Below, piece after piece: positions 1-45,239 of a stretch of 45,239 nucleotides of DNA (positions are counted from its first letter, which is position 1; the number at the start of each line of letters is the position of its first letter). The translations under genes and the position numbers were made by a program. This DNA comes from an uncultured Oscillatoriales cyanobacterium (GTDB lineage Bacteria; Cyanobacteriota; Cyanobacteriia; Cyanobacteriales; Microcoleaceae), in assembly GCA_903893625.1 (NCBI GenBank), contig CAITND010000019.1, positions 1-45,239 on the forward strand, read 5' to 3'. The notes beneath the pieces were generated by a model. The model saw only the letters and a program-made list of their open reading frames with translations. It was not told where the DNA came from and searched no databases.

Positions 1-100
1 CAAGAAGATATTATCTTCCTATTTTAACATTGATTATTGTCTGTTTTTAAATTGTTCAGTTGGGTTCCATACCCAGGAGTTAGAAAACGCGATTTTCCAT

Positions 101-144
101 ACAGGGCTACGCTACGCTATGCGTAGCTGCGTAAGTCCTGTAAG
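101..144. repeat. Palindromic repeat, possible MITE end
   Basis: The segment contains GCTACGCTATGCGTAGC, a near-perfect palindrome, followed by GCGTAAGTCCTGTAAG. Strings of the TTACAGGACTTACGC kind recur at ends of small mobile elements in cyanobacteria (recalled, not searched). It interrupts the short frame that follows chlH. Confidence 0.35.
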
Positions 145-211
145 TAATACACCCTTGAGGAATTAGAATTTTTACACCTTTCACTTGTGGTGTAAATTCA
201 ACCTTAGACAT
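107..211 (-). pseudogene. Short ORF, probable 5' stump of a lost gene
   Basis: A 34-codon reading frame starts with ATG at 211. An AGGA ribosome-binding-like sequence lies about 8 bases upstream, and the peptide begins MSKVEFTPQVKGVKILIPQG. The frame runs into a palindromic GCTACGC/GCGTAGC repeat and stops there, so I read it as the start of a gene cut off by a repeat insertion. It lies 48 bp beyond the chlH stop on the same strand. It could also be a genuine small protein. I do not recognise the family. Confidence 0.3.
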
Positions 212-259
212 TTTAACGTCCTGAAAACGAAGGGTAGGCGTTTAACCTACCCCTATCGT

Positions 260-3200
260 TTATTCAATCCCTTCAATACGGTCTTCAACTTCTTGGTATA
301 ACTCCCGGAGACGATCTAAATTCTCATCGCTGGTTTCCCAATAGCCGCGACCATTAACTTCTAACAAGGTGCTAATAATCTTACGGAAAGAATGGGGGTT
401 TAAGTTCAGCAAACGCTTCTGCATTTCTGCATCTTGAATAAACGTTTCATTCACATCCTCATAAACCCAATTATCCACCGCTCCGGCTGTAGCACTCCAT
501 CCCATTGTATTAACCAGGCGCTTAGATAATTCCCGCACTCCTTCATAACCATGAGATAACATTCCTTCATACCATTTCGGGTTTAGAAGTTTTGTTCGTG
601 CATCCAAACGCACCGTTTCCGATAACGTCCGCACCTGTGCATTTGCAGTTGTCGTATCCGCAATATAAGAGGTCGGTTTTTTGCCATCCTTGCGTAAATT
701 GGCAATTAATTTCGTCGGGTCAGAATCGAAATAATGGGAGACATCCGTTAAACTAATTTCCGAAGAATCTAAGTTTTGGAACGTGACTTCTGCGGTTTTT
801 AACGCCGACTCAAAGATATTTCGATCCTGTTCCATCATCCCCGGATTATCTGAATTAAAAGCAAAAGATTTACGCTTTAAATACATTTCCTGTAACTCAG
901 ATTCCTGTTCCCAACTGCTATTTTCAACGGCTAAATTGACGTTAGAAGAATAGGAACCGGAGGCATTACTAAACACCCGGGTTGCGGCTTGTCTTACCGA
1001 TACTCCTAACTCCTTCGCCTGTTCTAAAGCGTGTTTGCGAACAAAATTCATTTCCAACGGTTCATCAGATTCGGCTGCCATTTTTACCGCTTTATCTAAT
1101 AGCGCCATTTGGTTAATAAATAAGTCGCGGAACACCCCAGAACAGTTGATCACCACATCAATTCGAGGCCGTCCCAATTCTTCTAAACAGACTAACTCCA
1201 ACTTATTCACCCGTCCCAAGGCATCGGCTACAGGTTTAACCCCCACCATCCACATAACTTGAGCTAGGGACTCACCGTAAGTTTTGATGTTATCGGTTCC
1301 CCAGAGGACGACGGAGATGGTTTCGGGGTAATTTCCACCATTTTCGACCTTTTGCCGTTCTAACAGCCGTTCTACGACGATTTGGGCAGATTTAACTGCC
1401 GCCGCCGTGGGGATGGACTGGGGATCGAGGGCGTGCATATTTTTGCCCGTCGGTAAGACATCGGGGTTACGGATGGGGTCGCCTCCCGGCCCTGGGATGA
1501 TATATTCTCCTTCCAACGCCCGCAGCAAGGAGCCCAACTCGTTATCGGCGCAAATTTGTTGTAAGCAGAATTCCAAATACTCAAATAACGGTTTAATGGG
1601 TTCGGGGTCAACCTTGGTAAAACCGAACTCATGCAGTGCTTCAACCCAGGGTGCTTTTTTACCCATATTGAAGAAGTTGAGTTTGGAGACTAAAGAAACC
1701 CGTCCCTCGGCGTCGGTTTGTTCGTTAACTAAGGCGATAAGTGCTGCGCGGCAAGCTTCAGTGATTTTTTGTAACAACTCCACATCCGCTAACAACCCTA
1801 AGTTATTGTTAGAGTACAGTTCCTCAAGATCGCGGTTGAGGCTATTGGCAATAATTCGGGGTAAACTGAGAAGATTATCTTCTTCTCGATCAATACTGGC
1901 GATATTTACCAGAGTTGAAATCGCTTCTTCTGCCGTTGGGGGTTTACCAATAACGTGCAAACCACAGGGTAACAACCGCGACTCAATTTCCATTAACCGC
2001 CGATATACCTGGCCAACAATATGATCCCGTGCTTCGGGGGTTAACTCCGCCGCATCGGTTTCGGGAAGGGTAATATCTTGGTCGAAATTCACCAACCGGG
2101 ACTTATCCATAATTGTGTTAACAATTGCCACACCCCGACCGCTATCTTTTAGGGTTTGATAAGACCCAATTAACTCGTTAAGTTCTTTCAAACCTTTATA
2201 TAACCCAGCGTTTTCCGCAGCCGGAGTTAAATAAGAAATTGTGGCGGCATAACTGCGCCGTTTGGCGATGGTGGCTTCGCTGGGGTTATTGGCGGCGTAG
2301 TAATACAAGTTAGGAATACTACCAATTAAATTATCGGGGTAGCACTCTCCCGACATTCCCATTTGCTTGCCGGGCATGAACTCTAACGATCCATGCGTGC
2401 CGAAGTGTAATACTGCGTCGGCTTGCCAGACTTTTTCTAAATAGGTATAGTAGGCGGCGAAGCCATGATGGGGACTGGCTGACCGGGAGAACAACAGCCT
2501 CATCGGGTCGCCTTCATAGCCGAAGGTAGGTTGAACTCCGATAAACACATTCCCAAACTGTTTGCCGAAAATCAATAAATTCTCGCCGTCGCTGTTTAAG
2601 GTTCCCGGTGGTGGCCCCCAATTCTCATTTAAGCGTTCAGAATAGGGGGTTAACTGCTCATATTCGCTCACGGACATCCGATAGGCGACATTTAATTCGG
2701 GACTTTGATATTGGGCGGTGGCGTCGTGGATGACTTCCTGCATCAGTTTCTCGGCGGACTCGGGCAGGTTTTGAATATCGTAGCCATTGCCCTGTAAGGC
2801 TTTCAGCACTTGATAAATAGACCCGAACACATCCAAATAAGCCGCCGTCCCGACATTTCCTTTATCCGGGGGGAAACTAAAGACGGTAATAGCAACTTTT
2901 TTGTCTAATTTGGGTTTTTTCCGCAGATTAGCCCATTTTAAGGCACGTTGGGCGATCGCTTCGATCCGGTCTTGTAAGGCGATCGCTTTCCCCGTTGTTC
3001 CATCCCGTCCTGATATAATAATCGGTTCAATGGCACCATCAAGTTCAGGAATAGCAATTTGCAGCGCCACTTGGATCGGATGCAGACCTAAATCACTTTC
3101 TTCCCATTCTTCAGTGGTTTGGAAGACTAAAGGCAAAGCCACCATATAGGGACGGTTCAGCCGTTTTAACGATTCTATCGCCTTCGGGTGATCCTGTCGA

Positions 3201-4243
3201 GCCGGGCCACCTACTAAGGCAAAACCCGTTAACGACACAATTGTATCAACAATAGTTTGGGGTGGAATACCTTTCGGGGGGTTATCCCAGAAATACTCAT
3301 CAATAGGTTTAGAAAAGTCCAACCCTCCCGCAAACACAGGTAAAACTCGCGCCCCTAATGCTTCGAGTTCCTGTACCATTGCTACATAATGGGCATCATC
3401 TCCTGTTACCAGGTGAGTCCGTTGCAACACTAACCCCACACAGGGAGCGAGGGGATCTTTTTGATCGTCGGAAATATCGTCGCGGCTATTATTCCACTGG
3501 AAATATTCTGTGGCGTCCTCGAACATTTTCGGCGCCAGGGGATGCCATATTCCCATATCGGGATAAGTTACAGGATCGGCAAATTGGAGTTTTTCTTTGC
3601 CCTTAAAGACATATTTTGATCCTAACATCAGTAGGAAGTTTTCCAGGTTTTCAGAAGAACCCCCTAACCAATATTGGAAGGATAACATAAAGTTGCGAGC
3701 ATCCTGAGCTTTGTCCATCGGTAGATATTTCAGGACTTTGGGCAAAGTTTGCAGCAACTTTAGCATAGCATCTTGGAAAGAACTACCAGACTGTTCTTTA
3801 CGTTTCTTCATAAACTGGGCGATCGCACTTTTGCTTTGTCCCAGTTGCGCCATGGAAAACGTCCCCATCTTGTTGAGACGCATCACTTGTGGCATGGAGG
3901 GGAAAACCACCGCCACATCCAGTGTATCCCGATAGGGGGCTACAGCCTCAACGAGTTTATCCGCTAAATCTTCAATAAAAATCAGGGAGGCTATAAATAT
4001 ATTAGCCTGGGATAAATCTTGTTTAAAACTTTCGTAGTTTTCGGGAGATCGTAACTCCTCGATCAAATAACCGCTAATTTCGATCGCGACATTAGGGTTA
4101 TTTTTGTTAATAGACTGCACTGCCGCCGATAAGGCGCTTTGATATTGCGCTTCTAACACCACATAGACGACTTTCATCAGTTGTCGCCCGTTCAGGTTCT
4201 CCGGCTTGATGTGTCTAATGGCGGGTTTTACATAAGTAAACAT
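260..4243 (-). CDS. chlH: Magnesium chelatase subunit H
   Basis: ChlH is the large porphyrin-binding subunit of Mg-chelatase. With ChlI and ChlD it inserts Mg2+ into protoporphyrin IX in an ATP-dependent step, the first committed step of chlorophyll synthesis. The product is 1327 residues, the usual length for the cyanobacterial protein, and starts [20 protein letters not shown] as the family does. The N-terminal domain and the long CobN/BchH body are collinear with no frame break; the segment around residues 590-640 carries the [14 protein letters not shown] motif typical of CobN/BchH. No chlI, chlD or chlM is adjacent, so it appears monocistronic. The 266-bp upstream gap should hold its promoter; I could not pick a convincing -10/-35. 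Two HIP1 octamers lie within the gene. Confidence 0.98.
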
Positions 4244-4473
4244 ATCTTAATTTGTTCCTTTTTCGTCTGCTGATCTGCTATGGGCATCGCCAGATCCTCA
4301 GGGCTTACCTTTGAGTATTCTTACCAGAAAACGGGTATTCTGGGCAGGTGGGATTACCCTTCGCAACAATTCGACAAGAAAAATGTCATAATTTTTCACA
4401 TTTATTGACTTTCTGCACCTTTTATTTCTCAGGAATTATTCTTAATACCAGATAATTCTAGTGCCTGATCATC

Positions 4474-4501
4474 CTTAGTGTCTTAGTGCCTTTGTGGTGA
4501 C
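4474..4501. repeat. Dispersed CACAAAGGCACTAAGACAC-type repeat
   Basis: The reverse strand reads CACCACAAAGGCACTAAGAC. The same motif recurs at 7408-7436, 18097-18129 and 19850-19884, always in intergenic DNA near gene ends. Here it lies between the chlH promoter region and the 3' end of the MmeI-like gene. Confidence 0.6.
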
Positions 4502-4509
4502 TTCAAAAA

Positions 4510-7236
4510 TCACCTAGCAACTGCACCAATCACAACCTCTCCCCGATTTTCTTTTTCTGCACATTCCTGATTTAATTCTAAGAGTTTTTCTAAAATATTA
4601 TCCTCGGATTTAAAATGATAGGCTTCCATAACTAACTGATCTAGTTTTTGATGCAATTTATAGAGTTTTGATGCAGGTTCATGGTAATATTCATTATAGA
4701 TTTTAGTAATTCCCCAGCCTTTTTTATCCATTTCTTGACTACGATATTCATGTAATTCTAATGCTGTTTTTCTGATTTTTTCTACTATATTTTTATCAGG
4801 ATTTTGGGGAAATGGGAAAGTTTCAAAACAGGTAGTATTAGTATATCTTGTACGATCTTCTAATGTAGAACTTTGTGCTTTCACCCAGATTCTATGAATT
4901 TTTGATGTTAATATTCCTAAAATATAATAATCATCTGATGCAATGACCATATTTGCTTCACAGGGTAAAATTAAAATATCTACAGGAGTAAACATAATAT
5001 ATTTAACAATTTTAGGAATAGCAAAATAACAAGATAATCCTTGTAATGCTTTTCTCATTGCCGGTCTAGGTCTGCTAAATAACCACCATTTTTCCCTTCT
5101 TGATTTTTCTCGTGATTCTTCTCTTTCAGGTTTTACTTTTTCTCTCACTCTTGCAAAAGGTAACTCATATTCTGATGCTTCTTCAATGGACATATTATTA
5201 AAATCTATAACCCAATCTTTTGTAGAAAAAGGATAAATTAAACCTTTTCCGTCCACCATAATTTTTAGCACATCTTGATTTTTCTGATCTTTTTTTATCC
5301 AATTCTGTGCAGTTTCTTCATCAATAATAAAACCTTTTCCTGCTAATTGACAACTTTCAAAAGACATATTTTTATTAGCTGATAAAGTTTGGGCGGTATT
5401 AACAGCTATTTCTGATTTTAATGCAGTAGAAATAGCAGCTACATTTTGACCATCTAAAATAAAATATGAGGGGTTTTCTTTTGACCAATTAACAATACTA
5501 ACGTGAACATTTGCATCTCCTGACCAAATTTGTGTAGAAACAGCATGATAAATAATTCCGCCCTTTTCTACTACATAATCTAAACTTGCTTTTCTTCCCG
5601 TAATTTGAGAAATAGAATTAGTACCAACTAAACCAGATCGCCCATTTTTTCCTAAAATATCGGCGGTTTTTCTAAACCAAAATACACAAAAATCTGGTTG
5701 TCCTTCTACTTCAGGAAATTTTCGTTTTAATTTTTCTACATAGTCATCACCTAAAGCACTTCTTAACTTTTTACCTCCCAAAAACGGAGGATTTCCAATA
5801 ATCACGTCCGCTTGCACCCAATCGGTAAATAAAGCATCAGCACAAATAATATTCTGATCCAAAGTATCCAATGGTAACGAAGACTCATTTAACCCTAATT
5901 GATCAATAGCAACTTTTCTACCGATCATTAACGTAACTTTTGCCAATTCCACAGCAAAGGCGTTAATATCCATGCCATAAAATTGTTGAGGACTGACCTT
6001 TTGAGTATAAACAGAAATATCCTCAAAATTGGCTATTTTCTCCAAGAGTATTGTCTCAATATATTTTAACTCTTGATAAGCAACATAGAGAAAATTCCCC
6101 GATCCACAAGCCGGATCAAGAATTTTATAATTGATTAATTCATGATATAATAATTGTAACTCCTTTAAGGTATTAGCTTCACTAATTCTATCTTCCCAAT
6201 ATTCCCGAATTGTCGGTAATACAATACTTCTAATATCAGCTTCAGAGGTAAAATGAATTCCATGAGCATGACGTTGTTGTTGGGATTTATCCTTAGTTTT
6301 ATCTGTATAATTCAAAGCACCTTCAAATAAATTTCCAAAAATAGAAGGACGGACTTTACTCCAATCTTGACCCGCACAGGCCAATAATAAACTTAACTCC
6401 CCATATTCTAACTGAATCGGATGAATTTCATCAAATAATCCGCCATTAAAATATTGTACGCCTTCATAGCGTCCATCGGGTACAACCCCGGTTTGATTCA
6501 TTGCTTGAAATAATCCGCCTAAAATATCATAGGAATTACCTTGATTTTCCAGACAATCTTGTAAACAACGGGTAAACATTGCCGGAGGAAGTAAACCAAT
6601 ATCTTCCGCATACATGGCTAAAACAGACTGTAAAACAAAGTGTTGTGCTTGGATGGAAGTATATTTTCTAAAATTATTTCTTTCACCTCTTTCTAATAAA
6701 GAATGTAAAACATCTCCTAAGCGTCTGGCTGCTTTTTCTGTAATTTCAACTTGATTATTTTTAAACTGAGGGCGGAGATTTTTCGCCTCCAGAAAGCTAA
6801 AAGCTGGAATGCGTTTTGGTAAATCTTGTAACCCGATTATATCAACAGGATCGTCCGGTTGGTTATCAAAATCAAAAACATGAAATTCATCAAAGTTACA
6901 TAAAATGACATAACGAGGGCGATCGCTTTTTTTAATTCTAATATAATATCGTTCAGCTTGGGTACGATAGTCTCGATCTTGAAGATTGCTTCCCCGTTTT
7001 TTCATCTCAATTAAAACATGATTTTTCCAGAGTAAATCAGCAAACCCCATATTTCCTGATTTCCCAGCTTTTTCAATGCGTTGTTCAAAAGTTGCACCCG
7101 CTTGTAATGCACCTTCATATCCAAAAGCCTGAAAAAAACGATCTAAAAATATTTGTGCCTGTCCCTTTTCATCCCCAGTAATATACTGTTGACAATAATT
7201 AACAAACTGTTGCAAATTTTCCGGTGTAGTAGGCAT
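4510..7236 (-). CDS. MmeI-like single-chain (type IIL/IIG) restriction-modification enzyme
   Basis: A fusion enzyme that should methylate adenine in its target and cut unmodified DNA at a fixed distance. Counting from ATG 7236, the N-terminal nuclease carries D67, then nine residues, then E77-x-K79 (IEMKKRG), the same D-x9-ExK arrangement as MmeI D70/E80/K82. A helical spacer follows, then an amino-methyltransferase with the SAM motif DPACGSGNF near residue 375 and catalytic NPPF near 480. The C-terminal third should hold the target-recognition domain. Length of 908 aa is close to MmeI (919). An in-frame TTG at 7242 is a weaker start. No separate methylase, specificity or nuclease gene is adjacent, as expected for this class. 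It is not BREX PglX: no other brx genes are present and the N-terminal nuclease is intact. Target sequence cannot be read from the protein. Confidence 0.85.
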   Translation of the reverse strand: MPTTPENLQQFVNYCQQYITGDEKGQAQIFLDRFFQAFGYEGALQAGATFEQRIEKAGKSGNMGFADLLWKNHVLIEMKKRGSNLQDRDYRTQAERYYIRIKKSDRPRYVILCNFDEFHVFDFDNQPDDPVDIIGLQDLPKRIPAFSFLEAKNLRPQFKNNQVEITEKAARRLGDVLHSLLERGERNNFRKYTSIQAQHFVLQSVLAMYAEDIGLLPPAMFTRCLQDCLENQGNSYDILGGLFQAMNQTGVVPDGRYEGVQYFNGGLFDEIHPIQLEYGELSLLLACAGQDWSKVRPSIFGNLFEGALNYTDKTKDKSQQQRHAHGIHFTSEADIRSIVLPTIREYWEDRISEANTLKELQLLYHELINYKILDPACGSGNFLYVAYQELKYIETILLEKIANFEDISVYTQKVSPQQFYGMDINAFAVELAKVTLMIGRKVAIDQLGLNESSLPLDTLDQNIICADALFTDWVQADVIIGNPPFLGGKKLRSALGDDYVEKLKRKFPEVEGQPDFCVFWFRKTADILGKNGRSGLVGTNSISQITGRKASLDYVVEKGGIIYHAVSTQIWSGDANVHVSIVNWSKENPSYFILDGQNVAAISTALKSEIAVNTAQTLSANKNMSFESCQLAGKGFIIDEETAQNWIKKDQKNQDVLKIMVDGKGLIYPFSTKDWVIDFNNMSIEEASEYELPFARVREKVKPEREESREKSRREKWWLFSRPRPAMRKALQGLSCYFAIPKIVKYIMFTPVDILILPCEANMVIASDDYYILGILTSKIHRIWVKAQSSTLEDRTRYTNTTCFETFPFPQNPDKNIVEKIRKTALELHEYRSQEMDKKGWGITKIYNEYYHEPASKLYKLHQKLDQLVMEAYHFKSEDNILEKLLELNQECAEKENRGEVVIGAVAR

Positions 7237-7407
7237 AAGCAAAATCGGTGATTAACCCTATTATTTCTTTGTACAACCCATTTAGACTTACTATAGGTTT
7301 TGATAGACAAACAACAGCAAAAAACCCAGTTTTTGATCACGGAAATTGACTTTACATAAAATAGCGATCGCAAATGTTATCGCCATCAACCGGGAGCGTG
7401 TTGACAA

Positions 7408-7436
7408 CTTCTTTGTGTCTTGGTGTCTTTGTTGTT
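7408..7436. repeat. Dispersed CACAAAG-type repeat
   Basis: A diverged copy of the repeat at 4474-4501; the reverse strand reads CAAAGACACCAAGACACAAAG. It lies just beyond the stop of the ankyrin gene, between it and the MmeI-like gene. Confidence 0.5.
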
Positions 7437-7457
7437 AAATTACATCCATCGGGAAAT

Positions 7458-7934
7458 TTAATCCTGATCTCGAAATTGTTTAATTAATTCCACAACCTCT
7501 GTATGTTTCTCGGAAGACGCCCAAATTAAGGCTGTCCAATTATTTTGATCTTTTGCTCTTAAATCTGCACCCCGATTTAATAATAATTCTACAATCGGTT
7601 TATGTCCACTTCCTGCGGCTGCCATTAATACCGTTAAATCAAAATTGGTTTTAGCGTTAACCTCCGCACCGGAATCTAATAATAACTGTACGATTTCTAA
7701 GTCACCACTCGCCGCCGCCTCCATCAAAGGAGTCCAACCATCATTATCGGAAGCATTAACATCTGCACCGGAATCTAATAACAGTTGCACAATTTGTTTT
7801 TGTCCTAAATTAATAGCGGTAATTAATGCTGTATTTCCCTGTTCATCCTGAGCATTAATATCAGGGTTTTGACTTAAAGCTGTTTTAACTTGATCAATTT
7901 CTCCGGTTTGAATTGCCTTGATTAAATCAGTCAT
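7458..7934 (-). CDS. Ankyrin-repeat protein
   Basis: The 158-residue product is almost entirely ankyrin repeats. Four to five units of about 33 residues can be seen, each with the G-x-TALxxA / VxLLLxxGADVNA pattern (for example GNTALITAINLGQKQIVQLL and the DNDGWTPLMEAAASG segment). No signal peptide, membrane segment or catalytic domain is present, so it is probably a cytosolic protein-binding module. ATG 7934 is preceded by an AGGA-like sequence. It is codirectional with the MmeI-like gene but separated by about 220 bp, so cotranscription is uncertain. The partner is unknown. Confidence 0.9.
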   Translation of the reverse strand: MTDLIKAIQTGEIDQVKTALSQNPDINAQDEQGNTALITAINLGQKQIVQLLLDSGADVNASDNDGWTPLMEAAASGDLEIVQLLLDSGAEVNAKTNFDLTVLMAAAGSGHKPIVELLLNRGADLRAKDQNNWTALIWASSEKHTEVVELIKQFRDQD

Positions 7935-8114
7935 TTGTTTCCATCCTGTTGAATTAGTTGATTTAAAAGTATCGAGATGCCGTTAATGATTCCTCAAAAA
8001 TAATAACATCTATCCCTTGATAATTGATACCTGATCTAAGATTTTTCTGCATAATAAATTGACAATTTGGCAAAATAGGGTTAATATTGTCAATAGATTA
8101 CAATTGGGGATTTT

Positions 8115-9518
8115 ATGTCTAATCCGTTCCTGCACCTCGACTATGAACCCGCATTTGAGGCGTTAGGCGGTGACTATTCGGATATTGTGACGGCGGCGGA
8201 GTTCCCTGCACATTTACTCCGGTTTCGCAATCATGGGGTCTTAACCCAGTTAGGACTCAACCCCGAAACCGTTACAGACGACCATTTTATCGAAGCCTTT
8301 GGCAAATTTGAAACCGTGCGGCCGTTACTGGCGATGCGCTATCACGGCTATCAATTTGGAGAATATAATCCCTATTTGGGGGATGGACGGGGGTTTTTAT
8401 ATGGCCAAATGCGGGGAATAGATGGGGAATTATACGATTTTGGTACAAAAGGATCGGGAAACACTCCCTACTCTCGAAATGCCGACGGCAGACTCACGTT
8501 AAAAGGTGGCGTGCGCGAAGTTTTAGCCGCCGAAATGTTGCATCGGATGAAGATAAAAACCTCTCGATGTTTAAGCTTAATTGAAACCGGGGAACAACTG
8601 TGGCGAGGAGATGAACCTTCCCCCACCCGATCTTCTGTTATGGTGCGGTTTAGTCGCTCTCATATTCGTTTCGGAACCTTTGAACGGTTGCACTATTTGA
8701 AACAGAAAGATTTAATCAAAACCTTGTTAGATCATGTGATTAATTGTTATTATTCTGATTTAAAATCAGAAGGCGATCGCTATGCTTTGTTTTATGCAGA
8801 ATTAGTCAAACGAGTGGCAGAATTAACCGCACAATGGATGGCTTCAGGGTTTTGTCATGGGGTCTTAAATACCGATAATATGTCAATTACCGGGGAAAGT
8901 TTTGATTATGGCCCCTACGCTTTTATGCCTCATTATAGCCTCCGATTTACCGCCGCCTATTTTGATTATGGGGGATTATATTGTTATGGGAATCAACCCT
9001 TTATCTGTGAGGGAAATTTAGAGTTATTACAAAAACCGTTATCCCTAGTCATGGCTTTAGAAGAACTCCAAGCCGGGTTAGCCCCATTTCAACAATATTA
9101 TCGAGAATTCTACCGTCAACGAATGATTAATCGTTTGGGATTTTCCCAACTTCCCACCCCAGAAGCAGAGGAATTATTGCAAATTACGATTGATTTACTC
9201 AAGGATAATCTGATGAGCTATCCTGACTTTTTTATTCAACTGCGAGAACAGTTTTGTTATCAGTGGCAAGACCAACCCCAGAATATTTTAAAAGATGCTG
9301 AACCGATGAAACATTTAGATAGTTGGAGACAAAAATATTATCATCATTTACAAATGTTTTCCTATCCTGAACTGGATGAAATCAAACAACGATTAAAATA
9401 CTATAATCCTCAAGTTGTGATGATTCGTCCTGAAATTGAGGCAATATGGGAACCGATTACCGTTGAGGATAATTGGCAACCCTTTTATAAATTATTAGAA
9501 AAAATTCAAGCAGAATAG
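8115..9518 (+). CDS. selO: Protein adenylyltransferase SelO (YdiU/UPF0061 family)
   Basis: SelO is a pseudokinase-fold enzyme that transfers AMP from ATP to Ser/Thr/Tyr of proteins and is linked to redox stress. The 467-residue protein carries family motifs in order: [65 protein letters not shown] and [20 protein letters not shown]. The last contains the Asn and Asp expected to bind metal and catalyse. The C-terminus ends EKIQAE without the Cys/Sec found near the end of many SelO proteins, so the redox switch described for that residue is absent. The gene stands alone: divergent from the ankyrin gene, with a 160-bp gap before the next gene. Confidence 0.95.
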
Positions 9519-9678
9519 CAGGGGGTGTTTTGATCTGATGTCCATAAAAATTCCTATACCTATTGATGTCAATCTATTCTAAACTTCAATAAAGTCAGTT
9601 AAAATACGAAAGTAAGACCCTGAGCGTTAAACTTAAACTGGGTTTAACCTCAGCAGCAATTATTTTAGAGGAAGAAAG

Positions 9679-10065
9679 ATGACAGAAAATCAACCTGTAG
9701 ATACACCAACCCCGATGACAACATCGATACTGAACAGTATTAAAGGGTTTGTGGGAAATATTCTGAGCAGTTGGAAAGTCAGAATTACATTATTGGCAAT
9801 TGTGCTTTTAGGAGGGGGAATTTTTGCCTTCTTTTATCAGCATTATGTAGCAGAACTGGGAATGAAAATGTGGACAAGTAGTTCAGGTGCAAGACCAATT
9901 GAATGTGTTTTGAAAGATACTAATAATGATAATTATGTTAGTTGTAGTGCATTATTAGGTGATCAGGTTGTCCCTTTAGAATGTAGTTCCAGTTTATTTA
10001 ATTTGGGTTGTCGAGTCAATTATGGCTCTGCTGTACCCAATGTTAAAGCCTCCAGAGGAAATTGA
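9679..10065 (+). CDS. Small single-pass membrane protein, unknown function
   Basis: A 128-residue protein with a short polar N-terminus, one hydrophobic segment at about residues 35-54 (ITLLAIVLLGGGIFAFF) and a C-terminal region of about 70 residues. That region contains four cysteines (IECVLKD, VSCSALLG, LECSSS, LGCRVN) that could form two disulfides if it faces the periplasm or lumen. ATG 9679 has a good ribosome-binding site (GAGGAAGAAAG). A hairpin followed by T residues lies downstream at 10171-10190. No known domain recognised. Confidence 0.7.
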   Translation: MTENQPVDTPTPMTTSILNSIKGFVGNILSSWKVRITLLAIVLLGGGIFAFFYQHYVAELGMKMWTSSSGARPIECVLKDTNNDNYVSCSALLGDQVVPLECSSSLFNLGCRVNYGSAVPNVKASRGN

Positions 10066-10071
10066 AATCAG

Positions 10072-10113
10072 AGGTTGGCTGTTGACGGTTGACGGTTAAC
10101 TGTTAACAGCCTG
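10072..10113. repeat. GGTTGAC/GGTTAAC heptamer repeat
   Basis: Four consecutive 7-mers can be read: TGTTGAC, GGTTGAC, GGTTAAC, TGTTAAC. They are flanked by GGCTGTT and AACAGCC, so the block can fold into a hairpin. A related block is at 14079-14122. Confidence 0.6.
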
Positions 10114-10170
10114 TTTAGGGATTAACTATTTCTGTTAACCAACCCTTATTAATCCTAAATAAACTGTAGT

Positions 10171-10190
10171 AAGCCCTGAAGGGCTTTCTT
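10171..10190 (+). terminator. Hairpin terminator after the 128-aa gene
   Basis: AAGCCCT-GAA-GGGCTT forms a perfect short stem followed by TCTTAATTT. It lies about 105 bp past the stop codon of the small membrane protein and ahead of tocopherol cyclase. Confidence 0.5.
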
Positions 10191-10298
10191 AATTTAAGAG
10201 GAAAGGGAGTCGTGAAGGACTGACTACGATTTTGATTTTTATCCCTTATTTTACTATAATTTTAATGGGTTTTGATCGTTTATTTGTGTAGGATTTAG

Positions 10299-11378
<1,080 letters not shown>

Positions 11379-11533
11379 ATCAGATTTCAATATCAGAAAT
11401 CCAGTTTTTTTCAGGAAAAAGGGGAGCATCATTAATTATAGAGACAAAAACTGGATATCGCCATTGACTTTTTCCTAACTCCTGAACCCGAAAACGGTTT
11501 ATATTTCTTAAAGTAACTGAGACAAAAACAACA

Positions 11534-13003
11534 ATGGAATTTAAAGCAACGAACACATCCCCTTTAGCGTGGGCCGGAGATGTCCTCGCCCTGGGTTTAT
11601 TTGAAGATCAGATAGAATTAACCGGGGACTTTGCCACCTTAGATGATAAACTGGCAGGAACCTTAAAAGAGTTAATTGAAGAAGCGGAATTTAAGGGAAA
11701 AGCCGATAGTAGTGTCTCTACTCGTGTGGGTGGAAATAGTCCAATTCGCAAAGTGATTTTAGTCGGTTTGGGTAAATCAGAGAGCTTCAAATTAGACAGC
11801 TTACGCCGAGCATCAGCGAGTATCGCCAAAACCGCTAAATCCCTCAAAAGTAAAAGCCTTGGGGTGAGTTTACCTGTTTTTGAAACCCCAGAAACCACCG
11901 CCCAAGCAATTACAGAAGGGGTAGAATTAGCCTTATATCAAGATACCAGATTTAAGTCAGAACCCGATGAAAAAGCTCACAAAATTGAACAGATTGAATT
12001 ATTGGGTTTACCGGGAACAGAAGCCGCCATTACTCGCGCCCAACAAATCTGTTCTGGAGTAATTTTAGCACGGGAATTAGTCGCCGCTCCTGCTAACGAA
12101 ATTAACCCGATTACAATGGCAGAAATGGCTAAATCCTTAGCCAACGAATACGGGTTTGAAATTAAAATTCTGGAAAAAGAAGACTGTGAACAATTAGGCA
12201 TGGGTGCTTTTTTAGGAGTAGCCCAAGCTTCGGATTTACCGCCTAAATTTATTCATTTAATCTATCGTCCCGAAGGAACTCCACGTCGCAAATTAGCCAT
12301 TATTGGTAAAGGATTAACCTTTGATTCCGGTGGGTTGAATTTGAAACCCAGTGGTAGTGGGATTGAAATGATGAAAATGGATATGGGAGGGGCAGCGGCA
12401 ACCTTTGGCGCGGCGAAAGCCATTGGTCAATTAAAACCGGATGTGGAAGTGCATTTTATTAGTGCCGTTACGGAAAATATGATTAGTGGTCGCGCCATGC
12501 ACCCTGGAGATTTTCTTAAAGCTTCTAATGGCAAAACTATTGAAGTGAATAATACCGATGCGGAAGGACGATTAACATTAGCTGATGCCCTGGTTTTTGC
12601 AGATCAATTAGGGGTGGATGCCATGATTGATTTAGCCACATTAACAGGCGCCTGCGTGATTGCTTTGGGAGATGATATTGCCGGGTTATGGAGTCCTGAT
12701 GAACACCTAGCAATGGAGTTAGAAACTGCCTCAAAAACATCGGGGGAAAAACTCTGGCGAATGCCCTTAGAAGAGAAATATTTTGAAGGGTTAAAAGCCC
12801 TGCACGCTGATATGAAAAATACTGGGCCAAGGGCTGGAGGTTCAATTACGGCGGCGTTATTCCTGAAACAATTTGTAGATAAAACTCCTTGGGCACATTT
12901 AGACGTTGCTGGCCCCGTTTGGGCAGATAAAGACAACGCTTACAATAATGCCGGGGCGACGGGTTATGGGGTGCGGATGTTAGTTAATTGGGTCTTAAGT
13001 TAG
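11534..13003 (+). CDS. pepA: Leucyl aminopeptidase (M17)
   Basis: A cytosolic two-metal aminopeptidase that removes N-terminal residues during peptide turnover; it normally forms a hexamer. The 489-residue protein has the M17 layout: a macro-like N-terminal domain, then the catalytic domain. Metal ligands are K259, D264, D283, D342 and E344, with catalytic K271 and R346. The signature [14 protein letters not shown] is at about 340-353. The ATG start at 11534 follows an AT-rich spacer and I see no strong Shine-Dalgarno. It converges on rsmA with a 78-bp gap. No truncation or missing residue is seen. Confidence 0.97.
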
Positions 13004-13081
13004 TTCCTCCAGGGCCGTTTCATACAGCCATGGGGGTCAACTAGGACTATCTTTCAAGCCCCCAATGAACCTGTATTCAGG

Positions 13082-13906
13082 TCATTGGTGGGTTGATAAA
13101 CAGTTACTCAAATTTACCCATTGTTCAACGCTGAGGTCTTCGGCGCGAACTTGGGGGTTAATCTCTAATTGTTCCAGTAATTGGGTTAATTGATCTCGAC
13201 TGACCACACTTTGTAAATTATTTCTTAACATTTTGCGTTTGCTGGCAAATCCTAATTTGAGTAATGTTTCTAAATAGGGGGGGTTTGAGGCCGGATGTTC
13301 AATGGTACGGGGACGCAAACGAATCACCGCAGAATCCACTTTTGGCGGGGGATAGAAGGCTTTGGCTACAACATCACAGATATAGTCGCAGTCTGCAAGG
13401 TATTGCACTCGCACCGATAACGCCCCAAAGGTTTTAGACCCCGCATGGGCGGTGATGCGTTGAGCGACTTCTTTTTGGACTAACAGAACAATTAATTCAA
13501 AGGGGTTAGGGTTAGGTTCGGCAATGGTTCCTAATAATTGTTCAACGATTGGCCCAGTAATATTATAAGGAATATTGGCAACAACTTTATTCGGATTTTG
13601 GAAATTGGGAAAATCCTGTAATTGACCGTCAATATCTAAGGTGAGAATATCGCCTTGTAGCAATAGAAAATTATCTCGATCACCAAATCTTTTAACGAGA
13701 TTTTTGCATAAATCCGTATCAATTTCAACGGCAATAACAGATTTTGCTACCGATAGTAATTGCGTGGTTAAAATTCCGGTTCCGGGGCCAATTTCTAATA
13801 GACAATCCGATGGGGTTAACAATGCAGATTTAACAATTTTACTTAAAGCTTTTTCACTGCGTAACCAATGTTGAGCGAATTGTTTTCGAGGTTGGGGCGA
13901 TCGCAT
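13082..13906 (-). CDS. rsmA: 16S rRNA (adenine1518-N6/adenine1519-N6)-dimethyltransferase
   Basis: RsmA/KsgA dimethylates two adjacent adenines in the 3'-terminal hairpin of 16S rRNA late in small-subunit assembly. The 274-residue product has the N-terminal QHWLRSEKAL segment, the SAM motif EIGPGTG at 38-44, an acidic motif EID near 61-63, the catalytic NIPYN at 111-115, and a C-terminal domain with the KRKMLRNNL segment. A HIP1 octamer overlaps the first codons (GCGATCGC, just inside the start). In many cyanobacteria ispE follows rsmA; here the downstream neighbour is convergent pepA, so that linkage is absent. Confidence 0.97.
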   Translation of the reverse strand: MRSPQPRKQFAQHWLRSEKALSKIVKSALLTPSDCLLEIGPGTGILTTQLLSVAKSVIAVEIDTDLCKNLVKRFGDRDNFLLLQGDILTLDIDGQLQDFPNFQNPNKVVANIPYNITGPIVEQLLGTIAEPNPNPFELIVLLVQKEVAQRITAHAGSKTFGALSVRVQYLADCDYICDVVAKAFYPPPKVDSAVIRLRPRTIEHPASNPPYLETLLKLGFASKRKMLRNNLQSVVSRDQLTQLLEQLEINPQVRAEDLSVEQWVNLSNCLSTHQ

Positions 13907-13913
13907 AAATTAA

Positions 13914-14048
13914 TTAAATAATGGGACTACCATGATGATGAATTAAATACCATTGATTCGCCATCCGAGTATAAATATTCGTTGCCATTGACGCTGAGGT
14001 AGAATCAGGAACACAAGAATAAGCGGATCTCTTCACAAGTGGCCCGAA
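13914..14048 (-). pseudogene. C-terminal remnant of an NTF2/SnoaL-like protein
   Basis: The stop-bounded minus-strand frame of 44 codons encodes a peptide containing MATNIYTRMANQWYLIHHHG and SPII before TAA. The pattern ATNIFxRxxxxWxLxHHHGSP is the conserved last strand pair of NTF2/SnoaL-like (DUF4440-type) proteins (recalled). The rest of the roughly 130-residue domain is missing: further upstream there is an in-frame stop, then GGTTAAC repeats and the TPR gene on the other strand. The stump sits 7 bp upstream of the rsmA start codon, so the rsmA promoter must lie within or beyond it. Confidence 0.6.
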
Positions 14049-14078
14049 TTATGTCAGTATCATTTCCAGCATCCGGTG

Positions 14079-14122
14079 TTGGTTAACGGTTAACAGTTGG
14101 CCATCAACAGTAAACCGTCAAC
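14079..14122. repeat. GGTTAAC/GGTTGAC heptamer repeat
   Basis: The block reads TTGGTTAACGGTTAACAGTT and, further on, CAACAGTAAACCGTCAACC, so heptamers occur in both orientations and can pair. It belongs to the same family as 10072-10113 and marks the break in the NTF2-like remnant. Confidence 0.55.
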
Positions 14123-14123
14123 C

Positions 14124-14160
14124 GCCCCCCAACCCCCCGTACACGGGGGGCAAGGGGGGC
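14124..14160. repeat. C6/G6 perfect hairpin repeat
   Basis: The left arm is GCCCCCCAACCCCCCGT and the right arm ACGGGGGGCAAGGGGGGC, differing only by one extra base in the spacer. The right arm holds two runs of six G. In this AT-rich DNA it stands out sharply. It ends about 50 bp before the GTG of the TPR gene, so it lies in that gene's leader or promoter. Confidence 0.8.
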
Positions 14161-14211
14161 ATCAACACCAAAATGTGACAGACTCGCTCAACTTCTCACA
14201 CAATATAGGCC

Positions 14212-15318
14212 GTGTCAAATCCAACTCAATTATTAGTTAGTCGTGTATTAATGGCTGTAATTGCCATGACCACACCACAAATTGCTCAAGCTACGGAAAT
14301 TGTAGCTCAAGCCAACCCCCAAGCTAACAAACAGCTTAATGATTTGTTAGAACAGGGACGAAAGTTGGTGGATGCTGGAGATCTGGAAAATGCCATCAGA
14401 GTCTATACACAAGCGGTTTCTTTAGATCCCAGAAACGCTAAGATTTATTCTGGAATTGCCTACTTAGAAGCCTTACGGGGTAATTTCCAAGTTGCCGCCC
14501 AATATTATCAAAATGCCTTAATCCTTGACCCCAATAATGCTGATTTTCAGTATGGTTTAGGGTTTAGTTTAGCCAATTTACAACAATATGATGCGGCGGC
14601 GGATGCCTATCGTCGAGCCACCATGCTGAAGCGAGACAACATCCAGGCCCATCAGGGATTAGCTGCCACTCTGTTTCGCAAAGGGGACTATACCGGAGCC
14701 ATTAGAGCCTATCAAACCATCATTACCCTTGATCCCCGGAATTGGCAGGCTTATTCGGCAATGGGAATGGCATTTCTGAAGCAAGAAAACGTGATGAAAG
14801 CCTTAGAAGTGCTTCAGCAAGCAGCGATGTTAGCCCCGAATGAGGCGAGTATCCAGATTAAATTAGGGGCGGCTTTAATGAAATATGGCGATCACAATGG
14901 GAGTATTACCGCCTTTGAACGTGCCGCCCAACTCGCGCCCCGTGATGGAGATGTTCAATTCCAAATCGGTGAAATTTTTAAGGCGGAACAGAACTTTGAT
15001 GCTGCTAGTGAAGCCTATCAACGGGCTTTAGCCTTAAAACCAACTCTAATGGTGGCAAATGCAGCCCTGGGTGAAATTCAACTGGCGCAACAAGATTATG
15101 TGGGGGCAATTATTAGTTATCGTCGGGTGCTGGAAAATAACCCGGAGGATGCCTCGGCTACTTTTGGCATGGGACTAGCACTCAAAGGACGAGGAAATCG
15201 AGAGCAACAAGCGATCGCCTTTCTCCAAAAAGCCTTAGAACTTTATCAACAACAAAGCAATACTGAAGGCATCCAAAAAACCCAAGCTGCCTTACAGGAA
15301 TTGCAAAAGAAAAAGTAA
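14212..15318 (+). CDS. Exported TPR-repeat protein
   Basis: The 368-residue product has an N-terminal hydrophobic segment ending in an Ala-rich cleavage-like site (TTPQIAQATEIVAQA), so it is probably exported. It is followed by eight or so tetratricopeptide repeats from residue 40 to the end, for example YSGIAYLEALRGNFQVAAQY and the following NALILDPNN. TPR arrays bind protein partners; no catalytic domain is present. The start is GTG 14212; an in-frame ATG at 14251 (MAVIAMTTPQ) would also leave a short signal peptide, and neither has a clear ribosome-binding site. A hairpin at 15325-15360 follows. The partner may be in the envelope, since an L,D-transpeptidase is next, but that is only context. 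Confidence 0.88.
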   Translation: MSNPTQLLVSRVLMAVIAMTTPQIAQATEIVAQANPQANKQLNDLLEQGRKLVDAGDLENAIRVYTQAVSLDPRNAKIYSGIAYLEALRGNFQVAAQYYQNALILDPNNADFQYGLGFSLANLQQYDAAADAYRRATMLKRDNIQAHQGLAATLFRKGDYTGAIRAYQTIITLDPRNWQAYSAMGMAFLKQENVMKALEVLQQAAMLAPNEASIQIKLGAALMKYGDHNGSITAFERAAQLAPRDGDVQFQIGEIFKAEQNFDAASEAYQRALALKPTLMVANAALGEIQLAQQDYVGAIISYRRVLENNPEDASATFGMGLALKGRGNREQQAIAFLQKALELYQQQSNTEGIQKTQAALQELQKKK

Positions 15319-15324
15319 ACCGAA

Positions 15325-15360
15325 AACAGGGGTAGTCAATATCTTATCCCCTGTTATTAT
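15325..15360 (+). terminator. Candidate terminator after the TPR gene
   Basis: AACAGGGG (15325-15332) pairs with CCCCTGTT (15348-15355) across a 15-base loop and is followed by ATTATAG. The loop is long and the T-run poor, so it may be a processing hairpin rather than a strong terminator. Confidence 0.4.
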
Positions 15361-15472
15361 AGTGTTTAATTAAGGAACAGTTTGATTTTTTCCCAGTCCT
15401 ATTTTTTAGGAGAAACTATTGCCTGTTCCCTGTTCGCTACTATAAATATTATTTCTAAGTGAGGAGTCCAAT

Positions 15473-16090
15473 ATGACCACCAGAGTCAGCGCTCAACGTT
15501 TATCTCAATCTTTAATTGGTGCTGGTATTAGCCTAGCTACTCTATTTTATGGTGGACAACCTGTGAAGGCAGAAACTGCCCTCTCCCCGGAGACAGTGAG
15601 TTCTGCTTCCTCTACGGTTGTCCCTGTACTTCCCAGTCAAACCCTCAACCCGGTTGTTCCTCCCTTGAATGACCCCGGCTTGTTTTTGCCCTCCTTAGAA
15701 CAGCCAAAACGCCTGATTCTTCGCTTAAATCAACGTCGGGTTTATCTCTACCAAGGAGAACAAGTCGTTGCTAGTTATCCCGTTGCTGTTGGTAAAGAAG
15801 GATGGGAAACTCCAACGGGGAGTTTTAAAATCATGCAAAAAATTGAAAATCCTGTTTGGCAAGATCCCTGGACGGGAGAAGTCCGTTCTCCAGGCCCGAA
15901 TAGTGCGTTAGGATTGCGTTGGATTGGCTTCTGGACAGATGGAAAAGATGTGATTGGGTTTCATGGAACCCCTACGATCAATTCTATTGGACAAGCTGCC
16001 TCCCATGGCTGTGTACGGATGCGGAATGAGGATGTTGTGGCTTTATTTGAACAGGTGGAAGTGGGAACTCCCGTTATTGTTGAACCTTAA
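15473..16090 (+). CDS. L,D-transpeptidase (YkuD family)
   Basis: A periplasmic enzyme that cross-links peptidoglycan 3-3 or attaches proteins to it, using a catalytic cysteine. The 205-residue product has a signal peptide (residues 1 to about 34, ending GGQPVKAETA), a Pro-rich linker, and a YkuD domain from about 78 to the end. The active-site motif is complete: H164 and SHGC at 177-180, followed by V-R182. ATG 15473 follows GTGAGGAGT, a good ribosome-binding site, and a strong terminator follows at 16119-16159, so it is probably transcribed alone. No LysM domain is present. Confidence 0.94.
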   Translation: MTTRVSAQRLSQSLIGAGISLATLFYGGQPVKAETALSPETVSSASSTVVPVLPSQTLNPVVPPLNDPGLFLPSLEQPKRLILRLNQRRVYLYQGEQVVASYPVAVGKEGWETPTGSFKIMQKIENPVWQDPWTGEVRSPGPNSALGLRWIGFWTDGKDVIGFHGTPTINSIGQAASHGCVRMRNEDVVALFEQVEVGTPVIVEP

Positions 16091-16118
16091 TCTACTTTAG
16101 GTCTTATCGAGATTTTGA

Positions 16119-16159
16119 GGAATCAAGGAGAGTTAAAACTCTTCTGATTCCTTTTTTTT
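16119..16159 (+). terminator. Strong rho-independent terminator
   Basis: GGAATCA pairs with TGATTCC and, inside it, AGAGTT pairs with AACTCT. The stem is followed by eight T residues. It lies 29 bp after the L,D-transpeptidase stop and is the clearest terminator in the window. Confidence 0.85.
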
Positions 16160-16225
16160 GATTGCATCTTAAGGGCCGATTAGCGTTATGATTTGAAAAT
16201 CAATGCTCACTCAAGGGGAGGAATG

Positions 16226-16771
16226 ATGGCGCGGAAACGTCTTTCCGATATGGTACGGCAGGAAGCCGAAAAAAGTTCAACGGCTGAAGTGGAAATTGTA
16301 GCGGATGAAAGTGGGGTTGGGGTTCAATCGACCGCCTCACCCTCAAAATCTGAGGCTCAACCCAACTTAGAGGAGAAAATTGTTGAGTTAAAAACGGCTT
16401 TAGAAACGGCTCAAAATCAAGAACGATCCCTTCAAGAAAAACTCTTACAATTACAAGCTCAATTAGAGGATAAAAATCAATTTATTGATCAAATGAAAAC
16501 GGAAATTCAAGAAGCAGATTTAAAAGGTAAATTACAAAAGGCGCAAGAAGCTGCGTTACAGTTATCTGAGGCGAATTCTAAGTTAATTGAAGAATTAAAA
16601 ACCCTCAAACAAGAAAATGAATCGTTAAAAACGGCATTACAACCGCCTGCCCAACCTCCCCAATCTAAACCCATTGAAAAAGCCAAATCTCAATTAATCC
16701 GTCGTCCCTATTCTTCCCCGTCTCAACCCGTTTCAGGTGAGGATTTTTCCAATAGCACTTGGTTACTTTAG
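16226..16771 (+). CDS. Coiled-coil protein, unknown function
   Basis: The 181-residue product begins MARKRLSDMVRQEAEK. ATG 16226 lies four bases after GGGGAGG, which decides the start; an in-frame ATG at 16223 is too close to that site, and an upstream TTG at 16193 is not needed. A short basic N-terminus is followed by an acidic linker, then a long heptad-rich coiled coil from about residue 50 to 145 (LEEKIVELKTALETAQNQ onward), then a Pro/Ser-rich basic tail ending SNSTWLL. No signal peptide or membrane segment. The basic MARKRLSDxVRQE opening recurs in cyanobacterial proteins as I recall, but no function is known to me. Confidence 0.8.
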   Translation: MARKRLSDMVRQEAEKSSTAEVEIVADESGVGVQSTASPSKSEAQPNLEEKIVELKTALETAQNQERSLQEKLLQLQAQLEDKNQFIDQMKTEIQEADLKGKLQKAQEAALQLSEANSKLIEELKTLKQENESLKTALQPPAQPPQSKPIEKAKSQLIRRPYSSPSQPVSGEDFSNSTWLL

Positions 16772-16828
16772 AAACCAATTTAAAGGGCGAGAAAACCTCG
16801 CCCCTACAACGGAAAAATGGGTGAATAT

Positions 16829-17950
16829 TTAAGCTGGATTAGCTTGCAAACGTTTTTCTAATAAGCGACGAATTGATGCTTTTTCAATAAATCCAACTAA
16901 TACGCCATTGCGAACAACGGGTACTTGATTTAATTGTTGTTGTTCTAATAAATTCACCACTTCTAACAGCGATTGTTTAGCATCAATCGTGGTGGAAAAT
17001 TCAACAGGCCTCATCACCGTTTCAACTGAAATTAACGGCCATTGGGCGGTGGGAATGGGTTTGAGGTCATCCCCGTTAATTTGACCGACTAATTTACCCG
17101 CTTCATTGGTAACAAGAAATTGAGGAGTTGCAGTTTTCCCAATAATATAATCGTTTACAAAGGTTCGTAACGAAATATCTTGAGAAACAATAGAATTCTC
17201 ATCGGCTAAAGCATCCTCGGCGGTGAATTCAGACAACCGATTTCTAAGGGTTGCATCCTGGGCTAAAACCCCGGCATTACTTAATAGAAACCACCCGATT
17301 AAAATTGTCCAGAAATTGGGATAGCTACCGGATATAAACACAGGCAAAAATCCTAATAAAATTCCTATCCAACCTAATCCTTGACCAACCCGACTAGCAA
17401 ATACAATGCCTTTATATTGATTCCCCGTAATTTTCCAAATTAGAGCCTTAAGAATATTCCCGCCATCGAGGGGTAAACCGGGAATCAAATTAAATACTGC
17501 TAAGGCTAAGTTGACATAAGCTAAGAGATGAATTAAAGCGGTTAATGGGGCTGCTAAGGTTAAATAAGAACCCATTAAACTCAACCCTACAAACAGTAAT
17601 AAACTGACTAACGGCCCAGCAATGGCAATCCAAAAAGCTCCAGCAGGTGTTTTTGCTTCTTGGTCTAAACTGGCTAATCCACCAAACAAAAATAACGTAA
17701 TGGATTTAACGTTAATTCCTTGTTTAATGGCGACAAAACTATGTCCTAACTCATGAGCCAAAACAGATGCAAATAGCAGTAACGCGGCAATTAAACCTAA
17801 TAAAAAGGGTAGTCCTAAACCCAATTGGGGAAATTGAGCACCCAAACTTCCCCCATAATTTAACGTCATTAATCCCAGAACAATAAACCAGGAAACGTTA
17901 ATATAAAAGGGGATTCCAAACAAATTACCGACGCGAATAGAGCCATTCAT
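16829..17950 (-). CDS. Site-2 protease family (M50) membrane protease with CBS domains
   Basis: An intramembrane zinc metalloprotease of the M50B/SREBP S2P type, which cuts membrane-bound regulators within the bilayer. Counting from ATG 17950 (MNGSIRVGNLFGIPFYINV), the zinc motif HELGH is at 66-70 and the third ligand is D162 in LPLDGG. Five to six hydrophobic segments cover residues 15-220, and two CBS motifs, which bind adenine nucleotides, occupy about 240-370. GTG 17959 is also in frame, but an AGAGGTGG site is spaced correctly only for the ATG. The substrate is unknown; no anti-sigma factor gene is nearby. It is a stand-alone gene convergent with the coiled-coil gene. Confidence 0.93.
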   Translation of the reverse strand: MNGSIRVGNLFGIPFYINVSWFIVLGLMTLNYGGSLGAQFPQLGLGLPFLLGLIAALLLFASVLAHELGHSFVAIKQGINVKSITLFLFGGLASLDQEAKTPAGAFWIAIAGPLVSLLLFVGLSLMGSYLTLAAPLTALIHLLAYVNLALAVFNLIPGLPLDGGNILKALIWKITGNQYKGIVFASRVGQGLGWIGILLGFLPVFISGSYPNFWTILIGWFLLSNAGVLAQDATLRNRLSEFTAEDALADENSIVSQDISLRTFVNDYIIGKTATPQFLVTNEAGKLVGQINGDDLKPIPTAQWPLISVETVMRPVEFSTTIDAKQSLLEVVNLLEQQQLNQVPVVRNGVLVGFIEKASIRRLLEKRLQANPA

Positions 17951-18096
17951 ATTGGCCACCTCTTAACTCATCCAGAAGCAGATTCAACTTCTGGCCTTTC
18001 ATAACCCCATTGTAACGAATTGTAAATAAACTGAGCCATCCGCCCCAGGTTGTATATACCAGACTATTCGGTACGGTTTTCCGCTTTTATATTTAA

Positions 18097-18129
18097 AAAC
18101 CACAAAGGCACTAAGACACGAAGAAAGAG
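18097..18129. repeat. Dispersed CACAAAGGCACTAAGACACG repeat
   Basis: The clearest copy of the family: CCACAAAGGCACTAAGACAC followed by GAAGAAAGAG. It lies between the epimerase stop and the M50 protease start. Confidence 0.65.
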
Positions 18130-18175
18130 TTAAGATGAAATCAAGAGACATTACATAGAATGTCTCTGCACTATT

Positions 18176-19162
18176 CTAAACTTGATAATAAGAACGATAC
18201 CACTCTACAAACCGTTTAACTCCTACTTCAATTGAGGTATTAGGTTGAAAGTCTACATCTTGAATTAAAGCATCTACATCCGCATAAGTTATCGGGACAT
18301 CTCCTGGTTGAATGGGCATAAAATTTTTAATTGCTTTTTTGCCTAATGCGGCTTCTAAAACTTCAATCAAATGCAACAATTCAATGGGTTGATTATTGCC
18401 AATATTATACACTTTATAGGGAGCAGTTGTATTGAGGTTTTCGCCAGATTGAGGAATTCTATCTAAGGTACGAATTACACCTTCGACGATATCATCAATA
18501 TAGGTAAAATCTCGTTGCATTTTGCCATAATTAAATACATCAATGGGTTTGTCTTCGAGAATGGCTTTGGTAAAAATAAACAGCGCCATATCTGGACGAC
18601 CCCAAGGGCCATAAACCGTAAAAAAGCGCAATCCTGTTGAGGGAATATTGTATAAATGGCTATAGCTATGGGCGATTAATTCATTGGCTTTTTTAGTGGC
18701 AGCATATAAACTGACGGGATAATCTACATTATCTTCAACTGAAAACGGAATTTTCTTATTGGCGCCATAAACGGAACTGGAAGACGCATACACTAAATGT
18801 TGAATTTGGGCATGGCGACACCCTTCTAAAATATTCAGAAAACCCACTAGGTTACTATCAAGATAAGCATAGGGATTTTTTAAAGAATATCTGACTCCTG
18901 CTTGGGCGGCAAGATGGGCAACTCGTTCAAAATTTCCCTCTGCAAATAACTGATTCATGCCCTCTCGGTCGGCTAAATCTAGTTGTTGAAATGAAAAGCT
19001 TTCTCGGTCGTTTAACTGTTCTAAACGGGCTTGTTTGAGAGAGACATCATAATAATCATTCAGATTATCAATTCCGATAATCTTATCTCCTCGGTCTAAT
19101 AAACGTTGACACAAATGAAATCCAATAAATCCAGCTGCACCTGTTACTAATAAATTAGCCAT
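18176..19162 (-). CDS. NAD-dependent epimerase, UDP-glucuronate 4-epimerase type
   Basis: An extended short-chain dehydrogenase that inverts C4 of a UDP-sugar, probably UDP-glucuronate to UDP-galacturonate or the N-acetylated equivalent, for polysaccharide synthesis. The 328-residue product has the Rossmann motif GAAGFIG at 8-14, the Ser cluster SSSS at 127-130, and catalytic Y153 and K157 (YAATK). The [17 protein letters not shown] stretch at 31-47 is typical of the CapI/GAE group. ATG 19162 lies 8 bp after the stop of the decayed nucleotide-sugar dehydrogenase on the same strand, so the two were an operon. The surviving gene may rely on a UDP-uronate made by a dehydrogenase elsewhere. Confidence 0.92.
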
Positions 19163-19170
19163 TTTTTCCC

Positions 19171-19482
19171 CTATAAACTCCAGTAGTGAATATGAGACGG
19201 AATTAAATTTAGGTTAAGAACAGACTTGACATCCATTACCACACCTTTGTTTCCTAAACACCCTAAAAGTTCTTTTAAGGAAAGATTTAGGCAAGTTTGA
19301 TGGGGAACTGCTAGAATCATTGCATCTAGGTTCGACAAGTCTGACCACTGTACTAATGTCATAGCATATTCTTTTTGAATGGCAACTGGATCAGCTAAAG
19401 GATCATGAATTAACAGTTGTATGCCAAATTGATTTAACTCCGCTACAATATCGGGAACACGACTATTGTGTAAATATGGAAT
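19171..19482 (-). pseudogene. C-terminal stump of a UDP-sugar (TviB/WbpO-type) 6-dehydrogenase
   Basis: An uninterrupted frame of 103 codons with no start codon at its upstream end. It encodes the C-terminal UDP-binding domain of a nucleotide-sugar dehydrogenase: SRVPDIVAELNQFGIQLL, then IHDPLADP, DAMILAVPH and GVVMDVKSVL. The catalytic Cys and the NAD-binding domain, some 300 residues, are missing. The frame ends upstream at a TAA at 19483-19485, and a GATGGGC/GCCCATC hairpin repeat follows at 19499-19520, so the deletion end point coincides with a repeat. A short internal Met could restart translation at 19362, but a functional enzyme is not possible. The family assignment is firm; the exact sugar is not. 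Confidence 0.85.
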
Positions 19483-19498
19483 TTAATGGGATTTAATA

Positions 19499-19520
19499 TG
19501 ATGGGCATAGCCCATCCTAC
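19499..19520. repeat. GATGGGC-GCCCATC hairpin repeat
   Basis: GATGGGC-AT-AGCCCATC followed by CTAC. The same element is present at 25404-25425, 25450-25471 and, inverted, 25514-25536. Here it sits at the truncated end of the dehydrogenase stump. Confidence 0.75.
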
Positions 19521-19577
19521 TGTTTCATTTCTCGGCGAATGGCTGATAATTGATTCGCTAAAATTCCATAGAAAAAT

Positions 19578-19805
19578 ATGATAATTTCTGATAATAATAT
19601 AATAACATTATTATTTTGGCTTGGCATTTCAACGGCTATTGTTTTAATTATTATCTTAGATGGGATTTTTCAAGCAACCCTAAAACAAGTTTTAACTCAA
19701 TTACAAGGAAAACAGAAACCGATCCTGTTACAATCTATGAATCGTTGTACTATATATCAAAATCAACTTTATCGGTTGGTAAAAGTAGATTGTCTAATCA
19801 AATAA
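19578..19805 (+). CDS. Small membrane protein (75 aa), hypothetical
   Basis: A 75-residue frame with one strongly hydrophobic helix (residues 8-31, ITLLFWLGISTAIVLIII) followed by a polar tail with basic and Gln residues. The stop overlaps a perfect 10-bp hairpin with trailing T residues, which suggests a real transcript end. There is no strong ribosome-binding site. It is not related to its neighbours. A second frame overlaps the same DNA but is less protein-like. Unrecognised family. Confidence 0.45.
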   Translation: MIISDNNIITLLFWLGISTAIVLIIILDGIFQATLKQVLTQLQGKQKPILLQSMNRCTIYQNQLYRLVKVDCLIK

Positions 19806-19837
19806 TCAGTAGTCGTGCCTGCGCTACTACTGATTTT
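19804..19837 (+). terminator. Hairpin terminator after the 75-aa gene
   Basis: AATCAGTAGT and ACTACTGATT form a perfect 10-bp stem around a 12-base loop, followed by TTAAC. The flanks resemble the TAATCAG heptamer family, so it may have derived from one. Confidence 0.5.
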
Positions 19838-19849
19838 AACACAAAGAAG

Positions 19850-19884
19850 AAACCACAAAGACACGCTTGACACGAAGAAAGAGG
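19850..19884. repeat. Dispersed CACAAAG/GACACGAAGAAAG repeat
   Basis: AAACCACAAAGACACGCTTG followed by ACACGAAGAAAGAGG. A variant of the 18097-18129 copy in the same orientation, upstream of the CHAT gene. Confidence 0.6.
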
Positions 19885-19956
19885 GGGTATTGAAGATTGA
19901 CAGCAGTTTTTAGCCCACGCACTAGCTAACTCTTTTCCAATTTAGGAAGGTCAAAA

Positions 19957-22509
19957 ATGTTAAATAAAGCTTTGATGAATTTAGGGATTTTACCCATTTT
20001 ATTATTCAATAATTTTACCTTAATTTCTCTCAACTCTCAACCTCTGATAGAGGAAATTATTGTTCAGAATAATACAACTGATCCCGCCATCTTATTTCAA
20101 CAGGGAAAACAATATTATACTCAAGGACAATATGCTGAAGCTGCTGAAGTTTTACAACAGGCTATTTTAGGGTTTTCTCAACAGGGAGATCGTGTTAATC
20201 AAGCGATCGCATTAAGTAACCTCTCCTTAGTTTTACAACAGTTAGGACAAGGGGAACAAGCAGAAAAAATATTACAGGAAAGTTTGGAATTAATTAACGA
20301 GTTATCCTTTTCTAAAAAATCCTTGATTCTGGCTCAAATTTTAGAGATTAAAGGTCAGTTAGAACTCACTAAAGGACAACCTGAACAAGCGATTAAAACT
20401 TGGAGAGAAGCTTTTAAACTCTATTCTGAAGCGGGAAATTTGTTAGGGAAAATTACTAATCAAATCAACCAAGCAACGGCGTTACAAACTTTAGGACTCT
20501 ATCGACAATCTTTGAATACTTTAACAGAAGTCAACGAAATTCTAAAATCTCAACCGGATTCTTTAACGAAAGCAACGGCTTTATTAAGTTTAGGGAATGC
20601 GTTAAGACAAGTGGGAGATTTAACCACCTCTCAAATAATTTTACAGCAAAGTTTGGAATTAGCAACAACCTCAAATTATTCTCAAATTTTGAGTCAAATC
20701 TATTTAAGCTTGGCTAATACAAATCGCACTCAAAATAATTTAGATATTGCTTTAGGCTATTATCAAAGTTCGGCAAAAACAGCTACTAATTCTTTAGAAA
20801 AACTGCAAGCTTTAATTAATCAATATAGTTTACTTGTTGACTTAAAACGAAGTCAGGAAGCTGAAGCTCTAGCCACAGAAATTGAGTCTTATCTCTCGGA
20901 AGTTCCTGTTAGTCGTAGTTTAGTTTATGGAATTGTAAATTTTACAAACCATTTAATTAAAGCTCAATATAATTCAGGTTTAACTACTAATAATCCTGAA
21001 ATTATTACTCTTTTTAATACAGCAATTAAACAGGCTCAAAACCTGAAAGATCTGCGTTCAGAATCTTATGTTTTAGGAAGTTTAGGCAAATTTTACGAAC
21101 AAAATCAACAACCCTTAGAAGCTATAAATTTAACTGAAAAAGCGTTATTGATTGCTCAATCGATTAATGCCTCTGATATTGCCTATCAATGGCAATGGCA
21201 ACTGGGAAGACTCCTCAAACAACAAAATAAAAAAGATGAAGCGATCGCAGCCTATACAGAAGCTGTTAATACTCTAAAATCCTTAAGAAAAGACTTAGTA
21301 GCTATTAACCAAGATGTGCAGTTTTCTTTTCGAGAAAGTGTCGAACCTGTTTATCGAGAATTAGTCGATTTAATTTTACAATCTCCCAGTCCAGAAAACC
21401 TCACAAAAGCCCGTGAACTGATAGAATCCTTGCAAGTCGCTGAACTGGATAACTTTTTCCAAGAAGCCTGTTTAGATCAAGAAATTAAACCTCAACAAAT
21501 TGATCAAATTGATTCCCAAGCAGCCGTAATTTATCCGATTATTCTAGCTAATCGCTTAGAAGTTATTCTCTCCCTTCCAGGGCAACCTTTACAGAACTAT
21601 TCTACTACAATCTCCCAAGAAAAAGTTGAAACTACTCTTCGTGAATTAAGACAATCTTTTCAACCGATTTTTTCTACCCAAGATCGGTTACAATTATCTC
21701 AACAGGTTTACGACTGGCTGATCCGTCCGGCGGAACAAGAACTCAAAAATAATTCTATTAAAACCTTGGTTTTTGTCTTAGATGGTTCCCTGCGGAATGT
21801 GCCGATGGCGGCTCTTTATGATGGCAAAAACTATCTGATCCAAACCTATGATCTAGCCCTAACTCCCGGTTTAAAACTGCTGGCTTCTCGTTCTTTAAAC
21901 CGGAATCAACTGCAAACATTAACAGTCGGATTAAGTGAAGCCCGTCAAGGGTTTTCTGCCTTACCTGCGGTGGCTTCAGAAATTCAACAAATCCAGGCAG
22001 AAATTCCGACAAAAGTTTTATTTAATCAACAATTTACCCGTGAGGCTGTTCAACAACAAATTCAAGAAACTGCCTTTCCGATTGTGCATTTAGCCACTCA
22101 CGGACAATTTAGTTCAAAAGCGGAAGATACATTTTTATTAACTTGGGATAGCCGAATTAATGTTAAAGATTTAGATTATTTTCTCCGCAGTCGCCAACGC
22201 GGTGAACAAAACCCCGTTGAATTATTAGTCTTAAGTGCTTGTGAAACCGCAACCGGAGATCAACGAGCCGCCTTGGGGTTAGCAGGTGTCGCCGTGCGTT
22301 CGGGTGCGCGGAGTACCTTGGCTACCTTATGGCAGGTCAATGATACCTCCACCGCTTCCCTGATGGCAGAATTTTATCAAGAATTAACCCAGAAACAAGT
22401 CAGTAAAGCCGAAGCCCTGCGCCAAGCCCAGTTAAAGCTGTTACAACAGCCTAAATATCAAGATCCCTATTACTGGGCTCCCTTTGTTTTGGTGGGAAAT
22501 TGGCAATAG
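19957..22509 (+). CDS. TPR-CHAT domain protein (caspase-like peptidase)
   Basis: The 850-residue product begins with a signal-like hydrophobic segment (about 5-30), then TPR repeats from about 40 to 440, a helical linker, and a CHAT domain from about 560 to the end. CHAT is a clan CD cysteine-peptidase fold (caspase/separase related). Both catalytic positions are intact: H715 in HLATHGQF and C762 in LSACETATGD. ATG 19957 has an AGGAAGG site 6 bases upstream. It leads a probable operon with a DUF928 gene (about 130 bp on) and a CHASE2 adenylate cyclase (16 bp further on). TPR regions usually sense or bind the target; the substrate is unknown. Activity as a protease is inferred from the intact dyad. 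Confidence 0.92.
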   Translation: MLNKALMNLGILPILLFNNFTLISLNSQPLIEEIIVQNNTTDPAILFQQGKQYYTQGQYAEAAEVLQQAILGFSQQGDRVNQAIALSNLSLVLQQLGQGEQAEKILQESLELINELSFSKKSLILAQILEIKGQLELTKGQPEQAIKTWREAFKLYSEAGNLLGKITNQINQATALQTLGLYRQSLNTLTEVNEILKSQPDSLTKATALLSLGNALRQVGDLTTSQIILQQSLELATTSNYSQILSQIYLSLANTNRTQNNLDIALGYYQSSAKTATNSLEKLQALINQYSLLVDLKRSQEAEALATEIESYLSEVPVSRSLVYGIVNFTNHLIKAQYNSGLTTNNPEIITLFNTAIKQAQNLKDLRSESYVLGSLGKFYEQNQQPLEAINLTEKALLIAQSINASDIAYQWQWQLGRLLKQQNKKDEAIAAYTEAVNTLKSLRKDLVAINQDVQFSFRESVEPVYRELVDLILQSPSPENLTKARELIESLQVAELDNFFQEACLDQEIKPQQIDQIDSQAAVIYPIILANRLEVILSLPGQPLQNYSTTISQEKVETTLRELRQSFQPIFSTQDRLQLSQQVYDWLIRPAEQELKNNSIKTLVFVLDGSLRNVPMAALYDGKNYLIQTYDLALTPGLKLLASRSLNRNQLQTLTVGLSEARQGFSALPAVASEIQQIQAEIPTKVLFNQQFTREAVQQQIQETAFPIVHLATHGQFSSKAEDTFLLTWDSRINVKDLDYFLRSRQRGEQNPVELLVLSACETATGDQRAALGLAGVAVRSGARSTLATLWQVNDTSTASLMAEFYQELTQKQVSKAEALRQAQLKLLQQPKYQDPYYWAPFVLVGNWQ

Positions 22510-22638
22510 TTGGTAACTCTTAACCAGGGTTAATAAAATTAAAGTATTAGTGCATCAAACCTGACAGATTGGTCTCATGGGAGTCCTGTTCATTCTGATT
22601 CCATAATTTTTTGGTATTCTTTGGAGACTCATACCCTT

Positions 22639-23424
22639 ATGATTCGTAAACGTTTGCATCAACACTGGATTAGCCTGTCTCTCCTCACCCTTGTGGGAGG
22701 GGCGTTTGTTCCTCAACTGTCCGTTATGGCTCAACCTACCACTTCAGAGGGAATACAAATTAGTATGGCCTTTGAACCGCCACCAGGGGAAGGAATGCCG
22801 AGTCGCACCGCCGGAGGAGGGTCTCGCGGTCAATGTCCCAGCGTTGCTGAGGGAACCACCCCCCCCTTAATGGCCTTAGTCCCGGCTTTTTCTACTCAAA
22901 AAGAAACGGCCATCAAAGGATTAACGGTGGCGGCAACCCCCACATTCTTTTTCTATGTTCCTCAAATTCCGGCAACTGAGGCAGCTTTTAGCCTCAAAGA
23001 TGAAAACAACAACGACATCTACCAAACCCGTTTAGCGATTTCTAATCAAGCGGGTATCGTGAGTATTCAACTGCCCAAAGACACCCCCCCATTAAAAATT
23101 GGTCAAACCTATCGTTGGTCATTTGGGGTGATTTGTAATGCCGAAAACAACCAGGAGCCTAAAGTTGTTTTTGTCACTGGGGAAGTTAAAAGAACGGAAC
23201 CCGATGCGATGTTACAAGCTAAACTGCAACAAGCCGAACCCTTAGAACAAGCTAAAATTTATGCTGAAAATGGGATTTGGTTTGAAAGTTTAACAACCTT
23301 AGCTCAATTGCGTCAAACTCAACCGATGGATGGTACTTTAACTGAACAATGGAAACAACTTTTGGAATCCGTTGGTTTAGATGCCATTGCCAATCAACCG
23401 TTTGTGAATGGGCTTGAGAATTAA
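22639..23424 (+). CDS. DUF928 family exported protein
   Basis: The 261-residue product (from ATG 22639, MIRKRLHQHW) has a signal peptide ending about VMAQP, a Gly/Pro-rich stretch ([20 protein letters not shown]), then the DUF928 body with PLMALVP, TFFFYVP, YRWSFGVICN, and a helical C-terminal part. Two cysteines (in RGQCPS and VICNA) may pair. A TTG at 22621 is in frame but would add six residues before a complete signal peptide. DUF928 proteins have no known activity; in cyanobacteria they often neighbour CHAT proteins and CHASE2 cyclases (recalled), as here. The stop is 16 bp before the cyclase start, which suggests cotranscription. Confidence 0.88.
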   Translation: MIRKRLHQHWISLSLLTLVGGAFVPQLSVMAQPTTSEGIQISMAFEPPPGEGMPSRTAGGGSRGQCPSVAEGTTPPLMALVPAFSTQKETAIKGLTVAATPTFFFYVPQIPATEAAFSLKDENNNDIYQTRLAISNQAGIVSIQLPKDTPPLKIGQTYRWSFGVICNAENNQEPKVVFVTGEVKRTEPDAMLQAKLQQAEPLEQAKIYAENGIWFESLTTLAQLRQTQPMDGTLTEQWKQLLESVGLDAIANQPFVNGLEN

Positions 23425-23440
23425 TTAAGGTTCAAATCGA

Positions 23441-25399
23441 ATGAAGTATGGAGTTATGAAACAAAAACAAACGGTCTTCAGACTTCATACTTCTATCTGG
23501 CGCTTTTCTGAGCAATGGCTGAAGGCATTGCGTTATTTATGGTTAAGTCCTGTAATCACGGCTTCAGTTATTGCTCTGCAAAGTACAGGTTTTTTACAAC
23601 TTTTAGATTGGGCAACTTTAGATCAATTTATCCGGTGGCGACCCCTTGAATCTCCCGATCCCCGGATTGTAATTGTTACCATTGACGAACCGGATTTAAA
23701 AAAGCTCGGACAATGGCCGATTCCTGATGCTATTTTAGCAAAATTAATTGAAAAAATCAAAGCCCAAAAACCGATGGCGATCGGGTTAGATATTTATCGA
23801 AATTTACCTGTACAACCCGGACATGAAGACTTACTCAAGGTATTTAAAAGCACTCCAAATTTAATCGGTGTAGAAAAAGTTGTTGCCGATCAAAATCGGG
23901 CTTCTATTGAACCTCCTCCGATATTAAAAGATCAAGATCAAGTGGGGGCGGCGGATTTAGTGTTAGATGCGGATGGCAAAATTCGGCGGGCATTATTATC
24001 AATTAAACCCCCAGACCATCCTACTGTTTTGAATTTAGGGGTGAGAGTTGCTTTAATTTATTTACAAGCTCAAGGGATTACCCCTGAAATGACAGCGAAT
24101 CAGCAAGTAAAATTAGGGAAAGCTGAATTTATTCGATTTACTGAAAATGATGGGGGTTATGTTCGTGCCGATGATAATGGCTATCAAATCTTATTAAATT
24201 ATCGAGGATCGCAGGATAATTTTCAGCAAATTTCTATGACCCAAGTTTTAAATAATGAAATTCCTCCCGATTTAATGCGAGATAAAATAGTATTTATCGG
24301 CCCCTTTGCTCAAAGTTTAAATGATTTATTTTTTACTCCCTATACCAGTAATTTATTTAGTATTAATGATCGAACTCCAGGGGTAATTATTCATGCCAAT
24401 ATTGCCAGTCAAATTATTAGTAGTGCCTTAGATGGACGCACTTTAATTCATGTTTGGTCAGATCGGATGGAATGGTTTTGGGTTTTTGTCTGGTCAACTG
24501 TAGGCAGTAGTTTGGGATGGGTTTATGGGGGAACTCGCTGGACAGTTTATTTTTTAATTTTAGCCAGTGGTAGTTTAATTATAATTTCCTATGGTGCTTT
24601 TTTAAGTGAATGGTGGTTGCCCTTAGTTTCGCCCTTATTAGCATTAGTAAGTTCCGGGATGGTCGTAACGGCTTATATTGCCAATGTTGAACGTCAAGAT
24701 CGGAAAATGGTGATGACTTTATTTCAACGCTATGTTAACCCCAAAATCGCGGAAACGATTTGGCAAAATCGAGAGGATTTGTTACAAAAAGGTCAAATCA
24801 TGGGACAGAAAATGATCGCCACTGTCTTATTTACTGATATTAAAGGATTTAGTAGCATTGCTGAACACATGGAACCCGCTACGTTAATGACTTGGTTAAA
24901 TGAATATATGAATGCAATGGCGAATATTGTGTTTGAACATGATGGTGTTGTCGATAAATTTATGGGGGATGCGGTTATGGCGGTTTTTGGCGTTCCTATT
25001 CCTCGAAATTCTTCTCAAGAAATTGCTCAAGATGCAACGGCTGCGGTTTCCTGTGCCTTAGCAATGGGGGAAAAATTGCGATCGCTAAATCAACACTGGC
25101 AACAACAAAATCAACCGATGATTTCAATGCGAATTGGCATCGCTACTGGAATTGTTGTCACCGGAAGTTTAGGCAGTTCTCAACGCATGGAATATACAAC
25201 ATTAGGCGATAGTGTTAATATTGCTGCTCGTTTAGAAAGTTATGATAAATCGTTTTATAGTGAAGGACTGTGCCGCATCTTAATTAATGAAGAAACCCAT
25301 AAACAAATTAATGGTAAATTTCCCACTCGTTATGTCGGTCGTGTTCAATTATATGGTCGTCAACAATTAATTAATATTTATCAAGCCCTCAATGATTAA
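23441..25399 (+). CDS. CHASE2 membrane-bound adenylate cyclase (class III)
   Basis: Makes cAMP from ATP in response to an extracytoplasmic signal. The 652-residue product has an N-terminal membrane anchor (about 33-60), a periplasmic CHASE2 sensor (about 65-335), three hydrophobic helices (about 345-420) and a class III catalytic domain (about 455-650). Metal-binding D466 (FTDIKGF) and D510 (FMGDAVMAVFG) are present, as are transition-state N593 and R597 (SVNIAARLE). The base-selecting pair is K506 and T586, the Lys/Thr combination known from Spirulina CyaC, which indicates ATP rather than GTP. ATG 23441 and an internal ATG at 23456 are both possible. The tail codons lie inside a 46-bp tandem repeat. 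Confidence 0.95.
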   Translation: MKYGVMKQKQTVFRLHTSIWRFSEQWLKALRYLWLSPVITASVIALQSTGFLQLLDWATLDQFIRWRPLESPDPRIVIVTIDEPDLKKLGQWPIPDAILAKLIEKIKAQKPMAIGLDIYRNLPVQPGHEDLLKVFKSTPNLIGVEKVVADQNRASIEPPPILKDQDQVGAADLVLDADGKIRRALLSIKPPDHPTVLNLGVRVALIYLQAQGITPEMTANQQVKLGKAEFIRFTENDGGYVRADDNGYQILLNYRGSQDNFQQISMTQVLNNEIPPDLMRDKIVFIGPFAQSLNDLFFTPYTSNLFSINDRTPGVIIHANIASQIISSALDGRTLIHVWSDRMEWFWVFVWSTVGSSLGWVYGGTRWTVYFLILASGSLIIISYGAFLSEWWLPLVSPLLALVSSGMVVTAYIANVERQDRKMVMTLFQRYVNPKIAETIWQNREDLLQKGQIMGQKMIATVLFTDIKGFSSIAEHMEPATLMTWLNEYMNAMANIVFEHDGVVDKFMGDAVMAVFGVPIPRNSSQEIAQDATAAVSCALAMGEKLRSLNQHWQQQNQPMISMRIGIATGIVVTGSLGSSQRMEYTTLGDSVNIAARLESYDKSFYSEGLCRILINEETHKQINGKFPTRYVGRVQLYGRQQLINIYQALND

Positions 25400-25489
25400 A
25401 AATGTAGGATGGGCTATGCCCATCACTCCTCACCCCAATGATTAAAAATGTAGGATGGGCTATGCCCATCACTCCCCACCCCAATCATT
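25391..25489. repeat. 46-bp tandem duplication carrying the GATGGGC hairpin
   Basis: Two copies with a 46-bp period (starting 25391 and 25437). Each contains AATGATTAAAAATGTAGG, the GATGGGC-TAT-GCCCATC hairpin and CACTCC. The first copy includes the last codons and stop of the cyclase gene (AAT GAT TAA), so the duplication took in the gene end. Confidence 0.85.
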
Positions 25490-25513
25490 AATAATGATAT
25501 TGTAATGATGGGA

Positions 25514-25536
25514 CGATGGGCGTAGCCCATCCTACG
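25514..25536. repeat. Inverted copy of the GATGGGC hairpin repeat
   Basis: CGATGGGCGTAGCCCATCCT followed by ACG. It is in opposite orientation to the two copies at 25404-25471. Together they form the 3' boundary between the convergent cyclase and metal-binding protein genes and could act as a bidirectional transcript end. Confidence 0.7.
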
Positions 25537-26497
25537 GGTTAAAAGGGGTATATTTTCCTCCTAATGCTTCCACAATAGTTTTTGTATTTTTAACCAACAT
25601 TTTAATATAGGTTTCTCCAGCACTCCCAGGAGAACCAATCGAATCAGAATATAATTGCTCTGGGGCTAATTTTACTCCCGATTCTTCCGCAACCGTTGTA
25701 ATTAATTGAGGATTAATTGTTGTTTCCGCAAAAATAGCAGGAACCCCCGCTTTTTGAATTGAACCTGCTAAGGTTTTAACAGTTTTTGCACTCGGTTGTT
25801 CCTCCGTACTAATCCCAATTAATGTACCAATAACCTCTAATCTATAAGCCTGAGCGTAATATTGAAAGGCATCATGGGTTGTAACTAATTTGCGATGATT
25901 CGGAGGAATCGTTGCAATTTGTTGTTGAATCCAACGGTCTAATTGAGTTAACTCCTGGGTCAGTTGTTGAGCATTTTTTGTAAAAATATCCTGATCTTCA
26001 GGAGATAAAGCAATTAACTCATCTCTAATTTTATTCGCCATTAAAATCGCATTTTTAGCCGATCCCCAAACATGAGGATCGGGTTGTTTTTGTCCCTTAT
26101 ATTCAAAATCCAAGGGTTTAACGACTTCTCCCACCGCCACTTTTTTTCCTTGAGTTCCTGCGGCTTTAATTAACTTAATTAATCCCGGTTCTAAATTATA
26201 ACCATTATAAAAAATTAAATCCGCTTTTTCTAAGGCAATACTATCTTGAGGTACAGGTTCATAAACATGGGGATCAGCACCCGGTTGTAAAATCCCTTGA
26301 TGTTCAATTTCATCCCCGGCAATTTGTTCAGTTAAATCGGCAATAATCGTACTGGTTGATACCACTTTCGGTTGATCCCTGTTAACAGAATTCTCCGTTG
26401 TCGATTGAGTACAACTACTTAATCCAGTTAAAATTATCCCGAAAAAAATACCCCAAAATTTGATAGAAAAGGGCTTTTTAGCAATTGTTTTGAACAT
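25532..26497 (-). CDS. Metal (Mn/Zn-type) ABC transporter substrate-binding lipoprotein
   Basis: A cluster A-I (TroA/ZnuA/MntC) periplasmic binding protein of 321 residues. The N-terminus is a lipoprotein signal with lipobox LSSC (Cys29). Metal ligands from family spacing are H77 (DPHVYEP), H142 (DPHVWGS), H208 (THDAF) and D285 (LYSDSIG). Synechocystis MntC uses His-His-Glu-Asp, so the third ligand here is the His found in TroA and ZnuA proteins. The His-rich loop usual in zinc-specific ZnuA is absent. I therefore leave the metal open: Mn or Zn. The gene is divergent from the ATPase gene with a 70-bp shared promoter region. The stop lies in the GATGGGC repeat cluster. Confidence 0.93.
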   Translation of the reverse strand: MFKTIAKKPFSIKFWGIFFGIILTGLSSCTQSTTENSVNRDQPKVVSTSTIIADLTEQIAGDEIEHQGILQPGADPHVYEPVPQDSIALEKADLIFYNGYNLEPGLIKLIKAAGTQGKKVAVGEVVKPLDFEYKGQKQPDPHVWGSAKNAILMANKIRDELIALSPEDQDIFTKNAQQLTQELTQLDRWIQQQIATIPPNHRKLVTTHDAFQYYAQAYRLEVIGTLIGISTEEQPSAKTVKTLAGSIQKAGVPAIFAETTINPQLITTVAEESGVKLAPEQLYSDSIGSPGSAGETYIKMLVKNTKTIVEALGGKYTPFNP

Positions 26498-26510
26498 TAT
26501 ATTAGGCTTT

Positions 26511-26533
26511 TCATAATTATTTCATTTTTATGA
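26511..26533. promoter_or_regulatory. Inverted repeat in the divergent metal-transporter promoter
   Basis: TCATAA (26511-26516) and TTATGA (26528-26533), with 11 bases between, lie in the 70-bp gap between the divergent binding-protein and ATPase genes. It is a candidate operator for a metal-responsive regulator such as ManR, Fur or Zur. That is inference; AT-rich palindromes also arise by chance. Confidence 0.25.
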
Positions 26534-26567
26534 TAAACTAAAAATTAATCCTTTTAACTCAAGAAGT

Positions 26568-27320
26568 ATGAACACCCTGAAATTTCCCCCGACTCTCACT
26601 GTCCATCACCTCAGCGTCAACTATCGAGGGGTGGAAGCGTTGCGAGACATCTGTTTGGACATCCAACCGGGACGGCTAACGGGCATTATTGGCCCAAATG
26701 GGGCGGGGAAAAGTACCTTGATGAAGGCGATGTTGGGGTTAGTTCCCATAGAGACGGGTTCGGTGGTGTATGAGGCTAAACCCCTGAGTCAGCAACGACA
26801 ACGGGTAGCTTATGTTCCGCAGCGATCGCAAATTGACTGGGACTATCCAGCAACGGTTTGGGACGTCGTGATCATGGGGAGAGTACGGAAAACTGGGTGG
26901 TTGCGTCCCTTTTCCGGGGTGAGTCGTCGCATCGCTACCCAGGCGTTAGAACGGGTGGGAATGGTTGAGTATAAAAATCGCCCTATTGGTCAACTGTCTG
27001 GCGGTCAACAACAGCGTGTCTTTTTAGCGAGATCTTTGGCTCAGGAAGCAGAAATTTTTTGTTTTGATGAACCCTTTGTTGGCATTGATCAAAAAACAGA
27101 AGCGGTGATTTTTAGTTTATTTCGAGAGTTAGCAGCATCGGGAAAAATTGTGATTGTGATTAATCATGATTTAGGGGAATCTATTGTTAATTTTGATGAT
27201 TTAATTTTACTAAATCAAGAAATAATTGCGACCGGAACCCGTCAACAGGTTTTAAAGGAAGATCATTTACAACAAGCCTATGGGGGTAGAGTCTTTTTCT
27301 TTGCTGAAAAAGTGGCTTAA
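26568..27320 (+). CDS. Metal ABC transporter ATP-binding protein
   Basis: The 250-residue ATPase of the Mn/Zn importer. Walker A is GPNGAGKST (about 42-50), the signature is LSGGQQQR (about 143-150) and Walker B is IFCFDEP, with the H-loop in VINHD. The length and the opening TLTVHHLSVNYRGVEALRD are normal for the MntA/ZnuC family. ATG 26568 follows AAGAAG. The permease follows after 89 bp, so they are probably cotranscribed, opposite to the binding-protein gene. A typical cyanobacterial mntCAB operon has all three in line; here binding protein and membrane/ATPase genes are divergent. Confidence 0.95.
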   Translation: MNTLKFPPTLTVHHLSVNYRGVEALRDICLDIQPGRLTGIIGPNGAGKSTLMKAMLGLVPIETGSVVYEAKPLSQQRQRVAYVPQRSQIDWDYPATVWDVVIMGRVRKTGWLRPFSGVSRRIATQALERVGMVEYKNRPIGQLSGGQQQRVFLARSLAQEAEIFCFDEPFVGIDQKTEAVIFSLFRELAASGKIVIVINHDLGESIVNFDDLILLNQEIIATGTRQQVLKEDHLQQAYGGRVFFFAEKVA

Positions 27321-27409
27321 ATGATCGTTCCTAAGCGGTTACGCATTTAAACTTGATATCCACGCAGCGCGAGGATGCTGATACTACAATTTTTTTGAAT
27401 TAAAATCAA

Positions 27410-28249
27410 ATGTTGAATCTGTTAATTGAACCTTTACAATATAGTTTCATGCAGCGATCGCTGATGATTGCTATTTTAGTAGGCATTATTTGTGCGGTTG
27501 TCGGTAGCTATTTAATGGTGCAACGATTAGCATTATTAGGAGATGCCATTAGTCATTCGGTTTTACCCGGTTTAGCGATCGCTTTTATCCTGAATGCTAA
27601 TATCTTTGTCGGGGCATTTATTGCCGGAATTTTGAGTACCATTTGCATGAATATTATTAGAACCTATTCCCGAATCAAAGAAGATGCGGCGATGGGAATA
27701 GTATTTTCTGCCTTTTTTGCGTTAGGAATTACGTTAATTACGTTAGTTCAAAAAGATAATAAAATTGACTTAAATCATTTTCTATTTGGCAATATTCTAG
27801 GAGTAACAGGAGATGATGTTAGAGATACCTTTATTATTGCTCTGATTATCTTAACTGTAGTCACCTTAATCTATAAAGAACTCCTGTTTTATACCTTCGA
27901 TCCCTTGGGTGCTGAAGCCACAGGTTTACCCGTCAATCTTCTCAATTTAGGATTAATGGGATTAATTGCCTTAACCATTGTTGCCAGTTTAAAAGCCGTT
28001 GGTGTTATCTTAGTTTTATCCCTATTAATTACTCCCGCAGCGACAGCTTATTTATTAGTAGAACGTCTGCATCTAGTGATGATATTAGGTGTAATAATTG
28101 GGGTAATTTCTAGTATTAGCGGAATGTACCTCAGTTATTTTTATAATCTACCTTCTGGCCCAGCCATTGTATTAGTAACATCCGGCTTATTCATCCTAAC
28201 ATTTTTATTCAGTCCCACCCAAGGACTATTAAAAATAAAACCAAAGTAG
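27410..28249 (+). CDS. Metal ABC transporter permease (ABC-3 family)
   Basis: The 279-residue permease of the Mn/Zn importer, with about eight transmembrane helices. The family stretch LMVQRLALLGDAISHSVLPG (about 40-60) is present, as is the conserved FDPLGAEATGLPV region (about 163-175) that contacts the ATPase. No Met or charge anomalies are seen. A GGTGCGT/ACGCACC hairpin immediately follows the stop codon and is probably the transcript end. Confidence 0.95.
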   Translation: MLNLLIEPLQYSFMQRSLMIAILVGIICAVVGSYLMVQRLALLGDAISHSVLPGLAIAFILNANIFVGAFIAGILSTICMNIIRTYSRIKEDAAMGIVFSAFFALGITLITLVQKDNKIDLNHFLFGNILGVTGDDVRDTFIIALIILTVVTLIYKELLFYTFDPLGAEATGLPVNLLNLGLMGLIALTIVASLKAVGVILVLSLLITPAATAYLLVERLHLVMILGVIIGVISSISGMYLSYFYNLPSGPAIVLVTSGLFILTFLFSPTQGLLKIKPK

Positions 28250-28274
28250 GGTGCGTAAGCCCCGCGCACGCACC
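28250..28274. repeat. GGTGCGT-ACGCACC hairpin at operon end
   Basis: GGTGCGT (28250-28256) and ACGCACC (28268-28274) form a perfect 7-bp stem immediately after the permease stop codon, with a GC-rich loop. There is no T-run, so it is better read as a repeat or RNA-stabilising hairpin than a classic terminator. The following 150 bp to the next gene's stop hold nothing else I can identify. Confidence 0.6.
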
Positions 28275-28425
28275 ATCTAAGTACCCGCACAAAATTATTT
28301 GCACGACCGATTTCTTGCTCTCTATGTGTTTCAAGGGCTTTAGGTCAACCCAGTGTGTAATTAATTTTGTTTACATACTTAATATTATATTAACAGAAAA
28401 AAACTTTCATATTTAATAAATGTTG

Positions 28426-29181
28426 CTAAAACTCCACTTTAACCGTCAAGGTAAACTCATAGACTTCTTTTTTAAGTTGATCAATTTGAGCCTGTAAATC
28501 AAGATAAACTGGAACATTAATATCAGCAATTGCTTTAAAATTTTTCTTAAATTCCTCACTGAGACTTAAAGTTAATTCTCGACTTTGTAGAGGATTACTA
28601 CCCGATCTTTGATCAATTAGAGTTGTCATAGAATGATCGCTTAACAGTTGATATTTATTTAGATGAGCTTCAGCTTTTTCTATATTCGGATTTCCCCCTG
28701 GAAATGTACTCCGAATTTTAAGTTGATTCCGTATTTGTTCCAAGGTTTTACTCTGTGCTTCAAGATTTCCCGTAACCCCAGAACTATTTAGAGAACCTTT
28801 ATAAACTTGCTTTCCTGTTGAAGTTTTGACTTCGATTTGTTCTACCGTAACTTCTCGCGCACCGAGTAACCCGCATAAAGTCGTAAAATGAAGATATTTT
28901 GCTAATGCAAAGGTTGAAGCCGATTTCTCAAGAACAACATAATCCGATGAATCATAAGGATTTTGAATTAATAAAGATCCTTCTTCCAAAAGTCCACTAT
29001 TTTCTAATTTTTTTTCTAAAAAACTTGATGCTTCCTCGGAAGGAACTAAAAGATGAACTTGATCACTTAAAAGTAAATCATTCCCACCCGAAATATATTC
29101 TAGTCGAGTCAAATCGTGAGAAGAAATAACTAAAATAGCCTTGCGTTTTCTAGGAGGAACTGCATCAATATCAATATTCAT
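28426..29181 (-). CDS. Unknown protein, third gene of the GTPase operon
   Basis: From ATG 29181 the product is 251 residues, starting MNIDIDAVPPRKRKAILVIS. A GTG start at 29334 would add 51 low-complexity residues rich in Pro, Asn and Gln and would overlap the previous gene by 115 bp in another frame. The body alternates predicted beta strands and helices: a strand-rich N-terminal region with a DLTRLEYISGGNDLLLSDQV stretch, a middle part containing LCGLLGAREVTVEQIEVKT, and a C-terminal amphipathic helix plus strands ending FTLTVKVEF. No signal peptide or membrane segment. No family recognised. It follows the two-TM gene by about 40 bp, so is probably translated from the same message. Function unknown. 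Confidence 0.7.
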   Translation of the reverse strand: MNIDIDAVPPRKRKAILVISSHDLTRLEYISGGNDLLLSDQVHLLVPSEEASSFLEKKLENSGLLEEGSLLIQNPYDSSDYVVLEKSASTFALAKYLHFTTLCGLLGAREVTVEQIEVKTSTGKQVYKGSLNSSGVTGNLEAQSKTLEQIRNQLKIRSTFPGGNPNIEKAEAHLNKYQLLSDHSMTTLIDQRSGSNPLQSRELTLSLSEEFKKNFKAIADINVPVYLDLQAQIDQLKKEVYEFTLTVKVEF

Positions 29182-29219
29182 CGATTCTTCTGGATTACTA
29201 TTATCAGGTTGATTAGGGA

Positions 29220-29840
29220 TTATTTCAGGTTGAATTTGCTCTGATTTGGATTGCTCAGGAATATTTGCAGGGCCATTATCAATAGGTTGTTCAGTCCTAT
29301 TAATCCCCCAATTTGTAGCGGTGTTAATTGCCACCCTTGAAACTGTATCAGCAAGCTTACGGCTAAAGGAACGAAAAGACTTATTGACAAACTTATAAGA
29401 TTTATTTGCAACTGCACCTGCTTTTTTTTTGCTTCTAATTCCTCATTCAACCATTTTTCAATTGATTCTAATGTCCCGTTTTGTAATGTTCTTTTAATTT
29501 GATTGGAGATAACTTCTTGAATCTCATTACATACATTATTAACCCAGTCTGATGAGCCTTCCTCTGGGAACTCTCCATAGATAACAATTGGAGCCAGACG
29601 ATTACTTTCATCTTTCTCAACAGGTATAACCTCCATGACAAATTTAGGATCACTATAACGAACAGTAACCGATGGGCCATACTGTGCAATTTCTCTTTTT
29701 TTTGCGGGAATTTCGTAAATTTCTAAAACAAGTTGCTGCTCTAATTTATCATCAGATAATTCTTTTCTGTTTTTAATAATGACATCAGGAGATTCATTAT
29801 CAAGGCTTTGAACCCAAAATAATAGATTGAGATTGTTCAT
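29220..29840 (-). CDS. Two-transmembrane-helix protein of the GTPase operon
   Basis: A 206-residue product: a soluble N-terminal domain (1 to about 100, with beta-rich VLEIYEIP and VTVRYSDPKFVMEVIPV), an amphipathic helical stretch (about 105-143, Lys/Glu rich), and two C-terminal membrane helices (about 145-166 and 176-195). The layout suggests a cytosolic domain tethered to the membrane by a helical hairpin. Its ATG (29840) overlaps the GTPase stop by 4 bp, so translation is coupled. No family recognised. The last 115 bp also lie within an overlapping frame of the next gene. Confidence 0.75.
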   Translation of the reverse strand: MNNLNLLFWVQSLDNESPDVIIKNRKELSDDKLEQQLVLEIYEIPAKKREIAQYGPSVTVRYSDPKFVMEVIPVEKDESNRLAPIVIYGEFPEEGSSDWVNNVCNEIQEVISNQIKRTLQNGTLESIEKWLNEELEAKKKQVQLQINLISLSISLFVPLAVSLLIQFQGWQLTPLQIGGLIGLNNLLIMALQIFLSNPNQSKFNLK

Positions 29841-30523
29841 TTTTCTACCTGTCTGAAAATTTCTTTAATTAGATTATCTGCATCTTGTTTATTTGCTAAA
29901 CTTCCCAGAGCAACTTTAACTTTAGCCGATCCCCCAGCAAGCAGAGTGATTTTTTCTACAATGGGAAGGGATGTAAATTTATCCTGATAATCACCGATTG
30001 TATCAGGAGTAAGATTTTTAAATCGCGTATCAGAATCCCAATGATTTCCAACAATAAAGAATTGCTTTTTTTCTGTTGCACCTAGTTCTTTAATCCAGCT
30101 TTGAATGTGTTTTAGATCATTTTCACTTCGTTTTTCTGTAGCCGAATCTTGATCTAATAACCTATCTGTTCTTACGATATATAGAACTAAATCAGCCTCT
30201 TTAAAAAGTTTTTCCCAAACACCATAAGCTTTTTCAGCACCTGAAACATCATCAGTTTTTTTGATTAGAATATCCAGATCGCCGAGTTTAATGCGAGTTC
30301 TATCTATCTCGTCTTGGGTACGAGTTTGGTTATATTCCTTAATCAAAATCCCCTTTTCCATATATTTAAAAAGGGTGGTTTTGCCAACTCTCCTTGCTCC
30401 TAAAACGGCAATTTTCTTTCCCTTCAGGGAATAAACAATATTTTCCCAGTTAGAGGTAACTGATCCACTTACCACCGCGCCAACGGCAAAAGCGATAAAG
30501 ATTGGAACAAGAGGCAACGGCAT
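29837..30523 (-). CDS. Membrane-anchored small GTPase
   Basis: A 228-residue P-loop GTPase. A hydrophobic N-terminal segment (about 3-24, PLVPIFIAFAVGAVVSG) should anchor it in the membrane. G1 is GARRVGKTT at 42-50, a T/R-rich switch I region at about 66-78, G3 is DDVSG at 91-95 (DxxG), and G4 is NHWD at 160-163 (NxxD variant of NKxD). The length is small and no second domain follows, so it is of the Ras/Arf-like size. It heads a minus-strand operon with a two-TM protein (4-bp overlap) and an unknown protein. A TATAGT -10-like box lies 35 bp upstream. The GTPase fold is clear; the role is not. Confidence 0.85.
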   Translation of the reverse strand: MPLPLVPIFIAFAVGAVVSGSVTSNWENIVYSLKGKKIAVLGARRVGKTTLFKYMEKGILIKEYNQTRTQDEIDRTRIKLGDLDILIKKTDDVSGAEKAYGVWEKLFKEADLVLYIVRTDRLLDQDSATEKRSENDLKHIQSWIKELGATEKKQFFIVGNHWDSDTRFKNLTPDTIGDYQDKFTSLPIVEKITLLAGGSAKVKVALGSLANKQDADNLIKEIFRQVEK

Positions 30524-30557
30524 AAATATTAGACAAAATACATTTTTTAAGTCTTAA

Positions 30558-30563
30558 ACTATA
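30558..30563 (-). promoter_or_regulatory. Candidate -10 box of the GTPase operon
   Basis: The minus strand reads TATAGT, 35 bp upstream of the GTPase ATG. A TTTACA sequence lies 21 bp further upstream, too far for an ordinary -35, so an activator could be needed. The decamer repeats begin 28 bp upstream of the box. Confidence 0.35.
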
Positions 30564-30590
30564 CTAAAGTTCTTAGATAAAATCTGTAAA

Positions 30591-30668
30591 GACGGAAAAG
30601 GGCGGAAAAAGACGGCAATTTCTAAAATTTTAATGAAGGGCGGAAAAAGACGGAAAAAGACGGATATA
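30591..30668. promoter_or_regulatory. 10-bp-periodic GRCGGAAAAA repeat array (candidate operator)
   Basis: Two clusters of decamers. Cluster 1: GACGGAAAAG (30591-30600), GGCGGAAAAA (30601-30610), GACGG (30611-30615). Cluster 2: GGCGGAAAAA (30639-30648), GACGGAAAAA (30649-30658), GACGGATATA (30659-30668). The period equals one DNA turn, so the sites face the same side of the helix, and the clusters are offset by 48 bp. The array lies between the divergent HTH gene and GTPase operon and covers the -35 region of the HTH gene. Confidence 0.75.
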
Positions 30669-30670
30669 AT
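30665..30670 (+). promoter_or_regulatory. -10 box of the HTH gene
   Basis: TATAAT lies directly at the end of the second decamer cluster and 28 bp before ATG 30699. No canonical -35 is present because the repeats occupy that place, which fits an activator- or repressor-controlled promoter. Confidence 0.5.
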
Positions 30671-30698
30671 AACAGCAGGTTTTTTCAGGTCTTTACCG

Positions 30699-31229
30699 AT
30701 GGACATTCCTGATATATTACAGTTTGTAGATGAAGTTATCTCCTCTAAAACAGGCAAACATCTCAACGATTTGCAACGAGGAATTATTGAGGGAACACTG
30801 AAACGACAGAGGTATACTGACATTGCAGAAGCCTACGGTTGTACTGCGGGTCATGCTAAGGATGAGGGTTATAAGCTTTTACAAATATTATCTAATATCT
30901 TTAATGAAACGGTTGATAAAAATAATCTTAAATCTGTACTCGATAGACAAATAAATCTAAACATAAATCTTGCGAATAGTAATAATACTTTTGGTAATAG
31001 TAACACAATTAGTTATATCAATATTTGTCCAGATGATCCAACTCCTTCCTCAAATAAAAGTAAATCTCCTACTGTTAATACTAAAACCCGAAAAAACAAA
31101 GTTAATATAGAATTGATTAATAAATTACGGCTATTTGGCTTGAGTAATGAGCAAATTGCAGAAGCATTAAATCTTCCTTTAGATGTCATTAATCAAGAAG
31201 AGTCAGAAAATAAAATCTTACTTAAATAA
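30699..31229 (+). CDS. Stand-alone vMAP-type helix-turn-helix protein
   Basis: The 176-residue product starts at ATG 30699 (MDIPDILQFVDEVISSKTGK); an upstream ATG at 30633 would translate the decamer repeats as a Lys/Gly run and lies upstream of the TATAAT box, so I reject it. Residues 1 to about 78 match the HTH domain usually found at the N-terminus of vWA-MoxR-associated and NB-ARC/WD40 proteins of cyanobacteria: DLQRGIIEGTLKRQRYTDIA, GHAKDEGYKLLQILS, NNLKSVLDRQ. Normally that domain is fused to an NTPase or effector; here it stands alone. An Asn-rich linker follows, then a second helix-turn-helix-like tail, GLSNEQIAEALNLPLDVI. It is probably the regulator of the divergent GTPase operon and of itself. 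Confidence 0.75.
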   Translation: MDIPDILQFVDEVISSKTGKHLNDLQRGIIEGTLKRQRYTDIAEAYGCTAGHAKDEGYKLLQILSNIFNETVDKNNLKSVLDRQINLNINLANSNNTFGNSNTISYINICPDDPTPSSNKSKSPTVNTKTRKNKVNIELINKLRLFGLSNEQIAEALNLPLDVINQEESENKILLK

Positions 31230-31314
31230 CATAATATTGTTTGTTAATCGTCAAAGATTCGATTTAACGACAGTACCAGCCTCCTCGCTGGCTAGGGTTT
31301 AAAGTCTTTTCTAA

Positions 31315-31746
31315 CTAACCCTCGATTTCCTTAACCACCAAAACCGAACAATTTGCCTCCGAAACCACCTGAGAACTCACTGACCCTTGTAAAATTCGTT
31401 TCACTCCCGTTAGTCCCCGACTGCCAATAATAATCAAATCCGCCTGATAAATATTCGCTAAACGAACAATTTCCTCCGCCGGATCACCCGCCACAATCTC
31501 AATTTCACTTTGACAATCCAATTGATCCTGGTAAACTCGCAATTGCTTTTCCAAATGACGGTAAGGAAATTCATCAGTACCCGGATGAGGTCGATCCGCC
31601 ACCAAATCAAAATCCGATTCCACAGTCGGAACAACATGAGAGAAGATCACGTTTGTTGTGGGCTGCAATTGCAGTTGACCCAGTGCCTCAATCACAAACT
31701 TCGCAGTTGGTGAATCATCCACAGCAACTAAAATCGTATTCAGCAC
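31315..31746 (-). CDS. Universal stress protein (UspA family)
   Basis: A single-domain USP of 143 residues. The start is GTG 31746 (VLNTILVAVDDSPTAK): AGAGGAG lies 8 bases upstream, and the residues encoded further upstream do not resemble the family. The ATP-binding motif G-x2-G-x9-G-S is intact in GSRGLTGVKRILQGSVS, so it is probably an ATP-binding USP. Asp in VDDS is also conserved. Such proteins are induced by starvation and stress. It is a lone gene between the HTH gene (convergent) and hisD (same strand, about 180 bp upstream). Confidence 0.92.
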   Translation of the reverse strand: MLNTILVAVDDSPTAKFVIEALGQLQLQPTTNVIFSHVVPTVESDFDLVADRPHPGTDEFPYRHLEKQLRVYQDQLDCQSEIEIVAGDPAEEIVRLANIYQADLIIIGSRGLTGVKRILQGSVSSQVVSEANCSVLVVKEIEG

Positions 31747-31924
31747 AGCAACGTCTCCTCTAAACAATTGGAAAATCAGGAACTTGAAATCTACAGAACT
31801 CAAACTCCCATTCTAAAGGCAAGACGTTACACTTAACACTCACCTCTTCTCAGTCCTGGGTTATCCGATCCAAAATTCCTGATCAAAAAGACAGCCAACC
31901 TAACCGGGGTGAAAGCTTAGTGTT

Positions 31925-33220
31925 CTAGGGTTCGGTTCTGAGTCGTACCGAGTCCCCGTGAGACGGTAGACCTTCGGCCATTGTCAACACCTGAATAGCA
32001 CCAGCGACTTTCTGCAAAGCAGTCCGAGAATATTGAATTAAACTAGAGTGTTTCATAAACGTTTCTACCCCTAACGCCGACGCATAACGCGCCGCCCCCG
32101 ATGTCGGTAAGGTATGATTAGGGCCAGCCAAATAATCCCCAACCGCTTCCGGCGTCGAACAGCCTAAAAAGATCGCTCCCGCATGACGAATTTTCTCTAG
32201 TAAATCCCAAGGTTCAGCCACCTCTAACTCTAAGTGTTCGGGAGCAAACTCATTGGACAACTGGGCGGCGGCTTCCAAGGATTCTACCACCACCACTAAA
32301 CCATAATGGGCGATCGCTTTTTCCGTTAACGTCCGTCGGGGATGGTTAACTAACTGTCGTTCGACCTCCGCCACCACTTGCCGAGCTAAGGCAGAATCCG
32401 TTGTTAATAATATCGCCGCCGCTAAGGTATCATGTTCGGCTTGGGCCAATAAATCCGCCGCCACGTGAACCGGGTTCGCCGCCCCATCAGCAATCACCAA
32501 CACTTCCGATGGCCCCGCCAGGGAATCAATGCCCACCGTCCCATAAACCAATTTTTTCGCCAAGGTGACATAAATATTACCAGGGCCAGTAATCACATCC
32601 ACTTTCGGCAGGGTTTCTGTGCCATAGGCCAAAGCTGCAATCGCTTGCGCCCCACCGACTCGATAAATCTCCTGAACCCCGGCTTCCTGAGCCGCCACTA
32701 AAACCGCCGGATTGATTTTACCATCTAGCCCTGGGGGTGTAACCATGACAATTCGGGGAACCTTGGCCACCTGAGCCGGAACCGCATTCATCAAAACCGT
32801 ACTGGGGTACGAAGCTTTGCCCCCCGGTACATATAACCCGGCTCGGTCAACGGGAGTAAATCGTTTACCCAGAACCACATCATCATCCCCAAACTGAACC
32901 CAGGACTTGGGAATACGCTGTCGGTGAAACGCTTCAATTTGTTTGTGGGCCAACTGGATCGCATTTAACAATTCCTTAGACACTTGCTGGTAAGCTGCGT
33001 CCAACTCCGAACCACTCACCCGCAACTCGTCTAATGTCAATGTCTGTTGATCAAATTCTTCCGTATAGTGCAGGAGTGCCTTATCCCCTTGACGCCGTAC
33101 CGTTTGCAGCACTTCCCGCACGGTTGCCTCTTTATGGATCATCGAGTCATCATGGGTACGGTCAGAGATCCGTCGCAGTTCAGCTTGTGCTTCAACCCAC
33201 TGAGTAATAATTCGCAGCAT
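31925..33220 (-). CDS. hisD: Histidinol dehydrogenase
   Basis: Catalyses the last two steps of histidine synthesis, L-histidinol to L-histidine with two NAD+, in a Zn-dependent homodimer. From ATG 33220 (MLRIITQWVEAQAELRRISD) the product is 431 residues, close to the usual 430-434. A TTG at 33304 is in frame, but its extra 28 residues are not family-like. Recognisable segments are GLYVPGGKASYPSTVLMNA, GPGNIYVTLAKK, SLAGPSEVLVIAD, and catalytic EFAPEHLEL plus AGPNHTLPTSG. No other his gene is adjacent, as is usual in cyanobacteria. Confidence 0.97.
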   Translation of the reverse strand: MLRIITQWVEAQAELRRISDRTHDDSMIHKEATVREVLQTVRRQGDKALLHYTEEFDQQTLTLDELRVSGSELDAAYQQVSKELLNAIQLAHKQIEAFHRQRIPKSWVQFGDDDVVLGKRFTPVDRAGLYVPGGKASYPSTVLMNAVPAQVAKVPRIVMVTPPGLDGKINPAVLVAAQEAGVQEIYRVGGAQAIAALAYGTETLPKVDVITGPGNIYVTLAKKLVYGTVGIDSLAGPSEVLVIADGAANPVHVAADLLAQAEHDTLAAAILLTTDSALARQVVAEVERQLVNHPRRTLTEKAIAHYGLVVVVESLEAAAQLSNEFAPEHLELEVAEPWDLLEKIRHAGAIFLGCSTPEAVGDYLAGPNHTLPTSGAARYASALGVETFMKHSSLIQYSRTALQKVAGAIQVLTMAEGLPSHGDSVRLRTEP

Positions 33221-33439
33221 GGTGATTCGGAGTGCCAACCTTAAGAAACTAGGGCCGAGATACGGAACAGACAACAAGGATTCAGCTTCTAAGGGCTGGG
33301 CCAAACTGACCGCAGTTCAGAATTTATCCCCCTTGTTTCCTTGCCAACACAAGGCTAACCCGTATTCTTGTATATAATAGTGTAACGTGGATTCTTAGTT
33401 GCCATACTCTACCGAGCGATGAATCTCAAATAAAATGCC

Positions 33440-34070
33440 AATGTCCAGAATTTTTGTTATCGAATCGTTGGGTTTAAAACCCCTAACTTCTAGTTAGGCT
33501 TTATATTGGGCTTTGGCAACCTAGAGATTAACTTTCTCAGGCTTGTCGGACATTGGAATGCCTTGTCTTGTAGACTCCTGCTTTAGCTGTTCAAACTCGT
33601 AATCCGACATCCTAACTCGAAGCATTTTTTCCCTTGACATATTGCCACGTTTGTTGCTACAACAACAGGCATAGAACACAGGTTGAGATACCGCTACCTT
33701 AAGCCCGACAAATTTGGCTCGACTAGGAGAAACGTTACGGTGCCACTTAAGCGAGTAGGAAAAAGAAGTTCTAGCAGGGTAACGAGTTCCTGTCCAACAT
33801 AGTGCAGTAGCCAGTAAACATTGGTGAATGATTAAAGTTAAAAGCTTCGTCGTAAGACAGGTAGGGTAGGGCATACCCGAATCTTGGTTGAAATACCAAA
33901 AACGCTTGGAGAGCCATCCAGAAAAAGGGCACTAGATAACAAGTGATCTTCTAGCAAGCTCGGATGGGACATAACAGTGTAAGACCTAAGTATGGGAAAC
34001 CAAAAAGGGCAGTTGTTAGCTCAAGAATCCCCGCCGTTTTACGGCGAGGGAGTGTCAAACTTCCTGTGAG
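33440..34070. mobile_element. Possible IS200/IS605-derived remnant
   Basis: The 954-bp gap between hisD and rpsT contains no intact gene. Near its left part is CCTAACT-TCT-AGTTAGG (33482-33498), a subterminal-hairpin type sequence; near its right part is CAAGAATCCCCGCCGT-TTT-ACGGCG followed by AGGGAGTGTCAAAC (34022-34060). Endings of the form TCAAGAATCCCCGC...GCGGGGAGTGTCAA are typical of IS200/IS605-family right ends with tnpB in cyanobacteria (recalled). Between them I see only a fragment of a small RHH-like ORF and no tnpA or tnpB frame. Boundaries are approximate. If correct, it is a palindrome-ended non-autonomous derivative. Confidence 0.4.
33521..33640 (-). pseudogene. Ribbon-helix-helix-like ORF, truncated
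   Basis: Starting at ATG 33640 (MSREKMLRVRMSDYEFEQLK), the 39-residue frame resembles the N-terminal part of short RHH-type proteins (MLRVRLSDYEFEQLKxESxxxGIxMSE). After GIPMSD it jumps to KPEKVNL and stops, so the second helix is missing, most simply by a short internal deletion. The frame is open further upstream to 33874, but that part is not protein-like. Such ORFs often accompany mobile elements (recalled). Confidence 0.45.
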
Positions 34071-34132
34071 TGAATAGGGAGTTTAGTTAATTTTGACAAA
34101 ATAAGTGCTATATTATTAGGTCTGTAACTTAG

Positions 34133-34470
<338 letters not shown>

Positions 34471-34471
<1 letters not shown>

Positions 34472-34497
34472 CTGATCAGTAATCAGTGATCACTGAT
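34471..34497. repeat. ATCAGTGATCACTGAT palindrome of heptamer family
   Basis: ACTGATCAGT and ATCAGTGATCACTGAT, both perfect palindromes, overlap the end of rpsT and lie just ahead of tatD. They belong to the TAATCAG/ACTGATA repeat family that fills the gaps of the rpo region. Confidence 0.7.
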
Positions 34498-34507
34498 TGA
34501 TGTGACT

Positions 34508-35299
34508 ATGCAACTGATCGATACCCACGTCCATATTAACTTCAAAGCATTGGCATCCGATTTAGAAGCAATTCGGCAGAGATGGCAAGACGCAGGAGTT
34601 GTGCATTTGGTACATTCCTGTGTTCACCCTGGAGAATTCCAGGAAATACAGGACATTGCCAATCAAGTCCCCGAACTCAGCTTTGCTGTTGGGTTGCATC
34701 CCTTGGATGCTAAACTCTGGAATTCTACCTCGGCGGAAATCATTACCCAACTCGCCCAATCCGATGATAGAGTCGTTGCGATTGGGGAAATGGGACTCGA
34801 TTTCTACAAAGCCGATAACCGAGAGCAACAAATCCAGGTATTCACCGAGCAGCTAGAGATTGCCTATCGCCTGAATAAACCCGTGATTATTCACTGTCGG
34901 GATGCAGCACAAACAATGATTCCTCTATTACAAAAATTTTGGCAACAACGGGGGAGAGTTTCTGGGGTGATGCACTGTTGGGGAGGAACCCCAGAAGAAC
35001 AACAGCAGTTTCTAGCGTTAGGGTTGTATATCAGCTTTAGCGGAACGGTTACGTTTAAAAAAGCAATTTCCATTCAAGAATGCGCTCGTCAAGTTCCGTC
35101 TGATCGGATTTTAATCGAAACAGACTGTCCTTTTCTAGCCCCCGTTCCCAAACGCGGAAAACGTAACGAACCCGCCTTTGTGCGTCATGTTGCAGAAACC
35201 GTTGCTCAACTGCGGGACATTCCCCTAGAAACCCTGAGTCAACAAACCACTAATAACGCCTGTCAACTCTTTCAGTTATCAGTTATCAATAATCAGTAA
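34508..35299 (+). CDS. tatD: TatD family metal-dependent hydrolase/DNase
   Basis: A TIM-barrel two-metal hydrolase with 3'-5' exonuclease activity in characterised members. The product from ATG 34508 ([11 protein letters not shown]) is 263 residues; a GTG two codons upstream (34502) is possible. Metal-binding H7 and H9 (THVH), the Glu in [10 protein letters not shown], the His in IIHCRD, the second His in MHCWGG and the Asp in [12 protein letters not shown] are all present. The family usually ends close to NACQLFQL; here the extra codons SVINNQ are encoded by TTATCAG-type heptamer repeats. It sits between rpsT and rpoB, an order seen in other cyanobacteria, and probably shares transcription with rpsT. 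Confidence 0.95.
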
Positions 35300-35304
35300 T
35301 CAGT
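35273..35304. repeat. TTATCAG/TAATCAG heptamers overlapping the tatD stop
   Basis: CAGTTATCAGTTATCAATAA followed by TCAGTAATCAGT. The repeats code for the last residues of TatD and its stop codon and continue a few bases beyond. Confidence 0.85.
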
Positions 35305-35362
35305 GTAGAGACGTGCCATGGCGCGTCTGTACTTAGTTATTAGTTTTTAGTAGTGTTTGACC

Positions 35363-35477
35363 CAGTGATAACTATTAACTGATTACTGATTACTGACAAC
35401 TATTAACTGATTACTGATTACTGACAACTATTAACTCAATCACTGATTACTGATAACTGATTACTGATAACTGATAA
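35363..35477. repeat. ACTGATA/ACTGATT heptamer array before rpoB
   Basis: About 115 bp of heptamers ending directly at the rpoB ATG. It includes two identical 28-bp units (four heptamers each; 35373-35400 and 35401-35428). The last bases before ATG are CTGATAACTGATAA, so there is no Shine-Dalgarno sequence for rpoB. Confidence 0.92.
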
Positions 35478-38400
35478 ATGGCAAATCTAACCCACAACGA
35501 ACCTACTTTTTTGCTTCCTGACTTAATTGAAATTCAACGGTCAAGCTTTCGTTGGTTTTTGGAAGCGGGGCTGATTGAAGAATTAGAAAGTTTTTCACCA
35601 ATTACCGACTATACAGGTAAATTGGAACTGCATTTTTTAGCCAAAGACTATAAACTCAAACGCCCTAAATATGATGTCGATGAAGCGAAACGGCGGGATA
35701 GTACCTACGCCGTGCAGATGTACGTTCCGACTCGTTTAATTAATAAAGAAACTGGAGAAATTAAAGAACAAGAAGTCTTTATTGGAGACTTACCCTTGAT
35801 GACAGAACGGGGAACCTTTATCATCAACGGGGCAGAACGAGTTATTGTTAACCAAATTGTTAGAAGTCCGGGGGTTTATTATAAATCGGAAATTGATAAA
35901 AACGGACGCCGGACTTATAGCGCGTCTTTAATTCCGAACCGAGGCGCCTGGTTAAAGTTTGAAACCGATAAAAATGACTTAGTGTGGGTCAGAATTGATA
36001 AAACCCGCAAACTGTCAGCCCAAGTTTTATTAAAAGCTTTAGGACTGACGAATAACGAAATTTTTGATGCCTTGCGCCATCCCGAATACTTTGAAAAAAC
36101 CATTGAACGGGAAGGAGAATTTACCGAAGACGACGCCTTAATGGAACTGTATCGCAAACTCCGTCCGGGGGAACCGCCAACGGTAGCCGGAGGCGAACAG
36201 TTGCTCAATAACCGCTTCTTCGATGCCAAACGCTATGACTTGGGCCGGGTTGGACGCTATAAACTGAATAAAAAACTGCGACTCACCATTCCCGATACCA
36301 CACGGGTTTTAACTTCCGTTGATATTCTATCGGCGATTGATTATTTGATTAACCTAGAATTTGATATCGGCGAAACTGATGATATTGACCACTTAGGAAA
36401 TCGGCGGGTACGTTCGGTGGGTGAACTGCTGCAAAACCAAGTCCGGGTGGGGTTAAACCGCCTAGAACGAATTATCCGAGAACGGATGACCGTTAGCGAT
36501 GCCGATGCTTTAACTCCAGCATCTTTGGTGAACCCTAAACCCTTAGTTGCCGCGATTAAAGAATTCTTCGGTAGTTCTCAATTATCGCAGTTTATGGATC
36601 AGACTAATCCCTTAGCGGAACTGACCCACAAACGCCGTCTATCTGCCCTTGGCCCTGGAGGATTAACCCGTGAACGGGCTGGGTTTGCGGTGCGGGATAT
36701 TCACCCCAGTCACTACGGCCGGATTTGTCCGATTGAAACCCCAGAAGGGCCAAACGCCGGATTAATTGGGTCTTTGGCAACGTTAGCACGGGTCAACCCC
36801 TACGGATTTATTGCCACTCCCTATAATAAAGTTGAGAATGGCAAAGTCTGCCTGGATTTACCTGCGGTGTACATGACGGCTGATGAGGAAGACGACCTGC
36901 GGGTTGCGCCGGGAGATATCAGCACCGATGCCGAAGGAACGATTTTAGGGGAAATTGTTCCAGTGCGCTATCGCCAGGAGTTCACCACTACAACTCCCAT
37001 GCAGGTAGACTATGCGGCGGTGTCTCCGGTACAAATTGTATCTGTGGCCACCTCTTTAATTCCCTTCCTCGAACATGACGACGCCAACCGAGCCCTGATG
37101 GGGTCTAATATGCAACGGCAAGCCGTCCCCCTGTTACGCCCGGAACGGCCCTTAGTGGGAACTGGATTAGAAGCTCAGGCGGCTCGTGATAGTGGGATGG
37201 TGATTGTTTCTCGTACCGATGGGGAAGTCAGCTATATTGACGGTAAATGGATACGAGTCATCGATAACAACGGTAAGGAATACGAATATGAGTTACAAAA
37301 ATATCAACGTTCCAACCAAGATACTTGTTTAAACCAGCGTCCCTTGGTTTATGAAGGAGATCAGGTCGTGGCGGGTCAGGTGTTAGCGGATGGTTCGTCA
37401 ACCGAAGGAGCAGAACTGGCACTCGGTCACAATATTTTAGTGACTTATATGCCTTGGGAGGGGTACAACTACGAAGACGCGATTTTAATTAGTGAGCGTC
37501 TCGTCCAACAGGATATTTACACCTCCATCCACGTTGAAAAATACGAAATCGAAGCCCGACAAACCAAACTCGGCCCCGAAGAAATTACCCGTGAAATTCC
37601 CAACGTTGGGGAAGACTCCCTGCGTCAACTCGATGGAAATGGGATTATTCGGGTCGGTGCTTGGGTTGAGTCCGGGGATATTTTAGTCGGGAAAGTCACC
37701 CCTAAAGGGGAATCTGACCAACCTCCTGAAGAAAAACTCCTACGGGCAATTTTCGGAGAAAAAGCACGGGATGTGCGCGATAACTCCCTGCGGGTTCCCA
37801 ACGGAGAAAAAGGCCGGGTTGTGGATGTTCGAGTCTTCACCCGTGAACAAGGAGACGAACTTCCTCCCGGTGCCAATATGGTTGTGCGGGTATATGTTGC
37901 CCAAAAACGCAAAATCCAAGTCGGGGATAAAATGGCTGGACGACATGGAAATAAAGGGATTGTATCTCGGATTCTTCCCCTGGAGGATATGCCCTATTTG
38001 CCTGATGGTCGGGCTGTGGATATTGTGTTAAATCCCTTGGGTGTACCCAGTCGGATGAACGTCGGCCAAATCTTTGAATGTTTATTAGGGTGGGCGGGTC
38101 AAAACCTGAAAAAACGGTTCAAAGTTGTTCCTTTTGATGAAATGCACGGATCAGAAATGTCCCGCGAAACTGTTCACGGGAAGTTGCGCGAAGCCCGTGA
38201 TAAAACTAAGAAAAGTTGGTTATTTGATGAAAATTACCCCGGAAAAACCTTAGTTTATGATGGTCGGACGGGAGAACCCTTTGACCAACCCGTGACTGTG
38301 GGTATTGCCTATATGCTGAAACTGGTTCACTTAGTGGATGATAAGATTCACGCCCGGTCTACTGGCCCTTACTCTTTGGTGACGCAACAACCCTTGGGAG

Positions 38401-38795
38401 GGAAAGCGCAACAAGGGGGTCAACGGTTTGGAGAAATGGAGGTGTGGGCTTTGGAAGCCTTTGGTGCAGCTTATACCTTGCAGGAGTTGTTAACGGTCAA
38501 ATCCGACGATATGCAAGGACGCAACGAAGCCCTCAACGCCATTGTTAAGGGTAAAACCATTCCCCGTCCAGGGACACCGGAATCCTTCAAAGTGTTGATG
38601 CGAGAATTGCAATCTTTGTGTTTGGATATTGCAGTACACAAAGTGGAAACCACCGACGAAGGAGGAAGTCGAGATGTGGAAGTAGACTTAATGGCTGATA
38701 TCCCAGCCACCCGCATGACCTACACCTCGAATAACTTTGCTCCCGCTAAACCGACTTATGATTTAAGTAGTTCAGTGGAAGAAGAAGACGAATAA
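35478..38795 (+). CDS. rpoB: DNA-directed RNA polymerase subunit beta
   Basis: The 1105-residue beta subunit. Family landmarks appear in order: [20 protein letters not shown], the rifampicin region [20 protein letters not shown] and [20 protein letters not shown] with [16 protein letters not shown], the flap and hybrid-binding [19 protein letters not shown], and [12 protein letters not shown]. Near the C-terminus is the clamp-connecting [17 protein letters not shown]. The length is typical of cyanobacteria, which lack the large SI1/SI2 insertions of E. coli beta. The tail is acidic (SSVEEEDE). It starts the rpoB-rpoC1-rpoC2 transcription unit. Confidence 0.99.
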
Positions 38796-38828
38796 TCAGT
38801 TATCAGTTACCAGTTATCAGTTATCAAT
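38793..38828. repeat. TTATCAG heptamers at the rpoB stop
   Basis: TAATCAGTTATCAGTTACCA continuing GTTATCAGTTATCA. The first base triplet is the rpoB stop codon. Orientation is opposite to the array that precedes rpoC1. Confidence 0.85.
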
Positions 38829-38886
38829 GAAGAGTTAAAAGTTGATAGCTAGTCGTTTATAAATGTTAGCTAAAAACCCAAAACTC

Positions 38887-38975
38887 ATGACTGATGACTG
38901 ATGACTGAAAATCTGATGACTGAAAACCTGATGACTCTTACACTGATAACTGATAACTGATAACTGATAACTGAA
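38887..38975. repeat. GACTGAT/TAACTGA heptamer array before rpoC1
   Basis: Two variants occur: GACTGAT repeats at 38889-38935 (with AAAATCT/AAAACCT interruptions), then TGATAAC repeats at 38943-38970. The array ends AACTGAATT directly before the rpoC1 ATG, again without a Shine-Dalgarno. Confidence 0.9.
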
Positions 38976-38977
38976 TT

Positions 38978-40873
38978 ATGGCTAAACTTGAACAACGGTT
39001 TGATTACGTTAAAATTGGAATAGCGTCTCCAGAACGCATCCGTCAGTGGGGAGAAAGAACGCTGCCGAATGGTCAAGTAGTGGGAGAAGTCACAAAACCC
39101 GAAACCATCAATTATCGGACGTTGAAACCGGAGATGGATGGGTTATTTTGTGAACGAATTTTTGGCCCTGCAAAGGATTGGGAATGTCATTGTGGGAAAT
39201 ATAAACGGGTCAGACATCGTGGAATTGTTTGTGAACGTTGCGGCGTAGAAGTAACAGAATCCCGTGTCCGTCGTCATCGCATGGGTTATATCAAATTAGC
39301 AGCCCCTGTCACCCATGTTTGGTATCTCAAAGGGATTCCTAGTTATATGGCTATTTTATTAGATATGCCATTACGCGATGTGGAGCAAGTGGTTTATTTT
39401 AACGCTTATGTGGTGTTAAGTCCAGGGAACCATGATAGCTTGTCCTATAAACAGTTATTAACAGAAGATACTTGGTTAGAAATTGAAGACCAAATTTATA
39501 GTGAGGAATCGACTTTAAGCGGGATTGAAGTCGGAATTGGTGCTGAAGCTATCTCCCGTTTATTAGAGGATATTCCCTTAGAAGAAGAAGCGGAAAGATT
39601 GCGGGAAGAAATCGCCGTTGCTAAGGGACAAAAACGCGCCAAATTCATTAAACGGTTGCGGGTGATTGATAACTTTGTGGCAACAGGTTCTAAACCAGAA
39701 TGGATGGTTTTGAACGTGATTCCTGTCATTCCTCCTGATTTACGGCCGATGGTGCAGTTGGATGGGGGACGGTTTGCGACCTCGGATTTAAACGATTTAT
39801 ATCGTCGGGTGATTAACCGGAATAATCGATTAGCACGATTACAAGAAATCTTGGCTCCTGAAATTATTATCCGTAATGAAAAACGGATGTTACAAGAGGC
39901 TGTTGATGCCTTAATTGATAATGGTCGCCGGGGTCGAACCGTTGTCGGGGCTAATAATCGGCCGTTAAAATCCTTGTCGGATATTATTGAAGGGAAACAA
40001 GGACGATTCCGCCAAAACTTATTAGGAAAACGGGTCGATTATTCCGGTCGTTCTGTTATTGTGGTGGGGCCGAAACTAAAAATGCACCAATGCGGTTTAC
40101 CCCGTGAAATGGCGATTGAATTGTTCCAACCCTTTGTAATTAATCGCTTAATTCGTCAAGGATTAGTGAATAATATTAAGGCGGCGAAAAAGCTAATTCA
40201 ACGCAATGATGTCAGTGTTTGGGATGTTTTAGAAGAAGTGATTTCAGGACATCCAGTGATGTTAAACCGCGCCCCGACATTGCACCGATTAGGGATTCAA
40301 GCCTTTGAACCAATATTAGTTGATGGTCGGGCAATTCAGTTGCATCCGTTAGTCTGTCCTGCGTTTAACGCTGACTTCGACGGTGATCAAATGGCTGTTC
40401 ACGTTCCCCTATCCATTGAATCCCAAGCGGAAGCTCGATTGTTAATGTTAGCCTGCAATAATATTCTGTCTCCAGCAACAGGTAGACCGATTGTTACTCC
40501 TAGTCAGGATATGGTCTTGGGATGTTACTATTTAACAGCAGAAAACCCCAAATTAGAAGATCAAAGCCACCGCTATTTTCCTGATTTAGAAGATGTAATC
40601 CTAGCCTATAAACAGGGCGCTTTGGGTTTACATTCTTATGTTATGGTGCGATTTGATGGGGAGATTATATCTGATGAAGTAGAACAGATAGGTGTTGAAC
40701 AGCAAGATTCTATCAATGGATTCATCACTAAAACTTATGTCGGCAAAAAAACAGGTAAGCTACTGCGTCGAGTTCGAGAAGATCCCGATGGCAATATTAT
40801 AACTCAGTATGTTCGCACCACTCCCGGCCGCGTCATTTTCAATAAAACCGTTCAAGACACCCTTAATCAGTAA
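38978..40873 (+). CDS. rpoC1: DNA-directed RNA polymerase subunit gamma (RpoC1)
   Basis: The N-terminal portion of bacterial beta', a separate gene in cyanobacteria and chloroplasts. The 631-residue product has the zinc-binding Cys set C70, C72, C85, C88 ([19 protein letters not shown]), the lid/rudder region with [39 protein letters not shown], and the catalytic Mg site NADFDGDQ with D466, D468 and D470. The usual protein is about 622-627 residues; the final residues DTLNQ end in codons (AAT CAG TAA) supplied by the TAATCAG repeats. The split from rpoC2 is the normal cyanobacterial arrangement, not a frameshift. Confidence 0.99.
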
Positions 40874-40899
40874 TCAGTAATCAGTAATCAGTAATCAGT
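40865..40899. repeat. TAATCAG heptamers at the rpoC1 stop
   Basis: Five near-perfect TAATCAG units run from the last two codons of rpoC1 through the stop. They are in the opposite orientation to the array preceding rpoC2, so the two could pair in the transcript. Confidence 0.92.
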
Positions 40900-40944
40900 G
40901 TAAGAGTTAATAGTTCAACAGACTATCTACTATTCAATTCTTCT

Positions 40945-41031
40945 ACTGATAACTGATAACTGATTACTAAAAAGACTGGTTACTCTTGCACTGATAACTG
41001 ATAACTGATAACTGATAACTGATAACTGATC
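40945..41031. repeat. TAACTGA heptamer arrays before rpoC2
   Basis: ACTGATAACTGATAACTGAT at 40945-40964, a 25-bp interruption, then six tandem TAACTGA units at 40991-41030. The array ends GATC directly before the rpoC2 ATG. No Shine-Dalgarno is present. Confidence 0.92.
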
Positions 41032-44000
41032 ATGGCTAACAAAAAAATCTTTCGGAATCAAGTTATTGATAAAGGACAATTAAAAAAAATCATGTCCTGG
41101 GCTTTTATGAATTATGGCACGGCTCGCACCGCCCAAATTGCCGATGAATTAAAGGAATTGGGATTTACTTATGCCACAAAAGCTGGGGTTTCTATTAGTG
41201 TTGATGATTTACAGATTCCCCCTTCCAAAAAAGATTTATTAGAAGAAGCAGAAGAAGAAATTCGTAACACCGAACGCCGTTATATGAAAGGGGAAATTAC
41301 CGAAGTTGAACGCTTCCAAAAGGTAATTGATACTTGGAATGGGACTTCCGAAACTTTGAAAGATCATGTAGTGGAAAACTTCAAAGCCAGTAACCCGTTA
41401 AACTCCGTTTATATGATGGCTTTCTCCGGCGCACGGGGGAATATTTCCCAAGTCCGTCAGTTGGTGGGAATGCGGGGGTTGATGGCTGACCCCCAAGGGG
41501 AAATTATTGACTTACCGATTAAAACTAACTTCCGTGAAGGGTTGACTGTTACTGAATATATTATTTCCTCTTATGGGGCGCGGAAAGGTCTGGTAGATAC
41601 CGCCTTACGGACGGCTGACTCTGGATATTTAACCCGCCGTTTAGTAGACGTTTCCCAGGATGTGATTCTGCGGGAAATTGACTGCGGGACAACACGGGGA
41701 ATTCGGATTCGCAGTATGACCGATGGCGACCGGGTGTTGATTCCTCTCAAAGATCGGTTAATGGGTCGGGTATTGGGGGAAGATGTCCGCCATCCCGAAA
41801 CCGGAGAAATTGTTGAATATCAAGGGGAACAGGCGGTTAAAAATCAGTCCGTTAGTGACGAGTTAGCCATCGCAATTCAGCAAGCTGGGGTTCAGAGCGT
41901 ATTTTTGCGATCGCCCCTCACCTGCGAAGCCAACCGTTCTGTCTGTCAACATTGCTATGGCTGGAGTTTAGCACATGGTCATAACGTTGACTTGGGGGAA
42001 GCGATTGGAATTATTGCCGCCCAGAGTATCGGCGAACCCGGAACCCAGTTAACCATGCGGACATTCCACACCGGGGGGGTATTTACCGCCGAGGCTGCCG
42101 AGGTGATTCGCTCCCATGGGAAAGGGGTGGTTAAATTCCCGAAAACCTTACGCACCCGTCCTTTCCGCACCCGTCACGGGGATGATGCTTTCATCGTGGA
42201 AAGTAATGGCCATATTATTGTGGACAATGGGGACAAGAAACAGGAAAAACACAGCCTATCCCAAGGGACAACCATTGTTGTGCAGGATGGACAACGGGTA
42301 GAACCTAACCAAATCTTAGCAGAAGTTGCCGCCGGGGGTCGGACAGCCCGGAAGACGACGGAAAAAGCCACCAAAGACGTCGCAACGGACTTAGCCGGGG
42401 AAGTCAAATTCGCTGATGTGGTACCCGAAGAAAAAACCGACCGTCAAGGAAATATGACCCGTATCGCCCAACGGGGAGGATTAATTTGGGTATTGGGAGG
42501 AGAAGTTTATAACTTACCTCCTGGGGCGGAACCGGCGGTCAAAAATGGCGATCCGGTGCAACCCGGAAGCGTTCTCGCCCAAACCAAGTTAGTCTCCGAA
42601 CATGGGGGATTAGTCCGAATTCGGGAACAGTTTGCCCCCGATGAGTTACCGCGTGAAATTGAGATTATTACCGCTTCGGTGCTGTTGGATGAAGCCTTAG
42701 TCCGCTTGGTACAGATGCAGGGACGGGAACAATACATTATTGAAACCAATAGTAGCCACCGCTTCCTGCTGAAAGTTAGTCCCGGTTCCAAAGTGGAAAA
42801 CCATGATGTGATTGCGGAACTGATGGATGATAGCTACCGGACAAAAACCGGGGGAATTATCAAATACGCCGGGGTGGAAGTCGCCAAACGGGGTAAGGGG
42901 AAACAGGGTTATGAAGTCACCCAGGGGGGGACTCTATTGTGGATTCCTGAAGAATGCCATGAGGTGAATAAGGATATTTCCTTACTGTTAACTGAGGATG
43001 GACAGTATGTGGAAGCCGGAATGGAAGTGGTTAAGGATATCTTCTGTCAAACCAATGGGGTTATAGAAGTAACTCAGAAAAATGATATTCTCCGGGAAAT
43101 TGTGATTAAACCGGGGGAACTGCATTTAGTCGATGACCCCGAAATGGTGATGGCGATTGATGGCCAGATTGTCAATCCCGGTCAAGAGGTGATTCCAGGG
43201 ATTATCTCTCCAGACTTGCATTATGTCGAATATGTGGAAACGCCTGAAGGCCCTGCCTTGCTGTTGCGTCCCGTTGTGGAGTTTAGCGTTCCCGAAAACC
43301 CCACCGTACCCTCTCAGGAATCTCTGAATGAATCCATCGTCCTGCGAGCGGTACAACGCTTAACCTACAAAGATGGGGAACGGGTGCGGTCTGTCGAAGG
43401 TGTGGAACTGCTGCGAACCCAGTTAGTGATTAGTATTGGTACCGAAGCCCCGCAGTTAGCTGCTGATATTGAGTTACTTCCCGATGAGAATGACCCCGAT
43501 GTCATGAAGTTACAGTTAGTGATTTTGGAGTCTTTGGTCATTCGTCGAGACGTAACGGCCGATGCCACCCAAGGAAGTACCCGGACGCGGTTACTGGTTC
43601 GCGACGGACTGGAAATTGAAAAAGGCGCCGTTGTCACACGGACAGAGATTCTCTGTAAGGAAGATGGGATTATTCAGGGGATTCGGTCTGGCTCAGAAAT
43701 TCTGCGCCGTTGTTTGGTGGTGCGGGATATTGACCAAACGACGATTGATTTCCCGGAGGGTGTGAAACCTGATGTCAAACTGGGTCAACTGTTGGTAGAA
43801 GGGGCTGAAATCGCTCCAGGGATGATTTTGCCGGAGTCGGGTCAAGTGATTGCGCTAGGTGACAAAATCGTCGGTGCAGGAACTACCCCGGTGACTGGAA
43901 ATCAGATTACAATGCGTCGAGGTCGTCCTTACCGGGTGTCTCCGGGTGCAATTCTCCACGTTAAAGATGGAGACTTGGTACAACGGGGGGATAACTTGGT

Positions 44001-45075
44001 GTTACTGGTGTTTGAACGGGCGAAAACCGGGGATATTATTCAAGGGTTGCCTCGAATTGAAGAATTATTAGAAGCCCGCAAACCCAAGGAAGCCTGTATT
44101 TTAGCCCGACATCCGGGAACTGCCCAGGTGACAATGGATGAGGAAGTCGCAGAACTGCGGGTGGTGGAAGCCGATGGGACGGTGATGGATTATCCCCTGA
44201 CTTCCGGTCAAACACCCTTAGTGTCCGATACCCAAAAAGTAGAAGCCGGACAACCCTTAACCGATGGCCCCAGTAATCCCCATGAGATTCTGGAAGTGTT
44301 CTATGACTATTATCTGGAACAGGGGGAAGGAATGTATGATGCGGCACTCAGTAGTTTCCGCCAGTGTCAGGCTTTCTTGGTGAATGAGGTGCAGTCGGTG
44401 TATCAGTCCCAGGGGATTGATATTTCTGATAAACATATTGAAGTGATTGTCCGTCAGATGACCTCGAAGGTTCGGATTGACGACGGAGGCGATACGACGA
44501 TGTTGCCCGGAGAACTGGTGGAATTACGCCAGGTGGAACAGGTGAATGATGCCATGTCGATTACTGGAAGTGCGCCTGCCAAATATACTCCTGTGTTATT
44601 GGGGATTACCAAAGCGTCCTTAAATACCGATAGCTTTATTTCAGCGGCGAGTTTCCAAGAAACCACACGGGTATTGACCGAAGCTGCTATTGAAGGCAAA
44701 TCCGACTGGTTACGCGGTCTGAAAGAGAACGTGATTATCGGACGTCTAATTCCGGCCGGGACGGGGTTCAATGCTTATGAGGACTCCGGTAATGCTGACT
44801 ATGGTTTTGACAACGCGACTTTATATTTGGATGAGGAGGACGAAGACGAACTGCGAGATGTGGTGCTGGATGATAAAACCGCCCGTGTCTATAGCACTTT
44901 TGAACGGGAAGTACCCCCTGCTGAACCCAAATCAGTCACGCCTAGTTTTGGCAAAACCACCAAGGCTTTATTTGAAGACAGCGAAGATGACCCCTTGTTG
45001 TCCGCGATTCTCGATGATGAGTTAATCGATGATGAATACGAAGACGACGAGGACGACGAGGACGAGGACGAATAA
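41032..45075 (+). CDS. rpoC2: DNA-directed RNA polymerase subunit beta' (RpoC2)
   Basis: The C-terminal portion of bacterial beta', 1347 residues. It includes the second zinc site ([14 protein letters not shown] region), the bridge helix/trigger-loop segment ([20 protein letters not shown] and the [20 protein letters not shown] stretch), a large SI3 insertion (about residues 345-970) made of repeated sandwich-barrel motifs, as in cyanobacteria, and the C-terminal [15 protein letters not shown] segment. The end is a very acidic tail ([15 protein letters not shown]). No frame break. Length is normal for filamentous cyanobacteria. Confidence 0.99.
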
Positions 45076-45078
45076 CTT

Positions 45079-45114
45079 TAATCAGTAATCAGTAATCAGT
45101 AATCAGTAATCAGT
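45079..45114. repeat. TAATCAG heptamers after rpoC2
   Basis: Five TAATCAG units in tandem begin 3 bp after the rpoC2 stop codon. The same arrangement as after rpoC1. Confidence 0.9.
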
Positions 45115-45134
45115 GTAATACCATTTCTAAAAAG

Positions 45135-45239
45135 TTATGCAACAGTAGCTAGGGCTTCTAAAATGTAATCCCATCCAGTCAAAGATGCTATAATTTCTGG
45201 AGAGAAGCCTTCAATTACAGAACGAACTTGATCTTTAAG
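45135..45239 (-). CDS. 3' end of an unidentified gene (partial)
   Basis: The minus strand is open from the window edge for 34 codons and ends at a TAA (45135-45137). The peptide contains DQVRSVIEGFSPEIIASLTG, then WDYILEALATVA. It looks protein-like, with an amphipathic helix pattern, and is convergent with rpoC2. I cannot assign it; the C-terminus of a transposase is one possibility, which I could not test. Confidence 0.4.
   Translation of the reverse strand, partial: LKDQVRSVIEGFSPEIIASLTGWDYILEALATVA

Follow-up and report, generated by a model that had tools for sequence, protein, structure and literature searches.

The window, a stretch of 45,239 nucleotides from an uncultured Oscillatoriales cyanobacterium, contains three closely spaced minus-strand genes encoding a small Ras/Arf/Roc-like GTPase with an N-terminal membrane anchor (P0003, 228 aa, 29837-30523), a 206-aa protein in which an alpha/beta domain is followed by a two-TM hairpin (P0002, 29220-29840), and a soluble alpha/beta protein of unknown fold (P0001, 28426-29181). 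Divergent to these, on the plus strand, lies the gene for a stand-alone HTH regulator (P0004, 30699-31229), with a divergent promoter region at 30524-30698 between the P0003 and P0004 genes. A preliminary description of this DNA had recorded the 4-bp overlap of the P0003 and P0002 genes, which is an ATGA in the two reading frames; its strands, the P0001 end at 28426 and the HTH reading frame also held, but two starts had to be moved. P0001 most likely begins at ATG 29181 rather than GTG 29334, since homologues in three other copies (L029, L039 and L040) start with the corresponding Met. For P0004, ATG 30699 is most likely the start rather than 30633, because a 10-bp deletion in copy L026 disrupts the reading frame ahead of it and the alignment with relatives starts at that Met; the tandem repeats upstream of it would therefore be non-coding.

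The best Pfam match of P0003 was Roc (E = 7.2e-7; 29.9 bits, cut-off 27), followed by Arf (6.2e-5). As described earlier, G1 (GARRVGKT) and G3 (DVSG) are intact, and together with the switch-I Thr they place the protein among the small Ras/Arf/Roc-like GTPases. G47, K48, T67 and D92 are invariant across eight aligned family sequences; in one copy, L026, G95 is gone and G3 reads DVSS. The G4 variant NHWD is correct for this GTPase but is not a trait of the family, whose members carry NHWD, NHWN, NHWT, NHWS, THCD or NYFG in place of NKxD; this degenerate G4 may alter guanine specificity. Membrane anchoring holds for the window protein, with an N-terminal hydrophobic stretch of Kyte–Doolittle (KD) hydropathy 2.12, but not for two Okeania GTPases. 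Only one GTPase domain was seen, no COR domain was found by Pfam at E ≤ 10, and no relatives were found in plasmid and phage collections.

For P0002, the C-terminal hairpin anticipated in the preliminary description is present here as two hydrophobic stretches (KD 2.16 and 1.87), but the Roseofilum homologue lacks the second helix. Searches of P0002 and P0001 against Pfam, NCBIfam and PADLOC gave no meaningful match, bearing out the earlier view of P0001 as an unrecognised protein. PADLOC 2.0.0 returned no full-protein match; P0002 and P0003 were matched in part (best 1.6e-4, residues 34-67), and a PADLOC scan of 10 P0001-family members was empty. Best E values in a sequence search of the PDB were 0.29 (P0001) and 0.037 (P0002), neither meaningful. 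With predicted structures (pLDDT 75.9 for P0002 and 74.7 for P0001), the P0001 fold search gave a meaningless best E of 0.68. Foldseek found no P0002 match at E ≤ 0.001; the best, at 3.6e-3, was a LOV histidine kinase, and weak matches at E 0.11-0.34 included chains of FNIP2, GATOR1 and TRAPP, which presumably hold longin-type GTPase-partner domains. A plasmid search found no relatives of P0001, and its alignment found none in IMG/VR. A by-eye likeness of P0001 to bacterial gasdermins was dropped, as neither profile nor fold supported it.

Seventeen copies of the three-gene cassette were collected, of which 11 are complete and in the same order and six are truncated or decayed. The order P0003-P0002-P0001 on a single strand is also followed by the multi-gene partial copies and is kept down to about 21-28% identity; this conservation, together with dN/dS < 1 in every pair listed except one, puts the cassette beyond chance. 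The unit is sharp-edged, spans 2.78 kb (28423-31201), ends at the outer genes and occurs in different chromosomal contexts; its blastn borders fall at 28423-31201 in L026 and L028, at 28423-31212 in L027 and at 28402-31195 in L025. Its distribution is rare, patchy and decaying. GTPase matches (E ≤ 0.001) were present in 13 of 61 family genomes, one of which (G340) has no cassette, and a scan of a collection of 84,980 species yielded nine loci, in Planktothrix, Laspinema, Oscillatoria, Hydrocoleum, Roseofilum and Okeania. Across the class, the P0001 profile matched two of 388 genomes, namely the window and one remnant (G336), and the P0002 profile 10 of 388; single-sequence searches matched two (P0001) and four (P0002) of 291. 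Class-wide matches other than the window and the G336 remnant were weak and short.

The preliminary description had proposed a four-gene system. The three minus-strand genes stand as a unit, but a P0004-type HTH gene accompanies only five of the 17 copies, all in Planktothrix, and is absent from the other 12, so that the arrangement is better described as a cassette of three genes to which Planktothrix adds a regulator of its own. Several copies have conflict- or defence-like neighbours. In the sister genome G336, a P0001 scar lies after znuB beside the two genes of the anti-phage system PARIS, AriA (E 1.1e-30) and AriB (7.9e-44), the one clear case of PARIS next to a cassette scar. Near three other copies are CHAT, CHASE2, DUF1822, DUF928, TRADD-N or NACHT genes; DUF1822 was found in 58 of 60 family genomes, and its presence thus counts for little. 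An HKD+Snf2-type helicase lies near one Okeania copy, and genes judged by eye to be PIN/VapB-like adjoin L026, L029 and L039. Which gene follows znuB varies among the nine Planktothrix genomes read of ten (G338 is fragmentary there), and we therefore gave up the idea of a fixed defence hotspot at this site.

The HTH of P0004 had been assigned to the type normally fused to NTPases, and this was upheld: it has 15 further matches in its own genome at E ≤ 0.1, NB-ARC scored above cut-off in four of seven scanned paralogues there, and the domain is homologous to the HTH of cyanobacterial HTH-NB-ARC proteins. A vMAP-type HTH, as the preliminary description named it, would correspond to Pfam model PF26355. 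In the accessible part of the VMAP paper (PMC7159879), an N-terminal HTH is not described. P0004 itself has no ATPase; its final part resembles a second HTH (Sigma70_r4_2, below cut-off at E 0.013). Relatives in other genera share 49-61% identity over most of the length, and P0004-like matches occur in 26 of 40 genomes of the order. Where the partner of a stand-alone HTH paralogue could be identified, it is a facing NYN, nuclease-like, E1-like or TerD gene.

The divergent promoter region (30524-30698) is highly conserved in the five Planktothrix copies, with few substitutions and the single 10-bp deletion of L026. It holds two candidate operator clusters on the plus strand, each of three half-sites spaced by 10 bp: cluster 1 at 30591-30615 (GACGG/GGCGG/GACGG) and cluster 2 at 30639-30663, followed by TATAAT at 30665-30670. 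Cluster 1 adjoins a promoter-like match of the GTPase operon (TTTACA-18-TAGTAT, 30590-30561), though such matches are not above shuffles. The half-site pattern taken from the window occurred five times in 5.83 Mb (a reversed control pattern once): four times at this locus and once upstream, by about 100 bp, of the most closely related stand-alone HTH paralogue, whose gene faces an NYN gene. The periodicity extends to the HTH family, with a lag-10 self-match of at least 8 in 24 of 42 HTH upstream regions (9/13 in the same genome, 15/29 in others) compared with 12 of 164 control ORFs, or 0 of 152 once the 12 overlapping HTH promoters themselves were purged. At lag 10 the mean score reached 9.79, compared with 3.6-6.8 at the 25 other lags; the purged controls averaged 3.96 at lag 10. 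The enrichment p values of 1.7e-11 and, with purged controls, 1.1e-13 overstate independence because the 42 regions are related. A family-wide -10 box after the repeats was also considered and set aside (9 of 24 against 7.1 expected).

Weighing these observations, we give about an even chance to a movable three-gene conflict cassette, GTPase-gated and acting at the membrane, which in Planktothrix stands under a plug-in, self-controlled HTH regulator. Membrane-tethered P0003 would be the sensor and switch; P0002, with its soluble alpha/beta domain on a two-helix hairpin, would contact it as its membrane partner; and soluble P0001 would most likely serve as effector or as effector-release subunit. 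The Planktothrix HTH would bind the half-sites of 10-bp period in the divergent promoter and control, by repression or activation, both transcription units that share it, the HTH gene and the GTPase operon. A conflict role would probably be anti-phage or cell-suicide, and the cassette with its regulator beside the repeats points to a novel type of switchable module for cell defence. Several findings weigh against this reading: P0001 and P0002 show no known effector domain or fold, G4 is degenerate, two Okeania GTPases lack the anchor and the Roseofilum P0002 the second helix, most copies lack this HTH, PARIS adjoins a single scar, and many HTH upstream regions score below 8. More tentatively, and with rather less confidence, stand-alone HTHs may be interchangeable switches, kin of the STAND/NB-ARC heads, each with its own variant of a 10-bp-period operator and divergent to different conflict cassettes (GTPase/membrane trio, NYN, AHH nuclease, E1-like, TerD) that could be exchanged while the logic of control stays the same; the trio would then represent a new form of abortive infection, made up of the GTPase and two unknown protein families.

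It is possible, if unlikely, that the GTPase/membrane module serves ordinary signalling or polarity instead of defence. MglA/MglB is an operon of a small GTPase plus a small partner. Conservons (CvnA-D), in the accessible accounts, are actinobacterial operons of roadblock and Ras-like GTPase proteins that resemble the cassette in joining a small GTPase to small partners. The FNIP2, GATOR1 and TRAPP matches point the same way, as does the failure to find an effector domain in P0001 or P0002. Unlike conservons or MglA/MglB, however, the cassette has by sequence no histidine-kinase-like or roadblock protein (neither Pfam match in P0001 or P0002) and its partner carries a TM hairpin; moreover, the patchy, decaying distribution, different contexts and conflict-gene neighbours would be unusual for a housekeeping polarity module.

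We consider it improbable that the locus is a toxin–antitoxin-like addiction unit, in which P0001 or P0002 would be toxic, the GTPase would restrain it and the HTH would autoregulate as at an antitoxin promoter. The cassette is compact, sits in different contexts, decays in relatives, has tandem repeats resembling those of autoregulation and in some copies adjoins PIN/VapB-like genes, all of which fits such a unit. Toxin–antitoxin units do not, however, typically have three subunits and an NTPase switch; most copies lack the HTH, and no toxin–antitoxin family match was found. Very doubtful, and made less likely still by the purged control, is a reading in which the 10-bp repeats are not an HTH operator but belong to a promoter or reflect low complexity in A-rich DNA upstream of genes: the half-sites are A-rich and some paralogues lack repeats (scores are below 8 in 18 of 42 regions, and four of 13 own-genome regions, L054, L057, L060 and L061, have no significant 10/11-bp repeat), but the period is specific to lag 10, the only further match of the pattern in the genome precedes the gene of the nearest stand-alone paralogue, and the CGG pattern recurs in five of 15 relative loci read.

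Against described conflict systems, the favoured reading adds a GTPase-based candidate cassette with two protein families lacking a Pfam match. DO-GTPase/GAP1 systems (System 2; Kaur et al. 2020) are, in the accessible part of PMC7159879, defined by GAP1 plus a GTPase with a conserved Walker-B glutamate and reported as nearly absent from cyanobacteria, the phylum of the cassette. As far as that text goes, they share mobile neighbourhoods, a TRAFAC GTPase switch, a partner protein and TM components with the cassette, whose GTPase nonetheless lacks the glutamate (no invariant Glu near G3 in family alignment A6); Pfam matches (E ≤ 1) of 10 P0001 and 10 P0002 members include no GAP1 model, in a library whose GAP1 content is unconfirmed. 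AP-GTPase (Roc-COR) systems, from the accessible text of Kaur 2020/2021, resemble the cassette in the Roc match of P0003, which differs as a single domain without C-terminal COR. SLATT two-TM effectors, named in the accessible text of PMC7159879, also offer a two-TM protein in a GTPase neighbourhood, but P0002 has no SLATT match and its hairpin is C-terminal, after the alpha/beta domain, unlike the SLATT layout. The signal-recognition-particle receptor likewise pairs a TM-anchored Arf-like GTPase (SRbeta) with a longin-like partner (SRalpha), but this is an analogy only, as P0002 matches such folds weakly and shows no sequence relation. NB-ARC/STAND ATPases carry an N-terminal HTH to which that of P0004 is paralogous, with the difference that P0004 has a second HTH-like segment and no ATPase. 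The HTH-NB-ARC family thereby gains a concrete candidate DNA target, the 10-bp tandem half-sites, which could reveal the role of immune-type ATPases and conflict-gene switching in cyanobacteria. The Roseofilum cassette faces a different protein, an HTH-TRADD-N.

The four ORFs that the preliminary description had placed within 28426..31229 were confirmed in position, with two starts revised: that of the third, soluble protein (P0001, minus strand, ending at 28426) to the ATG at 29181, and that of the facing stand-alone HTH regulator (P0004, plus strand, ending at 31229) to the ATG at 30699. The small GTPase (P0003) and the middle protein (P0002) are encoded at 29837..30523 and 29220..29840, respectively, both on the minus strand. 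The genome carrying the window is 5.83 Mb and belongs to the genus of Planktothrix rubescens PCC7821 and P. paucivesiculata. No internal stops were found in the ORFs compared, and pairwise dN/dS values were mostly 0.1–0.5; for closely related pairs the GTPase was highest, three such pairs giving 0.58, 0.67, and 0.80, and a single HTH pair, whose dS is very low, reached 1.06.

For identification of further copies, the GTPase was used as a query against 61 family genomes, whereby 13 matched at E ≤ 0.001, and a P0001 profile was used against a named species collection, with 9 loci confirmed from 396 pattern matches. The second scan depends on a locus carrying either of two short peptide patterns and could therefore overlook distant members. 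One of the 13 GTPase matches, in genome G340, covers only a short part of a 499-codon frame and was rejected as a cassette. With both searches combined, six duplicate loci merged, and the remnant in genome G336 added, 17 copies were counted. Eleven are complete, with GTPase, two-TM, and unknown genes in that order on the same strand (window, L025–L030, L034, L039 from Laspinema, L040 from an Oscillatoria MAG, and L042 from Roseofilum). The other six are partial: at L031 the middle gene was not found and the third is truncated, at L032 (Hydrocoleum) the GTPase is incomplete at the contig end, L033 has a GTPase fragment, L035 has its third gene split over two frames, L036 has broken GTPase and middle genes, and at L110 nothing but the third gene's final 51 codons remains. 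A P0004-type HTH gene stands beside the cassette in only 5 of the 17 (window and L025–L028) and is absent beside remnant L110. Thus, of the four-gene association originally proposed, the trio holds across genomes, but the HTH gene is not a constant member. In Roseofilum, the cassette is faced by a different protein, HTH-TRADD-N-DUF1822 (L042:6854-8215). Genome G339 holds two diverged copies (L025 and L030), the second with ∼32–39% identity to the window; the HTH gene is present at the first and absent at the second.

P0003 scores as Roc/Arf, and its profile matched G-alpha, Arl3, and Der among the best PDB chains, mostly over the first half. Gly47, Lys48, Thr67, and Asp92 were invariant in eight sequences, with G4 variable. 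Two Okeania copies contain DVGGQ, the Gln of which is absent from the other copies; from Ras/Arf biochemistry, GTPases without this Gln are expected to hydrolyze more slowly. In the first set of 10, an N-terminal hydrophobic peak was seen in 8 GTPases and two C-terminal peaks in every middle protein, the second helix of which carries a nearly invariant Asn pair; the Roseofilum middle protein, from outside this set, lacks that helix. For the P0002 model (pLDDT 75.9), PAS/LOV and chains of FNIP2, GATOR1, and TRAPP matched, all of them weakly, and no meaningful fold match was found for the P0001 model (pLDDT 74.7), although both alignments were shallow (9 rows) and a fold may therefore have been missed.

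P0004 matched its own genome at 16 places (E ≤ 0.1, self included). Seven paralogues were scanned: L050, L052, L054, and L055 carry NB-ARC, L061 carries AAA_35, L060 carries a receiver domain, and L048 is stand-alone. Across the order, 26 of 40 genomes searched have family members at E ≤ 1e-8, a count that includes the own genome. Divergent-side partners were scanned at 8 of 17 HTH loci (15 relative loci plus L077 and L078), the rest being read by eye, and include ThiF (L083), TerD (L086), NYN (L087 and L077), AHH nuclease (L107 and, below cut-off, L078), and DUF6232 (L082); the scan at L081 returned no domain. By eye, stand-alone relatives at L085:2-1296 and L109:2185-3147 face an ATP-grasp peptide-maturase with a precursor and a peptidase-like gene, respectively.

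The divergent promoter of the window (30524..30698) contains two clusters of three half-sites with 10-bp spacing. A pattern derived from the window matches it four times versus 0.08 expected, by construction, so the real test lies in the remainder of the genome; the single match there is ∼100 bp upstream of C182, the closest stand-alone paralogue, and a reversed control pattern also occurred once. Upstream of C182 the two-cluster layout recurs with less regular half-sites, facing an NYN gene, and the gene behind that one matches CSD weakly (E 0.0032, below cut-off). The CGG pattern itself was seen at 5 of 15 relative loci read. For the repeat test, 46 loci were entered and 42 upstream regions kept (L049 duplicates L078; L060, L061, and L062 were not retained). 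The lag-10 score was ≥8 in 24 of 42 regions (own genome, 9 of 13; other genomes, 15 of 29), and in 19 of the 42 lag 10 ranked first among the 26 lags. The corresponding values for control ORFs were 12 and 16 of 164; 12 of these ORFs overlap the very HTH promoters under test, and removing them gave 0 and 4 of 152. Because the upstream sequences are related, p values from this comparison are not strict. In the own genome, 10/11-bp self-matching reached p < 0.05 in 9 of 13 regions, with 4 lacking it.

Observation covers the gene order, the family links, and the DNA elements; for the other steps we propose that the HTH protein would act through same-face tandem sites to control the GTPase operon and its own gene jointly, by either repression or activation. 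On a signal, expression of the operon would rise, the GTP-state GTPase at the membrane would engage the hairpin protein, and this engagement may free or recruit P0001. In open-access literature, which does not establish absence from print, no paper was found that treats NB-ARC and helix-turn-helix together with direct repeats in cyanobacteria, or a GTPase together with an HTH in Planktothrix, nor was the trio or tandem operator recognized among the best-listed papers of broader searches.

The stretch common to the window, L026, and L028 spans window 28423-31201, and the genes on both sides of it differ; the window shares its left (znu) flank with L025 and its right (usp-hisD) flank with L027. 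No convincing terminal repeats were seen in 28200-31500, where none of nine inverted pairs brackets the unit, nor any integrase by eye in the cassette flanks. Genes after znuB vary (9 of 10 genomes of the genus read), so rearrangement contributes to the differences in context. In G340, this region contains a repeated motif that had been called as ORFs and is CRISPR-array-like by eye (L129:4884-5889).

In G336, znuB is followed by a P0001 scar and then by AAA_15 and DUF4435 genes scoring as PARIS AriA (1.1e-30) and AriB (7.9e-44). A second AriA/AriB pair (4e-31 and 2.1e-19) lies ∼4 kb from the GTPase fragment of L033, separated from it by a gene that by eye resembles ilvB; the AriB-scored gene of this pair has no Pfam match. 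Beyond G336, AriA/AriB-like or ATPase-Toprim-like pairs were noted at L033:2065-4775, near the GTPase fragment, and at L111:7997-9894, near a ThiF/HTH locus. Pfam scans of genes within ∼10 kb of three copies identified CHAT-CHASE2, DUF1822, and DUF928 (L030), TPR-CHAT, CHAT-CHASE2, and a sigma-region-4 protein (L040), and CHAT-NACHT and HTH-TRADD-N-DUF1822 (L042), kinds described by Kaur et al. 2021 (PMC8195603). In the window, a CHASE2-cyclase and a TPR-CHAT gene lie ∼3 and ∼6 kb from the cassette, beyond znu. Such neighbors are no more than suggestive of a conflict role, because DUF1822 is widespread, with up to 13 matches per genome in 58 of 60 family genomes. Window 19957-25399 (plus strand) holds a row of TPR-CHAT, a gene similar to the L030 DUF928 gene, and CHASE2-cyclase, a conflict/sensory-type cluster. 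Neighbors of other copies were read by eye, except the PARIS genes and an Okeania HKD+Snf2-type helicase ∼3 kb from the cassette (L035:3092-5899; PADLOC matches C3a139, BrxH, and DrmD). Next to the rubescens copy lie several small genes that by eye look PIN-like and antitoxin-like (L026:10193-12350), and window 4510-7242 (minus strand) encodes an MmeI-like type IIG restriction-methyltransferase (PADLOC REase_MTase_IIG, 1101 bits).
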